64,000 nt of DNA from Pirellula staleyi DSM 6068 (GTDB lineage: Bacteria; Planctomycetota; Planctomycetia; Pirellulales; Pirellulaceae): the NCBI GenBank assembly GCA_945875845.1, contig CAMCMB010000026.1, forward strand, positions 1-64,000, read 5' to 3'. Positions within the stretch are counted from its first letter, which is position 1; each line of letters opens with the position of its first letter. The notes under the pieces were generated by a model. The model had not been told where the DNA came from and made no database searches. It saw only the letters and a list, made by a program, of their open reading frames with translations. The translations under genes were made by a program, and so were the position numbers. This document shows, piece by piece, positions 1 to 64,000 of this stretch.

Positions 1-706
1 TAGGGCGAAGGTCAAACTACCACTAGCATAAAGCCAGATGGCATGCATTGAATGCCCCTGGGTTTATCCCAGGGGATCGTTACCTTCATGCTAGGGCGAA
101 GGTCAACTACCACTGGCATAAAGCCAGACGGCATGCATCGAATGCCCCTGGGTTTATCCCAGGGGATCGTTACCTTCATGCTAGGGCGAAGGTCAAACTA
201 CCACTGGCATAAAGACAGATGGCATGCATCGAATGCCCCTGGGTTTACCCCAGGGGATCGTTACCTTCATGCTAGGGCGAAGGTCAAACTACCACTGGCA
301 TAAAGCCAGACGGCATGCATCGAATGCCCCTGGGTTTATCCCAGGGGATCGTAACCTTCACGCTAGGGCGAAGGTCAAACCACCACTGGCATAAAGCCAG
401 ATGGCATGCATTGAATGCCCCTGGGTTTATCCCAGGGGATCGTTACCTTCATGCTAGGGCGAAGGTCAAACTACCACTGGCATAAAGCCAGATGGCATGC
501 ATCGAATGCCCCTGGGTTTATCCCAGGGGATCGTTACCTTCATGCTAGGGCGAAGGCCAAATACCACTGGCGTAAAGCCAGATGGCATGCATCGAATACC
601 ACTGGGTTTACCCCAGGGGATCGTTACCTTCATGCTAGGGCGAAGGTCAACTACCACTGGCATAAAGCCAGACGGCATGCATCGAATGCCCCTGGGTTTA
701 CCCCCT
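1..706. repeat. Tandem array of 90-91 bp units with several hairpins per unit
   Basis: Copies begin (at GCATGC) near 41, 131, 222, 313, 404, 495, 585 and 675, giving periods of 90 or 91 bp. The first copy is cut by the window edge, so the array continues to the left. Each unit can fold into a strong stem CCCCTGGG/CCCAGGGG with a five-base loop, plus shorter stems ACCTTC/GAAGGT, CTGGC/GCCAG and GATG/CATC. Unit length varies mainly by AAA versus AA after GGTC, which shifts the reading frame from unit to unit, so the open frames across the array are unlikely to be genes. There are no unique spacers, so it is not a CRISPR array. Function is unknown; structured RNA, a protein-binding array or a selfish satellite are all possible. 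Confidence 0.9.
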
Positions 707-890
707 CATGTTTACCCGTATCTTTTGATCTTGCTCCCCTCGCCCTGGTCTCGGGGCTAGGGGGAGAAAACGCACGGAGATCATGCAAATCCATTGGGAT
801 TTCGAGCAGAGCGTGCCCTGAAATGTGGGTAAAGAGGAGGCGTTGCCCCCCTGGCTATCGAATACCATCGCTCCGCGATTCCATACAGGC
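707..890. other. Spacer between tandem array and dnaE2 with a C/G-rich inverted repeat
   Basis: No gene is supported here. Around 734-768 a run containing GCTCCCC is followed by a complementary GGGGGAG run, forming an imperfect hairpin downstream of the dnaE2 stop codon. It could help end dnaE2 transcription, but there is no clear U-tract. The motif GGGTAAAGA.GAGGCG near 828-843 recurs near 45600-45613, so part of this spacer is another dispersed repeat. Confidence 0.4.
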
Positions 891-3800
891 CTATCGAAAA
901 TCTCGCGATCGAACATCCACGGGTCCGATCACCGATTGCAAGTCTTCGATTCGCCCTACCAAGACATGAACGACCCCTTCACGGTTTTCCAAGATTCCGT
1001 GGACAAACCAGGCGTTGGATTGCTTGCACAGCAAATAATAATACTTCCATGTGTCTGGCCGTATGACCAAGTTAATCGAACCTGTTTCGTCTTCCATCGT
1101 CACGAACGTGATCCCCTTGGCGGTACCAGGCCTTTGACGCAACAAGATCAAGCCGGCCACCCGAACGAATCGGCCGTTCCGCTCTGATGGTAGATCACAT
1201 GCACACGTCACGCGCTGTTGCGTCAACTGTTCTCGGTAGAAACCGATGGGATGTCCTTTGAGCGAAATGCCCGTCGTTTCGTAGTCGGTGTAGACTTCTT
1301 CTAACGGACTCATACGTCGCAAACTTTCTGGGATGATCTCATCTTCATCGATCCCGCTAGCGTCGAAGAGCGGCATGTCCATTTGCTTTTTTTCTTGGGC
1401 CAGCGATTGCCAATAGGCGGCTCTTCGATCACCGGACAAAGACTCGAGTGCCCCAGCGTCCGCCAAAATCGAGAGAGCGGTTTGCGTCAGGCCAACTCTC
1501 CGAACCAAATCGGTTTGATCAACAAAGGCCGCACCAGAGCCCCGCGCAGCAACAATTCCATTTGCGTCTTCCGAACGCAACCCCCGGATGACTCGAAGCC
1601 CTAATCGAATCGACAATCGCGGATTTGCTGGATTTGAAGGAGGTTTCGTTTTCAACTTCGGATTAGCGGTAAGCGTGCAGTCCCACCTGCTCGCGTTGAC
1701 ATCCGGAGGCAAGACTTCGACGCCATGACGCGTTGCGTCTTGTATCAATTGCGCTGGGGCGTAAAAACCCAGGGGTTGGCTATTGAGCATCGCACAGCAA
1801 AAAACTTCGGGATAGTGGTGTTTGATCCAACAGGACGCATACACCAGAAGCGCAAAGCTCGCTGCATGCGATTCGGGAAATCCGTATTCACCGAATCCTC
1901 TCAGTTGATGAAACACACGTTCGGCGAATGCTTCGTCTAATCCCTTCGACTGCATACCTTGGATGAGTTTCAATCGAAATTGATCGATGACACCGGGGCG
2001 GCGCCAGGCCGCCATGGCGCGCCGAAGCTGGTCTGCTTCACCCGGGGTAAAGCCAGCCGCAACGACAGCCAATCGCATCGCTTGTTCCTGAAATATCGGC
2101 ACACCCATTGTCTTGCGAAGCACTTGAGCGATGGCTTCATTAGGATACTCGGGTTGTATCCCGGACTTGCGAGCGGCCAAATAGGGATGCACCATTTGAC
2201 CTTGGATCGGACCGGGGCGAACGATTGCAACCTCGATCACTAAATCGTAAAAGCAGCGGGGTTGCAAGCGAGGCAGCATGCTCATCTGTGCGCGGCTCTC
2301 AATTTGGAAAACCCCTACCGTATCCGCTTTGCAAATCATGTCGTAAACCGACGTATCCGCAGCGGGAAGATTTGCCAAAGTAAGTTTGCGTTGATAGTGC
2401 TCATCGATCAAATCGAAACTGCGATGAATGGCGGATAGCATACCCAGGGCTAAGCAATCGACTTTGAGGATTCCCAACTCATCTAAATCGTCTTTGTCCC
2501 ATTGAATGATGGTGCGGCCGGGCATAGCGGCATTTTCAATAGGACAGAGTTCATGCATGGGACCTTGGGTCATGACCATGCCGCCGGTATGTTGCGACAA
2601 GTGCCGTGGAAACCCAAGAAGCGACTGTACCAAATAGAGATAACGCGACCCGATCGGCGATGCGGGGTCGATACCAGCAGAGGCACATCGCATTTCGAGC
2701 GACTCGTCCCCGCCTCGGCCCTCGACGATTTTGGAAAAGGAATCGATTCGGTCCTGTGAGAGCCCAATCGCTTTCCCGCACTCGCGAACGGCAGATCGCG
2801 TTCGATAGGTGGTCACCGTTGCGGTCATGCCGGCTCGATCGCGGCCATACTTTTCGTACACGTATTGGATGACCTCCTCGCGTCGTTGATGCTCAAAGTC
2901 GACATCGATGTCGGGTGCTTCGTTTCGCTCGCGACTAATGAATCGCTCAAACAGCAAATCGTAGTTGTTCGGGTCGACACTTGTGACCCCAAGACAAAAA
3001 CAAACGGCGCTGTTCGCTGCCGAACCCCGCCCCTGGCAAAGAATGTTCCGAGAGCGAGCGAAGCGAACAAGATCCCAAACCGTCAAGAAGTAGGGCTCGT
3101 ATTTCAAGTCTTGAATGATCGAGATCTCGTGCTTGAGCATTGCAACGATTGCGTTCGGAACACCGCGAGGGTACCGCTCCTTGGCACCAGCCCAAACCAG
3201 TTGCTTGAGATAGTCGATGGGCGCAACTCCAACCGGTGACGTCTCAATGGGGTATTCGTAACGGAGAGAATCCAGCGAAAAATCGATGCGACTGGCAACT
3301 TCCGTGGTGCGATGAATCGCGTCTGGGCAATCGCGATACGCGCGTTCGATTTCTTTTATCGATTGCATCGCATAGCTGGCGTTCATTGGCCGCGATGCAG
3401 CAACCGCATCAATCGTTGTACCTGTCGCAATCGCAGAAAGACAATCGTGAAGCACCATTCGTTCTGGCAGGTGATAGAGGCAATCCCCGGTTGCTAGAAG
3501 TGGAACATGGGTGTCGCGTCCAAGGGTTCGCCAGCGTTCCAACGCACCTCGGTCATCGACTCCCCGATGCAAACTAGAAATCAAGAAACCTCGATCGCCA
3601 AACAATTCCCGAAACTGGTTGAGCCAAAGACTCCAAGGCGATGCTTCGCGGGGGTCAAACTTATGCCCAGCCGGACACCACAACGTCGAGGGTAATGGGC
3701 GGACAAACAGGGGAGTTTGCGAATCGATAGGAGCAAATTGCAAATCGGCGTTCTCGAAGGGATTTTCCGGCAATCGTGGAACAAAACCCGCCAGCATTTC

Positions 3801-4166
3801 CGCGCAATGTTCGGCGATATCGTGCCATGAAAGATAGCATGATCCTTTGGCGGCACGCAATCTACCTGTGGAAAGCAACTTGCAAAGGCTCGCGTAGCCG
3901 CGTCTGTTTTGAGGCCAAAGGACAACTGGCGGTCCATCGATCGGATGAACTTCGCTACCAACGATGAACGGTAACTTCAGATCGCGAGCTGCGGTATGTG
4001 CTCGAACGATGCCAGCTAGTGTGTTTCGATCCGTGATGGCCAGTCCGCGATACCCAAGTTGCTGAGCTTGCTCTGCAAACTCGTGCGCATGCGAAGCTCC
4101 TTCGAGGAATGAGAAATTGCTTTTGCATTGCAGCTCCACGTATTGCAACGTTCGATCCTTGCTCAA
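891..4166 (-). CDS. dnaE2: Error-prone DNA polymerase DnaE2 (ImuC), PolIII alpha family
   Basis: This 1091-residue protein is a C-family DNA polymerase of the DnaE2 type, which carries out mutagenic translesion synthesis in the SOS response. An N-terminal PHP-like domain (about 10-240) has the SNFSFLEGAS form, in which the first metal-binding histidine of DnaE1 is absent, as is usual in DnaE2. The catalytic palm shows QGRGSAANS at 378-386, the acidic motif PDIDVDF at 418-424, and the third aspartate in ILKVD at 566-570. A C-terminal OB fold lies near 980-1040. The length suits DnaE2 better than replicative DnaE1, which is longer. DnaE2 normally works with ImuA and ImuB, usually encoded just upstream; here only repeats and an unrelated gene lie upstream. 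Confidence 0.95.
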   Translation of the reverse strand: MSKDRTLQYVELQCKSNFSFLEGASHAHEFAEQAQQLGYRGLAITDRNTLAGIVRAHTAARDLKLPFIVGSEVHPIDGPPVVLWPQNRRGYASLCKLLSTGRLRAAKGSCYLSWHDIAEHCAEMLAGFVPRLPENPFENADLQFAPIDSQTPLFVRPLPSTLWCPAGHKFDPREASPWSLWLNQFRELFGDRGFLISSLHRGVDDRGALERWRTLGRDTHVPLLATGDCLYHLPERMVLHDCLSAIATGTTIDAVAASRPMNASYAMQSIKEIERAYRDCPDAIHRTTEVASRIDFSLDSLRYEYPIETSPVGVAPIDYLKQLVWAGAKERYPRGVPNAIVAMLKHEISIIQDLKYEPYFLTVWDLVRFARSRNILCQGRGSAANSAVCFCLGVTSVDPNNYDLLFERFISRERNEAPDIDVDFEHQRREEVIQYVYEKYGRDRAGMTATVTTYRTRSAVRECGKAIGLSQDRIDSFSKIVEGRGGDESLEMRCASAGIDPASPIGSRYLYLVQSLLGFPRHLSQHTGGMVMTQGPMHELCPIENAAMPGRTIIQWDKDDLDELGILKVDCLALGMLSAIHRSFDLIDEHYQRKLTLANLPAADTSVYDMICKADTVGVFQIESRAQMSMLPRLQPRCFYDLVIEVAIVRPGPIQGQMVHPYLAARKSGIQPEYPNEAIAQVLRKTMGVPIFQEQAMRLAVVAAGFTPGEADQLRRAMAAWRRPGVIDQFRLKLIQGMQSKGLDEAFAERVFHQLRGFGEYGFPESHAASFALLVYASCWIKHHYPEVFCCAMLNSQPLGFYAPAQLIQDATRHGVEVLPPDVNASRWDCTLTANPKLKTKPPSNPANPRLSIRLGLRVIRGLRSEDANGIVAARGSGAAFVDQTDLVRRVGLTQTALSILADAGALESLSGDRRAAYWQSLAQEKKQMDMPLFDASGIDEDEIIPESLRRMSPLEEVYTDYETTGISLKGHPIGFYREQLTQQRVTCACDLPSERNGRFVRVAGLILLRQRPGTAKGITFVTMEDETGSINLVIRPDTWKYYYLLCKQSNAWFVHGILENREGVVHVLVGRIEDLQSVIGPVDVRSRDFR

Positions 4167-4238
4167 GGTAGAATGAAATCAGGTTTTGTCGCCATGGGTT
4201 TTTCAAATCGATGATACCATCCCAACCCGACGCGTCAG

Positions 4239-4354
4239 GGCTTGTTGCTTTAATGAAGTCCTTATTGGTTAAGGGCGGTATGACGGACTTCCAAGTCCGT
4301 CAATGGGGAATTCGACGGACTTGGAAGTCCGTCGTACCATTAAAGCAACAAGCC
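4239..4354 (+). repeat. Nested-palindrome MITE-like element, copy A
   Basis: The 116 bp unit has perfect 17 bp terminal inverted repeats, GGCTTGTTGCTTTAATG and its complement. Inside are two near-identical palindromes of the form GACGGACTTCCAAGTCCGTC separated by a short A/T-containing spacer. It lies in the 393 bp gap between dnaE2 and the HEAT-repeat gene. Related copies occur at 33451-33533, 38969-39083, 45305-45420 and 53861-53976. There is no coding capacity. The conserved flank ACCCGACGCGT next to several copies suggests that the true element is somewhat longer than the core. Confidence 0.85.
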
Positions 4355-4390
4355 GGTCAGCGAGGGACATCCACCGCTGTCCTAATCAGC

Positions 4391-4441
4391 CGGAACGCGC
4401 TAGCGTCCGGTTTACGGAAAACCGGGGCTAGCGCCCTGCGG
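4391..4441. repeat. Dispersed hairpin repeat with CCGGGGCTAGCGCC core
   Basis: An imperfect stem-loop: CGCTAGCG..CCGGTTT pairs with AAAACCGGGGCTAGCG. The same core is found at 17883-17958. It sits in the repeat-only gap between dnaE2 and the HEAT-repeat gene. Confidence 0.6.
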
Positions 4442-4471
4442 CACTCACTTTCGGTTCGCACAAAGGTTTTC

Positions 4472-4551
4472 GTAGCGGAGCGGCGCGAGCCGCCCGGTGA
4501 ATTCCAAGTGATTTGTGACTCCTCACCGGACAGCTTGCGCTGTTCCGCTAC
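4472..4551. repeat. 80 bp REP-like hairpin element, copy 1
   Basis: It begins GTAGCGGAGCGGCGCGAGC and ends in the near-complement GCTTGCGCTGTTCCGCTAC, with an inner CCGGTGA/TCACCGG pair, so the whole unit can fold back on itself. Two relatives occur at 7590-7664 and 28517-28596. It lies just beyond the 3' end of the HEAT-repeat gene, where the fold could act in transcript termination or stability. Confidence 0.7.
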
Positions 4552-4559
4552 AAGCCATA

Positions 4560-6188
4560 TTAGTGATCGTCATCCAGACCACATCCAGTCGATTGCAGGA
4601 ACAACCTTCCTCTCCACAGCAAATACGTTAGCTTAGGATCCGATTGTCCAGTCTTTGGAAAAGGCTCATACTGAAGTTTCTCACCGTCGAACACGAAGAC
4701 TCGCGTTTCTTTTCCTGATGTGCCCCGCGCTAAAATTGCGGAGTGCTCGAAGAAAACTCCAAAGAGAAACAGTTCAATGGAATCAAAACGATCCTGAAGG
4801 CTCTCAAGCCATTGATTCGCCAGCGCTCGATGCGATTGCAATAGTCCTCCAGAGGGTAGTTCGTACACATCCGGATGATCGATGTCGTAGCCTGCAAAGA
4901 TGGCGAAGGCGTCGTCCATCGATATGTTCGCCAAGTCATCCGAGAAAGTATGCGACATCGGGCCCGCGAAGCCAATATTGCTAAAGACGGATTCTTGCAG
5001 ATCGTACTCGTAGCGAAAAAGAAAACACTCCTGTGGCTGTTCGAAGCCGGGCCAACTAAGTGTTCGTTGATCCAACAACTCCATTCTGGCCGGCGCAATA
5101 CCCATCTGTTCATTTTGGGCGAGCCAGTTCGCAAGCCGAGATTCCGCGAGCGCGGCCGCCGTTGTCCATTGCTCGTCGATGCGATCTTCGATGCCGAGCT
5201 CTTCCGAATAAGCGATCACGCGTTGCCGACAAGCGAAATCGCTCGCCAAATCGATGATGCGTTGTTCGCCGTTCTTGTCCCCAAGTTTCGCAAGTGCAAA
5301 TGCGGCTTCGGTTTGGATGCGGCGATGGCTGAGTTTAAGGGCTTGATTTAGTTTTCCAATCGCTTCTTGGTTGCCGATCAGCCCAAAAGTGTCGCAAAGC
5401 GAGACCGCAAGCGAAACCGAATCGAACAAGATTTTCTGAATGCTGCCTACGGAATCGCCAAAACGCAAAGGATTTTCTTCAAGCAGCCCCAACTGATTGA
5501 CTAACCCGCCCATCAAACGGATCAGACTCGCGAACTCGGCGGAAGCTGGGTGCGAACTGGGGCGCCTGGACCGAAAGAAATGGTTGGCGACATCCAAGGC
5601 CGGCGCCAATACCGATGGGTTCGTGCTTCCCAATAGCTTTGGGAACACATCGCCCAGCTCCCATGACTTGGACTGCACAAGCGGGGTCAATGCCAAAGAC
5701 ACGTCGGCCCAATCCACCGGCGGCTTGGAGAGCAAAAAATCGACTCCGAGCTGGATCGCCGTCGAATGACCGCTCGCAAACAGAACTTGCAGCAAACTAC
5801 CCTCGCACCTCTGCAGCCCCAAACCATGCAATTTGTCGTAGAGAATTGCCACTTGCTGCACGAGCACCAAGCGATGAAGCTGGCTTTCGGTTTGCGTTGA
5901 GGTCGCTTGGGCTCCTTGCCGAAACCAACGAATCAGGTTGAACAAAAACTGTTCGAGACACGCTAGTTTCCGCGATCCGTTGGAAAATTCCTGGTGCAGA
6001 GTGGTTTCCGGATCGCAAAGCCAATTTGCAATTAAGACGGACCACATGGGATCCTCTGGCTCCTCCCAATGCGCAATGACCTTGGAATTCTCCAGGCTCG
6101 CCTCGTCCAGACGGGTCGCCAAAGCGGCTTTCGTCATTTCGGCCCACGAGGTAGCGGCGTTCGGAAATTCGATTGGGAGGTCGACCAT
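4560..6188 (-). CDS. HEAT-repeat protein of unknown function
   Basis: The predicted protein has 542 residues and I do not recognise a specific family. The middle and later parts are helical and contain HEAT-like segments such as RIQTEAAFALAKLGDKNGE, which point to an alpha-solenoid that binds a partner protein. There is no signal peptide or membrane segment, so a cytoplasmic location is likely. I chose the ATG at 6188, which gives MVDLPIEFPN; an upstream TTG at 6227 would add 13 unremarkable residues. The gene is transcribed away from the DEAD-box helicase, and the short shared upstream region (6189-6257) probably holds both promoters. Confidence 0.7.
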   Translation of the reverse strand: MVDLPIEFPNAATSWAEMTKAALATRLDEASLENSKVIAHWEEPEDPMWSVLIANWLCDPETTLHQEFSNGSRKLACLEQFLFNLIRWFRQGAQATSTQTESQLHRLVLVQQVAILYDKLHGLGLQRCEGSLLQVLFASGHSTAIQLGVDFLLSKPPVDWADVSLALTPLVQSKSWELGDVFPKLLGSTNPSVLAPALDVANHFFRSRRPSSHPASAEFASLIRLMGGLVNQLGLLEENPLRFGDSVGSIQKILFDSVSLAVSLCDTFGLIGNQEAIGKLNQALKLSHRRIQTEAAFALAKLGDKNGEQRIIDLASDFACRQRVIAYSEELGIEDRIDEQWTTAAALAESRLANWLAQNEQMGIAPARMELLDQRTLSWPGFEQPQECFLFRYEYDLQESVFSNIGFAGPMSHTFSDDLANISMDDAFAIFAGYDIDHPDVYELPSGGLLQSHRALANQWLESLQDRFDSIELFLFGVFFEHSAILARGTSGKETRVFVFDGEKLQYEPFPKTGQSDPKLTYLLWRGRLFLQSTGCGLDDDH

Positions 6189-6257
6189 GAAACAATTAAC
6201 TGGGTTAAGGAGTTTTGAACTAATCAAGAATCAACCTGTATCGTAGAATGTAAGGCC

Positions 6258-7589
6258 ATGGAAACCAAGACACCCGAAACATTCGCCGACTTAAAGCTCT
6301 CAGGTATTACCCAAAGGGCGCTTGCAAAACTCGGATACGAGACGCCAAGCCCCATCCAAGCCAAGGTAATCCCTTGGGCGCTCGAGGGTTACGACGTAAT
6401 AGGACAGGCCAGAACGGGAACGGGTAAAACAGCGTCCTTTGCAATTCCAATCTTAGAACAGCTCGATCCGATCCGGTCGTCCCCTTTGCCGCAAGCCATT
6501 GTCCTCGTGCCCACCCGAGAGCTTGCAGCACAAGTTCACGGGGAATTTGTGAAGCTTGCCTTCGGATGCCCAACGGAAATTCTCGAGGTCGCAGGCGGAA
6601 AGCATATGACCCGCCAACTGAAAGCGCTCGAAAAGGGGACACAAATTGTCGTCGGGACTCCCGGCCGAGTCATCGATCATATTCAACGCGGTTCGTTGAA
6701 ATTGAACAATATTTGGTGTGTCGTGCTGGATGAAGCCGATCGGATGCTCGACATTGGATTTCGTCCCGATATCGAACGCATTCTTCGGCGATGCCCCGAA
6801 AACCGTCAAACCTTGTTGCTGAGCGCGACGTTGGATGGGGATGTCCAAAAGCTGGCACAGCGCTACCTTTTTGAACCCGTTCACGTCGACTGTTCGCAGA
6901 AAGGGGTCACGGTCGACACCATTGAACAACGTTATCTCAACGTATCGCCGGAGCGGAAATTCGAAATCCTGGTGCAGCTGTTGACTCGTGAGTTGCCTCC
7001 TCAAACGATTATTTTTTGCCGAACGAAGCTCGGTACCGCCAAACTCCACAACCAACTACAACGAGCCATCCAATCGGTTCCCGGCCTTTCGAAGATGCGG
7101 CTGGACACGATCCATGGAAACATGAATCAGACGCAGCGAGACTCGGTTTTCAAGTCCTTGCGAAACGGTGACATCCAGATCTTGGTAGCAACCGACGTGG
7201 TCGGTCGCGGGATCGATGTTACCACAGTATCCCATATCATCAATTACGATTTGCCCGACGATTGCGACGACTATGTTCACCGCGTCGGTCGAACTGGACG
7301 GATGGGACGCGATGGAATCGCATTCTCGTTTGTTGCAAGAGGACAAGGGGAGTTGCTAACGGAAATCGAACAACGAATCAATCGTCAGTTGACTCCGGAT
7401 CCCCTGGCTCAGGACCTCGGTGCGGACGGCACAAAGCGAACTACCGCTGTCACCCTAAACTCATCCTCTAACGGTGAGTCGTCCGGGGATGACTCGGATT
7501 CAAAAGACGACGAAAGCACAAGCCCGAAAAAACGTCGCCTCAACCCGATGCGTCGCACGATCAGCGATCGCTCGAAACGAAGACGATAG
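6258..7589 (+). CDS. DEAD-box ATP-dependent RNA helicase
   Basis: This 443-residue protein has the full DEAD-box set: a Q motif near 32-35, motif I ARTGTGKT at 51-58, PTRELAAQ near 85-92, DEAD at 158-161, SAT at 189-191 and HRVGRTGR at 341-348. It should unwind short RNA duplexes or remodel RNA-protein complexes, for example in ribosome assembly or RNA decay. The tail after about residue 385 is low complexity, first Ser/Asp rich and then strongly basic (KKRR, SKRRR), which probably adds non-specific RNA binding. It resembles RhlE/CsdA-type bacterial helicases, but I would not assign a specific name. A hairpin repeat starts at its stop codon. Confidence 0.95.
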   Translation: METKTPETFADLKLSGITQRALAKLGYETPSPIQAKVIPWALEGYDVIGQARTGTGKTASFAIPILEQLDPIRSSPLPQAIVLVPTRELAAQVHGEFVKLAFGCPTEILEVAGGKHMTRQLKALEKGTQIVVGTPGRVIDHIQRGSLKLNNIWCVVLDEADRMLDIGFRPDIERILRRCPENRQTLLLSATLDGDVQKLAQRYLFEPVHVDCSQKGVTVDTIEQRYLNVSPERKFEILVQLLTRELPPQTIIFCRTKLGTAKLHNQLQRAIQSVPGLSKMRLDTIHGNMNQTQRDSVFKSLRNGDIQILVATDVVGRGIDVTTVSHIINYDLPDDCDDYVHRVGRTGRMGRDGIAFSFVARGQGELLTEIEQRINRQLTPDPLAQDLGADGTKRTTAVTLNSSSNGESSGDDSDSKDDESTSPKKRRLNPMRRTISDRSKRRR

Positions 7590-7664
7590 CTGAGCGGCAC
7601 GAGCCGCCCATTGAATTCTCTGGCATTTGAGCATCCTCACCGGACGGCCTTGCGCTGTTCCGCA
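7590..7664. repeat. REP-like hairpin element, copy 2
   Basis: Related to the unit at 4472-4551: GAGCGGCACGAGCCGCC at one end and CTTGCGCTGTTCCGC at the other, with an inner TCACCGG. It begins at the helicase stop codon and lies between two convergent genes, a position consistent with transcription termination. Confidence 0.65.
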
Positions 7665-7686
7665 CCTAACTTGTAGGCTAACGCGA

Positions 7687-9069
7687 TCAAGCGCGGCCGG
7701 TGTAGAGAGGTGAAATCACCGTGCCGTTGAGCAAATGATGGGGACGATTGAGAGGATCGATGATGGAAGCGTCTTGTTTCACTCCCAGGGCATTGAAGAT
7801 CGTACTGCATACATCTGCCGGCGACCATGATCGCGTAATAGGATACGCTGCTTGCGAATCGGTCTGCCCGATCACTTGCCCACCCACAACACCCGCTCCC
7901 CCGATTAAGCCCGAATAGGTATGCGCCCAATGGTCCCGGCCGGGTATCGTTTGGCCAGGCAGAGTGGATACTTTGGGAGTACGTCCGAACTCTCCCATTA
8001 CGATCACCATGGTTTGTTCGAACAGCCCACTGGCAGCGAGATCATCACCGAGCGCCTCTAAGCCTTGATCCAACTGCGGAAGCAACGTGTTCTTGAGCTT
8101 TCCCCAGTTGTCAACGTGAGTGTCCCACGTTTGGACAATTCCCATTGTTGCTTGCACAATAGGAACCCCAACTTCGATCAGTCGCTTCGAAAGAAGCAGT
8201 GACTGCCCAAAGGTGTTGCGGCCGTACCGATCCCGAACAGACGCTTCTTCACGGCTCAGTTCGAATGCGTCCGCCATTTTATTGGAGGAAAGCAGATTGA
8301 ACGCGATTTGTTGTTGTTCTCGAAAGGCGTCTGCATCGCCCCCAGCGAGGCTGGTGTGCCCTCGTCCCAATTGCTCCAAAAGCTCATGCCGGGTTTGCAT
8401 GCGAGCAAGCGACATTCCTTCGCGCATACTGAGCGCTTGCATACGAAAATTCGCGTCGTTAGGATCCCCTTGGATTTGCCAAGGGTCGTGACTAGGGCCT
8501 AGAAACCCCGCGTGCTGTCCAGGCCACGTCAAAGGGCCTTCGATAAGATAATTGGGCAAAGACACTCCGCTTGGAATGCCGTCGTTGCGAGGTCGAATGT
8601 ATCCAAGAGCGGATGCGAAATTGGGAAAGTCGTTGCGAGACTCGACTCGATCTAAATCCGAACCGCCTCGAGGCAAAGGGGTTGGACGACCCGTCAGGGC
8701 AACGTGGGTCGCAAGCAAATGATTGTGTTCACGATGCGCCAATGTGCGAATCAGAGCCCATCTATCCATTTGGCGAGCAAGTTTCGGAAGATGCTCGCAT
8801 ACGACAATACCGGGGATCGAAGTGGAGATTGGGGAAAACTCGCCGCGAACTTCCGTAGGCGACTCCGGTTTTGGATCAAACGTATCGAGCTGACTTGGGC
8901 CACCACTGAGCATCACAATCAGAACAGATTTGGCGGCCCCCTTGCCCAGTCCCGAGGCGGAACTGCCATCGTCCGAATAGGCGTTAGACGGGAGGGTCGC
9001 TCCAACAACACCAGCCGCCCCCATTCGTAGGAAACCACGGCGGTCGAGACGGTAGAGTGGCTGGTTCAT
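7687..9069 (-). CDS. DUF1501 family protein with Tat signal
   Basis: A 460-residue planctomycete DUF1501 protein, related to the alkaline-phosphatase/sulfatase fold. The N terminus LDRRGFLRMGAAGVVGA is a twin-arginine signal, so the protein is exported folded. Family hallmarks include MLSGGPSQLDTFDPKP after the signal, EFGRTPK, and a late GRDHWAHTYSGLIGGAGV segment. DUF1501 genes usually sit next to a DUF1549/DUF1553 (PSD1) partner; this one does not, since its neighbours are a helicase and nadE. Substrate is unknown; a role in extracytoplasmic polymer or sulfated-compound metabolism is often suggested for the family but is not shown by this sequence. Confidence 0.9.
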   Translation of the reverse strand: MNQPLYRLDRRGFLRMGAAGVVGATLPSNAYSDDGSSASGLGKGAAKSVLIVMLSGGPSQLDTFDPKPESPTEVRGEFSPISTSIPGIVVCEHLPKLARQMDRWALIRTLAHREHNHLLATHVALTGRPTPLPRGGSDLDRVESRNDFPNFASALGYIRPRNDGIPSGVSLPNYLIEGPLTWPGQHAGFLGPSHDPWQIQGDPNDANFRMQALSMREGMSLARMQTRHELLEQLGRGHTSLAGGDADAFREQQQIAFNLLSSNKMADAFELSREEASVRDRYGRNTFGQSLLLSKRLIEVGVPIVQATMGIVQTWDTHVDNWGKLKNTLLPQLDQGLEALGDDLAASGLFEQTMVIVMGEFGRTPKVSTLPGQTIPGRDHWAHTYSGLIGGAGVVGGQVIGQTDSQAAYPITRSWSPADVCSTIFNALGVKQDASIIDPLNRPHHLLNGTVISPLYTGRA

Positions 9070-9158
9070 TTTAAAATACCATCAGGTGAGTAGGAAAACG
9101 GCGAGATCCTAAGTATAACAACGAAGCCTGTCTGACCGCAACTCCACGAAACAAAGTG

Positions 9159-9204
9159 GCTTGGGCGTCTCGCCCATGGAGTCACGAGCGCGCTCGTGCC
9201 AAGC
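9159..9204. repeat. Palindromic repeat with CACGAGCGCGCTCGTG core
   Basis: A perfect 16 bp palindrome at 9183-9198 is enclosed by GCTTGG/CCAAGC arms, with a smaller GGGCG/CGCCC hairpin inside. The 16 bp core recurs at 45630-45645 with similar flanks (GTCACGAG..TCGTGCCA.ACGATGG), so this is a dispersed family. It lies between nadE and the DUF1501 gene, both on the minus strand. Confidence 0.65.
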
Positions 9205-9264
9205 GATGGTTGATTATGTCGTAGGACAGACTGCCGGGGTGTTTTTGCGCAAACAGGAACGCTA

Positions 9265-11307
9265 TCACTCGGTCCAAACTGCTGGATCGGCGTCGCTTGG
9301 CATTCGCCAATCCCCGCGAGGCGAAAGCGAAACGGTACCCACCTTGGGGCCATCTGGCACACAGCTTCGCTTGTACTGCGAAGCAAAAAACCGTCGCAAG
9401 AATATCGCGAGCACCCTCTTGATTTCGTCGTCGGAATAGGAGGCGTCAAACGTTGCATTCTTTGCCAGAAACTTCAGCTTTTCCGGCGAGGCGCCGCCGC
9501 GAACGAAATGGTACAAGAAAAAATCATGTAGTTCGTACGGCCCGATCGTGGCCTCCGTGCTCTGGTGCAGCGACTTGTTTTTTGAAAGAGGGAGCAGCTC
9601 TGGGGAGATCGGTGTATCGACAATGTCGAGTAAAACTCTTCGGATATTCCCGTCGAAACGATTCATGGCCACATATTGAACAAGAAACTTGACGAGTGTC
9701 TTCGGCACGGAACAGTTGACGTTGTACATCGACATGTGATCACCGTTGTAGGTGCTCCATCCCAGCGCGGACTCCGACAGGTCACCCGTTCCAATCACAA
9801 ATCCGCGGTTCATCAGAAGCATCGTTCGCATCCTTGCTTGGACATTCTCAAAGACAAGGTCGTTGCGTCCCTCGGATGGCAATTGTTCAAGTTCTTGTTG
9901 AAGTGTTTGCCAGGTGTGGTCCCCCAAGTCTATTCCAAAAGGCTTATGCTTCAGGTCTCGAAAAATACCGAAGCAACGATCGCGGATATCGATGGTTTCC
10001 AAGTTCAGCCCGAGGAGCTGCGTCAGTTCGGCAGCGTTGTCTTTCGTTTTAACGGATGTGCCGAATCCCGGCATGGTGATGCCAATTAATCGTCGATGAT
10101 CCCAGCTCATTGCATCGAACATTTTCGCTGCAACGAGCAGAGCAAGCGTGCTATCAAGGCCCCCAGAAACACCTACCACCAGGGGCATATCGACTGGAAG
10201 TTGCGAGACGCGTTTTGCGATCGCGGCGCACTGGATTTCGAAGATCTCAGCGCAACGTTGCTCAAGCTCGGCGGATGCACTTGGTACGAACGGGTGTGCA
10301 TCTACAAATCGTTTGAGTGGAGTAGCTTCGACTTCCAACTCAAATGCAATGCGGCGAAAGGATCGATGAAACTCTCGCGATACGGATTGATGCATTGTGC
10401 CGGCGACACGACGATCATGATCCAGTCGATCCATATCGATATCGGCCGTCGCGAAACTGCTGACGGCATGCCTATGGGCCGCCGATGCGATATTGAGCCC
10501 CGTACCGATACGCTGGGACTCGGCCAGCAGGTTCCCGTTTTCAGCAATCAGACAATGGCCGCCAAAGACCAGGTCTGTGGTCGATTCCGATGGCCCGGCG
10601 CTTGCGTAAGCATAGGCCGAAATGCACTTGCCGGACTGAGTTGCCACCAAATGTTTTCGGTAGGATGCTTTGCCAATCGTCTCATTGCTCGCAGATAGAT
10701 TAAGCAGCACGTTGGCCCCTGCAATCGCTTGGCATGCGCTGGGCGGAATGGGTACCCACAGATCTTCGCAAATCTCAATGCCGACGGTAACTTGGCCGAA
10801 CGTGAACAGTAGATCGGTGCCAAAGGGTACCAACACAGTGGATCGGAAAAATGAATCTGTTCCGTTCTCCGAACTCGCGAGAGACAAGTGCACTTCGTTT
10901 GGAAGAGGCATTGAGCCCGATTGAAACCATCGGCCTTCGTAAAACTCTTGGTACGTCGGTAAATGCTGCTTCGGAACGATTCCCAAGATTTTCCCCTGGG
11001 AAATAACCGCAGCCACGTTGAACAACTTTCCATCTATCGACAACGGCAATCCAACTACGATAAGCTGTTTGGTTTGAATCGTTTGAGCGAGCTGGATCAG
11101 CTCCCGAACGCACGCGTCCAAAAGCATTTTTTGTGTAAAGAGCTCTCCACAAGAATAGCCGCTCAAGCCCAATTCGCCGAAAACAAGGACGTCTGAATCC
11201 CCAAACAAGCCAATCGCGTTTTCGATCGCTTTACGATTTGCCAACGGATTTGCAACGCTCGTCTCAGTGCAAACAGTCGTAATTCGCAGAAAGCCTAGTG
11301 GATGCAT
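9265..11307 (-). CDS. nadE: Glutamine-dependent NAD(+) synthetase
   Basis: This 680-residue enzyme amidates deamido-NAD to NAD with glutamine as nitrogen donor, the last step of NAD synthesis. The N-terminal nitrilase-type glutaminase domain has the Glu-Lys-Cys triad: E45 in FGELGLSGY, K113 in VPKQHLPTYQEFYE and C180 in GIEICEDLWVP. The C-terminal synthetase domain has the ATP-binding loop SGGLDS at 381-386 and a later GTGDLSE motif. The length fits the long, two-domain form. It is the last gene of a three-gene minus-strand group, 9 bp downstream of the CaMKII-association-like gene. Confidence 0.96.
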   Translation of the reverse strand: MHPLGFLRITTVCTETSVANPLANRKAIENAIGLFGDSDVLVFGELGLSGYSCGELFTQKMLLDACVRELIQLAQTIQTKQLIVVGLPLSIDGKLFNVAAVISQGKILGIVPKQHLPTYQEFYEGRWFQSGSMPLPNEVHLSLASSENGTDSFFRSTVLVPFGTDLLFTFGQVTVGIEICEDLWVPIPPSACQAIAGANVLLNLSASNETIGKASYRKHLVATQSGKCISAYAYASAGPSESTTDLVFGGHCLIAENGNLLAESQRIGTGLNIASAAHRHAVSSFATADIDMDRLDHDRRVAGTMHQSVSREFHRSFRRIAFELEVEATPLKRFVDAHPFVPSASAELEQRCAEIFEIQCAAIAKRVSQLPVDMPLVVGVSGGLDSTLALLVAAKMFDAMSWDHRRLIGITMPGFGTSVKTKDNAAELTQLLGLNLETIDIRDRCFGIFRDLKHKPFGIDLGDHTWQTLQQELEQLPSEGRNDLVFENVQARMRTMLLMNRGFVIGTGDLSESALGWSTYNGDHMSMYNVNCSVPKTLVKFLVQYVAMNRFDGNIRRVLLDIVDTPISPELLPLSKNKSLHQSTEATIGPYELHDFFLYHFVRGGASPEKLKFLAKNATFDASYSDDEIKRVLAIFLRRFFASQYKRSCVPDGPKVGTVSLSPRGDWRMPSDADPAVWTE

Positions 11308-11316
11308 GATTGGCGA

Positions 11317-11712
11317 TCAGCGGGCTGGGCTTCGATGAAAATGAACGTGTTTCCATTTGCCTTGTTGCCGGTGCCAAACTCGCGTTTCTTCCATGGAAGT
11401 CGAAATCGCCTTGCCTTCCTGGAATCGTTGCGTCAAGCGAACATAGGCGATGACGGCAACGTCTCCCATGATGCGAATGTGGGGCGCCACAATTGTGGAC
11501 TGGACTCGGGGTGAGCTTGGGGGTGAGGGTAGATTGAAGTAGTAGTTGTGAAACTCGAGGCCGTCCACGAGGTTCCCGAGCGCTTCGGGTTCAAAGCACG
11601 TTAGGGATTCATCGCACAGGACGATGTAGGTGTCCCAATCTCCCGAAGTAATCGCGACCAGTAACTTCTGGGTCAAATCCAAGATTGCATCGCGATCCGA
11701 TTCTAACGACAT
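11317..11712 (-). CDS. CaMKII-association-domain-like (NTF2-fold) protein
   Basis: A 131-residue protein with the fold pattern of the calcium/calmodulin-dependent kinase II association domain, a branch of the NTF2/SnoaL superfamily. The end of the protein, EETRVWHRQQGKWKHVHFH, is the clearest family signature, and the start (LDLTQKLLVAITSGDWDTY) matches the usual first helices. Bacterial members are small oligomeric proteins, usually of unknown role. It is probably cotranscribed with nadE (9 bp gap) and the upstream zinc-ribbon protein (31 bp gap). There is no signal peptide. Confidence 0.8.
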   Translation of the reverse strand: MSLESDRDAILDLTQKLLVAITSGDWDTYIVLCDESLTCFEPEALGNLVDGLEFHNYYFNLPSPPSSPRVQSTIVAPHIRIMGDVAVIAYVRLTQRFQEGKAISTSMEETRVWHRQQGKWKHVHFHRSPAR

Positions 11713-11743
11713 TCTTTCTCCAACACTTATCTGAACGGTGATT

Positions 11744-13060
11744 TTACTCGGGCAACGCCATATGGACTTGCAGCATCAACTTGCCTCGATTATCGATTGA
11801 CAACTCCGAGTTCGACGAACCACTTTCAATCAGTCTACCGAAAATTAAATAAGTTTTCGGTACGGTCCAAATACTTTTCCTCCATGCGCCTGGAAGCATT
11901 TGGACAGGGACGTCTTCCTCACCGAGAATCCATGGCTCATTAAGCATCCAGAGATTTCTCGAATCAGGTTTATCCCCTTCACCAATAGTTAGTACGGTAA
12001 CAACGAAATCGTTGACCGAGGCTGGACCGATCCCAGGCAATTTGCCAATCGGGCCATATTTCATTACCGTTTTTGAGCTGCTGTCTTTTAGTATCTCAAC
12101 AGCGATTTTCTCCAGTAATTCTCTAAAGATCACAGCGGATCGGCCTCGCAAGGATGCCGATTGCTCCGAAAGTATCTTTGCTACTTTGTAGTAGTCCCCA
12201 ATCAGCGAAATTTTCTTTTCCTTGGAAGCTTCGTACAAATCTTTTTTAAGCATTCGAAGCATGCTGATGTTTTCCGAAATACTCGATGCGAGCGAGTCAC
12301 GGCTCTCAGGCGTTAGGGGCGATTTGTAATCCGTGTCGTCGACCTCGATGGGCACATTTAACTCTTCGAGTGACTTCACCGATAGCGCATCAGCGAATGA
12401 ACGCGCCGAACTCACATCGGTGTTGTCGTCGATGGCCTCGGCCTCGACTCCCGGAGGCCCGGCGATTTTTGGTGGAGTCAAGGTTGAATCGTTTTCAGTT
12501 AGCGATGGCAACGTCTCGAGTTGGGAGCTAGGAATGTCCGCTTGCTTCTGCGAAATCGACTCCCGCGAGGGATTCACTCTCAGTTTTTCTGGCACGATCC
12601 ACGGGACATACTGTGATACGAAACGGGCGGTCGTTCCGACGTCTCGCCCAAAACCATACCACATAATGGCCGTTGCGATCGGTAACGCAGCCAATCCACC
12701 TAAAACCGGTGGCACAATCTTTCGGAAAGTAGAGGTTTCCTTTCGAGGAAGCTTATCGCCAGCCACATTGCAGACACTCCAGTCCGGTTTTAACCCCAGG
12801 GTCGCAAACTCACTTTCTTGATTCCAAGGGTTCCTTGGCAACGAGTCCCTTGGCATGGATTTCTTAGCCAGGGAATTCTGGGGCAAAACTTCCCCAACTA
12901 ACGATTTCCCAGGTAAAGAATAGTTATTCAAAATTTCTTGCGGGGACGGGTATAGCACGCCGCATGCGTCACATCGAAAGAAAGAACTAGCTTGTTTCCC
13001 TCGCGAGGATTTGGGAATCTCGATCTGTTTGCCACATTGGCAAGTAAAAAATAGTTGCAT
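11744..13060 (-). CDS. Zinc-ribbon-like single-pass membrane protein, function unknown
   Basis: From the ATG at 13060 the protein has 438 residues. It opens with a small cysteine module (FTCQCGKQIEIPKSSRG..FRCDACGVLYPS) typical of short zinc ribbons at the N terminus of planctomycete membrane proteins. A stretch of imperfect six-residue repeats follows (SLPGK, SLVGE, SLAKK, SMPRD, SLPRN). One membrane helix comes next (VPPVLGGLAALPIATAIMW), then a long extracytoplasmic part without a recognisable domain. A start at 13285 would add 75 residues of unconvincing sequence before the zinc ribbon, so I reject it. It heads the group with the CaMKII-association-like gene and nadE. Confidence 0.65.
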   Translation of the reverse strand: MQLFFTCQCGKQIEIPKSSRGKQASSFFRCDACGVLYPSPQEILNNYSLPGKSLVGEVLPQNSLAKKSMPRDSLPRNPWNQESEFATLGLKPDWSVCNVAGDKLPRKETSTFRKIVPPVLGGLAALPIATAIMWYGFGRDVGTTARFVSQYVPWIVPEKLRVNPSRESISQKQADIPSSQLETLPSLTENDSTLTPPKIAGPPGVEAEAIDDNTDVSSARSFADALSVKSLEELNVPIEVDDTDYKSPLTPESRDSLASSISENISMLRMLKKDLYEASKEKKISLIGDYYKVAKILSEQSASLRGRSAVIFRELLEKIAVEILKDSSSKTVMKYGPIGKLPGIGPASVNDFVVTVLTIGEGDKPDSRNLWMLNEPWILGEEDVPVQMLPGAWRKSIWTVPKTYLIFGRLIESGSSNSELSIDNRGKLMLQVHMALPE

Positions 13061-13375
13061 CTTAGAGTTGCTGGTGGGAGTGAGACGTGATCGTTCAATG
13101 CGTCGTGCGTCAGGATACCATTCGGCAGTTCCGATTGCTTGTTGAAATTTCGGAAAATAATCGGCAATTTTTGGAAACAATCTCAAAAGTTGCAATTTGT
13201 GATGACAGGAAAAAGGGTTGCAAACGGGCAAGGTGAAGCGATATATCCACGATTCGGACTTGGCTGATGGGGGAATTTCGAACATAATTCGTGAATGACG
13301 GTGTTAAAAACCGGTAAATAAGGGATCATTTGCTGCGCACCCTTCGCGACTCCATCTACCTACCACCCGCCCAAT
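13061..13375. other. Gene-free divergent region
   Basis: These 315 bases separate two divergent genes and should contain both promoters. A minus-strand reading frame stays open through most of it, but it would only extend the zinc-ribbon protein upstream of its natural N terminus. I see no clear promoter, operator or RNA gene. Confidence 0.4.
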
Positions 13376-14290
13376 ATGCTCCTCCGAAAAGCGCATCTGA
13401 GTTTTCTAGCCATTCTTGCCTTAATTGCACTAAGAGTGGTTGTCGGCTGGCACTTCTTCATGGAAGGGACAGACAAGGTCCAAAAAGGCGGGTTCTCCTC
13501 GACCGGTTTTCTTTCGGCAGCCAAAGGCCCCTTGTCTAGAACCTTTCAATCCATGGTGCCAGATTTTGATGGTTCGGTCCGACTGGACGAAGAAAAAATG
13601 AAGAAGGCGTATGAGACATTCGCCTCGGAAGCGGGTGCTTTGTACACCTTTGCGGAGGATCAGACGGCCGAGGCGGCCACCATCGTTAGCGCAACCCGCA
13701 AGCGACTGAGCTCGGTTTACAAAGAATGGAAACCGCAAATTGAAGAATACAAGAATGGCATTTCGCGAGTGGCCAATTTGGAAAACGATCCAATGAGATC
13801 GAATGTTTCGTCGATGCGAAAGCAACGCGACGAAATCGAAGGCAAATGGAAGGGGCTCGCAAAACCTGCCCTTAATGACATCGACTGGATTAATCAAGAG
13901 TTCGAGACAGCCATCAACAGACTGGCAACCGAAGCTCAAACCGATAATGGCAAACGCGTTGCGAACTTTAGATTGCCAGGCTCTCCACCGATCGATGTGA
14001 AACTGATCGACAAAATCATTCCAATCTTCGATATGTGTGTCGGCATCCTTTTGATCGTCGGATTGTTAACGCCCTTGGCCGGATTGGCGGCAGGAATTTT
14101 CTTGGCGTCCGTCGTATTGACTCAATTTCCAGGGAGTTATGGTTCTCAGCCAACTTACTATCAAGCCATTGAAATGGTGAGCTGTTTCTTTCTCGCGTTC
14201 TCGGATGCGGGGAGGTACGCTGGTCTCGATTTCATCCCATGGAGTTTTTGGAACCGAAACAGTCAAACAATCGTCGAATCCCGCGTATAG
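13376..14290 (+). CDS. DoxX-like membrane protein with large internal insertion
   Basis: A 304-residue membrane protein. The N-terminal helix (LAILALIALRVVVGWHFFMEG) followed by a helix set near the C terminus (FDMCVGILLIVGLLTPLAGL, GIFLASVVLTQFPG, and a third hydrophobic stretch) matches the DoxX/SURF4-like fold. Here the first helix is separated from the rest by about 170 charged, helical residues, probably extracytoplasmic. DoxX proteins are linked to respiratory or redox processes, but the exact role is unsettled. The gene is 59 bp upstream of a Tat-exported oxidoreductase and probably forms an operon with it. Confidence 0.8.
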   Translation: MLLRKAHLSFLAILALIALRVVVGWHFFMEGTDKVQKGGFSSTGFLSAAKGPLSRTFQSMVPDFDGSVRLDEEKMKKAYETFASEAGALYTFAEDQTAEAATIVSATRKRLSSVYKEWKPQIEEYKNGISRVANLENDPMRSNVSSMRKQRDEIEGKWKGLAKPALNDIDWINQEFETAINRLATEAQTDNGKRVANFRLPGSPPIDVKLIDKIIPIFDMCVGILLIVGLLTPLAGLAAGIFLASVVLTQFPGSYGSQPTYYQAIEMVSCFFLAFSDAGRYAGLDFIPWSFWNRNSQTIVESRV

Positions 14291-14349
14291 TTGCATAGCA
14301 TTAACCGAACCAATCCCTTAACTATCTTTCTACGATAGGATTTTTTCCA

Positions 14350-16164
14350 ATGAATCAGCTTACTCCAGAAGAACGCGCCACCGGGCAATCCAATTATTAT
14401 GAGGCTGTCGGCTTCACACGTCGCGAATTCATGAACGGCGTTATCGCAGCCGGAGCTGTCTCCGGTGGCGGTCTTGGCGCGATGTATTTCGGCTACCAAA
14501 AGGTAGGTGACCCGGTTCGTGTCGGTGTCATCGGTACCGGTGACGAAGGCAACGTCTTGATCGGGGGCTGTACCCCGGAATACGTTCAAGTGACCGCCAT
14601 TGCCGACATTCGCCCATACAGCATTTACCGTGCCTTTCATGGTGACTGGTCTTCTCCAGCGGCAGCGACCGCTCGCCCAGGATTGATCAAGCAATACAAG
14701 TATGCGAGCGAAGCGGAAGCGAGAAAAAGCGTTAAGGTCTACGACGGCAGCAATGGCGGAATCGAAGCCTTGCTCGACGACGATTCCATCGAAGCCGTGA
14801 TTATCGCCTTGCCACTGCATTTGCATGCTCCGATCGCGGTCAAAGCCATGATGAAGGGCAAACATGTTTTGACAGAAAAACTCATGGCCCACAACATTGC
14901 TCAGTGCAAGGTGATGGCGCGGGTTGCAGCAAGTAAGAGCGACAACAACGGCAATCCAATTCATTGTGCAACCGGTCACCAGCGTCACTACAGCGTCCTC
15001 TATGACAACGCCGTTCACTTGCTCCGTTGGGGCATGATCGGTCAGTTGCACCACATCCGTGCTCAATGGCACCGTGGCAATTTGCCGGGTAACGATTCTT
15101 GGTTTCCACCCCTTCCCGGGGACGAGCCCGGAAAAGACGGACTGAACAAGATCCAGACCGACCTTGCAAAATTTCGGAAAGAGTTCGAGTCTGCCTCAAG
15201 CCCTGCAGAAAAAGACTTGGTTGGCAAAAAGGTTGCTCAATGGGCGGCTTGGATGGAAGACAAGAGTATCGATCCAACCAAATTCGGATACCTAGACAGG
15301 GAGATGGGTGGCCGGACACGAACCGCCATGGAAGAACTCGTTCGATGGCGAATCTTTGATCGAACCGGCGGAGGCCTGATGGCGGAACTCGGTAGCCATC
15401 AATTGGACGCGGCTACAATCTTCTGCAGTGCTTTGAGAGCCGATGGAAAGAAAGCTCATCCCCTATCTGTGCACGCAGTCGGTGGACGGCACATTTTCCC
15501 AGCTGACCGGGATTGTGACGATCACGTCTATTGCTCTTTCGAATTTCCTGGCCCCGAGTATAGCGAAAAATTCGAACCGGGTTACAAACTCCCAAGTGGC
15601 ATGAAGAAGATCGCGGGTTACTCGGAAGATCCGAATAAAAAGATTGTCGTGACCTATTCGTCCATCAATGGAAATGGTTACGGCGGGTACGGCGAAGTCG
15701 TGATGGGAAGCAAGGGCACTATGATCATCGAAAAAGAGCAAGACGTCTGGCTCTACGCGGGTTCGGACACGGCTGCATCTGCGGGTGTGAAGTCGACCAA
15801 AGGCGGATATGCGTTGGACACCCAAGCTAGCGGTGGAGCTGCAGCACCTGTCGCAAAGGCAGCAGCGAGTGGGCCTGTCAGCAAGGGATACACTGAGGAA
15901 ATTGAGCATTGGGCCTACTGCATCCGCAATCCGGATCCAAGCAATCGGCCCAAGTGTCACCCCGAAGTCGCCATGGCCGATGCCGTGATCGCGCTGACCA
16001 CCAATGTTGCCATGAAGCGTGGTGCGCGTGGCGAAGCAGGCTTTGTCAAATTCGAAGAGTCGTGGTTCAACACCAAGTCCGACGAAACTCCGGACGGAAG
16101 TAGCGTCGTCGAAGAAACGAAGCAGTTGGATAGCTACAAAATCCACGGTGGACAGACAGCGTGA
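14350..16164 (+). CDS. Tat-exported Gfo/Idh/MocA family oxidoreductase
   Basis: A 604-residue member of the Gfo/Idh/MocA family. The signal FTRREFMNGVIAAGAVSGGG near 22-41 is a twin-arginine leader, indicating export with bound cofactor. A Rossmann fold follows, with VRVGVIGTGDEGN as the nucleotide-binding loop, and EKLMA takes the place of the usual EKP motif. Such enzymes use NAD(P) to oxidise or reduce sugars and related compounds; exported forms are numerous in planctomycetes. The substrate cannot be read from the sequence. It shares a four-base overlap (GTGA) with the next gene, a sign of translational coupling. Confidence 0.9.
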   Translation: MNQLTPEERATGQSNYYEAVGFTRREFMNGVIAAGAVSGGGLGAMYFGYQKVGDPVRVGVIGTGDEGNVLIGGCTPEYVQVTAIADIRPYSIYRAFHGDWSSPAAATARPGLIKQYKYASEAEARKSVKVYDGSNGGIEALLDDDSIEAVIIALPLHLHAPIAVKAMMKGKHVLTEKLMAHNIAQCKVMARVAASKSDNNGNPIHCATGHQRHYSVLYDNAVHLLRWGMIGQLHHIRAQWHRGNLPGNDSWFPPLPGDEPGKDGLNKIQTDLAKFRKEFESASSPAEKDLVGKKVAQWAAWMEDKSIDPTKFGYLDREMGGRTRTAMEELVRWRIFDRTGGGLMAELGSHQLDAATIFCSALRADGKKAHPLSVHAVGGRHIFPADRDCDDHVYCSFEFPGPEYSEKFEPGYKLPSGMKKIAGYSEDPNKKIVVTYSSINGNGYGGYGEVVMGSKGTMIIEKEQDVWLYAGSDTAASAGVKSTKGGYALDTQASGGAAAPVAKAAASGPVSKGYTEEIEHWAYCIRNPDPSNRPKCHPEVAMADAVIALTTNVAMKRGARGEAGFVKFEESWFNTKSDETPDGSSVVEETKQLDSYKIHGGQTA

Positions 16165-16706
16165 CCTTGAACGCTTCTGTAACTTCTGTTGCAAAACAAA
16201 CGCGCGGCATCCCAGGCCGCGTTTTTGTTTGGGTATTTGTGGTTGCTCTCATCATCATCGGTTCGTTGACCTTCGCGGTTGGTCGGCGATTCCAAACGAT
16301 CATGGATCGCTTGGAGGTAGTGCGTTCGCTTTGGCCAAACGCGTCTCAAGAACTGAACCAACGCTATGCTCTTGCGATAACCGCCCTAGACGATCTGAAA
16401 ACCAGCGCTTCGGCCAGGAGTGAAATCTCACAACTCCGAACGGAATTCGAATTGACCAGTCAGTTTGATCGACAATCTGTTGCCGCCGCTCAACTCGAAG
16501 AGAAGATTGGCTTGGCTGTGGGCAATTCTGCCTGGAATCGAGAAGATTTTGAACGCCCCGCTTTGGCAAAACTGATCAACGCGGACCAGCAGCGAAAACG
16601 CGTTCAAGATGGTATGATCGGTTGGGTCACCATCAGAGGATTGAGGCTCAAACTGCCTCCCATTTTTGATCCACTTCCGACCGGGACATTAGCAAAACGA
16701 AGATGA
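16161..16706 (+). CDS. Small single-pass membrane protein, function unknown
   Basis: A 181-residue protein with one N-terminal membrane helix (VFVWVFVVALIIIGSLTFAVG, about 22-42) followed by a mainly helical soluble part. It starts with GTG overlapping the previous stop codon and ends in an ATGA overlap with holB, so it is locked into this operon. The segment NQRYALAITALDDLKTSA is faintly like the LemA family, but the match is too weak for a call. Confidence 0.7.
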   Translation: MTLNASVTSVAKQTRGIPGRVFVWVFVVALIIIGSLTFAVGRRFQTIMDRLEVVRSLWPNASQELNQRYALAITALDDLKTSASARSEISQLRTEFELTSQFDRQSVAAAQLEEKIGLAVGNSAWNREDFERPALAKLINADQQRKRVQDGMIGWVTIRGLRLKLPPIFDPLPTGTLAKRR

Positions 16707-17761
16707 TTCAAAAGGACTGGAGCTCTTTTCTCGGCCATCAAAAGCAGCAAACATGGTTTCGAAATGCGATTCGGAACAATCGTCTTGCAAGTACTTTCTT
16801 GATGGTCGGGCCCGAGGGAATTGGCAAACGAACCTTTGCTCGACTCCTTGCAAAAACCATGCTTTGCACCGGGAGCGATCCTTCCGATTTCGCCCCATGC
16901 TGCCATTGTGAAGCATGCGCGCAGATCGATGCCAGCACCCATCCGGACCTGCTTGAAATTGCGCGCCGACCTGATAAGACAGTACTAATCATGGAGCAAC
17001 TGGTAGGTGAAGGCGAGATGAGGATGCGAGAGGGTTTGTGTTACGAGTTGCGCATGAAGCCCTACTCGGGCCGGCGCAAGATTGCGATCATCGATGATGC
17101 GGACACCATTGCGGAAGAAGGAGCAAATAGTCTGCTCAAGACGCTGGAAGAACCGCCACCTGGCTCTCTTATTTTTTTGATAAGTACCAGCGTCCAAAGG
17201 CAGTTGCCGACCATTCGATCTCGCTGCCAAATGGTGCGGTTTCAGCCGCTGACGAGCGAGGAACTTTCGCGATTGATTCTTCGACATGGCATCGCGGATA
17301 CGATGGAGGACGCATTAACAGTAGCTACGCAAGCAGCCGGGTCGATGTCTGCGGTCGCGAACTGGACCAACGTAGAACTGCGAGAATTTCGGCTTGAGCT
17401 ATTTCGCCATTTGACCCAGAGACCACTCGATTTCACCAAACTCGCCAAGGCTGTCCAAGGAAACATGGAATCGGTCGGAACCGAGTCACAGCCACGTCGC
17501 GAAAGACTCAAAGTTATTTTGGACTTCGCGCTCAACTTCTATCGAGTCGGGATGCGCACGATATTGACGGACAGCGACAAGGAAGCGAGTCGACCGATTG
17601 CAGTGGAACAGTATGGCCATTTGCGGACTTTGGAAAGTAGCTCGTTTGTAGCGGCAATACGTCGATGCATGGAGGCCCGCGAACACTTGGACCGAATGGT
17701 CAGTCCCGCATCGCTCATTGAGGCATGGGCCGCAGATCTTGCCGTCATCTCACGAGCGTGA
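16703..17761 (+). CDS. holB: DNA polymerase III subunit delta'
   Basis: A 352-residue clamp-loader subunit. It has the P-loop GPEGIGKRT at 36-44, a zinc-binding cysteine set (CCHCEAC at 66-72), the Walker B-like DDAD at 131-134, the LLKTLEEPP segment and the SRC motif at 173-175. Within the clamp loader it helps place the sliding clamp on DNA. It is the last gene of the operon with the DoxX-like, oxidoreductase and small membrane genes, and starts inside the preceding stop (ATGA). This coupling of a replication gene to envelope-type genes is unusual. Confidence 0.93.
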   Translation: MIQKDWSSFLGHQKQQTWFRNAIRNNRLASTFLMVGPEGIGKRTFARLLAKTMLCTGSDPSDFAPCCHCEACAQIDASTHPDLLEIARRPDKTVLIMEQLVGEGEMRMREGLCYELRMKPYSGRRKIAIIDDADTIAEEGANSLLKTLEEPPPGSLIFLISTSVQRQLPTIRSRCQMVRFQPLTSEELSRLILRHGIADTMEDALTVATQAAGSMSAVANWTNVELREFRLELFRHLTQRPLDFTKLAKAVQGNMESVGTESQPRRERLKVILDFALNFYRVGMRTILTDSDKEASRPIAVEQYGHLRTLESSSFVAAIRRCMEAREHLDRMVSPASLIEAWAADLAVISRA

Positions 17762-17882
17762 CTCATCTCGCAAGCATAACGGCGAGCGGAGCAAACGACG
17801 ACAATGTTCTGTCCTTCGCGAATTTACGGGGTTAGCCTGACACACGTCGCTAATCACATTTGCAACTGTTTTTCAACCCAAT

Positions 17883-17958
17883 TAGCCGTTGGGCGATAGC
17901 CCCGGTTTTCCAATTGCTCGACATTCGTCGAGAACCGGGGCTAGCGCCCTTCGGCTAC
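17883..17958. repeat. Long hairpin repeat between convergent genes (possible bidirectional terminator)
   Basis: Arms TAGCCG.TGGGCG.TAGCCCCGGTT and AACCGGGGCTAGCGCCC.TCGGCTA pair over most of their length. The loop holds a second small hairpin, CTCGAC-ATTC-GTCGAG. The core matches the repeat at 4391-4441. It lies between the holB and aldo/keto reductase stop codons, which face each other, so it may end both transcripts, though no U-tract is obvious. Confidence 0.65.
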
Positions 17959-17979
17959 CAGTTTGTTTCACTCGAAGAC

Positions 17980-18927
17980 TCAACCCGATGTGCTAAGTTC
18001 CGACAGGAGGTCGTCGGGCAAACGATAGTCCATCGCCCCGGCGAGTTCTCGGACTTGAGCAGCGTTTCGAAATCCGACGATGGCCGCTGTTACCGCTGGA
18101 TTGCGCAAAACGTAGGCGATCGCAAGCTCACCCGCTTTCTTGCCAAGTTGATGGCCCATTTTTTGCAGGCGTTGAGCCACTACTAAATTCTTCGACAACA
18201 GCGGCTCTTGGAAGTGTGCATTTCGATTACGCCAGTCGTCTGGCGGAAGACTTGCGATTCGTTCTCGGGTCATCGAACCGCTAAGCATGCCAGAACCCAT
18301 CGGAGAATAGACGATAACGCCAATGTTGTTCTCGATCGCATAGGGCAAGATTTCCAACTCTGCTTCTGGACGAATCAATGAGTAGGGTGGTTGTAGGGAA
18401 GTGATCGGTGCAATTGCCTGCAAGCGTTCCATTTGAGAGACGTTAAAATTCGAAACACCGATCCATCGAAGCTTCCCTTCCCGCTGCAAATCGACGAGCG
18501 TCGACCAACCGAGTTCGATATCCTCATCCGGTTCTGGCCAATGAATCTGATAGAGATCGATTACGTCCACATTGAGGCGTTTCAAGCTAGCTTCGCATTC
18601 GCCTCGTATGGAGGCTGGCTTTAGGGATTTGACAATCTGACGGCTTGTATCCCATGCTCGTTCGCACTTGGTGAAGACATACGGTTTCTTGCCGGGATAC
18701 GACGACAAGGCTTTGGCCACGACTTCTTCGGAATGTCCGAGACCATAAACCGCAGCGGTATCAATCCAGTTTATGCCCGCGTCCAAAGCTGCATGAATTG
18801 CGTCGATCGAATCCTTGTCTTCTTGATGGCTCCACGAAAATGCCCATCCAGAACCGCCCATCGCCCAAGCGCCGATTCCAATCGGGGTAATGTGCATGTC
18901 GGAATTACCGAGTCTTTTTGTTTGCAT
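17980..18927 (-). CDS. Aldo/keto reductase
   Basis: From the ATG at 18927 the protein has 315 residues, normal for the family, and starts MQTKRLGNSDMHITPIGIG, the usual first strand of the barrel. The catalytic tetrad is visible: Asp and Tyr in DTAAVYGLGHSE, Lys in YVFTKCE and His in DLYQIHWPEPD. It should reduce an aldehyde or sugar carbonyl with NADPH in the cytoplasm; the substrate is unknown. A longer start at 19029 would overlap the upstream gene and add 34 residues ahead of the barrel, so it is unlikely. It lies 40 bp downstream of the toroid-like gene in the same direction. Confidence 0.93.
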   Translation of the reverse strand: MQTKRLGNSDMHITPIGIGAWAMGGSGWAFSWSHQEDKDSIDAIHAALDAGINWIDTAAVYGLGHSEEVVAKALSSYPGKKPYVFTKCERAWDTSRQIVKSLKPASIRGECEASLKRLNVDVIDLYQIHWPEPDEDIELGWSTLVDLQREGKLRWIGVSNFNVSQMERLQAIAPITSLQPPYSLIRPEAELEILPYAIENNIGVIVYSPMGSGMLSGSMTRERIASLPPDDWRNRNAHFQEPLLSKNLVVAQRLQKMGHQLGKKAGELAIAYVLRNPAVTAAIVGFRNAAQVRELAGAMDYRLPDDLLSELSTSG

Positions 18928-18967
18928 TTCAATTTTTCGAAATCGGTTGTGAGGAGGGAATTTGCAA

Positions 18968-20122
18968 TCACTCGAATCGTCGTCGATGATAGAGTTTGAG
19001 ACCTGCGAGTGCATGATAGGTTCCACCACACTCTAGATCAATCTGTCCGGCCGCTTGGAGCATCGAACAAAGCCTCGAAACCGCTTTTTCCATCCAAGGT
19101 TGCGTGAGGTCCTTTTCGTCGAGGGCATATGCCAAAAACTCCAACGTATGACCGGTAGCGCTGATAGCGGCGCTCAGGTCGACCGAGTTTCCAGATCGCG
19201 TCGTGTAATTGGTTGAGAAGGAGCCATCGGAGTTCTGAAACTTTCGAGCGGACGCGATCGCCGAATCGACGGCTGTTTTCGCCATCAACCACCCTTGATC
19301 CATGCTCCCTTTGAGGCGTTGTCGGTAGCGAACCGCATGAGCAAGTCCCATCAGTCGATGCATACCACCGCAAGGGCTATCGGCTAGGTCTTGCTCCGCT
19401 TCGAATCGGACCAAGGGTTCGAGCGTCCATGTGTTTCCATCACTGGCTTGCCAGTTCAGATCCTGAGGGAAAAAGTTGGTCAACGCAATCAAGGTCCATG
19501 AGTATTCGCGAAAGGAATTGTTTGGGATATCCCACTGAGATTGTCTAGCCCAGTCCATCAATTGCATCGACTGACCGTTGACAACAACCGTGCGATCAAG
19601 CGACAGAGGGATTTGCGAAAAGTAGCCCAACCATTGGTCCGGGTGCCCTTGCCCAATGAAGCTACCGGCATCGACTCGTGCGATAATTCCGGGTTTCTTG
19701 GTTGTGGGTAAAACGGGGCCGAGGGAAAGTTCCCAGCCTTGAATCTCGCCGCCATTCAACAAATAATCGATTGCAAGAACTTCTTTGCCTTCGACTGTGA
19801 GTGGCAAGGACGGGCCGTAGGCGACGGAACCATGAATCACTTGCCAAGCGCCATTGCGGTCTTTATCGAGCGATCGATTCTTGAGATTGTTTTCGAGTGT
19901 GGCTTGGATCCTCGACTGCAAGTCCAACGACACCGAGCCCGTTTGCTGTTGGAGTGTGGACGTTGGCAAAGGTTGGTCGGCAAGTATTGCCCCGGTTGTC
20001 AACAGTACCAACCAAGCGAACACCACCGTTCGAAAAGTGGCGTAAGCTTCCAGCTTGCGAGAAAAGAGCGTGGCGTAAGCTTCCAGCTTGCAAGGCGAAC
20101 GATCCCAATTGCAATGATTCAT
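18968..20122 (-). CDS. Secreted alpha-toroid-like protein, function unknown
   Basis: From the ATG at 20122 the protein has 384 residues. A hydrophobic segment (VVFAWLVLLTTGAILADQ) looks like a signal peptide, but about 30 residues precede it, including the duplicated peptide KLEAYAT. At the DNA level this is a direct repeat of GTGGCGTAAGCTTCCAGCTT (minus-strand sense reversed), so a repeat appears to have been inserted in frame. The C-terminal half has helix pairs such as SARKFQNSDGSF and a QIDLECGGTYHAL segment that resemble terpenoid-cyclase-like toroids. The start codon is one base past the stop of the upstream NTPase, so the two are coupled. Confidence 0.7.
   Translation of the reverse strand: MNHCNWDRSPCKLEAYATLFSRKLEAYATFRTVVFAWLVLLTTGAILADQPLPTSTLQQQTGSVSLDLQSRIQATLENNLKNRSLDKDRNGAWQVIHGSVAYGPSLPLTVEGKEVLAIDYLLNGGEIQGWELSLGPVLPTTKKPGIIARVDAGSFIGQGHPDQWLGYFSQIPLSLDRTVVVNGQSMQLMDWARQSQWDIPNNSFREYSWTLIALTNFFPQDLNWQASDGNTWTLEPLVRFEAEQDLADSPCGGMHRLMGLAHAVRYRQRLKGSMDQGWLMAKTAVDSAIASARKFQNSDGSFSTNYTTRSGNSVDLSAAISATGHTLEFLAYALDEKDLTQPWMEKAVSRLCSMLQAAGQIDLECGGTYHALAGLKLYHRRRFE
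20036..20092. repeat. Direct repeat of a 20-22 bp unit inside a coding region
   Basis: GTGGCGTAAGCTTCCAGCTT followed by GC occurs twice, starting near 20037 and 20070. On the minus strand both copies are in frame and encode KLEAYAT. The unit contains the palindrome AAGCTT and a wider GTAAGCTTCCAGCTTGC inverted arrangement. It lies between the start codon and the predicted signal peptide of the toroid-like gene. Confidence 0.75.
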
Positions 20123-20123
20123 T

Positions 20124-21611
20124 TTATTGCCTGCGATCTTCCGCTTGTACGACGGCGAGAGTTGATTCAAAAAGATCGGACGCTATTTTGAATTGTGGTG
20201 TTTCCGATCGAAAACGTTTGCAATGCTCGGTGATCAGGCGATACAAAAATCGAAATACATTGCGTGGTGTGGTGAGGGATTGCAAGGCAGCGATAAATCG
20301 GGTTTCGGTTAGATCTGCATTGAAAAAATCTCGGGGACTCGGGCGTGCGTCTGGACTGGCGCACGCCCTCATTCGAGACGCAATCAAGTCATAAAGCGCT
20401 TCGCCGGTCCAATCGAAGGATGCGACGACGTTTTGTTTGTCAAGCCGCGCCCGCTCGTGGAATTCTCGGGTTTCGCGGTCGATGAAGTAATGCAGCTCGC
20501 TCGGCAACAATAGCTTGATACCGAAGTTCTCGTGCTTGAGAAGTTTGTTGTCGAGCAAAGGCCATACCAGTTGCTTCATGCGTTCCGCTTGACCGTTCAC
20601 CAATTCAGGTTCATCCACTCGATCCACAATCACGATCATGCCAGGGAATCCAAGGGAACGCAGGAGTAGTTGCAGTTTCTCCAAGAGAGCGAAGCGATCG
20701 TCGCTGCGTTGCGATTGCGGTAGCGGTTGTTCATCCAGCTCTACATCCGAGAACTGCATCAGTAATTGCCTGAGTTGGCCTGGATCGCGTTGAAGAACAC
20801 GAAGGTTTTTACAGACGCGAATCGCGAGCAAATGGTGCCGAAACCATCGGTAACCGAACATGCCCCATGCCAAGGCCAATGCGGCAGGCAGTAGCCAGAC
20901 CAAGTATTTGAGCCATTCGGAATCCGACTGGTAAAGAAAGTAGGAAAGCCAAATGGCCAGAGCGCTTGATTCGACACCGATTACCACAGGCATCCATGGG
21001 TTGAGTGTAATGAATCGAAGGCGTTTTTTAAGGGCAGAAAAGCGAGTGTACAGTGTTCCCGTTTTCGAGTGGTCAAAGGTAGCAGTGAGCAGGAGTAGAT
21101 CGCGACGCTGGCCTCGATCTAGACGGTCGATTGCGTCCTGGCGCACACTCATGGCAGGAATGTTGTTGCTCGCATTGGTTTGCAAGATTCGGTCCACGAG
21201 TTGCGTCACACCTTGGCTGAGGATCGCGTCCATATGATCCCAAAGTCGAAGCGAGTGAAGCACTTTGTCCGGTGAGGACTGCTGTCGGAGCGGGAGATGT
21301 TCTTGGAGAGCACCAAGGTAACTATTGAAATCATCAAACTCGACGAGGAATACACGCTGCTCGGGGAACTGCTCGTTGTGGGCCGTGATGTGACGCATCA
21401 ACTGGAGTCGCATCGCTGTTTTTCCAGACCCTTTCGATCCAAAAACCACGGCTGTCGCGGGTTGTTTGGAGTCGCCAACGACTTTGCTCCAAGAGGGGTG
21501 AAAAGTGCCCGAAATGCAGAATTCCCGAAAAACAGAATCCGTTTGAGCGTCCTCGTCGGCGAAAGGGTTGCGAGTAAGTTGATGGTGAGTGAGAAATTCT
21601 TGTTCTGTCAT
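20124..21611 (-). CDS. KAP-like P-loop NTPase with membrane hairpin
   Basis: From the ATG at 21611 the protein has 495 residues. The P-loop GSKGSGKTA lies at 58-66 and a Walker B-like strand MIVIVDRVDEPE at about 325-336. Between them are two membrane helices (about 207-227 and 233-252). A membrane hairpin inserted between Walker A and B is the hallmark of KAP family NTPases, so I assign it to that group by architecture; the sequence match itself is not checked. Such proteins are thought to act at the inner membrane. A start at 21728 would add 39 residues of low quality. The next gene follows with a one-base gap, suggesting joint function with the secreted toroid-like protein. Confidence 0.75.
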   Translation of the reverse strand: MTEQEFLTHHQLTRNPFADEDAQTDSVFREFCISGTFHPSWSKVVGDSKQPATAVVFGSKGSGKTAMRLQLMRHITAHNEQFPEQRVFLVEFDDFNSYLGALQEHLPLRQQSSPDKVLHSLRLWDHMDAILSQGVTQLVDRILQTNASNNIPAMSVRQDAIDRLDRGQRRDLLLLTATFDHSKTGTLYTRFSALKKRLRFITLNPWMPVVIGVESSALAIWLSYFLYQSDSEWLKYLVWLLPAALALAWGMFGYRWFRHHLLAIRVCKNLRVLQRDPGQLRQLLMQFSDVELDEQPLPQSQRSDDRFALLEKLQLLLRSLGFPGMIVIVDRVDEPELVNGQAERMKQLVWPLLDNKLLKHENFGIKLLLPSELHYFIDRETREFHERARLDKQNVVASFDWTGEALYDLIASRMRACASPDARPSPRDFFNADLTETRFIAALQSLTTPRNVFRFLYRLITEHCKRFRSETPQFKIASDLFESTLAVVQAEDRRQ

Positions 21612-21803
21612 AGTGTCTCTAGCATTGTCAAAACCTTGCAAAAAACAAGGGTAGAATTGGTTTCCGGCCGGTTTGGCTTCAAGGAATAGCTCCAATTTGC
21701 TATTCGTTCCAGCCGGAATTGAGTACATTCAGTGAGTGTTTCTCGCTCCGAATAATAGACAGCTGGGCATTCTCGAAAATCTTCACCAACCGAGCAAACG
21801 GAC

Positions 21804-23579
21804 ATGGCAGGAATTTCTCAAAAATTCACGTTCACATTTTTCGCTGGAGTTTCAAACAACGCTTGGCAACGAGCGGATGTTTCGAGGTCCATGTTGGGCG
21901 CCGCTTATGGGCTCTGGCTGATCCTTTGTGTTGGTTTTGTCGCCGCGGACGAACCTGCGGTCAAGACATCCGTCCGAAGGGACTCCAAGGGAGTAACACT
22001 TCCAAAACAAGTTGAGAAAATCGACCTGTCGATGTCTGCCAACTGGTCCGAGTTTGGTATCAAGCCATCACCTGTCGAGGAAGATCTAAAGTGGTGCAGG
22101 AGAGTGTTTCTGGACGTGATCGGTAGAATCCCCAGTTTTGAGGAGTTCTCTGAGTTCGCGAAGGACAAGGGGCCTGACAAGCGTTTTTCGCTCGTGAATC
22201 GGTTGATCAATGAGGATCGTTATACCGAGGAATATGCCAATAATTGGTCGACCGTTTGGACGAATGTTTTGATAGGGCGAAACGGTGGGATGGAAAACCG
22301 CAGTTTGACCAATCGGGAGGGGATGCAAAAGTATTTGCGTGACTGCTTCGCCCGCAACAAGCCTTATAATGAAATGGTTTTGGAGCTGGTGACTGCCTGC
22401 GGTGCGACGAAACCGGGTGCTGATGGTTTCAATGGTGCCACCAATTTTTTGGCGATGAAAGTTAATGAAGAAGAGGGCACTCAAGCGACAGCGGCTGTGT
22501 CGCGGATCTTTTTGGGACTTCAAGTGCAGTGCACACAATGTCATAACCATCCGTTCAATCAATGGAAGCAGCAAAAATTCTGGGAGTTTAACGCGTTCTT
22601 TCGACAGACCCGTGCTCTTAGAAGGTATGTGCCGGGCTCGGTCAATCGCGAGGTGGATCACATCGAACTGATCAACGAAGACTTTGCAGGCAAAGGCGCA
22701 AACGCAGAAAAAGCTGAGATCTACTACTCGCTCAGAAATGGGCTGACCAAAGTCGCTTACCCGGTATTTCTAGATGGTAAGGAGATTGACAAAAGCGGTT
22801 ATGTGAGTCAGGTCAATCGTCGCGACGAACTGGGCAAGCTCATGATGGAGAGTCCATTCTTGGACAAAGCCATTGTGAATCGAATGTGGGCTCATTTCTT
22901 GGGTTATGGATTCACCAAGCCAATTGACGATCTTGGGCCGCATAACCCCACTACCCAGCCGCAGTTGTTCGACGAGCTCGCGAGGGACTTCCGAGACACA
23001 AGTTACGACCTCAAGCAACTAATTGTTTGGATCACGATGTCTCAACCTTATCAGGTCACCTCGAAAATTACCAAAGACAACGCGTCCGATGAACCTTCTC
23101 TCGGGGATCCACCTAAGTTTTCGCACTTCTACACGCGTCAAATGGGGGCAGAGCAACTTTATCAGTCGCTTTCGGTAGCCACACAAGCCAACCGCAAAGG
23201 AAGCCTGGAGGAGCAACAGCGGCGACGCGAAGAATGGACGAAGCAGTTCGTCATCGCCTTCGGTACCGATGAAGGAGATGAGACAACCACGTTCAATGGT
23301 TCAATCCCACAAAGTCTGATGCTTTTCAACGGAGACTTGATAAAGGAAGCCATTTCGCTCGAAACAGGAAGTTGGTTGCATGGTCTAGCTCAGGCCAAAA
23401 CAACTCCCACTGACAAAATCCAGCATTTGTTCATTGCTGGTTTAGGCAGGCGGCCGAGACCAGAAGAAGTCAGCGTGGCCCAGCAGATATTGGTGAAAAG
23501 GAAAAATGAGGTAGGCGGGATGCTTCAGGATATGTGGTGGGCAATTTTGAATAGCAATGAATTCATTTTTAATCACTAG
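21804..23579 (+). CDS. PSD1-type protein with DUF1549 and DUF1553
   Basis: A 591-residue exported protein. An ATG at 21891 (MLGAAYGLWLILCVGFVAA) would give a cleaner signal peptide than the ATG at 21804. DUF1549 covers about 85-250, including FLDVIGRIPSFEEF and the motif CTQCHNHPF at 243-251, whose CxxCH resembles a heme c site. DUF1553 follows (NRMWAHFLGYGFTKPIDDLG, TMSQPYQ, then GLGRRPRPEE). Planctomycetes carry many DUF1549/DUF1553 plus DUF1501 pairs; their substrates are largely unknown. This gene opens a four-gene operon with a DUF1501 gene, an ECF sigma factor and a membrane regulator. Confidence 0.9.
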   Translation: MAGISQKFTFTFFAGVSNNAWQRADVSRSMLGAAYGLWLILCVGFVAADEPAVKTSVRRDSKGVTLPKQVEKIDLSMSANWSEFGIKPSPVEEDLKWCRRVFLDVIGRIPSFEEFSEFAKDKGPDKRFSLVNRLINEDRYTEEYANNWSTVWTNVLIGRNGGMENRSLTNREGMQKYLRDCFARNKPYNEMVLELVTACGATKPGADGFNGATNFLAMKVNEEEGTQATAAVSRIFLGLQVQCTQCHNHPFNQWKQQKFWEFNAFFRQTRALRRYVPGSVNREVDHIELINEDFAGKGANAEKAEIYYSLRNGLTKVAYPVFLDGKEIDKSGYVSQVNRRDELGKLMMESPFLDKAIVNRMWAHFLGYGFTKPIDDLGPHNPTTQPQLFDELARDFRDTSYDLKQLIVWITMSQPYQVTSKITKDNASDEPSLGDPPKFSHFYTRQMGAEQLYQSLSVATQANRKGSLEEQQRRREEWTKQFVIAFGTDEGDETTTFNGSIPQSLMLFNGDLIKEAISLETGSWLHGLAQAKTTPTDKIQHLFIAGLGRRPRPEEVSVAQQILVKRKNEVGGMLQDMWWAILNSNEFIFNH

Positions 23580-23653
23580 CTAGTGCGGATGGTTAAGTAT
23601 TCGCAAAAAGTTCAATCAACAAGTCGTTCGAAAAAGTCATAAGGAATATAAGT

Positions 23654-24928
23654 ATGTGGTCTCGATTTGCTCCACCGTCCGGCATGAATCGTCGGCATTT
23701 CATGAGTCACATGGCTGGTGCGGGTGCACTGCTAGGATCCTCAATGTCGCTGGGGCATTCGCTGCGAGTGCACGCGGATACTCTTAAGAAAAACCATAAG
23801 TCTTGCGTCATGCTTTGGATGGGTGGTGGCCCGTCCAGTATGGACATTTGGGACTTGAAGCCGGGAACCGATAACGGCGGTCCGTTTAAGGCCATTTCGA
23901 CATCGGGTGACATGCAAATCTGTGAGCATATGCCTCTGATGGCCAAGCAGATGCATCACATGAGCATCGTTCGGTCGATGAGCACACGCGAAGCGGACCA
24001 CAATCGGGGTCGATATTACATGCATACGGGCTATGTTCCGGATGCCAATGTGGATTACCCAAGCTACGGTGCCGTCTTGTCGCACGAACTCATGGCCCAA
24101 CGCTCCGGTCTTGATATTCCGCCCTTTGTGTCGGTTGGAGGTGCAAGCGAAGGACCTGGCTTCTTGGGAATGGCCTGGGCACCCTTCAATGTGTCGAGTA
24201 CCGGGCGTATCCGCAATATGGAGGCTAAGTTAGAAGGGGATCGACTCGCCCAAAGACGATTTGCTCTGGAAACGATTGAAAATTCGTTTATCGCTCAAAA
24301 GCGAGGAACGGTTCTGGAAGACCACCGCAAGGTGCTCGGTAAGACCTTTGATCTGCTAACCAGCGCTCAAATGGAGGCCTTTAATGTTGAGAAAGAGCCT
24401 GACGCCGAAAAAGAGAAATATGGTAAAAATGGGTTCGGACAAGGGTGCTTACTGGCTCGCCGACTCGTCGAAGCGGGCGTACCGTTCGTGGAAGTCGATT
24501 TGGGAGGCTGGGACAACCACACTGGAATTTTCCCAACGTTGCAGAATGACCGATTGCCGACCCTTGATAAAGCCATGAGCGCATTGGTGGCAGACCTTAG
24601 TGATCGTGGATTGTTGGAGGATACTGCGATTGTTTGGATGGGTGAATTTGCAAGAACACCACGTATCAATGCAGAAGGGGGACGCGACCACTGGGCGAGA
24701 GCTTGGAGTGTCGTTGTAGGGGGAGCAGGAATCAAAGGGGGCAAAGCGATTGGAGCTACCGACGAGGATGGAATGCAGGTTGTTACGGAGCCGTATTCCT
24801 CTGAGGATTTGATGGCATCGGTTTGCCATGGGTTAGGAATTTCTCTGGAAACTACGTTTACCAGCCGAAATGGTCGTCCAATGAAAATAGCCAATAGTGG
24901 CAAGATTATCAAAGATCTTTTCGGGTAA
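23654..24928 (+). CDS. DUF1501 family protein with Tat signal
   Basis: A 424-residue DUF1501 protein, the normal partner of the upstream PSD1 gene. The start MWSRFAPPSGMNRRHFMSHM carries a twin-arginine leader (NRRHFM), so the folded protein is exported. Typical blocks are MLWMGGGPSSMDIWDLKP, GEFARTPRIN and GRDHWARAWSVVVGGAGI. The ATG is preceded by AAGGA at good spacing. The gene sits 74 bp after the PSD1 gene, and its end overlaps or nearly touches the ECF sigma gene. Role is likely in extracytoplasmic metabolism, substrate unknown. Confidence 0.92.
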   Translation: MWSRFAPPSGMNRRHFMSHMAGAGALLGSSMSLGHSLRVHADTLKKNHKSCVMLWMGGGPSSMDIWDLKPGTDNGGPFKAISTSGDMQICEHMPLMAKQMHHMSIVRSMSTREADHNRGRYYMHTGYVPDANVDYPSYGAVLSHELMAQRSGLDIPPFVSVGGASEGPGFLGMAWAPFNVSSTGRIRNMEAKLEGDRLAQRRFALETIENSFIAQKRGTVLEDHRKVLGKTFDLLTSAQMEAFNVEKEPDAEKEKYGKNGFGQGCLLARRLVEAGVPFVEVDLGGWDNHTGIFPTLQNDRLPTLDKAMSALVADLSDRGLLEDTAIVWMGEFARTPRINAEGGRDHWARAWSVVVGGAGIKGGKAIGATDEDGMQVVTEPYSSEDLMASVCHGLGISLETTFTSRNGRPMKIANSGKIIKDLFG

Positions 24929-25472
24929 CGAGTTGACCGCACACCCTGTTTCATCGCCCACGCCTGATATGAGCTGGGATGCTTCCGTATTGATTACGAA
25001 TCATCAGGCCGGTGTATGGAGGTACTTGCGTTCTATTGGCTGCGATCACGCCCTCGCAGACGATTTAACGCAAGAAACATTCGTCGCAGTTTTGCGGAAG
25101 CCATTTGTTCAAGTCAGTCCAGCCGCCACCTCCAGCTATTTGAGACGCGTTGCATATCACTTGCTCGTTACGTTTAGACGACGACAAAAAAAAGTCGTGA
25201 TCACGAGCGAAATGGACCAGCTAGACTTGCAGTGGATGCGCTGGGCTGGCACGGATGGAGATGGGGCGGAACTGACAGAGGCGCTTGAGGATTGCTTTCG
25301 TCGTTTGACGACTCGAGCGCAGTTGTCTTTGAAGATGCGTTTCGGAGAGAACGCGACGCGAGAATTGATCGCAAAAGAACTCGGCATTACGGAGCACGGT
25401 GCCAAAAACCTGATGCAACGAGCCAAAATGCAACTTAAACAGTGTTTAGACGGAAAACTGAATCGTGATTGA
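24897..25472 (+). CDS. ECF-type RNA polymerase sigma factor
   Basis: A sigma-70 family protein of 191 residues from a GTG at 24897, or 167 from the ATG at 24969 (MSWDASVLITNHQAG). Region 2 includes VWRYLRSIGCDHALADDLTQETFVAV and the following YLRRVAYHLL helix; region 4 covers LSLKMRFGE..TRELIAKELGITEHGAKNLMQRAK, a helix-turn-helix that reads the -35 element. Region 3 is missing, as expected for ECF factors. It directs RNA polymerase to a small regulon, possibly including this operon. The next gene starts 8 bp before the sigma stop codon and encodes a single-pass membrane protein that is probably its regulator. Confidence 0.92.
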   Translation: MARLSKIFSGNELTAHPVSSPTPDMSWDASVLITNHQAGVWRYLRSIGCDHALADDLTQETFVAVLRKPFVQVSPAATSSYLRRVAYHLLVTFRRRQKKVVITSEMDQLDLQWMRWAGTDGDGAELTEALEDCFRRLTTRAQLSLKMRFGENATRELIAKELGITEHGAKNLMQRAKMQLKQCLDGKLNRD

Positions 25473-27768
25473 TCGAGATAGAGACAGTTCGAAAGAACAA
25501 CCGACTTTTGAACCCGCAGAAATCCTTTTGTCTAACTTGCTCAATGATGTCGTTTGCGAACAAAGTCCGCCAGAGTTAACCAACAGAATTGTCTCGCAAT
25601 TCAATCGAGTCACTGCGTGCGAGTCTGCTTCCGCAACGACCAGCAAGTCCGCATCAATGCAAGATTTGTCAGGAGGTTTGTTCTCGCTTGCTGAGTATGA
25701 CCAAGCGGTGGCATTTGCCGAAAGCGAGATTGCCAGAGGCTACGGATGGACGGTTCCTCTCGCAGCTGAGAATGCAAAAGGTAGAAGTCAGCTCGCGGAG
25801 AAGAAACTGAGTGTTTGGATCCAGCGGGGCACAATGCTCGTTGCGGTACTCGCGGCATGTGTACTGGCTGTGCTGTTGATTCCACCGGGATTTGAAACCA
25901 AGCCGACCATTGAACCTCGGATCAATGACATTGCTGACTCGCGATTGGATCAATCGCAACGAGTGGACCAAACCGTTCCGCCACAAGTTGCCAGCCAGCC
26001 CGATTCCGTGGCGGTGATAACGGCTGCTCCAGATTCCATCGAAAAACCCTTTTCAAACGAAAGGCAGCTTGCTATCGTCCCCGACAATCGCGTTGATAAC
26101 GCAATTAAACCTCCGAACTCGCCCATGGTTGTTGCAAACAATCATGGACCTAGTTCGCCCACGAAACAAATGTCAGACAACGATATAATCGGTATCATTG
26201 ATGATCAATTAAAACTCCTTTGGGAACGAGTTGGCGTGACGCCGCAACCGAGTATTAAGACCGAACTTTGGTTGGAACGATCCTCGCTGGCTATTGTCGG
26301 ACGACTCCCAACGGCTGCCGAGAAAGAAGCATTTCGCAGTAACAAAAATGGCAGTCGCAACGTTGAGTACGTGGATAAGCTTCTAGCGAGTCAGGAGTTT
26401 TCAAAGCGATGGTCCGAAATAGTAGCAGGGCACTATCTTGGAAAGGGAGTCGAAGGTATCCGTTCTCAGCCCGGACCTCAGCTTTCCTTTGTGAAATGGA
26501 TTGCAGACTCGCTGTCGAATAAAGTCTTTGTCGGAGACATCGAGCGCGAGATGATTTCCGGCCCAAACTCAGCTGCTACGTCGGAGAGTCCATTGCTCCG
26601 AACCGATCCCGCGGCCTTTTGGCTTGCGGATATTCTAGAGCGTTCCGAGGTTGACCACCGCGAATCGTCTGAGCATCTCTCCAAGAAGCCGCTTGAGCAA
26701 AAGAACGTTGGATTAGTGGCAGCGGCGCGGCAAACGATGCGAATCGCTGGAAGCGCGTCGATGGTTTGTTCGCAATGTCATGATGGCGAATCTCGCAAGG
26801 GCGACTTTGATGACTATCTGGCCGCCACGCAATCGATTCGTGGTCAGGATTCCTTTTGGAAAGTCCCTGCAAGTCTGTCTGGCATATCTCTCGACCGCCG
26901 AGTTGCGGGCGTACGACCTTTGAAAGTCGTGAAGTCTTCCGAGTATTTTTTTGAAGATGCGGAAGGACGCTTGAAGCTGTCTGTAGCTGGCCCCCCGATC
27001 CAAATCAATGGAACTACGGCGAGAAGTACGCTGGCGGATTGGTTCCGATCATCGGTAGAACCAAGACGAGCTATGGTGGAGTTGGTCTGGAATGAGGTTT
27101 TCAAGCAACCTTTGGTTCCCGTTTTTGGTTTAACGGAAGAGGAAGGCAACAACGACCGTGCGGATTTGCGATACTTCCTGGCTAGTCAAATGCAAACCGG
27201 CGAGAGAGACTTGGGAGCACTCCTACGATGGATGGTTTTGTCGAGCGCATTTCGTCTTGATGGACAAAAAATGGATTCGCCTTGGTATCTAAAAGCAACC
27301 TCGGAACAGATTGCCGAAGCGCAAAAACAGACAAGGCTTTTCGCAAGTTTATTTTCGTCCGAATCGTCGATACGTGAATCCAAATGGAATTCCATCAATG
27401 AGATTGCAAATTGGGTCAAAGCGAATCGCTCTTACGAATTGAACAATCAAGCGTTAGCACAGGGGGCGATAAGCCCGACTTCGCAGAGCAGCCTGTCACA
27501 GACCAGTAAGCCAAATTACAGCGAAGCCCAAGTCCGGTTCTTGGTCTCATTGTCGAAACCGTATCGAAAAGTTTCCGACGTCGCTAATCGATTGGCCGCT
27601 AGCCAAATGTCTTGGCCCATGCTTCTCGAGCATGCCTATCTCGTCAGTGATTCGCGTTTTCCGACTCAAGGCGAACGGGATGAATCCGAGAAACTATTCC
27701 AAGCCGTTGAACAAGATCGAGCAAAGGCATTGGTCATGATTATCAACTCAAAGCTCGGTTCCAATTGA
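25465..27768 (+). CDS. Membrane regulator-like protein: cytoplasmic N-terminus, one TM helix, PSD1-type extracytoplasmic region
   Basis: A 767-residue protein starting with GTG inside the sigma-factor gene. Residues 1-115 are soluble and helical, in the position of an anti-sigma domain (EILLSNLLNDVVCEQSPPEL). One membrane helix follows at about 122-141 (GTMLVAVLAACVLAVLLIPP). After a linker, residues 237-440 resemble DUF1549, with SSLAIVGRLPTAAEKEAF and KLLASQEFSKRWSEIV. A CSQCH motif lies at 435-439, and DUF1553-like sequence (ELVWNEVFKQPLVPVFGL) comes later. This suggests a sensor that ties an ECF factor to an envelope redox or substrate signal. The family blocks are seen in sequence; the anti-sigma role is inference from position and topology. 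Confidence 0.75.
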   Translation: MIDRDRDSSKEQPTFEPAEILLSNLLNDVVCEQSPPELTNRIVSQFNRVTACESASATTSKSASMQDLSGGLFSLAEYDQAVAFAESEIARGYGWTVPLAAENAKGRSQLAEKKLSVWIQRGTMLVAVLAACVLAVLLIPPGFETKPTIEPRINDIADSRLDQSQRVDQTVPPQVASQPDSVAVITAAPDSIEKPFSNERQLAIVPDNRVDNAIKPPNSPMVVANNHGPSSPTKQMSDNDIIGIIDDQLKLLWERVGVTPQPSIKTELWLERSSLAIVGRLPTAAEKEAFRSNKNGSRNVEYVDKLLASQEFSKRWSEIVAGHYLGKGVEGIRSQPGPQLSFVKWIADSLSNKVFVGDIEREMISGPNSAATSESPLLRTDPAAFWLADILERSEVDHRESSEHLSKKPLEQKNVGLVAAARQTMRIAGSASMVCSQCHDGESRKGDFDDYLAATQSIRGQDSFWKVPASLSGISLDRRVAGVRPLKVVKSSEYFFEDAEGRLKLSVAGPPIQINGTTARSTLADWFRSSVEPRRAMVELVWNEVFKQPLVPVFGLTEEEGNNDRADLRYFLASQMQTGERDLGALLRWMVLSSAFRLDGQKMDSPWYLKATSEQIAEAQKQTRLFASLFSSESSIRESKWNSINEIANWVKANRSYELNNQALAQGAISPTSQSSLSQTSKPNYSEAQVRFLVSLSKPYRKVSDVANRLAASQMSWPMLLEHAYLVSDSRFPTQGERDESEKLFQAVEQDRAKALVMIINSKLGSN

Positions 27769-27790
27769 TTGGAACCATTGCGTCGTAAGC

Positions 27791-27875
27791 TCGGGAGGGT
27801 GAGGCTCCTGCCGAACCATTGCGTGGTAAGCTCGGCAGGAGCCTCGCCCTCCCGATGGATTTTTCAATTCGATGT
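27791..27875. terminator. Hairpin repeat with T-rich flank, likely terminator between convergent genes
   Basis: Arms CGGGAGGGTGAGGCTCCTGC and its complement (one G-T wobble) form a stem of about 23 bp; the loop contains a small ACCA/TGGT pair. GATGGATTTTTC follows on the plus strand, so this can end the sigma operon. The downstream gene is convergent. The same hairpin recurs at 58058-58121, so it is also a dispersed repeat. Confidence 0.65.
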
Positions 27876-27891
27876 TGCAAGTGCGCTTAGT

Positions 27892-28383
27892 TTAGGAAAC
27901 GATTGGGGTTTCTGGCAAGACAGGGGCCCAAGCGGCGGCGATCAATCTCCGTTCTAAGGCCTCGTGCTCCATTATGGACTCAAACAGACATTTTATCTGT
28001 TTCCAAATATCTAGCGTTTGACACGATAGTTTACCGGAGTATTCGAGATCATCGAAGTGTTCACTCAGGGCGACGCACTGTAGGACGATGCTCAAGTGCT
28101 GATCGAGTGCTTTGGACACATTGCGATCTTGGTTGGGGCCCGAAACCGGGACGTAGCCATACGTCTCTTCTAAACGAAACTGTCCGGACAGTTCGTCACG
28201 AAGACGCCTCAACACGGAACCGCCATTTTGCTCAATCCAATCGCCACAAAAGGGCTCTTGAGCGTACGACCCCAGCAAGTTAACGTCGTCCCAAAGTGCA
28301 GTATTGCATTCTTTGAGTTCGTTTAGAAATGCGATATTAACAACGCGAACATAACCAACTGAGGTCATCTTTTTGCCTCGCAA
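27892..28383 (-). CDS. Small helical protein, possibly hemerythrin-like
   Basis: A 163-residue (or 158 from the ATG at 28368, MTSVGYVRVV) soluble helical protein. Segments such as FRLEETYGYV, ALSEHFDDLEY and FESIMEHEALERRLI have the spacing of a four-helix bundle with His/Glu pairs, reminiscent of hemerythrin-like domains, but several iron-ligand positions are not clearly filled. It stands alone, convergent with the sigma operon. Product function is unknown. Confidence 0.6.
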   Translation of the reverse strand: MRGKKMTSVGYVRVVNIAFLNELKECNTALWDDVNLLGSYAQEPFCGDWIEQNGGSVLRRLRDELSGQFRLEETYGYVPVSGPNQDRNVSKALDQHLSIVLQCVALSEHFDDLEYSGKLSCQTLDIWKQIKCLFESIMEHEALERRLIAAAWAPVLPETPIVS

Positions 28384-28516
28384 AATCTGAGTTGGAAGGA
28401 TAACGGTCGAATCGGAGTCGTGAAACTGCTTCTTGATGTGGAATCGAGGTTACCATTTCTCTCGCGTGCTCGCAACCATTTAAGCTCGGATAGGGAGAGC
28501 TCGTTCGTAAGTCTTT

Positions 28517-28596
28517 TAGCGGAGTGGCGCGAGCCTCCCGGTGAACTCCCAAATCATCTGCGAACCCTAACCGGACAGCTTGCGCTGTTCCACTAA
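28517..28596. repeat. 80 bp REP-like hairpin element, copy 3
   Basis: TAGCGGAGTGGCGCGAGC at the left and GCTTGCGCTGTTCCACTA at the right pair with each other, with an inner CCGGTGA/TAACCGG pair. It is the third member of the family at 4472-4551 and 7590-7664, and lies between the DUF1501 stop codon and the start of the small helical gene. Confidence 0.7.
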
Positions 28597-28636
28597 AAAA
28601 TGAGAGATATTTTGCGTAACGTTTACCCCAGAATCC

Positions 28637-30112
28637 CTAAGCTAAAATCTCTGGAATGATCTTCCCTTCGACGTTGGTCAGTCTACGTTGAATACCGTTA
28701 TGTTCGAAACTCAGTCTTTCGAAATCAAGGCCAAGGAGATGGAGGATGGTTGCGTTGAAATGGTAAAGGGGATGGATATCTTGAACCGCTCTTTGGCCTA
28801 AATCATCGGTTGCACCATGACTCACGCCGGGCTTCACTCCCGCGCCAGTCATCCAGCAGGTGAAACCGTCTGGATTGTGATCGCGGCCTTTCGATCCTTT
28901 CTGAAAAAAAGGCATGCGTCCGAACTCGGTACACCAAACCACAAGGGTGTCCTGCAACAAGCCCCGTTGCTTTAGATCCTGGATCAAAGCGGCTGCGGGT
29001 TGATCGAGGATTTGTGCATGGATGTCGTATTGCTCTTGGATCGCGTTATGTCCATCCCAATTGAGCACGCCCCCACTCGCATAGGCGCCATTGAATAGTT
29101 GCACAAACCGCACACCTCGTTCGATGAGGCGACGAGCAAGGATGCAGTTTTTGGCGAACGCGGCCTTGTTTGCGTTTTGTGTATCGTCCGCGCCGTACAT
29201 TTTCAGAATATGGTCGGATTCAGTGCTAAGATCGCTGATCTCGGGCACGCTGAGTTGCATCCGAGCGGCGAGTTCATAGCTTGCGATTCGGGCGGCCAGC
29301 TTGCCATCTCCTGGATGTTGTTCGAGATGCCGAGCATTCATCTTTTGAAGCAATGAACGCGATGCAACATCGGCGGGCGATGCGATGCCGGGCGCGATGA
29401 GGTGACGCACAGGTTCCTTGGAACTCAGCGTGGTCCCTTGAAAAGCGGCGGGCAAAAAACCGGGCCCCCAATTGTTGGACCCGTTCTGAGGAACCCCCCG
29501 CGGGTCGGGAATCGCAACGTAAGAAGGCAAGTTCTGATTCTCGCTCCCCAGTGCATACGTTACCCAAGAGCCAAGACTTGGGAAACCATCAAGAACAAAG
29601 CCCGTCGACAGAAAATTCTCGGCTGGCCCATGTGTGTTCGAGGTACTGGTGAGCGAATGAACAAAGGCGATGTCGTCGGTAAGTTCCGCCAGATGCGGGA
29701 TCAAGTCACTCACCCATTTACCGGTCTGGCCGCGCTGATGGAAATTGTATTGCGGTCGAGCCAAGTTGCCTGCGGGACCTTGAAAAGTAACGGATGGTCC
29801 ACCCGGCAGGGGCTTGTCATCCCATTTGATCAGTTCCGGTTTGTAATCCCATGTTTCTAACTGACTGACAGCCCCGGCGCAAAAAATGACCACCACGTTT
29901 TTCGCTTTGCCAGGGAAATGTGGCTGCCTGGCAGCATAGGGTTGGGCGGGATCAATCTTAGGTTGGTCGCTCGAATCCACAAGTAGTCCGTCTGCTCGCA
30001 GCATATTGGCTAACGCAATCGAGCCGATCGCAGTCGCGCTGTTCGAGAGAAACTGCTGGCGATTGAGCATGCCGCCGCCGAGGAGTGAGCCTTTTCCCGA
30101 TTTTGAACTCAT
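28637..30112 (-). CDS. DUF1501 family protein
   Basis: A 491-residue DUF1501 protein. The N terminus [20 protein letters not shown] resembles a Tat leader in which the RR pair has become RQ, so export may be less strict or use another route. Family blocks include [51 protein letters not shown] and the final [19 protein letters not shown]. It starts within the stop codon of the PSD1 gene upstream (ATGA at 30109-30112), so the two are translationally coupled and presumably work together on an unknown extracytoplasmic substrate. Confidence 0.92.
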
Positions 30113-33100
30113 GGCAGAAACAAGGCCTCATTGCAGTTGAAAAGAGCTCGGCCAAAGGTCTCCAGTCCGAACTCGCGAACCACGGACTCCGCTTCTTGAA
30201 GCTCGTCGATGCTTGGCTCGCGACTCAGCGCCAAACGATAGGCATGCTGGATTTGATTCTCGAGATCGTCGCCAGCTTCACGCTTCAAGCGTTTCGCGAG
30301 GGCTTGGGATTGCTCAAGTGTAAAGACGCTGTTAAACAAATTGAGTGCTTGGATGGGTGTCGTGGATTCCCGACGAATCGCGGTGCTTTGCCCCGCATCA
30401 GGGCAATCAAAAGCCCCGAAGATCGCTTCGGTCTCGCGGCGAACCTTGTGAGCGTAGATCATGCGGCGAAGTCCCTCGCCGCGAAAAGACTCTATGGGCT
30501 TGTAGCCACTCAGCCCACCCCGTTTGTCAAATAAATCGTAGCCTCGTCCAAACATTTTGAGGTTGAGTTGCCCGCTGATGGCCAGCATCGAGTCGCGAAT
30601 AGTTTCCGCGTCGATCCGACGCGATGGATATCGCCATAGCAAACGGACATCGGCGTCTTTTTCAGCCCCGAGCGGATTCACTGCCGAACTCTGCCGGTAC
30701 GTTCGTGACAATACGATGAGACGATGCATGGCTTTCATCGACCATCCGGTTCGTATGAACTCAGAGGACAACCAATCCAGCAGTTCCGGATGTGAAGGCT
30801 GCATTCCATTATTGCCAAAGTCGCTCGGCGTTGGCACGATTCCAACTCCAAAATGCCCCTGCCAGATCCGATTCACCATCACTCGTGCCGTCAACGGATT
30901 CTCTGGACTTGCTATCCAATTTGCAAGAACAAGGCGGCGTTCCTGCTCAGCGGAATCCTTGTTGAGCGCAACGTCACCCAATGCTCTGAGCACTGCAGGA
31001 ATAACCTCTTCTCGTGGTTGCTCCGGGTCGCCACGGCTGAGCAAATGGATTTTGTCCGGTTTGCGAAACGTACCGGCAAAGACTTTTTGTCCATTCTCTG
31101 CGGTTTTGATCTTTGCCTCCAAATCCCTTTTCTCGTCCAGTAACCGCGTGGCTGTCGCGGCTTCTTCCCGTGAGAGACCTACGGTGGTAAAGTTTCGGCC
31201 GCGATCCGTACCAGCGATCCAGGGAAAACGATCCGTGGAATCCGCCACCAATTGCCAGTTTGCCTCTGTGCCCGTTGCGATATCGATTTTGTATTCCGTC
31301 GCGAGGCGATCTTCGAACTTTCCTTCCCGATCTCGACTCCAGACGACGCGAGAAACCTCTTGTTCTGACGGGAATTCAAGTTCCACCCAGCCTTTGCCCG
31401 TCTCATTGGAAAGCCAGCTTTGGGAGTTGCCAACCAAGCCATCATGGACAAAACGTGGCTCGTGTCGATCCGCGACATTCGTGTCGCCAGAGGTTTTGAC
31501 GCGAGTGCCGAAACTCGAGAGGGCAACGTTTTGTCCCTGTGCATTGTAGACTTCGAGTTCATCCAGACAGGGTTCGAGCCCGTTTGTTGCTTGAATTGTA
31601 AATCGCAGGCGTTTCGCAGTCACCGCTAAAAACCGATCCGTGTTCTTGCGAGGACTTACGGACGGACGTCGCGGCAATACCTGCGAGAGAACGGTCAAAT
31701 TCTGCTCGGCTGTCCCTGCCTCCAGTGTGAAGACGGTTGCCAAGCGGTCGTCGAACTGTTCCTTGCGATCCCTGCTCCAAACGACCCTACCGATACGAGT
31801 GGCTGCCGGCAATTCCAACATCAACCACCCGCTCCCCTTTGCATCAGACATCCAGCTACTCGCGTTGCCATAAATTCCGTCGTTGAGATGCTCCGGCTTG
31901 TGGTTGGTCGAGATGTTGCTGCCAGAGACCGTGACCTTGGTGCCATGAACGGCCAAGGCAATGTTTCGCGGTTGCGGTTCGTCGGTAAAGATCTCAAACT
32001 CGTCGATACAAGGCTCGATCAGGCCGAGCGACGGATGGACGCTTGAATCATGGATCGAGAATCGGATCCATTTTGCTTCGATCGAGGGAAAGGTTTCAAT
32101 GTTCTTGCCTGCGCTGGTGGCAGTCGATTTCGTATTTGGCCGTGCGACGGACACAAAGCTGTTGAGTTGCTCATCGATCTCCGCAACGCGAACTCGCATC
32201 GGTGTAGCTGATTGTTTGAGCGCTTCAGCCGCCGGTGTCCGCAACTCACGGTCCTCATATTCTACGCCCGACACGAACGCTTGCATCGAGTAATAGTCCA
32301 TCGCACTGATCGGATCAAATTTGTGATCGTGGCAACGAGCACAGCCAATGCTCAGGCCGAGGAAAGTCTGGCCAATGTTATTGACAATCTCATCAATGGA
32401 ATCCTGGCGGGCGAGTCGAATGGATGGAGCGTCCTTGCCGATTTGCCCAGACAACAGGACCGAAGCAGTAACAAGAAACCCAGTGGCTGCATCCTCACCC
32501 GAGTGGTCACCTGCGATTTGTTCTTGAATGAACCGGTCGTAAGGTTTGTCCTCATTGAATGCACGGATGACGTAATCGCGATAAGGCCAAGCGTTTGGGC
32601 GCTCAGTGTTGACCTCGAATCCGTGCGTGTCCGCGTAGCGAACGATATCAAGCCAAAACTGAGCCCAGCGCTCGCCGTAACGCGGTGATTGAAGAAGTAC
32701 ATCGACGGCGCGCTCAAACGCACCGCTTTCTGTGTCACCAACAAAGGCTTGAGCTTCCTCCGGAGTGGGTGGCAGACCGGTAAGGTCGAACGTGACGCGA
32801 CGAAGCCAAGAGACACGATCCGCTTCTGGAGACATCGCCAATCCATTTATCTCCAATTTCTTTTGGATGAACGAATCGATCGTGTGGATTCCTTCTGGAG
32901 CCGCGATCGGCTTAAAGCTCCAATGATCCCGAATGTTTTTCAACAGTGCGACATCCACTCCGTCTGGCCAAAGAGCCCCTTCGTCAATCCATTGAATCAG
33001 CGTTTGGATCTCTTTTGTGTTCAATGCATCGCCTTCAGGTGGCATGCGATCCTCTTGGTCCTTGCTTGTGACCAACCGAATCAGTGGACTATCGGCTGAC

Positions 33101-33324
33101 TTTCCCGGCAAGAAACATTCACCGTAGCCATCGCCCCCTCGGAACGCGGCTTGCTTCACATCCAGTCGGAGACCAGACTTCTGCTTCTTGTCGCCGTGAC
33201 ACTCGTAGCAGTGCTTTTGAAAAATGGGACGTACGTCTCGGACAAAATCGATGGTTTGGGCGCGGAGCCTGGGCGCATAGGAAAACGCAAGCAGCAGGCA
33301 GGTGATTCTGGCGTAGCATTGCAT
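30109..33324 (-). CDS. PSD1 protein: cytochrome-type PSCyt1, DUF1549, two discoidin-like modules, DUF1553
   Basis: From the ATG at 33324 the protein has 1071 residues with signal peptide [17 protein letters not shown]; an ATG at 33363 adds 13 residues. A planctomycete cytochrome-type domain follows, with CYECHG and the distal RMPPEGD. DUF1549 comes next, with [12 protein letters not shown] and a second CxxCH in [14 protein letters not shown]. Two similar modules (about 435-560 and 580-705) each carry a SGWLMLEL or KGWVELEF strand and VVWSRDR; these look like F5/8-type C (discoidin) carbohydrate-binding folds. DUF1553 closes the protein ([33 protein letters not shown]). The two CxxCH motifs suggest c-type heme, and the discoidin pair suggests contact with a polysaccharide. 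It is coupled to the downstream DUF1501 gene. Confidence 0.92.
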
Positions 33325-33450
33325 TGTGTAGTGGAAACGAGATGACACGGAAAACAAACGCAAGAGAGGGTGTGGAGGAAGGGATGCGCTGGCCCTTTAT
33401 CTTACACTCATTTGGGCATCCTTGCGCTGTTTCCATAAACCGGACGCTAG

Positions 33451-33533
33451 GGCTTGTTGATTTAATGGTACGACAGACTTCCAAGTCCGTCATACCGCCC
33501 TTAACCAATGACGACTTCACTAAATAGAGAGCC
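33451..33533 (-). repeat. Nested-palindrome MITE-like element, copy B, internally deleted
   Basis: It keeps GGCTTGTTGATTTAATG at one end, one of the two GACTTCCAAGTC palindromes, and the distal CTTAACCAATGACGACTTCAC block, but has lost the second palindrome and spacer; the far terminus is eroded. Orientation is opposite to copies A, D and E. It lies between icd and the PSD1 gene. Confidence 0.7.
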
Positions 33534-33567
33534 CGCTAGCGCGTTCCGGCCTGTGTAAACTCCCCGA

Positions 33568-35013
33568 CTATTCTCGGGAAAAGCCAACCTTGCCATCGAA
33601 CGTGTAAAGACCTTCGTGCTTGATGATATCGAGTCCGTTTTCGATGATTCGGTTAAACAAACCCATTGTCGCTTTGTGCGTTGTGACAGCTCCTTTGTCA
33701 AATGGAACCAGAAAACGGCATCGGAACGAGTCCGAGAGGAACGTGTCTTCGGTTCCTCCTGGCCATACTTTCATGCCCCGATTCGAAAGCATTTCAAGTT
33801 CCAAGCCGTCGAGCCCTAGCGGCTTCAGTTTTGCTGCGAGCATTTCCGCTCTGTCGACACAATCGATGAAAACATCGACGCCGACATAGGCCTTCTTCTC
33901 AGAGGACCGGATATATGGAGGGCGAGTTGTCAATGGTCTTTCCAACGCTTTGGAATAGTTGACGGCTTTCAACAATTCCGGTTTCTGACCAACACGGGAA
34001 ACGACCGCGGCCGCAAATTCTTTTGTACCAACCTTTTCTTTAGAAATTCCTTCCTTGAAAATGTCGTAGGTGTGCACGCCGTCCTCGATCGTCTTGAGCC
34101 AAGCATTGTGGGCCAGTTCGGCGATATCCGCTTGACCAATGTGGACCAGCATTTGTATCGCACCGAGGAAAAGTCCGGATGGATTCGCTAGGTTTTGGCC
34201 AGCGCGTCGCGGAGCGGATCCGTGAATCGCTTCGAACATCGCACAACTATCTCCGATGTTCGCGCTGCCGGCTAAACCAACCGAACCAGCGATCTGGGCT
34301 GCAACGTCGGACAAGATATCTCCATAGAGATTCGGCATCACGACGACGTCGAATGCTTCGGGGGTGTCTGCAAGCTTCGCCGCCCCAATATCGACGATCC
34401 AATGTTCATTTTCAATATCTGGATATTCAGGGCTAATTTCGTCGAAAACTTTATGAAATAAACCGTCGGTCATCTTCATGATGTTGTCTTTGGTGAAGCA
34501 AGTCACCTTTTTGCGACCGTAGGCGCGTGCGAATTCAAACGCATAGCGAACGATTTTTTCACTACCCGGACGCGAGATCAGCTTTAAGCACTGCATGACG
34601 TCGATGGTTTGTCGGTGCTCGATCCCCGTATAAAGATCTTCTTCGTTTTCTCGAACGATCACGACGTCCATTTTCGGGTGCTTGGTTCGAATATACGGAT
34701 CGTAGCTCAAGCAGGGACGAATGTTGGCATATAGCCCGAAAGCCTTGCGAGTGGCTACGTTGAGAGACTTGTAGCCACCACCTTGTGGCGTTGTGATGGG
34801 GGCTTTCAAGAAAACCTTGGTTCGGCGGAGGCTTTCAAAGGCACCTGGTTCAATACCAGCCAAGTTCCCTTTGAGGTACTGCTTTTCGCCGATTTCAATG
34901 GTCTGAATGTCCAGCCGTGCGCCAGCCTCCTTAAGGATTTGGAGGGTTGCTGCCATGATTTCCGGCCCGATACCGTCACCGTGCGCGACGGTAATTGGAG
35001 TTGCTGATGACAT
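33568..35013 (-). CDS. icd: Isocitrate dehydrogenase
   Basis: A 481-residue isocitrate/isopropylmalate dehydrogenase family enzyme that oxidises isocitrate to 2-oxoglutarate in the citric acid cycle. Visible blocks are ITVAHGDGIGPEIM, the substrate-binding RENEEDLYTGIEH, FTKDNIMKMTDGLF, and the metal-site region NLYGDILSDVAAQIAGSVGL with HGSAPRRAGQNLANPSGLF. The long C-terminal extension (GVDVFIDCVDRAEMLAAKL onward, about 120 residues) is as in Thermus-type isocitrate dehydrogenase and not in isopropylmalate dehydrogenase. Coenzyme choice is probably NADP but not settled. It is separated from kdsB by about 100 bp on the same strand. Confidence 0.92.
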   Translation of the reverse strand: MSSATPITVAHGDGIGPEIMAATLQILKEAGARLDIQTIEIGEKQYLKGNLAGIEPGAFESLRRTKVFLKAPITTPQGGGYKSLNVATRKAFGLYANIRPCLSYDPYIRTKHPKMDVVIVRENEEDLYTGIEHRQTIDVMQCLKLISRPGSEKIVRYAFEFARAYGRKKVTCFTKDNIMKMTDGLFHKVFDEISPEYPDIENEHWIVDIGAAKLADTPEAFDVVVMPNLYGDILSDVAAQIAGSVGLAGSANIGDSCAMFEAIHGSAPRRAGQNLANPSGLFLGAIQMLVHIGQADIAELAHNAWLKTIEDGVHTYDIFKEGISKEKVGTKEFAAAVVSRVGQKPELLKAVNYSKALERPLTTRPPYIRSSEKKAYVGVDVFIDCVDRAEMLAAKLKPLGLDGLELEMLSNRGMKVWPGGTEDTFLSDSFRCRFLVPFDKGAVTTHKATMGLFNRIIENGLDIIKHEGLYTFDGKVGFSRE

Positions 35014-35115
35014 AGTTTTCTTAAGTGGACAGAGGAATTGCGATTACCGAGGTTAGAAATGGTATTCACCAATGCCAACTCACACAACTCGGTAGGGGAA
35101 TTCTAGGGAGCTATT

Positions 35116-35871
35116 TCAGGACGTTTTTTCTCGCCAACGGGCCTTAAAGTTCTCGTAGTCGTCACGGGTGTCGATTCCTCGGGGCGATCTATCAACGATT
35201 CCCACCAAAATGCGACATCCCGCCTGCAAGAATCGGAGCTGCTCCAGCTTCTCGATTTGCTCAAGTTCGCTCAGCGGCAGATCGCCGAGTCGCTGCAGAA
35301 AATCCCGTCGATAAGCGTAAATTCCCAGATGTTGTAGGAATGGAGCGGGTTCCTTGTGCAACAAGCTATCCTCCCAGGTGCGAGGGTGCGGAACGACGGA
35401 ACGACTGAAATAGAGAGCCGCCCCATCATGACCTTTGACAACTTTGACGCATGCCGGATCCTCCAAATCGGTTTTGCTCCGAATGGGAGTCGCGAGCGTC
35501 GCAACATGCGCAGTGGGATCGGATTCGAGCAATTGCATCACCGCATCGATCGAGCTCCCGGCAATCTCTGGCTCATCTCCTTGGACATTGATGAAGATAT
35601 CAACGTCCTCTCGGCTTCGAGCAACTTCAGAAACTCGGTCGGTGCCACTTTGCGCATTCGGATCCGTCATTTGAGCACGGCCACCGAACGACTTCACGTT
35701 CGCACACAAGCGATCGTGATCCACTGCGACGGTAATGCCTCGCGGACGAATGGCGGTTTGGCAAGCACGGTAGGTATGCTCAAGTACAGTCCTACCCGTT
35801 TCGCTCAGCAACAACTTCTCTGGCAAACGCGTCGAGGCCAACCTGGCGGGAATTACGATTTCGCCAATCAT
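35116..35871 (-). CDS. kdsB: 3-deoxy-manno-octulosonate cytidylyltransferase
   Basis: A 251-residue CMP-KDO synthetase. It activates KDO with CTP for lipopolysaccharide core synthesis. Signature blocks are IPARLASTRLPEKLL at the start, SGTDRVSEV, INVQGDEP, and EKLEQLRFLQAG followed by GIDTRDDYE near the end. It implies that this organism makes KDO-containing lipopolysaccharide, in keeping with a Gram-negative-type envelope. It starts 10 bp after the fliM stop codon, so the two are probably cotranscribed. Confidence 0.95.
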   Translation of the reverse strand: MIGEIVIPARLASTRLPEKLLLSETGRTVLEHTYRACQTAIRPRGITVAVDHDRLCANVKSFGGRAQMTDPNAQSGTDRVSEVARSREDVDIFINVQGDEPEIAGSSIDAVMQLLESDPTAHVATLATPIRSKTDLEDPACVKVVKGHDGAALYFSRSVVPHPRTWEDSLLHKEPAPFLQHLGIYAYRRDFLQRLGDLPLSELEQIEKLEQLRFLQAGCRILVGIVDRSPRGIDTRDDYENFKARWREKTS

Positions 35872-35881
35872 TCGTCGCCAA

Positions 35882-36892
35882 TCATTCTTTAGGTGCGCTC
35901 AGAATTTGTTCGATTTGAATTGCCTTGCGGCCCTTAAAGGAACCGGCTGACGCGTGAAACTTGACTCGATCTGCGATCTCGACTTCGAGCGGTTGACTAA
36001 TGTCCTTCTCCGTCGAAATAATGTCGCCCACTTCCAAGTCAAAAAGGTCCGCTGTTGTGATCGTTGACCTCGCAAGCGTCACGATCACATCCGCAAGCGA
36101 ACCATCGAGTCGCGAAATCAGTTTTCCTGTCGTCTCCGCGTTTTCACGCGCCGACGCATCGCCAACCCAGCTAGTGCTCGTCAACAAACTCCCAACGCGT
36201 TCGATTGTGCTGAACGGGATACACAAATTCGCCATGCCGCGAATAGCGCCAATCGAGAGTTCGAAACTTACCATCACCACAACTTCATTGGGTGGGATAA
36301 CTTGAACCAAGTGCGGATTGCTTTCGACTCGTTCAACCTCGATATTGAGATCGAGGACGTTGGACCAGGCAACTTGCAACTCTCTCTGGAATTCTCTCGT
36401 AACTCGACTGGCAAGTCTCAATTCTATTTCGGATAGTGGACGCTTCAGCGATGATTCGGCACCGAAGGTGCCACCCAGCATACGATCGATGATTGGGTAG
36501 AGGAGGGTCGGGCTAATATCCAGCACCCAGTTCCCTTCTAACGGCTTGGGTTTGAGGACGTTGAAGCAAGTTGGAGTATCAAGGCTATGGACGAACTCGC
36601 TGTAGGTCAGCGGATCGACGCTGATCAGTCGCGCTTCGACACCGATGCGTAGAACGGCCGAAAGGGTTGCCCCGAGACTTCGCGAGAAACCGTCGTGCAA
36701 AGATTGCAATGCACGCAACTGCTCCTTGCTAACGCGTTCAGGGCGTTTGAAATCATAAGCCAAAACGCGAACCTTGCTGGTCGGATTCTTGGTTTCGGAT
36801 ATCGCTATTGGAGTTGCAGTTGGAGCGAGGTCATTATCGATTGCTTTTAATAAGCTCTCAACGTCATCGCTACTTAGTACATCGTCTGCCAT
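35882..36892 (-). CDS. fliM: Flagellar motor switch protein FliM
   Basis: A 336-residue FliM homologue. The N terminus MADDVLSSDDVESLLKAI is the short CheY-P binding motif, followed by a linker, the middle domain (RPERVSKEQLRALQSLHDGFSRSLGA onward) and a C-terminal FliN-like domain (LFDLEVGDIIST..RKAIQIEQIL). It should form the C-ring of the flagellar rotor. No other flagellar or chemotaxis gene is in the window; it sits between proA and kdsB, with 10 bp to kdsB. Scattered flagellar genes are known in planctomycetes. Confidence 0.93.
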   Translation of the reverse strand: MADDVLSSDDVESLLKAIDNDLAPTATPIAISETKNPTSKVRVLAYDFKRPERVSKEQLRALQSLHDGFSRSLGATLSAVLRIGVEARLISVDPLTYSEFVHSLDTPTCFNVLKPKPLEGNWVLDISPTLLYPIIDRMLGGTFGAESSLKRPLSEIELRLASRVTREFQRELQVAWSNVLDLNIEVERVESNPHLVQVIPPNEVVVMVSFELSIGAIRGMANLCIPFSTIERVGSLLTSTSWVGDASARENAETTGKLISRLDGSLADVIVTLARSTITTADLFDLEVGDIISTEKDISQPLEVEIADRVKFHASAGSFKGRKAIQIEQILSAPKE

Positions 36893-36907
36893 ATCGAATT
36901 CCCATTC

Positions 36908-38182
36908 CTATGTCCGAACATGTCCATCCCCATAGACCACGTATTTGTAAGTAGTCAGCTCGCGCAAGCCACAGGGACCGCGCGCGTGAAATTTGTCGGT
37001 GCTAATCCCAATCTCGGCGCCTAACCCCAATTGGCCACCATCGTTAAACCGGGTCGAAGCGTTTACGATCACGGCGGCTGAATCGATCAAGGTAACAAAG
37101 CGACGGGCTGCGGATAGGTCCGCCGTCATGATTGCATCGGTATGATGCGAACCGTAGCGATTGATATGCTCAATAGCCTCATCGATGGAACCCACCACTC
37201 GAATACTTAGGACAGGACCAAGATACTCTTGCGACCAATCTTGCTCGGTTGCTGCTACCGCGCTGGGCAAATGGGTCAATGTCTCTTCATCTCCCCTCAG
37301 CTCAATCTTGTTTGGGGTTAACTGCATTGCGAGCATCGGCAGAAACTCCCTCGCGACGCCGCGATGCACGAGCAACGATTCCAAGGCATTGCAAACACCC
37401 ATGCGTTGGCATTTCGCATTTTCGACAACACGCACGGACATAGCCAGGTCTGCGTGCTCGTCCACATAGATATGGCAGTTGCCGTCGTAATGCTTTAGGA
37501 CTGGCATCGTCGCTTCTGCCACCACGCGTCGAATGAGACTTTCCCCGCCGCGAGGAATGACAAGGTCAATCCATTGATCGAGCTTTAGGAAATGTCCGAC
37601 GGCTTCACGATCGATGGTGTTAACCAATTGAACTGCGTCGATTGGAACGCCGAAATCAACGCAAGCCAATTGCATGATCTCAACGATCGCTCGCGAGCTT
37701 TGCATGGCTTCTTTGCCACCTCGCAGAATGATGGCGTTGCCGCTTTTGACTGCGATCGCGGCTGCATCGGCTGAAACGTTGGGGCGTGACTCGTAGATAA
37801 AAAAGAGGACTCCGAGCGGGACTCGGACTTTCGTTATTTGCAGTCCATTGGGTCGAGTGGACCCCTCGATCAATTCGCCAACCGGATCCGGCAAGGAAGC
37901 GATTGCTCGAAGGCCCTCCGCGATTTGCTGGATCCGATCGGTACTGAGACGGAGCCTGTCCACTTCGGCCGCAGTCAAACCGAACCCCTCCGCATTTTGA
38001 AGATCAATCTTGTTGGCTTCCAGGATTTGGTCGCACGACGCCTCGATTCGCTGTGCGGATTCAAGCAGCCACCGATTTTTGATCGCGCCGGACAAACCGC
38101 ACAGTACCCTAGACGCGTTGCGAGCCCGACGTGCCACCTGGATGCAATAGCTAGCCAACTCGTTTTCGGTGGAAGTCAACAT
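36908..38182 (-). CDS. proA: Gamma-glutamyl phosphate reductase
   Basis: The second enzyme of proline synthesis, reducing glutamyl-5-phosphate to the semialdehyde with NADPH. From the ATG at 38182 (MLTSTENELASYCIQ) the protein has 424 residues; the ATG at 38200 adds six. It belongs to the aldehyde dehydrogenase superfamily, with VPLGVLFFIYESRPNVSADA, GGKEAMQSSRA, the catalytic cysteine region CQRMGVCNALESLLVH, and SRFNDGGQLGLGAEIGIST near the end. It is the first gene of a same-strand group with fliM and kdsB, 15 bp from fliM. Confidence 0.95.
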   Translation of the reverse strand: MLTSTENELASYCIQVARRARNASRVLCGLSGAIKNRWLLESAQRIEASCDQILEANKIDLQNAEGFGLTAAEVDRLRLSTDRIQQIAEGLRAIASLPDPVGELIEGSTRPNGLQITKVRVPLGVLFFIYESRPNVSADAAAIAVKSGNAIILRGGKEAMQSSRAIVEIMQLACVDFGVPIDAVQLVNTIDREAVGHFLKLDQWIDLVIPRGGESLIRRVVAEATMPVLKHYDGNCHIYVDEHADLAMSVRVVENAKCQRMGVCNALESLLVHRGVAREFLPMLAMQLTPNKIELRGDEETLTHLPSAVAATEQDWSQEYLGPVLSIRVVGSIDEAIEHINRYGSHHTDAIMTADLSAARRFVTLIDSAAVIVNASTRFNDGGQLGLGAEIGISTDKFHARGPCGLRELTTYKYVVYGDGHVRT

Positions 38183-38358
38183 CGATGAGGATACTAGCAA
38201 TCGGGCTCGGGAAACGAACTTGAAAAATGCAAATGCTTTTTACCTATTGTGAAGTATCGAAAAAGTTGTCTGTAAGGTCAATGTTGAAATTACCAGCCGG
38301 AAGTTTCCTTTTTGGCGGGTGCATGTCAGCGTTTGCGAGGGCCCAGAAATCGCGATGA

Positions 38359-38783
38359 AGTGCAATAGGGAAAGGCAAAGTCGCCGAAGTAATCGCCGAT
38401 CTTCGCAAGCACCAAAGTACAATCGGACTTCCGAAAGTAGACATTCCCGACGATGATCCACGCGAACAACTTCAAGTCGTGCTTCAGTATTTCGGGTCGT
38501 GCTTCAGTATTTGGAGAACAATGTTGATCGCATGAAGTACGATCGATACCGCATGCAGGGACCTCCTACAACTAGTGCTTGGATGGAGTCTGCGATCAAG
38601 GAAGTAAACTATCGAATCAAAGGAACGGAAATGTTTTGGAAAATCCCAAAAGGAGCGGAAGCCATTCTGCACATCCGAGCGGCCCGCTTGAGCGACGACG
38701 GTCGATTGCATAGGTTTCTAGAGGGAAGATCCGGGTCTCCGACTGTACGACGACCTACCGAATCCCCCCAACTTGCTGCTTAG
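38359..38783 (+). pseudogene. Decayed transposase C-terminal fragment (ISKra4-like)
   Basis: The remnant reads VAEVIADLRKHQSTIGLP and then DDDPREQLQVVLQY in one frame, then continues as LENNVDRMKYDRYRMQGPP, KGTEMFWKIPKGAEAILHI and RAARLSDDGRL in another. The frame break is explained by a duplicated 20 bp block TCGTGCTTCAGTATTT(C)GG near 38478-38515. The pattern MES..K..NYR.KGTE.FW matches the end of transposases common in planctomycetes, which I associate with ISKra4-like elements from memory. The 5' part is missing. No terminal inverted repeats or target duplications could be identified. Confidence 0.65.
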
Positions 38784-38840
38784 GAACTACAATCCCTGAC
38801 ATGCACCCCGCTTCGGCAAGGATAAGGTAGGCCGGATCTT

Positions 38841-38920
38841 TCTCTCCGCCTCTGTGTCCCTGCACCGCTGCGTTCCATTTTCAAAGTTAGCGCAGTGACG
38901 CAATGGCGCGGAGTCGCAGA
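38841..38920. repeat. Dispersed repeat with CTGCGTTCCATTTT..AGTTAGCGCAG
   Basis: CTGCGTTCCATTTTCAAAGT and AGTTAGCGCAGTGACGCAAT are closely matched at 45731-45816. The unit carries an imperfect CTGCG/CGCAG inverted pair. It lies in the gene-poor stretch 38784-39126, which holds only this repeat and MITE copy C. Confidence 0.65.
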
Positions 38921-38968
38921 GAACGACTCGGTAAGTGAACCGCTCAAGCACTCCGCCCCTTGCTCACC

Positions 38969-39083
38969 GGCCCCTTGCTTTAATGGTACGACGGACTTCC
39001 TAGTCCGTCGAATTCCCCATTGACCGACTTGGAAGTCCGTCGTAACGCCCTCACCCAATAACGACTTCACTAAATCAACAGCC
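38969..39083 (-). repeat. Nested-palindrome MITE-like element, copy C
   Basis: About 115 bp in reverse orientation relative to copies A, D and E. Both internal palindromes are present (GACGGACTTCCTAGTCCGTC and ACCGACTTGGAAGTCCGTCG). Terminal repeats are partly eroded (CCCCTTGCTTTAATG versus TAAATCAACAGCCC). The flank GTCACGCGTCGGG matches the outer flank of other copies. Confidence 0.75.
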
Positions 39084-39126
39084 CGTCACGCGTCGGGCCG
39101 CTATCATTCGAGAATGAGGCACGAGC

Positions 39127-39678
39127 ATGACTCCCTTTGTCGAAACAATCAAAAAAATCGAGCTTTTTCTTGCGAATTCACCAGACATCCTCAAAGGTGC
39201 CCTGGATTCCAGACGATTTACAATAAAGAATAGAACGGCTCAGATGAGTTTCCAGGTCTATCACCCAGTTCATCTGCTTCTTCCCTCTTGGAAATACCAT
39301 GGAGGAAATTGGATGTTGGCAAATGCGAATGAGGAACTGCCTTACATGATCGGCTCTTTCAGTCCCAATGACTGGGTTGTATACACTCGCGAAAAACACA
39401 GTTTGTCACCCGGCCGAAGGGCTAAAAACATTTCTCCATCCCCTCATGGCGAAATGTACTCGTACGAAGTCGACAAATATTGGATTGTAAGGCAGGTCCA
39501 CAAAAGCGAGGTTGTTCTCGAAACACGTCGTGGAAAAACGCATACACTTCCAGCCGAAGATTTTCGACTACGAAAAGCCAACTTTTGGGAACGAATCTTC
39601 TTCTCTCAGAAATTCCCACCGAAGACTCCACGTGCTCCATCCAATTTCGCTCACGGAACACCCAACGTTAGCCATTGA
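39127..39678 (+). CDS. Conserved small protein of unknown function
   Basis: A 183-residue soluble protein. The region GEMYSYEVDKYWIVRQVHKS followed by LETRRGKTHTL and FRLRKANFWERIFFSQKFP resembles a conserved planctomycete family known to me only as hypothetical; basic residues cluster in this part. There is no signal peptide. The stop codon overlaps the TTG start of tsaC/sua5, so the two are translated together, which hints at a link to tRNA modification or translation without proving it. Confidence 0.7.
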   Translation: MTPFVETIKKIELFLANSPDILKGALDSRRFTIKNRTAQMSFQVYHPVHLLLPSWKYHGGNWMLANANEELPYMIGSFSPNDWVVYTREKHSLSPGRRAKNISPSPHGEMYSYEVDKYWIVRQVHKSEVVLETRRGKTHTLPAEDFRLRKANFWERIFFSQKFPPKTPRAPSNFAHGTPNVSH

Positions 39679-40661
39679 AGACACATCGCATTGCTGGCTC
39701 CGATTTAGTCAAAGCGGCCCAGCTTCTCAGAAGTGGCGAACTAGTCGCTTTTCCAACCGAGACGGTTTACGGCCTAGGCGCCAATGCGATGGATTCTGCC
39801 GCCGTAGACAAAATCTTTGTCGCCAAGGGACGCCCCGCCGACAATCCCCTGATCGTCCATCTTGCATGCTCTGAGGAAGTAACCAGAGTCGCACGTGATA
39901 TTCCGACCCTTGCTCAGGAATTGATGCAACGGTTTTGGCCAGGTCCCCTGACGCTGGTACTGCCGAAACAAAAGGATGTTCCAAATCAAGTGACGGCTTG
40001 CTTGGACACAGTTGCCGTTCGCGTTCCAGATCACTCCGTTGCATTGGAACTGATTCGCCTCGCAGGTGTCCCGATCGCCGCCCCAAGTGCCAATCGATCT
40101 GGACGCCCGAGCGCCACGACTTGGCAAGCGGTCGCCGAAGATTTGGAGGATCGAATTGCAGGCATTGTGTGCGGTCCACCCGCATCCCTGGGTTTGGAAA
40201 GTACCGTCGTTGATATGACGAGTATACCGCCTCGTGTACTGCGCCCAGGGGGCCTGTCCATCGAAGAAATGCATTCGTTCGTACCAAGCATCCAACCCTA
40301 TTCCGCACTCCCCGAACATGGTAGCGAATCACTCGTTCATTCGCCCGGGCTTAAACACCGACACTATCAACCTCGAGCGGCCGTGATGGTCGTAGATTTA
40401 GCATCCTTAACGCCAAGTGATTTTGTGTTAATCTCCAAATTCCGTCACGCACACTACATTGGCCTAACCCCTCCTACAAACTCGCACGCGTTCCAGACCG
40501 TCCTGGTATGCAAGAACGCGGAGGAGTATGCGTCAAAAATCTTCGACTTTTTTAGACAGGCAGATTTGCTCCAAGCGGACATGGTGTGCTGCGAATGCGT
40601 CCCCGAGGTCGGCATAGGTGTCGCGCTCATGGATCGCTTGCGACGCGCGAGCCATTTCTAG
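39675..40661 (+). CDS. tsaC: L-threonylcarbamoyladenylate synthase (Sua5/TsaC, long form)
   Basis: A 328-residue enzyme that makes threonylcarbamoyl-AMP from threonine, bicarbonate and ATP for the t6A modification of tRNAs reading ANN codons. The YrdC domain shows [42 protein letters not shown] and [16 protein letters not shown]-terminal Sua5 domain follows ([14 protein letters not shown]). The long form fits Sua5. It starts with TTG (MKTHRIAG) overlapping the previous stop codon, which supports that start. Confidence 0.93.
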
Positions 40662-40825
40662 AGAGTCCATCTAGCAAGACAACCCCACAACCTCGGCAGT
40701 CCAGCCTCGGCAGTCCAGCCGAGCGACACGCCTGGGAATTGTGTGCTAGTCGGGATATCATATGTCCCACTCGATTCCCTTCGACCTATACCCTCCCAAA
40801 AATCACCTCTAAATCGATTCCTCTA

Positions 40826-42502
<1,677 letters not shown>

Positions 42503-42692
42503 AGTGTTCGGGCTAAATTCGTAAGGAGATTGGATCCACGCGGAGCGATCATCTAAGATAGGGTGGTACTTTACGACAGCCTAAAGATCGGTGAACGAGA
42601 ACACACCGTCCAGGATAAACGTAATTTTTAGCCGCAACAATCCACTTTCGGTTTTCGGTTTTTCACTCTGTTCGAAATCATTATCCATACCG

Positions 42693-45281
42693 ATGTCTGG
42701 TTCCACTGAGTCCATGTTCGAAAAGTTGCCACATCGCACGGATGCGCCGAATGACGCGCGAAATGACTCCGAGAAAAATGACTCCGAGAAAACCGTCATC
42801 CGGCAGGGCGAATTAATCGATATTAGCCTTTCTCAAGCTGAACACGGTGACAACCGGCCGGACAGCGTTGGGAAAGGTTCTGATCGGAGCGGAGTGAATA
42901 ACGCAGCGGAGTCCTTGATTGGTCAACAACTGGACCATTTTCTCATCGAGTCCCTGGTAGGAACCGGTGGCATGGGAGCCGTATTTCGCGGACGCGATTT
43001 GCGACTTGATCGCGTTGTAGCCATCAAGGTTGTTCCGGTTGGCGATCGTGGCGCCGAAGCGATGAAACGATTTCGCTTTGAAGCACAAAGCGCCGCGAAA
43101 CTGGATCATCCCAATATCGCTCGCGTCTACTATGTCGGCGAGACGCATGAGTGGAGCTACATCGTATTCGAGTTCGTCGAAGGGACGAATCTTCGTGAAC
43201 TCGTATTGAAACAAGGATTGCTCTCCATCGATGAAGCTGTCTGTTTGACTCGCCAAGTTGCGGAAGCCTTGCAGCATGCGAGCGAGCGCAAAGTCGTTCA
43301 CCGCGATATCAAGCCATCGAATATTCTGGTCACTCAAACAGGGCAAGCCAAACTCGTTGACATGGGACTAGCGAGGACGACGGAACTCGATAGGTCGACC
43401 AACGATCTGACTGCCAGCGGAGTGACTCTAGGTACATTCGACTACATTTCTCCCGAGCAAGCGCATGATCCTCGCGGAGCCGATGTACGAAGCGATATTT
43501 ATTCGCTGGGTTGTACCCTCTATTTTTTGCTCACGGGACAACCGCCATTTCCGGATGGCACAGCCTTACAGAAACTCCTGTTGCACGGAACGAAACTACC
43601 GGAAGACCCACGCTACTTCCGGTCTGATATCAGCGATTCCATGATCGCGATTTTGAGAAAAATGATGGCAAAAAAACCAGGCGATCGCTATCAAGAACCG
43701 AACGACTTGATTCAAGATCTGCGTACTCTTGCCGATTTGGAAGAACTGGCTTGGGCTAAGGCTTCAGACAATACGGCAATTTTGCCGGCCACTTCTCAAC
43801 GCACTTGGCTTGAGGCGTCACTGCCATTTCTCGTTTCCATGGTGGCCATATTTGGAATCGCGTTGTGGCTTCACAGCATTAGCGCAGCCTTTCCCATTCC
43901 CCGCGAGGTGATTCTCGATGCGGATAATGCCGTGTCGGCCAAAGAACTCAACGTTGGCGGAATGACTCCACCCCTGTCGGCAGACAAATCAACCCAGATC
44001 ACAGAGATCGGAAGCCCAGCAAACACCCTCTCAACCAAGCCTGACGGGAAGGCGTCATCGACGGGTTTGACCGAGGAAGATACGATAACGGTCAGTACCA
44101 ACGCCGTATTCGATAGAGAAAAGAACCCCTTGGTTGTGCGAACGATCGACCAAGCTCTGGAGCTTGCCATGGGCCAGCCTCAGATCAAGCGTATCGTGAT
44201 CCAGTCGCCAACAGTGACCACATCCTTAAGTACATTAAAAGGGACCGTTCGCTTCCAATCCAATCTAACGATCCAGGCGGAAAACGGTCAGCGGTGCAAG
44301 TGGATCGTTGATGGTTCGGAAGTGCCTGCGGAAAGAATCGATTCAACAGCGTGTTTCGAATGCGTCCACGATCAACTAGTGCTCCAGAATATCGATATTG
44401 TGTGGCGAGTCAACGCAATGTCTCGACGGCGTGCAATGTTCTCTATCAATGCGGGCGCGTGGCTGCAATGTAAGGGGAGCTCTGTAACCGTACAGGATGA
44501 TCTTACTTCCTTTAGCCAATCGACATATGAACCAACATTTATGTCGATGGGGACTTCGTTGCCATCCGTGTTTCTCGTGGAGGAATTAATCCCAGATGCT
44601 GTAAGCGACATGACAAGTGGTAAATCACAGCGACTCGTGGCCCGCATAAGCGGAAACGATTTTTTCGTGCGAGGCTACTGTGATTGGTTGAGATTAAAGT
44701 CGCCTGTACGAACCGAAGTTGAGTTGGAAAATGGATGGATGGCGATCGCGGGTTCGATGATTGAATCCAGTGGTAGCCGAGTCGCGAGCCGGTCCGGCGT
44801 TGCACTACGGATCGATATGCGAAACGTTACAGCCTGTGTTTTGCGATCTTGGATGCGATGCAATCTGTCCAACTTGCTACCGTACCCGATCCCAACGGTT
44901 CGAATTGCAAATGAATGTGTGTTCACAGGTTGCAAATCGTTGATCGAATGGAATGCTGTCGAATGCCAGGATTGGAACCTTTGGGAACAGTCGGAAGAAG
45001 GAAAGAAGCTGACGAAGTGGATCGATCTCAGAGGCATGGACAACACCTATGACGATTTATCGCTGGCAAATTATTTTTCGCTCAAGATGAGCAATGGTAT
45101 TTCTCCTTCTATCGCATTGAATCCAGATGCCCATATCGTGGGCGATGAGCGAGGTCTTGAGACGGCCGCTGCATGGAGGAAACGTCCTTTACTGGAATCG
45201 ACTCGACTTCACGAAGCTACGTTTGAGTCTTTGGAGTGGTCGTCTCGTTCCTTTCAACCTGGCTATCACTCGCAGCCCTAG
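42693..45281 (+). CDS. Membrane-anchored Ser/Thr protein kinase
   Basis: From the ATG at 42693 the protein has 862 residues; a GTG at 42591 would add 34. After a Ser/Asp/Glu-rich head the kinase domain has the glycine loop GTGGMGAVF (about 90-98), lysine in VVAIKVV (K112), HRDIKPSN (203-210), DMG in place of DFG (223-225), and the APE-type SPEQ. One membrane helix lies near 375-394. The rest (about 460 residues) is extracytoplasmic with irregular beta-rich segments such as IKRIVIQSPTVTTSL and VRFQSNLTIQAENG, suggestive of a beta-helix. It probably links an envelope signal to phosphorylation in the cytoplasm; targets are unknown. Confidence 0.88.
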   Translation: MSGSTESMFEKLPHRTDAPNDARNDSEKNDSEKTVIRQGELIDISLSQAEHGDNRPDSVGKGSDRSGVNNAAESLIGQQLDHFLIESLVGTGGMGAVFRGRDLRLDRVVAIKVVPVGDRGAEAMKRFRFEAQSAAKLDHPNIARVYYVGETHEWSYIVFEFVEGTNLRELVLKQGLLSIDEAVCLTRQVAEALQHASERKVVHRDIKPSNILVTQTGQAKLVDMGLARTTELDRSTNDLTASGVTLGTFDYISPEQAHDPRGADVRSDIYSLGCTLYFLLTGQPPFPDGTALQKLLLHGTKLPEDPRYFRSDISDSMIAILRKMMAKKPGDRYQEPNDLIQDLRTLADLEELAWAKASDNTAILPATSQRTWLEASLPFLVSMVAIFGIALWLHSISAAFPIPREVILDADNAVSAKELNVGGMTPPLSADKSTQITEIGSPANTLSTKPDGKASSTGLTEEDTITVSTNAVFDREKNPLVVRTIDQALELAMGQPQIKRIVIQSPTVTTSLSTLKGTVRFQSNLTIQAENGQRCKWIVDGSEVPAERIDSTACFECVHDQLVLQNIDIVWRVNAMSRRRAMFSINAGAWLQCKGSSVTVQDDLTSFSQSTYEPTFMSMGTSLPSVFLVEELIPDAVSDMTSGKSQRLVARISGNDFFVRGYCDWLRLKSPVRTEVELENGWMAIAGSMIESSGSRVASRSGVALRIDMRNVTACVLRSWMRCNLSNLLPYPIPTVRIANECVFTGCKSLIEWNAVECQDWNLWEQSEEGKKLTKWIDLRGMDNTYDDLSLANYFSLKMSNGISPSIALNPDAHIVGDERGLETAAAWRKRPLLESTRLHEATFESLEWSSRSFQPGYHSQP

Positions 45282-45304
45282 TCTATCGTAACCCGACGCG
45301 TGAC

Positions 45305-45420
45305 GGCTTGTTGATTTAGTGAAGTCGTTATTGGTTAAGGGCGGTATGACGGACTTCCAAGTCCGTCAATGGGGAATTCGACGGACTAGGAAGTCCGTCG
45401 TACCATTAAATCAACAAGCC
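45305..45420 (+). repeat. Nested-palindrome MITE-like element, copy D
   Basis: 116 bp, nearly identical to copy A. GGCTTGTTGATTTAGTG at the left end and the matching complement at the right, with the two GACGGACT..AGTCCGTC palindromes inside. The outer flank GTAACCCGACGCGTGAC is shared with copy E. It lies just after the kinase gene. Confidence 0.85.
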
Positions 45421-45479
45421 GGTGAGCGAGGGGCCAACCGCGATCCCTCGCGTAACGGCTCGTTGCTCTAATACACTGG

Positions 45480-45650
45480 CTTTGCATTTCGTGCTCGTGC
45501 TCAATCCGAAGGACGGTGCTCGTGCTCGTAATCGGTGGGGCTGGCGATTCGATTACGAGCACGAGCACCATATTATTGAGCACGAACACGTAGAATATGG
45601 GTAAAGACGAGGCGTCTTGTCTATGGCGTCACGAGCGCGCTCGTGCCACA
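45480..45650. repeat. Composite repeat block with a perfect 20 bp inverted repeat
   Basis: GGTGCTCGTGCTCGTAATCG at 45515-45534 and its exact complement at 45550-45569 flank a 15 bp loop. Shorter GTGCTCGTGCTC and GAGCACGAACACG blocks flank it. The palindrome CACGAGCGCGCTCGTG at 45630-45645 matches the one at 9183-9198. No gene is supported in 45421-45870. Confidence 0.75.
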
Positions 45651-45730
45651 CGATGGTAACCCGTCCCCGTAAGCGGGGTGCCGACTGCAATCCCACGCTC
45701 AATGAATTGGTGAACGACCCATTTTCTCTC

Positions 45731-45816
45731 CTACTCTCTTCCTTTGCGTCTTTGCGTCTATGCACCTCTGCGTTCCATTTCAAAAGTTAGCGCAGGGACG
45801 CAATGGCTCGGAGTCG
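45731..45816. repeat. Dispersed repeat, second copy of the 38841-38920 family
   Basis: CCTCTGCGTTCCATTTCAAA followed by AGTTAGCGCAGGGACGCAAT matches the block at 38841-38920, preceded by CTTTGCGTCTTTGCGTCT. It lies about 55 bp beyond the coaX stop codon. Confidence 0.65.
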
Positions 45817-45870
45817 AATAAGAAGATTAGTGTTCGATTAGCGAAGATTCGTGTTCCAATCATTCCTTAG

Positions 45871-46740
45871 TCAGCAGAACTTTCTCCCCAACATGCATAA
45901 ACCTCTTAGCACTAAGTGCTCGACAAACGTGGCCGGCTTGACAACGTGTGGAAGCAATAGACTGCCATCTCCGCCTGTAACAATCACTTTGACATTAGGT
46001 CCGTTTGGACTCTGATTCCGATAGCGTTGCACAAGATGCGATGCCCCCCCCACCAATGCTGCGTTGACTCCCGCCGAGATCGCCTGAACCGTATTTTTGC
46101 CGGGTAACTCAGGCAAAATAGCCACAAAGTGATTGCCCAGCCAGGGCAACTGGTCTGTTCCTGCGGCTAACAACTGCAGGGATAACCCTAATCCAGGCAT
46201 GATCGCACCACCGCAGAAAACGCCTTCACTATTGACGAAGTCGACCGTAACAGCGGTACCCGCTTGAATCACGATGACCGGGCCATTGGGTTGGTTTTGT
46301 TCGCGAGTATAGTCATAAGCTGCCCAAGCCGCCAACAGTCGATCGATGCCTGTTTTGGCTGGCTCATCGACGTCCAGTTTCATGGGTAAATCCGAATGGA
46401 CGACCACCTTGGTCATGTCCCGAAATCCGTGCTTAACCAAACTTCGATTTAACTCTTCGAGCGCCGTTCGTTGTACGCAAGAAATGAGCCAACTCTCACT
46501 CGAGCTAGTGTTGAATTGCGAGACAAGCCAGTCAAATGCGCGATGATCCCGAAGTTCACACCAGAGCTGGTTCGGTGCAGACTCTTGTTCTGGTGTCGGT
46601 TTACGGTGTGTGGACAAAGCAGCGGACCAAGATAATCGGTAGACATTTTGCTCCGTAAACAGATTTTGATCTGCAAACAGATTTTGGTCTGCAACCTGCG
46701 TTGCACGTAAGCCGCTATTACCAATGTCGACCAAAATCAT
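45871..46740 (-). CDS. coaX: Type III pantothenate kinase (CoaX-like)
   Basis: From the ATG at 46740 (MILVDIGNSGLRATQV) the protein has 289 residues. CoaX phosphorylates pantothenate in the first step of coenzyme A synthesis. Seen here are the phosphate-binding DIGNSG, the GIDR motif with D133, and QAGTAVTVDF near 159-168, which in most family members starts with Asp (DxGTA). That Asp is replaced by Gln here, so activity needs checking. Residues 17-32 contain an in-frame duplication (ADQNLF twice, then TEQN). The start codon overlaps the last base of the obgE stop, so they are coupled; an upstream start at 46872 would lie inside obgE and is rejected. Confidence 0.85.
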   Translation of the reverse strand: MILVDIGNSGLRATQVADQNLFADQNLFTEQNVYRLSWSAALSTHRKPTPEQESAPNQLWCELRDHRAFDWLVSQFNTSSSESWLISCVQRTALEELNRSLVKHGFRDMTKVVVHSDLPMKLDVDEPAKTGIDRLLAAWAAYDYTREQNQPNGPVIVIQAGTAVTVDFVNSEGVFCGGAIMPGLGLSLQLLAAGTDQLPWLGNHFVAILPELPGKNTVQAISAGVNAALVGGASHLVQRYRNQSPNGPNVKVIVTGGDGSLLLPHVVKPATFVEHLVLRGLCMLGRKFC

Positions 46741-47759
46741 TATTTGACAGCGGCAGGCTCCGCATGATTTTGCTCGGCAAGTAAAGATGCAATCTTGGTC
46801 ACGAGTTGATTGAGGCCTAAGCCCGTCACTGCGCTGATAAGAAACACATCGCTGCGTCCAAGATTTTCGCACATCATTTGATGGATCAGTTTAGCATCCG
46901 GAAGCTCCGCTTTGGTAATTGCCAAAATCTCCGGTCGTTCGGCAAGATCGCTGCTGTAATCCCCAAGTTCTTTCCGAATCGTATGATAATTCTCGATCGG
47001 ATCGGTTTGATCCATCGGCATCGGCTCCACCAGATGAACAAGAATACCTGCTCGCATGATGTGTCGCAAGAAATCATGGCCGAGCCCCAGTCCTTGAGCC
47101 GCTCCTTCGATCAAACCGGGAATATCCGCCAGCACAAAGTTTCTATCCAGGTCTACCGATACCAAACCCAGATTGGGAAACTTGGTCGTAAATGGATAGT
47201 CGGCAATCTCGGGGCGAGCTCGTGAAAGTCGGCTCAGAAGTGTGCTCTTTCCAGCGTTGGGCATTCCGATAAGACCAACGTCCGCAATCGTCTTCAGCTC
47301 AAAAATCAATCGGCGTTGCTCGCCCATACCACCCATCGTGGTGTCTCTCGGTGCCTGATTTGTCGATGATTTGAAATGGAAATTTCCCCAGCCACCTCGA
47401 CCGCCGCGGGCGGCTACGATTTCGTCACCTGGGTTGACCAAATCCCTCAAAATCATGCCGGACTCTTTGTCGAGCAAGACGGTTCCGGGCGGAACATGGA
47501 GAATCAGGTCCTGCCCCATTTTCCCGTGGCAATTGGAACCGAGGCCGGGCGAGCCACATTCGGCTCGCCAGTGTCTTTGATGTGCGAAGGAGACTAGAGA
47601 GTTCACACCCGACTGGGCGCGTACGATAACGCTGCCACCGTTTCCACCGTCACCGCCGCACGGGCCACCTCGTGGAACGTGCTTTTCGCGACGAAATGCC
47701 ATACACCCATTGCCGCCTCGACCGGCGATGGCTTCTATCTCGACCCGGTCGACGAACAT
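46740..47759 (-). CDS. obgE: GTPase ObgE/CgtA
   Basis: A 339-residue Obg GTPase involved in 50S ribosome maturation and growth control. The N-terminal glycine-rich Obg fold (IEAIAGRGGNGCMAFRREKH, CGGDGGNGGSV) covers about 1-155, and the G domain follows with GMPNAGKST, DYPFTTKFPNLG (switch I), DIPGLIEGAAQGLGLGHDFL (G3) and ITKAEL (G4). It is downstream of rpmA by 46 bp, the standard L27-Obg order, and upstream of coaX with a one-base overlap. Confidence 0.97.
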   Translation of the reverse strand: MFVDRVEIEAIAGRGGNGCMAFRREKHVPRGGPCGGDGGNGGSVIVRAQSGVNSLVSFAHQRHWRAECGSPGLGSNCHGKMGQDLILHVPPGTVLLDKESGMILRDLVNPGDEIVAARGGRGGWGNFHFKSSTNQAPRDTTMGGMGEQRRLIFELKTIADVGLIGMPNAGKSTLLSRLSRARPEIADYPFTTKFPNLGLVSVDLDRNFVLADIPGLIEGAAQGLGLGHDFLRHIMRAGILVHLVEPMPMDQTDPIENYHTIRKELGDYSSDLAERPEILAITKAELPDAKLIHQMMCENLGRSDVFLISAVTGLGLNQLVTKIASLLAEQNHAEPAAVK

Positions 47760-47805
47760 GGTAGACGATCAAATCTTGGTTGAATTAGCGAGAGAGTGTG
47801 TGTGC

Positions 47806-48069
47806 TTACGCTGTCAAAGCTTCAGCAGCGGGTCGGACGTTAATACGTCTGCCTTCTCGGTCGAAGTAAACATTGCCTTCGATCAAGGAAAAGATCGTGT
47901 AATCCTTGCCCATTCCAACATTGCGGCCTGGATGCCACTTGGTGCCTACCTGGCGAATCAGAATGTTCCCAGAGATGACTTTTTCACCTCCAAATTTCTT
48001 GACTCCGCGACGTTGAGCATTGGAGTCGCGACCGTTTCGCGTGGACCCCTGACCTTTCTTGTGTGCCAT
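47806..48069 (-). CDS. rpmA: 50S ribosomal protein L27
   Basis: An 87-residue bL27 protein that reaches the peptidyl transferase centre. It starts [20 protein letters not shown] and has [19 protein letters not shown] and [20 protein letters not shown], the family signatures. Unlike the common rplU-rpmA-obg order, no L21 gene is upstream; a secreted protein gene lies there instead. The obgE gene follows in the same direction. Confidence 0.97.
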
Positions 48070-48139
48070 TGAGCAATCTACCTGTACCGAGTCAGACTAT
48101 CAGAAAACTAAAACCTACCGCGAATCGCGGTCGCTTAGT

Positions 48140-49135
48140 TTAGCGGTAAATCCACTCATAATCAAGTCGTTCTTTCAGGTTAAACTGCTGGAGAAGGTAG
48201 TCCATTCGCGTTCGGTTTTCCAATGCCGGTAGTCCGAGATAGATGCGATCTTTCGCAACGTCGATCACATCCCCTGGTCGCCAAAAATAGATTCGTAACG
48301 TCTTGCGGTCGAAGTTTTTCTTGCCCGACTCGTCGATTCGGATTTGATAGGCGTTGGTTAGACCGCGAACGTCGACGGCGAAAAAATCCAGACGTGGGTC
48401 GACATCGGTCCAAGTGGCAATTCCCCAAAACGAATTGTCGGCATCAAGGGTACTTAATGGAATGTCGCGTTTTCCAATCTCGATATGGTCGTAAATTGGC
48501 TTGCCGACTCGCTCGCGGGCAGCGATGGCTGACTTCGCGGCAGGCAAGATTTGAGCGTCCAGGCTCAGGTTTCGTTCTTTGCTAACAAGTACGAAATACG
48601 GCAAGAAGCGGACGGACTCGAAACGGACTTTGGATGGAAACTCTGGGATTTCGCCCTCGCTTTCCACTTTCGGCGCCAAATCTTGGCCGGTATAGCGAAC
48701 CTTGTAGAGCAAATACCAAACGACTTTTTTCTGAGTTCCTCCGCTTGCAAGTGGCAGATCGACTTCGATGAGACGGGCGGGCTTAAAAGAAAACTCCAAC
48801 CCCCAAACTTCATGACGAAGGGTGACATTGCGGGACAATGCCAACAACGTTTGGCTTGGGGATGCGAAGTAGGGCTTGTTCTCTGGGAAATCAGGAGCAG
48901 TCCACTCGAGTTCCGGATGTTTCGCGACGAAATCCAAATCAAATGGACCAATGGCCGTGTCCTCGGCGTTTTGATCAGGCTGCACAACCGTTAACGCAAT
49001 CGCGTTTCGACCCGAATTCCCACTGGCGGTCGAGCCTAGCGAGTCGCTCAACAAACCGTTCTGAGCAACGGAAAAACCGGCGTGAGTTGCCAAGCACATG
49101 ACAACGATAAAACAATGCAAAACCCTGGTTTTCAC
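48140..49135 (-). CDS. Secreted protein of unknown function
   Basis: From the GTG at 49135 (KTRVLHCFIVVMCLATHAGFSVAQ after the start) the protein has 331 residues with a clear signal peptide. An ATG at 49177 would add 14 residues before it. Segments such as EVWGLEFSFKPARLIEVDLP, VWYLLYKVRYTG and FWGIATWTDVDPRLDFFAVDVRGLTN are conserved-looking, and I believe similar planctomycete hypothetical proteins exist, but no function is known. It ends 70 bp before rpmA on the same strand. Confidence 0.7.
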   Translation of the reverse strand: MKTRVLHCFIVVMCLATHAGFSVAQNGLLSDSLGSTASGNSGRNAIALTVVQPDQNAEDTAIGPFDLDFVAKHPELEWTAPDFPENKPYFASPSQTLLALSRNVTLRHEVWGLEFSFKPARLIEVDLPLASGGTQKKVVWYLLYKVRYTGQDLAPKVESEGEIPEFPSKVRFESVRFLPYFVLVSKERNLSLDAQILPAAKSAIAARERVGKPIYDHIEIGKRDIPLSTLDADNSFWGIATWTDVDPRLDFFAVDVRGLTNAYQIRIDESGKKNFDRKTLRIYFWRPGDVIDVAKDRIYLGLPALENRTRMDYLLQQFNLKERLDYEWIYR

Positions 49136-49357
49136 AGTGCAACATTCCACTAGGAGATACTCACGAAGCATGGGCAAGCTCAGAGCGCAAACTCAATACC
49201 CATCAAAAAACATACCCGGAGTATAATTCGCCGCGGCGACCCGCGCAATCGAAAACTCCGGGATAGTGTATTTTTCGGGAATGGAGGGACTGATTGAGCG
49301 GGATCCGTACGACCCGTTTCAGAAAAGCCCAGCTAGAAAAGCCCAGCTAGAAAAGTC

Positions 49358-49382
49358 CTGCCGGAAAAGCAGATTCCGGCAG
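49358..49382 (-). terminator. Hairpin downstream of the COX24-type microgene
   Basis: CTGCCGGAA and TTCCGGCAG form a nine-base stem with a seven-base loop. On the minus strand it follows the microgene stop by about a dozen bases and is trailed by GACTTTTCTAG, giving a modest U-tract. The sequence beyond is a short direct repeat of CCAGCTAGAAAAG. Confidence 0.5.
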
Positions 49383-49393
49383 ACGCTGGTCGA

Positions 49394-49483
49394 CTACTTC
49401 TTGCGATGCCGAATCCGGGCTCGCATACGTCTTTTCTTCCGACCAATCTTTCGACGACCTCTACCGGTTTTCTTTACACCCAC
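49394..49483 (-). CDS. AURKAIP1/COX24 domain microprotein (29 residues)
   Basis: A very short basic protein read on the minus strand: MGVKKTGRGRRK, IGRKKRRMRARI and RHRKK, ending in TAG. It matches the C-terminal domain of mitochondrial COX24/AURKAIP1, a mitoribosome-associated protein, and planctomycetes commonly carry such 30-residue genes. I chose the GTG at 49483 because AGGAG lies seven bases upstream; a GTG at 49489 would be only one base from that AGGAG. The likely role is binding to ribosomal RNA in the small subunit, by analogy with the eukaryotic domain. It stands alone in the intergenic region 49136-49754. Confidence 0.8.
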   Translation of the reverse strand: MGVKKTGRGRRKIGRKKRRMRARIRHRKK

Positions 49484-49754
49484 GAACACACGCTCCTAAT
49501 CAATTGCAAAAAACACGCTGTTTCCGCCACTCAGTGACAAAACAATCAACGTAAACGCACAAAAATCAAAGTTCAACACGTCTACCAAGTTGCGTAGCCT
49601 AACATAAGATCAGGTATTCCGACAAGTCCATGAAGTCAGATTAAGAAAACGAAATCTCACTCGGAGCTTGGCAGGGCCATGGTTGCTTCCTGCATCGGCT
49701 GGCCGTTCGACGAAGAACGGAACGTTATAACTTCCTAACCTAAACACACAAATT

Positions 49755-50426
49755 ATGCTTTTTGATGCCGTTATTTTCGATTTGGACGGAACATTGCTCG
49801 ATTCTCTGGAGGACATTGCTACGGCGGCCAACCGGGTTCTCGAGGATTTAGGCAAGCCAACGTATGCGATTGCCGACTACAAGTACTTGGTTGGCGATGG
49901 AGTCGCAGTGCTTTTCCAGCGGGCGCTACCGGAGTGCGAACGTCGGCCCGAGCTCAAGGCAGACTGCATGCAACGCTTCGATGTAGCCTATTCGGCGATC
50001 TGGAATAATCGATCGAAACCCTACGAGGGTATCTTGCCGATGCTAAAATCCCTCAGTCGTGAGTCCCTAAATTTGTCGGTTCTGTCGAATAAACCCGAAA
50101 GTTTCACGAAAATTTGTGTCGAACATTTCTTTGGGGATGTCAAGTTTGACCACGTATTAGGCCATTCCCAACGTTTTCCGCGCAAGCCAGACCCCGCAAG
50201 CGCCAAATGGATAGCGGATCAAATCGGTGTCGCTAACGATCGTATCGCTTATGTGGGTGATACGAACACAGACATGAAAACTGCGATTGGAGCTGGCCTG
50301 CGTGCGATTGGAGTCACGTGGGGATTTCGTCCCGAGAGCGAGCTGCTCGCCAGTGGTGCGCAGATCATCTGCAATGACGTCGATCAATTGACCGATTGTT
50401 TGCTGAGCTCTCGATCGAATCCTTAA
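49755..50426 (+). CDS. gph: HAD-family phosphatase, phosphoglycolate phosphatase-like
   Basis: A 223-residue HAD hydrolase of subfamily I. Motif I is DAVIFDLDGTLLDS, motif II is LSVLSNKP, the Lys of motif III is in PRKPDPASAKWI, and motif IV is YVGDTNTDMKTA. The helical cap and overall length match phosphoglycolate phosphatase, which clears 2-phosphoglycolate from DNA repair or photorespiration-like reactions, although HAD specificity is hard to predict. It starts 48 bp before tadA on the same strand. Confidence 0.88.
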   Translation: MLFDAVIFDLDGTLLDSLEDIATAANRVLEDLGKPTYAIADYKYLVGDGVAVLFQRALPECERRPELKADCMQRFDVAYSAIWNNRSKPYEGILPMLKSLSRESLNLSVLSNKPESFTKICVEHFFGDVKFDHVLGHSQRFPRKPDPASAKWIADQIGVANDRIAYVGDTNTDMKTAIGAGLRAIGVTWGFRPESELLASGAQIICNDVDQLTDCLLSSRSNP

Positions 50427-50474
50427 CCACGATTTTGATTCGAGTGATGGGACGATCTCAGGACGCAGGAAGCC

Positions 50475-51797
50475 ATGAAAACAGTCAGTCCAAATCCGCG
50501 ATCAACCGATCAATCCAAGCAAGAAGAATTTGAAGTCATCAAACGCCGCATACACCAACGGCTAGTCGACAAGCTTGACCTTTCGCGGGTCGGGGATCTC
50601 AAAGGGGAATCGTTTCGACGCGAAATCCGTGCGGTCGTTGAGCACCTGTTCGATAGTGAAAACACGTTCCTCAACCGATCCGAACGCGACAAAATTGTTG
50701 AGGAGGTCCTCGACGAAACGCTTGGGCTCGGGCCTCTGGAGTTTTTGCTCAAAGATCAGTCGATTAGCGATATCTTAATCAACGGTCCAAAAAACATCTT
50801 CGTTGAGCGAGGAGGTCAACTGGTGAAGACCGACGTTGAATTTCGCGACAATGCTCACTTGATGCAGATCATCGATCGAATCGTGTCCAAGGTTGGGCGG
50901 CGTGTGGACGAAACCTGCCCGATGGTGGATGCCCGTTTGGAAGATGGTTCTCGGGTCAATGCGATCATTCCTCCGTTGGCACTCGATGGAGCATGCGTAT
51001 CCATTCGCCGATTCGGTTCGAATCCGCTCAAGCTCGAAGGGCTCCTCAACTTTAAAGCATTCACGCCCGAAATGGTCATGCTGCTTGAGGGCTGCATCAA
51101 AGCCCGGTTGAATATCGTCATCAGCGGTGGAACAGGCTCCGGCAAGACGACATTGCTCAACACATTGAGCAGTTTCATTCAAAATGATCAACGTATCGTG
51201 ACCATCGAAGATGCTGCCGAGTTGCAGTTGCAGCAAGAACACGTTGTAAGACTCGAAACACGGCCTTCGAACATTGAAGGAACCGGTGCCATTACCGCGA
51301 CCGATTTAGTTCGTAATGCACTGCGGATGCGACCCGAGCGCATCATCATCGGTGAGTGTCGGGGGGGCGAAACGCTTGACATGTTGCAAGCGATGAACAC
51401 TGGGCACGATGGTTCGATGACGACCGTCCACTCGAACTCACCCCGCGATGCGATCGCTCGGCTTGAAACGTTGGTCATGATGGCAGGATACGACTTGCCT
51501 GTCAAAGCGATTCGGCAGCAGATCTCGGGTGCCGTCGATATCATCATTCAGGTCAATCGATTGCAAGGTGGGCCTCGACGTGTCTTGAACATTACGGAAG
51601 TGCAAGGCATGGAGCAAGATACGGTCATCTTGCAAGACATATATCGTTTTGTTCAAGAAGGGGTCGGCGAAGACGGGAAGGCACACGGCTATTTCGAATC
51701 AACCGGAGTCCGACCTTCCTTTATGCCAAGGTTGGAGTCGGCGGGCATCCGACTACCAGCCAGCGCATTCCGCCAGCGGATTATGATGCGAGCTTAA
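50475..51797 (+). CDS. tadA: Tad/CpaF-type secretion ATPase
   Basis: A 440-residue type II/IV secretion ATPase of the CpaF/TadA group, which powers Flp/Tad pilus assembly from the inner membrane face. Features are the N-terminal helical domain, GLGPLEFLLKDQSISDILINGP, RRVDETCPMVDARLEDGSRVN, Walker A SGGTGSGKTTLLN, the Asp box with IVTIEDAAELQL, and MRPERIIIGECRGGE. It is followed after 4 bp by tadB, then tadC, forming the ATPase-platform core of a Tad system. No pilin, secretin or prepilin peptidase gene is in the window. Confidence 0.95.
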   Translation: MKTVSPNPRSTDQSKQEEFEVIKRRIHQRLVDKLDLSRVGDLKGESFRREIRAVVEHLFDSENTFLNRSERDKIVEEVLDETLGLGPLEFLLKDQSISDILINGPKNIFVERGGQLVKTDVEFRDNAHLMQIIDRIVSKVGRRVDETCPMVDARLEDGSRVNAIIPPLALDGACVSIRRFGSNPLKLEGLLNFKAFTPEMVMLLEGCIKARLNIVISGGTGSGKTTLLNTLSSFIQNDQRIVTIEDAAELQLQQEHVVRLETRPSNIEGTGAITATDLVRNALRMRPERIIIGECRGGETLDMLQAMNTGHDGSMTTVHSNSPRDAIARLETLVMMAGYDLPVKAIRQQISGAVDIIIQVNRLQGGPRRVLNITEVQGMEQDTVILQDIYRFVQEGVGEDGKAHGYFESTGVRPSFMPRLESAGIRLPASAFRQRIMMRA

Positions 51798-51801
51798 TAA
51801 C

Positions 51802-52767
51802 ATGATAGTACTAATCATCGCGGCCTCGGCAGGACTATGCGTTGCTGCCGTCGTAGGCTTGGTTGCAACCATGGTGCGAGGAGACGAAGCGTCGGTCGCC
51901 GAGGATCGTTTGTCGACATTGACCGCCAGGGGACGTGATGACTTGTCGGGCAAAGTAGAGAATGGGCTTAGGCTGCGCAATTCGACGGAAGGAAAATCGA
52001 ACATCCTAGATGATTGGATGGCGCGAACGTTCAACATGAAGGCTGCGCTGGAGCAGGCGGACATAAAGCTTCCTTTGAGCAAATTTGGACTGTTGTGTGT
52101 TGGGTTGGCGGTCACGGGTGCATCTGCTAGTTTGTTCGCACCGATGCCTTATCTGGTTGCACCTCTGGTCGGAGTGGCACTGTTTTTCTTGCCATTCCTA
52201 TGGGTTAGCGTGCAACGGAAAAAGAGGATCAATAAGTTCAACGCGCAACTCCCCGAGGCGCTTGACATGCTCAGTCGATCCCTTCGTGCGGGGCACTCGC
52301 TGGGCGCAGGCTTTCGATTGATTTCCGACGAGATGCCGGCCCCTCTAGCCCGTGAATTCGCACGCTGCCACGAAGAGCAGAATATGGGTGTTTCCCTGGA
52401 AAAATCGCTCGAGGCGATGACGGTTCGAATCCCAAATCTTGACTTGCGCTTCTTTGTAACGGCCGTGATTCTACAGCGCCAAACGGGTGGTGACCTGGCG
52501 GAAATTTTGGAAAAGATCTCCCGTCTTGTTCGTGCTCGCTATCGACTCGCTGGACAGATCCAAGCGCTCACGGGTGAAGGGCGATTGTCGGGTGTCGTTC
52601 TCCTGGCCCTGCCGCCAGGACTGTTCACCACGATGCTCTTTTTGAACCAAGAGTATGTCATGAAACTCTTCTCCGACCCGATGGGGCAACGGATGCTCGG
52701 AGGCGCCATCGTGATGCAGTTGATTGGTGCAATCGTCATCAAAAAAATTATCGATATCAAGGTTTGA
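51802..52767 (+). CDS. tadB: Tad platform membrane protein TadB
   Basis: A 321-residue inner-membrane protein with a type II secretion F domain. It has one helix at the N terminus (VLIIAASAGLCVAAVVGLVA), a helix pair near 100-140, the cytoplasmic F domain with QLPEALDMLSRSLRAGHSLG and RQTGGDLAEILEKIS, and a C-terminal pair. It should pair with TadC to form the platform on which pilin is assembled. It lies 4 bp after tadA. Confidence 0.93.
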   Translation: MIVLIIAASAGLCVAAVVGLVATMVRGDEASVAEDRLSTLTARGRDDLSGKVENGLRLRNSTEGKSNILDDWMARTFNMKAALEQADIKLPLSKFGLLCVGLAVTGASASLFAPMPYLVAPLVGVALFFLPFLWVSVQRKKRINKFNAQLPEALDMLSRSLRAGHSLGAGFRLISDEMPAPLAREFARCHEEQNMGVSLEKSLEAMTVRIPNLDLRFFVTAVILQRQTGGDLAEILEKISRLVRARYRLAGQIQALTGEGRLSGVVLLALPPGLFTTMLFLNQEYVMKLFSDPMGQRMLGGAIVMQLIGAIVIKKIIDIKV

Positions 52768-52824
52768 ACGCGAGCCGTATTACGCTCTGCCTCGGACAAG
52801 TCACAAAGTTAGGAAATAAGAACC

Positions 52825-53802
52825 ATGTTGATTCTTGCTGCGATCAGTTCTGGTGCGTTAAGTGTGATTATGATTGTGAGCATTTTTTTGGCTGCAGGCT
52901 CGCTCGCTTGGTTTGCAATGGACTTTTTCACCAAAGATGATCGAGATGCCGTCGAAGACCGATTGGACATGCTCAACGTCTCCATGAAAAAGGAAGCTGG
53001 TGTCAAACAGACCAATGTCGAAAAGCTGACGAAAGCGTTGGAGCAAGCGTCACCCGCCATTTCCAAACACATGGTGGCAAAAACCGAAGGTGAACGCAAT
53101 AAATTGAAAATGCGATTGACCGAAGCGGGTTTTCGATTTGATTCAGCGCCTGCGGTCTTTCTCACAATCAAAGTGTTGGCTGCGTTGGGGGGAGTTGTCT
53201 TGGGTGGCGGAATCACCGCGATTACCATGGGGTTTGGCAACGCCGTCTTCTTGAGAGCCGTCATCGGAGGTGGGATTGCCTTCTTCCTCCCGGAGTTGAT
53301 TCTCAATCTATGGAGAAGCAGTAGAAAGAAGCAAATCACCCTGGGACTTCCTGATGCTCTGGACCTCTTGGTCGTGAGCGTCGAAGCAGGACTCGGACTT
53401 GATCAAGGTATTCTCAAGGTGTCAGAGGAAATGCGATCGTCCTACCGAACGCTTGCCGATGAACTTCAGCTCAGCACTTTGCATCTGCAAATGGGCCTCA
53501 GTCGTGCCACCGTACTGCAAGAACTCGGCAGTCGTACGGGGGTTGAGGACTTGCGATCACTCGCGTCGCTATTGATTCAAGCCGATAAATTCGGTTCAGG
53601 GGTTGCACAAGCATTACGAGTGCAAAGCGAGTCGATGCGGATCAAACGGCAGCAGTTAGCCGAAGAAAAAGCAGCCAAGACGGCCGTCAAGCTCATTTTC
53701 CCGCTGGTGCTTTTCATATTCCCGGGAATCTTCGTGGTTCTTGTCGGGCCAGCCGCAATTCAGATGGCCCGGGAAATGTTTCCAGCAATGCAGGGAAGGT
53801 AA
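52825..53802 (+). CDS. tadC: Tad platform membrane protein TadC
   Basis: A 325-residue paralogue of TadB with the same T2SF layout: a first helix (IMIVSIFLAAGSLAWFAMDF), a central hydrophobic stretch (VLAALGGVVLGGGITAITMG and after), the LPDALDLLVVSVEAGLGLDQ domain start, QADKFGSGVAQALRVQSESM, and a C-terminal helix (FPLVLFIFPGIFVVLVGPAA). A weak AGGAA precedes the ATG. It ends the tad group; MITE copy E follows. Confidence 0.93.
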   Translation: MLILAAISSGALSVIMIVSIFLAAGSLAWFAMDFFTKDDRDAVEDRLDMLNVSMKKEAGVKQTNVEKLTKALEQASPAISKHMVAKTEGERNKLKMRLTEAGFRFDSAPAVFLTIKVLAALGGVVLGGGITAITMGFGNAVFLRAVIGGGIAFFLPELILNLWRSSRKKQITLGLPDALDLLVVSVEAGLGLDQGILKVSEEMRSSYRTLADELQLSTLHLQMGLSRATVLQELGSRTGVEDLRSLASLLIQADKFGSGVAQALRVQSESMRIKRQQLAEEKAAKTAVKLIFPLVLFIFPGIFVVLVGPAAIQMAREMFPAMQGR

Positions 53803-53860
53803 GGATCGTTCGAGCGGCAGTTTGACAACCGTGCCACGCTTTGGTAACCCGACGCTTACC

Positions 53861-53976
53861 GGCTTGTTGCTTTAGTGAAGTCGTCATTGGGTAGAGGCGG
53901 TAAGACGGACTTCCAAGTCCGTCCATGGGGAATTCGACGGACTAGGAAGTCCGTCGTACCATTAAATCAACAAGCC
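53861..53976 (+). repeat. Nested-palindrome MITE-like element, copy E, with outer inverted flanks
   Basis: 116 bp core as in copies A and D. Here the outer flanks also form an inverted pair: GGTAACCCGACGCTTAC on the left (from about 53842) and GTTACGCGTCGGGTTACC on the right (to about 53994), so the full element is near 150 bp. It separates tadC from the convergent small gene. Confidence 0.85.
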
Positions 53977-54038
53977 GTTACGCGTCGGGTTACCATAGCC
54001 CGACCCAGAGGGCCGAGTCACTACGGATACTCACTAGC

Positions 54039-54365
54039 TCAAACTACGTCATCCAACTTGTCATTCATCTGTTGATGCAATGCTTGGATGGCTTTTTTCA
54101 GTTGGTGCCATTGAATAAACGCCATGTGGGTATCGATTTGTTCACCGTCGTTGCGATCGAATCCGCGTTCGCTAATGCGAATGACATCGTCCAGAGCAAA
54201 CATTCCAATGTCCGCAATTTCTTCTTCGTGAATGGCTTCGGAGACCTCTGCTTTTTTGCCAACTTGTTTCATGACGCGATTAACTGCCCAAACAGCGGCA
54301 CATTCGGAATCGTAGCAATCGACAATTCCACGAATCGAACCACTTTGAACATAGAACTTGGCCAT
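54039..54365 (-). CDS. Small protein of unknown function
   Basis: From the ATG at 54365 (MAKFYVQSGSIRGIVDC) the protein has 108 residues; a longer frame to 54422 adds 19 unlikely residues. It is soluble, starts with a beta-rich part, and ends helical (IQWHQLKKAIQALHQQM). Similar short proteins occur in planctomycetes as hypothetical genes, as far as I recall. Function unknown. It faces away from the DUF4175-like gene. Confidence 0.6.
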   Translation of the reverse strand: MAKFYVQSGSIRGIVDCYDSECAAVWAVNRVMKQVGKKAEVSEAIHEEEIADIGMFALDDVIRISERGFDRNDGEQIDTHMAFIQWHQLKKAIQALHQQMNDKLDDVV

Positions 54366-54689
54366 TGAATGCTTATCCCTTTGGAAACTCGAAGGCAATT
54401 TGAAAGGTGACAAAGCACACAACCACTTGCGTCTGCCTGATATCGTGTTGGCAAGTGGTCATTGCTGAGACAATTAAGTTATCGCCGACCGCGTTGACAC
54501 GACCGGTCACTTCGAACGCTGTTTTCGAATAGTAGGGGGAATATTTTGGGGAAAACAGCAGTTCCTTTGGGAAGAAGTGCTTTGCATTGTTGAGTTTCCT
54601 CTGGAGTGGCCCATATACTAGGTAAAGCTCTCGTCGCTTACGAAGAGCTGCCCGTTTCCAATTTTTCGGAACTTGGAGTTACCAATCGA
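54366..54689. other. Divergent region without a supported gene
   Basis: These 324 bases lie between a small minus-strand gene and the DUF4175-like gene and should hold both promoters. Frames extend into it from both sides, but neither looks like natural protein. No repeat from the families in this window was seen here. Confidence 0.4.
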
Positions 54690-57600
54690 ATGAGTATGAC
54701 CCAGCCCAAGCAAAAGATCGCAATTCCTGTTTCGCTCGTCAGGCAGTTGCACGACTTTCGCATCAAAGTCTGGAAGATCAAGATGCTAGAAGCATCTGGA
54801 ATCGCATGCCTTTCCGTTTTTTTTGGTTTCCTTGCCGTCTTTGCTCTGGATCGATTGTACGATTCGCCAGCGTGGATCCGAGCCACTGTTCTATTGCTTG
54901 CGACTGCTGGAGTCGCTTCGATTCCCCTATGGTTTCAAAAATGGGTGATGCGGATCCGGTCCGCCGAATCGGTTGCAAGACTGCTGGGTAAGCGAATGCC
55001 CGCGGTCGGCGACTCCTTGCTTGGCGCAATCGAGCTTTCCCGTAGCGATTCGGAACAATCTCGATCACCCGCATTGTGCCAAGCTGCACTCCAACAAGTA
55101 GCGAATGATTCCGCCAAGAGGAATCTACTGGACGCAACACCTAGTTCTCAGCACCGCACATACGGTTCACTTGCCGCGATGGGATTGGCAGTCGCGATGG
55201 GTCTGTGGATCCTCTACCCTGCGGCGGCCTCCAATGCGTGGGCGAGATTCGCTGCTCCGCTCTCCGATGTGCAGCGGTTTACATTCGCCGCTCTTGATTC
55301 CGTTCCGTCGAAAGTCATCGTCCCTCATGGTGAAACATTCCCGATCTCGGTTAAGCTCACCGAGGGTTCGGAGTGGTCCCCGAGCATAGCGTCCGCCACA
55401 ATTGGCAATCAGACCCGCTTGGAGAGCCAATTGAACAATCGGTCCTACGCGTTTGATTTGCCACCGCAAATCAACTCGGGCACACTCTTGCTTTCCATCG
55501 GAGACGCTTCACCGAGCATTCAAATCGTGCCGAAGCTGCGGCCGGAGTTGGAAAGTATTGTTGCCAACATCAAGCTTCCCGCGTACTTGAATCGTCCAGA
55601 AGCCATCAACAAAGATGTTCGAGGTGGTGGGCTATCGGTCGTTCGAGGCTCGGAAATCGGTTTTGACGCAACCGCCACAAGCACCTTGGCTTCTGCGTCC
55701 ATCGGACAGCAAGCCGTAACGGTCGCAGACCGGTCTTTTCGACCCGCCGCAGGGCTAATCGAAGAATCCAACAAATTCGAATTGCAGTGGACAGACACAG
55801 ATGGACTTTCCGCCAAATCCCCTTTTTCAATCAACGTCTCGGCACGCGACGACGAAGCCCCATCGGTGTTCTGTGATGGACTTCCTCGATCCCGCGTATT
55901 GTTGGATTCCGAGCAGATCCAGTTCACGGTTCGCTCCCTCGATGATTTTGGTGTGAAGCATGTTGGTATGGAATGGAAGACCGCGGAAGGATTTCAGTCG
56001 AGCAAGCCACTGATTGGAGAATTGATGCTGGCGGCTGGCAACGCCAGTGCGGAGACACTCGATGCGATGGCTACCTTCCAAGCAACCTCGCTCAAGATTC
56101 CACCACAACCGCTTGAAGTTAGAATGTTTGTGGAAGACTATTTCCCCGATCGCGGCCGAGTCTATTCACCCGTGCATTTGCTCTACGTGTTGACTCCGGA
56201 TGAACACGCGCATTGGATTCTGGACCAAATGAGCAAATGGCAACGCGAGTCGCTCGAGGTTCGGGACCGCGAACTGCAATTGCTGTCAACCAACAAGAAA
56301 ATCCGCGATCTGCCTGAGGAAGAGCTCAATCAAGACGACACGCGACGCAAAATCGAGCAGCAAGTGTCCGCTGAACAAGCCAATGGACGCCGTCTAAACA
56401 ATTTGACGGGGCGCGGAGAAGATTTGCTGCGTCAAGCGGCCAGGAACCCAGAGATCGGCGTTGGGCATCTCGAAAAGTGGGCCGAGGTTCAACAGATCCT
56501 AAAAGACATTGCAGCCAATCGCATGCCCAATGTTGCGGATTTGCTCAAGCAAGCCAAAGAAGAAAAGAGACTGGCCAAAGCCAGCACAGGCAATAGCGAA
56601 AAATCGGGGCCCATCGCTGGCCAAAACAAAGACAACCAAACCTCTCCGTCGGCTGACGAGCCAGATGCAGCCCCAACTCCCCCGGGCCCGACTGTACCGT
56701 TGATTGCCGATCGAGAATCCTCGCAACAACCACCGATTGAGTCGGATGATCCTCTGCAAAAATCCAAACAAGGCCCCCCTCCTGCACTGCGTCTACCAAC
56801 GACGACGGTGATGGGTAAGCCACAACCGAAAAAACCGGGTGAAGAGGAAACGGAGACGGAGAATAAAATCGAACAGGCGGTTCGGAAACAAGAAGAATTA
56901 TTAGCTGAGTTCGACAAGATCGCTGACGAACTTAATCAACTAATGGCGAATCTCGAGGGTAGCACTTTGGTGAAGCGACTCAAGGCAGCATCGCGCGAGC
57001 AAATCCAGATCGCAGATGCAGCCTCGACGGAAATCGATAATGCATTTGGGGCCCGTCTTCAAGGGCTCGCACAAGTTCAACAAAAACGGATCCAGCAACT
57101 CCAGGGTCGCGAGGAAAACGCGCTGAACACCGTCAGTCTGATTGTCGATGATTTGGAAGCATTTCATCAGCGGCGTCCGCTGGTAAAGTTTCAAAGCGTT
57201 CTCGATGAAATGAAAACAGAAGATGTCCTCGGAGGAATTCGTCTTTTGTCCGATCGCATCCTTGAATCGCAGGGGCTCGCCATCGCCGAGGCCGAGTACT
57301 GGTCGGATACGATGGACCGCTGGGCAGAGGACCTCGTCGATCCAGCCTGCAAAGGTGAGTGCAAAGGGAGCAAATCCAAAAGTTCACTTCCCCCGTCGAT
57401 CATCCTCGAAATCATGCAAATTCTCGAAGCGGAAATCAATCTGAGAGACCGCACACGCGTTGCCGAGCAATCCAAGGCGATTTCCGAGAATGCGAAGTAT
57501 CTTGAATCTGCCTCCGAACTTGCCGCAAATCAAATGGATATTGAAGAGCGAACCGCCATCGTGCGGACCAAGATATTGGAGCTGCCGGATGCACAAGCAG

Positions 57601-57974
57601 AGTTTGTCAAAGAGATTGAGTTGCTACAGCAAGTGGACTTGGTCATGTTGGATGCGGCAAAAATCTTGAAGCGACCTGAGACGGGCAAGCTGGCAATTGC
57701 TGCTGAGACAGAAGCGATCGAATTACTGTTGAAAAGCAAACGTATCAATCCCAAAAGCGGTGGAGGCGGCGGTGCCAGTCCTGGCGGCGGCGGTGGTGGC
57801 GAGACTCAGGATGCCGCCATTGCCATGCTGGGACCCGGCATCAACGAAAAGGAAACTCGCGAGGACCATGGAGTACAACAGTCGACGGGCTCGTCGGGAA
57901 CCAGTTTCCCAGAGGAATACCGACAGGGTCTAGACGAGTACTTCCAAAGACTCGAACGCAAATCTCTGCCGTAA
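54690..57974 (+). CDS. DUF4175-like large membrane and coiled-coil protein
   Basis: From the ATG at 54690 (MSMTQPKQKIAIPVS) the protein has 1094 residues; a GTG at 54606 would add 28. Two membrane helices lie near 33-55 and 62-82 and a third near 158-178. The segment AESVARLLGKRMPAVGDSLL is the clearest DUF4175-type signature. A beta-rich extracytoplasmic part (about 190-530) follows, then long charged coiled coils, a proline-rich linker (PDAAPTPPGPTVP) and a glycine-rich stretch near the end (GGGGGASPGGGGGGE). In other bacteria such proteins sit beside MoxR/DUF58 genes; none is seen here. It opens the operon that continues to the window end. Confidence 0.78.
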   Translation: MSMTQPKQKIAIPVSLVRQLHDFRIKVWKIKMLEASGIACLSVFFGFLAVFALDRLYDSPAWIRATVLLLATAGVASIPLWFQKWVMRIRSAESVARLLGKRMPAVGDSLLGAIELSRSDSEQSRSPALCQAALQQVANDSAKRNLLDATPSSQHRTYGSLAAMGLAVAMGLWILYPAAASNAWARFAAPLSDVQRFTFAALDSVPSKVIVPHGETFPISVKLTEGSEWSPSIASATIGNQTRLESQLNNRSYAFDLPPQINSGTLLLSIGDASPSIQIVPKLRPELESIVANIKLPAYLNRPEAINKDVRGGGLSVVRGSEIGFDATATSTLASASIGQQAVTVADRSFRPAAGLIEESNKFELQWTDTDGLSAKSPFSINVSARDDEAPSVFCDGLPRSRVLLDSEQIQFTVRSLDDFGVKHVGMEWKTAEGFQSSKPLIGELMLAAGNASAETLDAMATFQATSLKIPPQPLEVRMFVEDYFPDRGRVYSPVHLLYVLTPDEHAHWILDQMSKWQRESLEVRDRELQLLSTNKKIRDLPEEELNQDDTRRKIEQQVSAEQANGRRLNNLTGRGEDLLRQAARNPEIGVGHLEKWAEVQQILKDIAANRMPNVADLLKQAKEEKRLAKASTGNSEKSGPIAGQNKDNQTSPSADEPDAAPTPPGPTVPLIADRESSQQPPIESDDPLQKSKQGPPPALRLPTTTVMGKPQPKKPGEEETETENKIEQAVRKQEELLAEFDKIADELNQLMANLEGSTLVKRLKAASREQIQIADAASTEIDNAFGARLQGLAQVQQKRIQQLQGREENALNTVSLIVDDLEAFHQRRPLVKFQSVLDEMKTEDVLGGIRLLSDRILESQGLAIAEAEYWSDTMDRWAEDLVDPACKGECKGSKSKSSLPPSIILEIMQILEAEINLRDRTRVAEQSKAISENAKYLESASELAANQMDIEERTAIVRTKILELPDAQAEFVKEIELLQQVDLVMLDAAKILKRPETGKLAIAAETEAIELLLKSKRINPKSGGGGGASPGGGGGGETQDAAIAMLGPGINEKETREDHGVQQSTGSSGTSFPEEYRQGLDEYFQRLERKSLP

Positions 57975-57995
57975 GTTCGACTCCTAAAACAACCG

Positions 57996-58121
57996 GCGGG
58001 AGGGTGAGGCTCCTGCCGATCCATGATTCCATATGCTTTCTCTAACCAATTCATTGCTCGGGAGGGTGAGGCTCCTGCCGAACCTAAGCGTAAAACATCT
58101 CGGCAGGAGCCTCGCTCTCCC
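57996..58121. repeat. Hairpin repeat, second locus of the 27791 family
   Basis: A partial copy at 57996-58020 (GCGGGAGGGTGAGGCTCCTG) is followed by a complete hairpin at 58058-58121, whose arms CGGGAGGGTGAGGCTCCTGC and GGCAGGAGCCTCGCTCTCC pair with few mismatches. TTGATTTT follows. It lies between the DUF4175-like gene and the next gene of the same strand, so it may attenuate transcription within the operon. Confidence 0.7.
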
Positions 58122-58178
58122 CTTGATTTTCAATCCATTGGGTACTTCAAAGATCGTTAAAGGGGCAAGACTCCCAAA

Positions 58179-59105
58179 ATGACTCGGTGCGTTTTCAATC
58201 GAATGGCGATGGCCGTCCTCTTTTCCTTTTGTTGCTGCGAGGCTATCGAGGCCATTGCGCAAAATGCACCTCCGCGATTGCAACCTCCAGATCGCGTTCC
58301 AATCAAGGGTGTGGAAATCAACGCCGCAAACATCCAGGTGTTAAAAGATTTCCCGGTTCAATGGGCTGTAGTAGGACCCGCGTTTCCTGTGGACGCAGAG
58401 CAATCCAAGCGACAGTTATATATGCTGATGCGAGGGCTAATCCAAAACGAGTTATCCATAGTGGATTCCGTCTGTGACCTGGATGACAAACAGCGCCAGG
58501 CCCTTGTGGATCTTGCTGAGCAGGAATGGACCGTTAAAACCAGCGCTTCGGTTTCGAAATGCTTGCAACAGCATGTTTTCGGAACCATCGATCTCGATAG
58601 TTTGGCCGAACGAACCGTTCGGAGTTGGCTCGTGGCATGCACATCCACCGAATTAGTAGCCAACTACGACAAAGAGTTAGCAGATCGCATGGAGTATAGG
58701 AAGCACGCTTTGATCAGTGCGATGCTTGACATGCTTGTGGTAAAACTAAACTTAAGTTCGATGCAGATGGAACAAATTGAAGCGATCCTAGACGAGAAAT
58801 GGAGAGACCGTTGGTTTCGTTCCCTGGAAGCGACTTTTAACAACGTGTCCTTGCTACCCGATATTAGGCCAACGTGGATTTCATCCATTCTCACAGATGC
58901 ACAGCAGTCCGCCCTTGTCACGCGCGAGACACAACAGTATCTCGCTTCCCACCAAGTCACACAGGATTCGCCAAGTTTGGCTCTCGACACCCGATTCGTC
59001 CTTGGATCGGTTGCAAGCTCGAATGCAATCGCATTAGCGATGGAAAGCAAAAAGGAAGTAAAAACCCCGACGAGTGAGGAACAAAACGATGCGACCAAGC
59101 GTTAG
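58179..59105 (+). CDS. Secreted helical protein of unknown function
   Basis: A 308-residue protein with a short N-terminal signal (MAMAVLFSFCCCEAIEAIAQ). The mature part is alpha-helical and has spaced LxxxQ segments (CDLDDKQRQAL, LNLSSMQMEQIEAIL, ILTDAQQSAL). The same pattern appears in the next protein, so they look like distant paralogues. Function unknown, likely periplasmic. It overlaps the start of the next gene by 17 bases. Confidence 0.72.
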   Translation: MTRCVFNRMAMAVLFSFCCCEAIEAIAQNAPPRLQPPDRVPIKGVEINAANIQVLKDFPVQWAVVGPAFPVDAEQSKRQLYMLMRGLIQNELSIVDSVCDLDDKQRQALVDLAEQEWTVKTSASVSKCLQQHVFGTIDLDSLAERTVRSWLVACTSTELVANYDKELADRMEYRKHALISAMLDMLVVKLNLSSMQMEQIEAILDEKWRDRWFRSLEATFNNVSLLPDIRPTWISSILTDAQQSALVTRETQQYLASHQVTQDSPSLALDTRFVLGSVASSNAIALAMESKKEVKTPTSEEQNDATKR

Positions 59106-60063
59106 AGGTTCGGAATCGCAAACGAAAAGACCTGGGTTGCTGTGCCGTTTCCTTCTTCCGGTGCTCTTGCTGACGTTGGGAGCTTCCTCCTATGCAATCT
59201 CCCAAGAGGCAAATCGACCGCAATTACCACTTCCCGCTCAAGCGCAAGCGGAAATCCAAATACAGCGCCTGCCCATCAATCAACAGCGACGACAACCTCC
59301 TATCGCTGCAGATGTGGACGTTGCAGATGGTGACGATGCAGATGACGATGCGGTGATTTGGGGCCAGGGCGTTTTTGGGCGAATGGACCGCCAAACGATG
59401 CGGGAGTCCATGTTCGGTGCCATGGGAGGATCCGAAGCAGCCTTCGAAAAACTCAAGCGAGAGAGCATTCGACGCGAGGTAGACCGAATCAACGACATTT
59501 GCTCACTCACCGATAACCAACTGGAAAAATTAAACAAGGCCATCGAATTGGATATTCAACATGTTCATGCCAAGGTCGAAACGGTTCTGAGCAATTTTGA
59601 CTCGAAAATGACAGTGCAGCAATTTCAACAAATTCAGCAAGAAATTCATGCAATCGCAGCTACGATAAACGGCAACTCAAAGCAAGATGGAGATGTCTGG
59701 CGAAAGGTCCTTCGCTCTCAACTTACCGCAGAACAGACGTTAAAAATCGCTGAGGACAGACAGAAAGTGGAAGCGAACCAATCGCGAACACAGCAACTCA
59801 GAATCCTACTACGCATGCAACGAAAACTCGGATTGACGGCAGCGCAACGCAAGCTCATGAGCGAATGGATAAAAGAGGAAAACCCAACCCGATTTGATTT
59901 TGCGACCATATGGAAAATGTTGGCTTCCGTCGACGACAACGCGATTCCATTCACTCCCACCCAGCGCAAGTTGCTCGCACAGCCCCTTGGACCGGCCGAC
60001 ATGCCGATTGGCGAGTTCCCACAACTTAATGCGATTCGTGTGCTTCAGATGCGACAACCATGA
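59089..60063 (+). CDS. Secreted helical protein related to its upstream neighbour
   Basis: From the ATG at 59089 the protein has 324 residues; a GTG at 59074 adds five. Signal peptide FLLPVLLLTLGASSYAISQ. A Gln/Pro-rich stretch and an acidic run (DVADGDDADDDA) follow, then helices with LxxxQ motifs: ICSLTDNQLEKLNKAI, QLTAEQTLKIAED, KLGLTAAQRKLM and FTPTQRKLL. The pattern echoes LTxxQ helical proteins of the envelope but is not a certain match. It overlaps both neighbours, ending in ATGA with the toroid gene. Confidence 0.72.
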   Translation: MRPSVRGSESQTKRPGLLCRFLLPVLLLTLGASSYAISQEANRPQLPLPAQAQAEIQIQRLPINQQRRQPPIAADVDVADGDDADDDAVIWGQGVFGRMDRQTMRESMFGAMGGSEAAFEKLKRESIRREVDRINDICSLTDNQLEKLNKAIELDIQHVHAKVETVLSNFDSKMTVQQFQQIQQEIHAIAATINGNSKQDGDVWRKVLRSQLTAEQTLKIAEDRQKVEANQSRTQQLRILLRMQRKLGLTAAQRKLMSEWIKEENPTRFDFATIWKMLASVDDNAIPFTPTQRKLLAQPLGPADMPIGEFPQLNAIRVLQMRQP

Positions 60064-61184
60064 ATATGCCTGTGATGATCTACCAAAATGCTCGTTTTCG
60101 TTCGCCGACTAGTCCAGCTCCAATTGGGCTCCTACTCTTGGTTGGATTCCTTCACTTGTTTATGCAAGTTACAGACGCTTGGGGGCAGGCGAAGATTGGC
60201 CGAGATGGCAATGCCGTCCAAGGTCAAACCGTTCCGCGAGATGTTCGAGATATTTATGATCGCGGATTACTTTGGCTTGAGAATACGCAAGATGAGAGCG
60301 GTGGCTGGAGCAAGACGGGAGGGATGTCTGGGGGAGGTGTTTCCGGATTGGCTCTCATGGCATTCCTCGCGTCTGGCGAGGATCCGAACTTCGGCAAGTA
60401 TAGTTTATCGGTTCGCAAATCGATTCAGTCGATCATTCGAGCTCAGAACCCAAACACCGGGTACCTTGGCGATAGTATGTATCAACATGGGTTCGCCACT
60501 CTTGCGTTGGCGGAAGCGTATGGCGCGATTGACGAGCGAAATTTTTGGCCAGCTGATGCGGATAGCAAACGTACTCGATCGATCGGTCAGGCGCTGGAAC
60601 TGGCGATTCGAACTTCGGTAACGAGCCAGGACAAAAACACCTACGGTGGCTGGCGATATTCGCCAGACGCGAGTGACTCGGATACCTCGGTTGCCGGTGC
60701 CATCCTGATGTCACTTCTCGCGGCTCGCAACGCTGGGATCGAAGTCCCTGACAAGAATATTGACCGAGCTATCAAATACTTCACAGGCATGACGTCCAGC
60801 AGTGGACAAGTCGCCTATGCAGGTGGGATGGGTGGTTTTGATAATTCTCCGGCGAGAGTCTCCATAGCCACTTTGGTCTACTCCATTGCCGGCCGAAAAG
60901 ATCTCAAGGAATTTAAGGCAACCTCTACGTTTCTAAAAGCGTCGGATTCGACCGAAGTGAACGATCACTATGGCGAGTATACGGCTTACTACAAAGCCCA
61001 GGCCCTCTTCCAGACGGATTTGCCGACTTGGGAGAAATGGAACAAAAATCTCATTCTGGAACTCAAGAAGAAGCAGAAATCGGACGGCCATTTTGACGGC
61101 AACTTCGGACCCGCAGTTGCAACGTCGATGAACCTTTTGGCACTTGCACTCAATTTTCGCTTTTTACCAATTTACGAACGATAG
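60060..61184 (+). CDS. Secreted prenyltransferase/squalene-oxidase-repeat (alpha-toroid) protein
   Basis: A 374-residue protein with an N-terminal signal (PIGLLLLVGFLHLFMQV). The mature part has repeated helix pairs with GGW/GG turns: LLWLENTQDESGGWSK, YGGWRYSPDASDSDTSVAGA and KKQKSDGHFDGNFG. These mark the alpha/alpha toroid fold of terpenoid cyclases and protein prenyltransferases. Exported members without the catalytic DxDD or zinc ligands are thought to bind peptides or polymers, which is my inference here. It starts in the stop codon of the previous gene and ends 17 bp before the next. Confidence 0.85.
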   Translation: MNMPVMIYQNARFRSPTSPAPIGLLLLVGFLHLFMQVTDAWGQAKIGRDGNAVQGQTVPRDVRDIYDRGLLWLENTQDESGGWSKTGGMSGGGVSGLALMAFLASGEDPNFGKYSLSVRKSIQSIIRAQNPNTGYLGDSMYQHGFATLALAEAYGAIDERNFWPADADSKRTRSIGQALELAIRTSVTSQDKNTYGGWRYSPDASDSDTSVAGAILMSLLAARNAGIEVPDKNIDRAIKYFTGMTSSSGQVAYAGGMGGFDNSPARVSIATLVYSIAGRKDLKEFKATSTFLKASDSTEVNDHYGEYTAYYKAQALFQTDLPTWEKWNKNLILELKKKQKSDGHFDGNFGPAVATSMNLLALALNFRFLPIYER

Positions 61185-61201
61185 AACATCGATTGGCCAG
61201 T

Positions 61202-64000
61202 ATGCATTTTATAAAAACAATCGTGTTGATCCTTTGTCATCTTGCCGTGTGGCAGCGGGTGAACACACAAGCTGCGGACCCGCAGCCTGCCATTCCACCG
61301 AAGATTGACAAATCGATTGGCACGCTCCTTTTGATCGGCGGCGACGTTTACCGAGGAGAAATCGCGAGCGGCTCGAATCAAGAAGCCAACGGTGCGCTGA
61401 TCTGGCGATGCCCCGCCTTCGCTTCCAACTTGATCGTTCCCTGGAACGCAATCGACCGATTGACACAGCCTATATTGGATGCTCCGCAATCAAAAATTCA
61501 GGCTGCGGACTCCACTACGGAATTGTTTGTGTTCGAACTGCATTCCGGCGAATCCATATCCGGGCGATTTGCAAACATGACGGATCAATGGATTGAAGTG
61601 GATAGTCCGTTGGCGGGAAAACATAACCTGCCTATTGAATCCATCCGAAGCATTTTGCGAATGAGGCCAACGATGGTTGCCCAGGGCGGCTCGCTTGCCA
61701 TTTCGGACTGGAAACAAGTTGCGCCACCCATCAAGGTCGGCGGTCGAAGCAAGTGGTTCGAACGGACGGGTTCCTACGATACGGAAACGGCTGGTACAGC
61801 CATCACGCAGCAAGTCGTGATTCCCGATTTGGTTGCTATCGATATCGAAGTGGCTTGGGAGCAAGCAAGCCCGAATTGGATGTTGACGCTCGGTGAGCCA
61901 CGTCACATGGAGTTGCATTTCCGAAAGCTTGAAACACGAAACATGATATCGATTACGATTCTTGTCGACGATGAACTTTCGGCAGATATTGAAACGGCTC
62001 AGATTCCAAGCGATGGATTGACTTCAATATCGCTGAGGATGCTATGCGATTCCAATCGCGGTCGCTTTGTATTACTGCAGAATGGAATTCCTATCGCGCA
62101 GTTGCGTTTAACCAAATCGATGCGATTGACAGGTCGGCATAGCCTCACCTTCACCAACATCGCGCAAGGCCAGATTTCGATACGCGAGCTTAAAGTCTAT
62201 CCATCGGTTTTCACTGCCCCATCTATGAAGCTCAAGGGAAAGCCTGACTCAGTTCCGGATGAGGCCCGTGTGACCGAAACACTATTACGCAACGGAGAAA
62301 CCTTTGTTGGCCGACCAAGCGAATTCGATGCCGCTACGCGGTCTTTTGGATTTGCGGATGGAAATACCAACCTTGGCCGCGCATCGATCGATCAAGTCGA
62401 GCGAATCGAGTTTCCGCCAAGCGAAATGACAACTACTTCCGGCGAGAGCAAACCCTTTTATGTGGCGGAACTCAAGTCGGGAGCCAGGTATTTTGGGCAG
62501 GCCGCCAAAATGCAAGGGGACAATATTCTTCTGACCATCGATTCCATTAAGTCCACTGTGCAAATTCCTATTCAAGACCTGCAATCGATGGGGCTGAGTG
62601 TTTCCCGAGTCATCAATCCCAAAACCAGCGAGACTACCGCCTCGGAGCGAATGATGAAGTTCGTGTCACCGTGGACAACATCGACAGGAACGATCGACCG
62701 AGTTGCGTCCATTGCGACCGAGGAAAATGGTACCGATAATCGACCAAAACTATTCTGGAAGCCCATCGCAACCAACTCCGTTGCACTTGCTCGCGATGCG
62801 ATAGGCACAATAGAGCCCCTATTCATTGGGCCAGCAAAGGCCTTCAACGTTTTGCCAGATGCCCGAAGCGTGAATCCCAGGACTGGGCAAAAGCCGACCG
62901 TGCCAGATTATGGGCGACCTCTAAAAGACGATGAGCCATCGCTGTTCCTCAAGAGCGGCGACTGTTTCCCCGCCGTGGTGGACATCATTGATGAAACACA
63001 AACGAGATTCAAGTCTGAGATTTTCGAGTCGGGCCAAATTGACAATGAGTACGTGAGAGGCATCCGAGTCCTTGCCTATCCCGGCACTGACATTAATGAA
63101 AAAGGAGTTCGAAAAAGACTGCTTACGTTGCCTAGGTCGCAGCGCAGCAATCCACCTTCTCATTTGATTGTTTCCAGAGAAGGAGATGCCATTCGCGGAC
63201 ATTTAAAGGGGCTCACACCCGATATTGCGACCATGGAGGTCCGCGGATCGGAGGTTGCAATCATGATGAAGACCGTCGCGGAAATCATTTGGTTGCTCGA
63301 CGCGCCTGAAATCGTTCCACCCGGTAAAGAGCTTGAGAAAAAACCGCTTCCTGAAATTCAACCAAAGCCAAAGGGTCTCGATTCCAATCGCGAGCTTGAG
63401 TGCCAAGCACTGTTCAGTTCAGGCACTCGTATCAGCGTTGTGCCTGACCGTATCAAGAACGGCATCCTATACGGCCAACACCCTCAATTAGGGAACTGCC
63501 AAATCGATCTTTCCAAGATCTCCCGATTGGTACTTGGGGATTCGATTATGGAGGAAGCGGAAAGGAACCGATTTGGAAAATGGCGACTCGAAAATGCCAT
63601 CGATCCAAAGTTCGTCAATGATTTGGACTCGGCAGAAGAAAGTGGGGAAGCCAACAGCCCGAATTCCGTGCATGCGAAAATGGTAGGTGAAGCGGCACCC
63701 GACTTTGAACTTAAGAAGCTCGACGGGACATTGTTGCGATTATCCGATCTTCGCGGGAAAATTGTCGTACTCGATTTCTGGGCAACATGGTGCGGTCCCT
63801 GTATCGCATCGTTGCCAAAGTTGACTGAGATTTCGCAAGAGTACAAAGGTTCAGGCGTTGAATTGGTCACGATCAATATCGAACAAAAACCTGCCGAGAT
63901 TCAAGCCATGTTGAGCAGGTTAGAGATCAATCCAACGGTCGTCCTGGATTCGGACGGAGCGACCGCTAGGGCATATCGAGCGCAGGCCATTCCTCAAACA
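61202..64000 (+). CDS. Secreted multi-module beta protein with C-terminal thioredoxin (TlpA-like) domain, 3'-partial
   Basis: The frame is open from the ATG at 61202 to the window end (933 codons, no stop), so the gene is cut. After a signal (FIKTIVLILCHLAVWQ) there are seven similar modules of about 45-50 residues, each starting with a strand, a GxxFxG-like turn and ending in a P-[ILV]-x-x-[IL] strand. They lie near 37-85, 108-152, 356-405, 419-465, 579-630, 653-700 and 731-780. A lectin/LamG-like region fills about 165-340. From 827 a redoxin fold starts (VGEAAPDFELKKLDG) with the active site WCGPC at 863-867. It likely acts as an extracytoplasmic thiol-disulfide protein tethered to other envelope parts. 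Confidence 0.85.
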   Translation, partial: MHFIKTIVLILCHLAVWQRVNTQAADPQPAIPPKIDKSIGTLLLIGGDVYRGEIASGSNQEANGALIWRCPAFASNLIVPWNAIDRLTQPILDAPQSKIQAADSTTELFVFELHSGESISGRFANMTDQWIEVDSPLAGKHNLPIESIRSILRMRPTMVAQGGSLAISDWKQVAPPIKVGGRSKWFERTGSYDTETAGTAITQQVVIPDLVAIDIEVAWEQASPNWMLTLGEPRHMELHFRKLETRNMISITILVDDELSADIETAQIPSDGLTSISLRMLCDSNRGRFVLLQNGIPIAQLRLTKSMRLTGRHSLTFTNIAQGQISIRELKVYPSVFTAPSMKLKGKPDSVPDEARVTETLLRNGETFVGRPSEFDAATRSFGFADGNTNLGRASIDQVERIEFPPSEMTTTSGESKPFYVAELKSGARYFGQAAKMQGDNILLTIDSIKSTVQIPIQDLQSMGLSVSRVINPKTSETTASERMMKFVSPWTTSTGTIDRVASIATEENGTDNRPKLFWKPIATNSVALARDAIGTIEPLFIGPAKAFNVLPDARSVNPRTGQKPTVPDYGRPLKDDEPSLFLKSGDCFPAVVDIIDETQTRFKSEIFESGQIDNEYVRGIRVLAYPGTDINEKGVRKRLLTLPRSQRSNPPSHLIVSREGDAIRGHLKGLTPDIATMEVRGSEVAIMMKTVAEIIWLLDAPEIVPPGKELEKKPLPEIQPKPKGLDSNRELECQALFSSGTRISVVPDRIKNGILYGQHPQLGNCQIDLSKISRLVLGDSIMEEAERNRFGKWRLENAIDPKFVNDLDSAEESGEANSPNSVHAKMVGEAAPDFELKKLDGTLLRLSDLRGKIVVLDFWATWCGPCIASLPKLTEISQEYKGSGVELVTINIEQKPAEIQAMLSRLEINPTVVLDSDGATARAYRAQAIPQT

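Follow-up and report, generated by a model that had tools for sequence, protein, structure and literature searches.

A probable ECF sigma/membrane anti-sigma system in Pirellula whose sensor seems to derive from a duplicated protein of its own operon

Gene content and conservation of the locus

The window analyzed here is a stretch of 64,000 nucleotides from Pirellula staleyi DSM 6068 (contig CAMCMB010000026.1 of assembly GCA_945875845.1), and all features described below lie on its forward strand. The first gene of the locus (positions 21804–23579) encodes a PSD1 protein of 591 aa, which contains the DUF1549 and DUF1553 domains (PF07583, 159 bits; PF07587, 91 bits) and the sequence CTQCH. This operon protein, a putative conserved enzyme, is 54–91% identical (mostly about 60%) to 65 relatives, and a total of 75 DUF1549 matches, 74 of them above cut-off, occur in the genome. 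The second gene (23654–24928) specifies a DUF1501 protein of 424 aa (PF07394, 344.7 bits), the N-terminus of which is twin-arginine-like with an RR motif. It is followed by the gene for an ECF sigma factor (24933–25472) and by that for a 767 aa protein (25465–27768), referred to below as the fusion, which comprises a head, one membrane helix, a linker and a DUF1549/DUF1553 ectodomain and is a predicted anti-sigma sensor. The initial annotation had proposed a PSD1-DUF1501-ECF operon with a fourth gene overlapping that of the sigma factor by 8 bp, and this is borne out by the ORFs at 24897–25472 and 25465–27768, both of which are present and share 8 bp.

The longest ORF of the sigma factor begins at GTG 24897, but this start is doubtful because in an alignment of 24 sigma factors many of the relatives begin at the column of TTG 24933. 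The latter is more likely to be the start, and it would put a 4-bp gap after the DUF1501 gene rather than an overlap. The protein exceeded the Pfam cut-offs for regions 2 and 4 (Sigma70_r2, PF04542, 39.1 bits; r4, PF04545, 27.9 bits; r4_2, PF08281, 26.8 bits) and region 3 remained below its cut-off, which is the composition of an ECF sigma factor (regions 2 and 4 only); the score against TIGR02989 was 70.4 bits, under the cut-off of 124.55. It is the single strong match of its kind in its own genome, where the next best has an E value of 1.6e-6.

The order PSD1-DUF1501-sigma-fusion was kept in all 22 genus-mate loci that were fetched (26 genus-mates searched). In the larger set of 80 named loci the sigma factor was present in 72, and in 68 of these the fusion was directly beside it, the remaining four being contig ends; a scripted check placed the DUF1501 gene immediately 5' of the sigma gene in 66 of the 68 loci with a fusion.

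Topology of the fusion and genomic association of its head with the sigma factor

The membrane helix of the fusion (residues ~115–140; 25807–25884) was identified based upon hydropathy and charge asymmetry, the hydrophobic stretch being single and beginning near residue 122, and the AlphaFold model contains a helix at 109–136. Next to it is a low-complexity linker (residues 141–233; 25885–26163), which in the model is disordered over 142–227 (pLDDT <50), and the ectodomain is mostly well predicted. A helix was found by hydropathy in 66 of 68 fusions, in 65 of them only one, and averaged over the 66 the helix is flanked by a net charge of +2.7 toward the head vs. −0.7 toward the outside, with the head side being the more positive one in 56. 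Hydropathy, charge, the model and the Pfam matches thus confirm the topology claimed earlier, viz. a cytoplasmic head, one helix and an outside part containing CSQCH.

The conserved part of the head (residues 15–57; 25507–25635; consensus D..L..LL.E.L.G..PPDL..RIL) was used as a profile (A3) to search 296 genomes of the order. All 82 matches at an E value of 1e-4 were located directly 3' of the gene for this sigma factor and on the same strand, at a median distance of 40.5 bp and a maximum of 416 bp. These matches came from 81 genomes, all of them among the 102 that possess the sigma factor; at this threshold no head was found in the 194 sigma-less genomes or in 21 of the 102 with sigma. Even at an E value of 1 the profile gave no match in 5 of 43 partners or in 18 of the 68 named fusions, some of them in the genus of the window. 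In the rest of the window's genome there was no further match under E 0.09. Within the head the dN/dS values are high (0.66–0.93 over 46 codons). AlphaFold places helices at residues 16–29, 38–57 and 74–89, with low to middling confidence. For 20 members, the head matched no Pfam anti-sigma family at E 0.1, a result that does not exclude such a fold; the RsgI N-terminal domain and the FecR domain were likewise absent from the Pfam matches at E 0.1, and a sequence search of solved structures gave no match for the head. We know of no description of the PPDL head as an anti-sigma domain.

The head appears to be combined with exchangeable ectodomains. Among the partners encoded at 43 sigma loci outside the genus, 28 show either a PSD ectodomain or the operon context that goes with it, and a different ectodomain is present in 15; the 10 of these 15 that were scanned all proved to be vWF_A/VWA/YfbK_C proteins. 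The latter resemble the fusion in their head and are accompanied by a related, sister ECF sigma factor, whereas their ectodomain (10 scanned of 15) is unrelated to that of the window's protein. The apparent one-to-one link between head and sigma factor, together with the sharing of the head by different ectodomains, supports the view that the head is anti-sigma-like. Sequence reveals such an association and not its sign, so the fusion might also act as a positive partner, i.e., a membrane co-activator or delivery protein; as known ECF partners with a single helix and a comparable layout are mostly inhibitors, we regard this as improbable and favor inhibition by the head.

Relationship of the ectodomain to the PSD1 operon protein

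According to profile alignment, the ectodomain (26164–27765) is a paralogue of the operon's PSD1 protein, diverged but full-length. Residues 234–766 align with a nearly intact fused PSD1 protein at a probability of 99.8%, and the DUF1549 match (residues 245–455) scores 60.8 bits against a cut-off of 29.8. The DUF1553 match (residues 520–625) is below its cut-off (23.5 vs. 28.5 bits; found at E 0.1 in 13 of 20 family members); despite this the profile alignment spans the whole PSD1 protein. Six families other than that of the window have a head fusion with a nearly intact PSD1 part, which keeps 119–140 of the 143 residues that are invariant in the operon proteins. The median number retained is 123 for 14 fusions of this intact kind vs. 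36 for 75 fusions of the four-gene kind, and it is 39 in the window's fusion; the 75 include species that were fetched twice (L111/L299, L196/L257, L207/L259, L210/L303, L211/L277, and others) and these counts are therefore not independent. Relative to two near relatives, the dN/dS values are 0.25–0.26 for the fusion, 0.17–0.18 for its ectodomain and 0.08–0.09 for the operon protein. A tree of 58 PSD domains required 3 changes for the operon group and 3 and 6 for two fused groups; its branches were long and unstable, and it is compatible with either one origin of the fusion or several.

The near-intact PSD1 in the six families may represent an older state, and it raises the possibility of a trigger enzyme, in which the fused ectodomain would have remained active in the PSD1 reaction and would free the sigma factor according to turnover. 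For the window's protein this is unlikely, given the 39 retained residues, the sub-threshold DUF1553 part and the intact copy encoded two genes before the sigma gene; moreover, the PSD1 proteins are themselves only putative enzymes. A role as sensor is favored by what has been retained, as the C, C and H of CxxCH are each found in 74 of the 75 four-gene-kind fusions. In the window's protein this site is CSQCH (C435, C438 and H439; 26767–26781), with C, C and H each present in 61 of 62 aligned fusions; CxxCH is the sequence found in c-type cytochromes. The motif is missing from the fusion of one genome (L053, L252), and another fusion (L054) is interrupted by a stop. His723 (27631–27633), present in 61 of 62 fusions vs. 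5 of 27 operon proteins, is a possible second ligand. The earlier suggestion that the enzyme-like family of the operon was recruited as an outside sensor is thus supported by a fused copy that seems to have diverged stepwise while its CxxCH stayed.

CxxCH, including its His, ranks with the best-conserved features of the sensor, as expected of a site that binds heme covalently. However, no Pfam cytochrome family matches the window's fusion and no solved relative shows the CxxCH site. We give somewhat short of an even chance to the reading that a ligand or metal is sensed by the ectodomain, with CxxCH forming a disulfide or binding a metal rather than heme c. This reading concerns the signal only and is compatible with the sigma/anti-sigma circuit proposed below, which is independent of the cofactor.

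A predicted promoter that follows the sigma factor

A matrix trained on 15 sigma-gene promoters of other genera predicts an ECF promoter at 21720–21747 (−35 TGAGTAC, 21720–21726; −10 CGCT, 21744–21747; score 22.9), ending 57 bp ahead of the PSD1 start codon. Motif enumeration within the genus alone was not used, as it is dominated by near-identical species. Matrix sites precede the PSD1 operon in all 23 loci of the window's genus and in 29 of 49 other named sigma-bearing loci (one locus, L237, was too short to be scored), and in none of 36 sigma-less genomes (52/72 vs. 0/36; Fisher p 1e-14). Where the sigma factor lies elsewhere in the genome, 5 of 10 have a site; a site is nonetheless seen in 3 of 8 loci without a visible sigma and in 1 of 5 genomes with the sister sigma only. 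Eleven of the 20 loci below threshold have TGGGTAC or CGGGTAC variants, L261 and L281 scored low since their contigs start inside the PSD1 gene, and the Stieleria-like L309–L311 have no recognizable site. At the 15 loci with a sister sigma and a non-PSD partner, the TG(A/G)GTAC motif was not found before the sigma gene. In 8 of the 23 genus promoters both boxes are perfect, and the other 15 have a perfect −35 and one base off in the −10. In the 7.0-Mb genome of the window the strict motif has a single site, at 21720–21747, and it is found nine times in eight genomes of the genus (this one included and one with none), seven of these being operon promoters and two lying inside ORFs. For the loose motif there are 24 matches in the window's genome vs. 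30 for a reversed control, so that these counts neither point to further targets nor argue against them.

The predicted promoter thus appears to track the presence of the sigma factor, which supports the earlier proposal that the operon is its target. Planctomycetes contain many ECF sigma factors (37 in R. baltica; PMC2754498) and DUF1549 proteins are numerous in the window's genome, so that a sigma factor with other targets could come to lie beside a PSD1 pair by chance; the conserved gene order and the promoter distribution speak strongly against this, and we consider it very improbable.

Comparison with known systems

BlaR1 is similar in having a sensor domain related to an enzyme made by its operon, but it works through a protease-repressor pathway with no sigma factor. 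For RB10049/RB10051 of Rhodopirellula baltica, an ECF sigma factor was suggested as regulator of a PSD1/PSCyt2 protein, and RB10049 goes up in heat, cold and salt stress (PMC2754498, which cites Studholme 2004). The likeness to the window's system lies in an ECF sigma factor tied to a PSD1/PSCyt2 protein and does not imply identity of the loci; the available part of PMC2754498 makes no mention of an anti-sigma head, a sensor role, a promoter or paralogy to the operon protein. In the open-licence PMC literature this paper was the only one found for the DUF families concerned, and an earlier description elsewhere is possible.

The closest working precedent is RsgI6 of Clostridium thermocellum, a membrane anti-sigma factor with an N-terminal cytoplasmic part, for which sigma binding was shown in vitro, and a GH10 ectodomain that has very little catalytic activity and is thought to be a sensor; SigI1, of the same set as SigI6, acts on its own promoter and also on the promoter of an enzyme gene (PMC4711584). 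The system predicted here would share with it the membrane anti-sigma layout and an ectodomain from an enzyme-like family, and the two differ in the sigma family, in the head and in having a sugar-binding GH10 vs. DUF1549/DUF1553 with CxxCH. Class I or class II anti-sigma factors such as RseA, RsiW and CnrY are also encoded next to their sigma factor and have a cytoplasmic head and variable extra domains, and the class II head of CnrY is short with two helices (PMC7406223). For the conserved part of the window's head, which is short, two helices are predicted at low to middling confidence, with the third (74–89) lying beyond it; the head matches no Pfam anti-sigma model.

Proposed circuit and its implications

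Based upon these results, the locus probably encodes an ECF sigma factor and a membrane anti-sigma factor dedicated to the control of the operon in which they lie. The sigma factor would be kept at the membrane by the short cytoplasmic head, and the ectodomain, a reworked PSD1 copy with CxxCH, would sense an outside condition tied to what the PSD1 and DUF1501 proteins do, which may be a substrate, a product or the redox state of a CxxCH-bound cofactor. Upon this signal the sigma factor would be released and PSD1-DUF1501-sigma-fusion transcribed from 21720–21747, raising the PSD1 and DUF1501 proteins, the sigma factor and its own inhibitor in a closed loop. More tentatively, and with well under even confidence, the PPDL head may be a new anti-sigma class with interchangeable ectodomains that captured a duplicated DUF1549/DUF1553 protein; this copy would have retained a c-type heme site while losing most of the operon-invariant residues, perhaps gained His723 as a second ligand, and become the redox sensor of a one-operon ECF circuit regulating the protein from which it came.

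To our knowledge, no function is known for the DUF1549/DUF1553/DUF1501 proteins, which have undergone a large expansion in planctomycetes. As judged from sequence, a duplicated operon protein seems in Pirellula and its relatives to have become the sensor of its own control. The relatives display several steps in the conversion of an enzyme-like protein to a sensor, and the head is a candidate for a new class of anti-sigma domain. A dedicated sensor made from a DUF1549/DUF1553 protein would, together with the predicted promoter and a regulon that may comprise one operon only, provide a direct handle on this family, and the signal that frees the sigma factor, once found, may lead to its substrate or redox partner.

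The four-gene operon and its conservation

In the window's genome (G000, 7.0 Mb), ORF and domain searches identified four successive plus-strand genes: those of the PSD1 operon protein (21804-23579) and a DUF1501 protein (23654-24928), followed by an ECF sigma factor gene (ending at 25472) and the fusion gene (25465-27768). The domain make-up that the initial annotation had assigned to these genes was found again by Pfam, the DUF1549 domain of the fusion scoring above the cut-off and its DUF1553 domain below it. The sigma start placed there at 24897 is probably wrong, judging by the better match of a TTG at 24933 to the relatives. Residues 234-766 of the fusion align by profile along a whole fused PSD1 protein, and its ectodomain is therefore a diverged full-length paralogue of the PSD1 protein.

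An inverted repeat (27792-27814 and 27832-27854) is present directly 3' of the fusion gene. Its right arm, CGGCAGGAGCCTCGCCCTCCCG, has 34 copies in the genome (reversed control 0), and the repeat is a dispersed palindrome, which perhaps serves as the operon's terminator. The minus-strand stretch 28637-33363, convergent with the operon, encodes a second, larger PSD1-type protein (DUF1549 match 32260-32880) and contains an adjoining ORF that is likely a DUF1501 gene.

The order PSD1-DUF1501-sigma-fusion was retained in all 22 loci fetched from genus-mates (26 searched), where a few fusions were cut off at contig ends and a stop codon interrupts one, L054:4030-6529. The latter is from a metagenome assembly and reflects either a broken gene or an assembly error. 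Among the 80 named loci, which are those with the closest PSD1 operon proteins, the sigma gene was present in 72 and was adjoined by the fusion in 68, the remaining four lying at contig ends. DUF1501 was placed immediately 5' of sigma by script in 66 of these 68, the exceptions being L241, where the DUF1501 overlap is larger than allowed, and L289, which the script left unassigned. In six of the eight named loci without a sigma gene the sequence ends no more than 1.8 kb away from PSD1, and in L267 and L306 it extends farther. Rates of evolution differ among the four genes, the identity between the window and the related locus L041 being 80% for PSD1, 88% for DUF1501, 71% for sigma and 41% for the fusion. 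The dN/dS of the fusion is 0.25-0.26 for the whole gene and 0.17-0.18 for the ectodomain, and hence it shows no sign of being a dying gene.

The head and its predicted sigma partner

A 36-residue profile of the N-terminal head, built from genes adjoining the sigmas, was searched against whole genomes, and in the window's own genome its single significant match was the fusion gene. Among the matches listed at E 1e-4 for 296 genomes of the order, with the best 26 candidates at most scored per genome, the head was found at 82 places in 81 genomes, all 82 directly 3' of the sigma gene on the same strand, and at none in the 194 sigma-less genomes. As 21 of the 102 sigma genomes gave no listed match at this threshold and the number of candidates was so restricted, the head is not recognisable in every case. 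At E 1 it was seen in 50 of the 68 named fusions and in 38 of the 43 partners at sigma loci outside the genus. These 43 partners comprise 28 with the PSD ectodomain or its context (including L205, which ends after the membrane helix) and 15 with another ectodomain, of which all 10 scanned carried vWF_A, VWA and YfbK_C domains. The head and sigma are constant and the outside part is swapped, which is the pattern expected of an anti-sigma factor, and the head is predicted from these sequences to be the partner of the sigma. The 15 loci with the other ectodomain (L193, L220 and L222-L234) hold a sister ECF sigma group paired with the same head, and represent another uncharacterised sensor system.

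From the operon protein to a proposed sensor

The four-gene form was present in most loci seen of the window's family. Several families have another arrangement (L062, L100, L101, L103, L105, L206 and L219), in which sigma is followed by the head joined to an almost intact PSD1 protein and then by DUF1501. The 27 operon proteins share 143 fixed residues, of which the nearly intact fused proteins (n = 14, with DUF1501 or alone) kept a median of 123, and the four-gene-type fusions (n = 75) a median of 36, ranging from 128 (L111) to 18. In the latter the median fixed residue was retained at a frequency of 0.21, whereas the C, C and H of CxxCH were each retained in 74 of 75, with Trp542 (0.99) and Leu572 (0.96) also well retained. 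Near-invariant positions in a 62-row sensor alignment include W253, R272, C435, C438, H439, W542, Q666 and H723. His723 (window 27631-27633) was found in 61 of the 62 sensors, 7 of the 14 nearly intact fused proteins and 5 of the 27 operon proteins; gain of this residue, together with the retention of CxxCH, would be compatible with a second heme ligand, which we offer as a suggestion. Among fusions longer than 600 aa from genus-mate and named loci, a single one lacks CxxCH (L053:2091-4391, the same genome having been fetched again as L252:7297-9597), and it provides a natural test of the motif's purpose.

The AlphaFold model of the fusion (mean pLDDT 74.9) was mostly confident for the ectodomain and weaker for the head, where helices were predicted at 16-29, 38-57 and 74-89. 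The order of helices and strands agreed, as judged by eye, with that in the operon-protein model (mean pLDDT 82.7). A search of solved structures gave no clear match for either protein.

The operon as a probable target of the sigma factor

A two-part motif is over-represented 5' of the PSD1 gene, its loose form occurring in 47 of 80 regions (the window and 79 named loci) versus 0.02 per region across these sequences as a whole. Of 37 PSD-kind loci outside the genus, 19 have TG(A/G)GTAC-N15-18-CG(C/T)T 5' of sigma, starting 30-42 bp 5' of the ORF in 14 of these 19. This motif was found in none of 15 loci with another ectodomain and none of 22 genus loci, where sigma directly follows DUF1501 with no room for the motif between them. 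In L062, L100, L103, L192, L201, L206, L216, L217 and L221 it starts 30-36 bp 5' of the sigma start codon, and the sigma message would therefore be almost leaderless.

A matrix derived solely from 15 of those sigma-gene sites was used to scan the sequence 5' of PSD1 operons, the threshold being the 99th percentile of the scores of 531 random windows. Sites were detected in 23 of 23 genus loci, in 29 of the 49 further named loci with the sigma (47 of them usable), in 5 of 10 loci whose sigma is at another place in the genome, in 3 of 8 where no sigma was seen and in 1 of 5 with the sister sigma only. The matrix found no site in a sigma-less set of 36 loci (12 families, one contributing 13), nor in 131 coding windows (top score 14.2, threshold 15.2). 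The Fisher test for promoter versus sigma presence (p 1e-14) overstates independence, because the species are related. Both boxes are present in 8 of the 23 genus promoters, and the other 15 have a perfect -35 and a -10 that is one base off. The window's genome contains a single copy of the strict motif of the genus (21720-21747), and the promoter motif was found nowhere else in the window. In eight genus genomes the strict motif gave nine matches (reversed control 2), seven being the operon promoter and two lying inside ORFs, and one genome had none. The 18 usable named sigma-bearing loci below threshold count against the operon as target; 11 of them carry TGGGTAC or CGGGTAC variants, and in the Stieleria-like loci the matrix scan found no recognisable site 5' of the operon.

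Relation to known systems and proposed mechanism

The closest working precedent is RsgI6, an anti-sigma factor whose GH10 ectodomain has very little activity (PMC4711584); the fusion is not a member of that family, as no RsgI domain was matched by Pfam. Short heads, of two helices, are also found in class II anti-sigmas such as CnrY (PMC7406223). In R. baltica, the ECF sigma RB10049 was suggested by Studholme et al. to be linked to the PSD1 protein RB10051 (as cited in PMC2754498), a pair that may or may not correspond to the present locus. On sequence grounds, the locus most likely works as a circuit in which the head would hold the sigma, the reworked PSD1 domain would read an outside signal leading to release of the sigma, and the freed sigma would transcribe the operon, including its own gene and that of its inhibitor.
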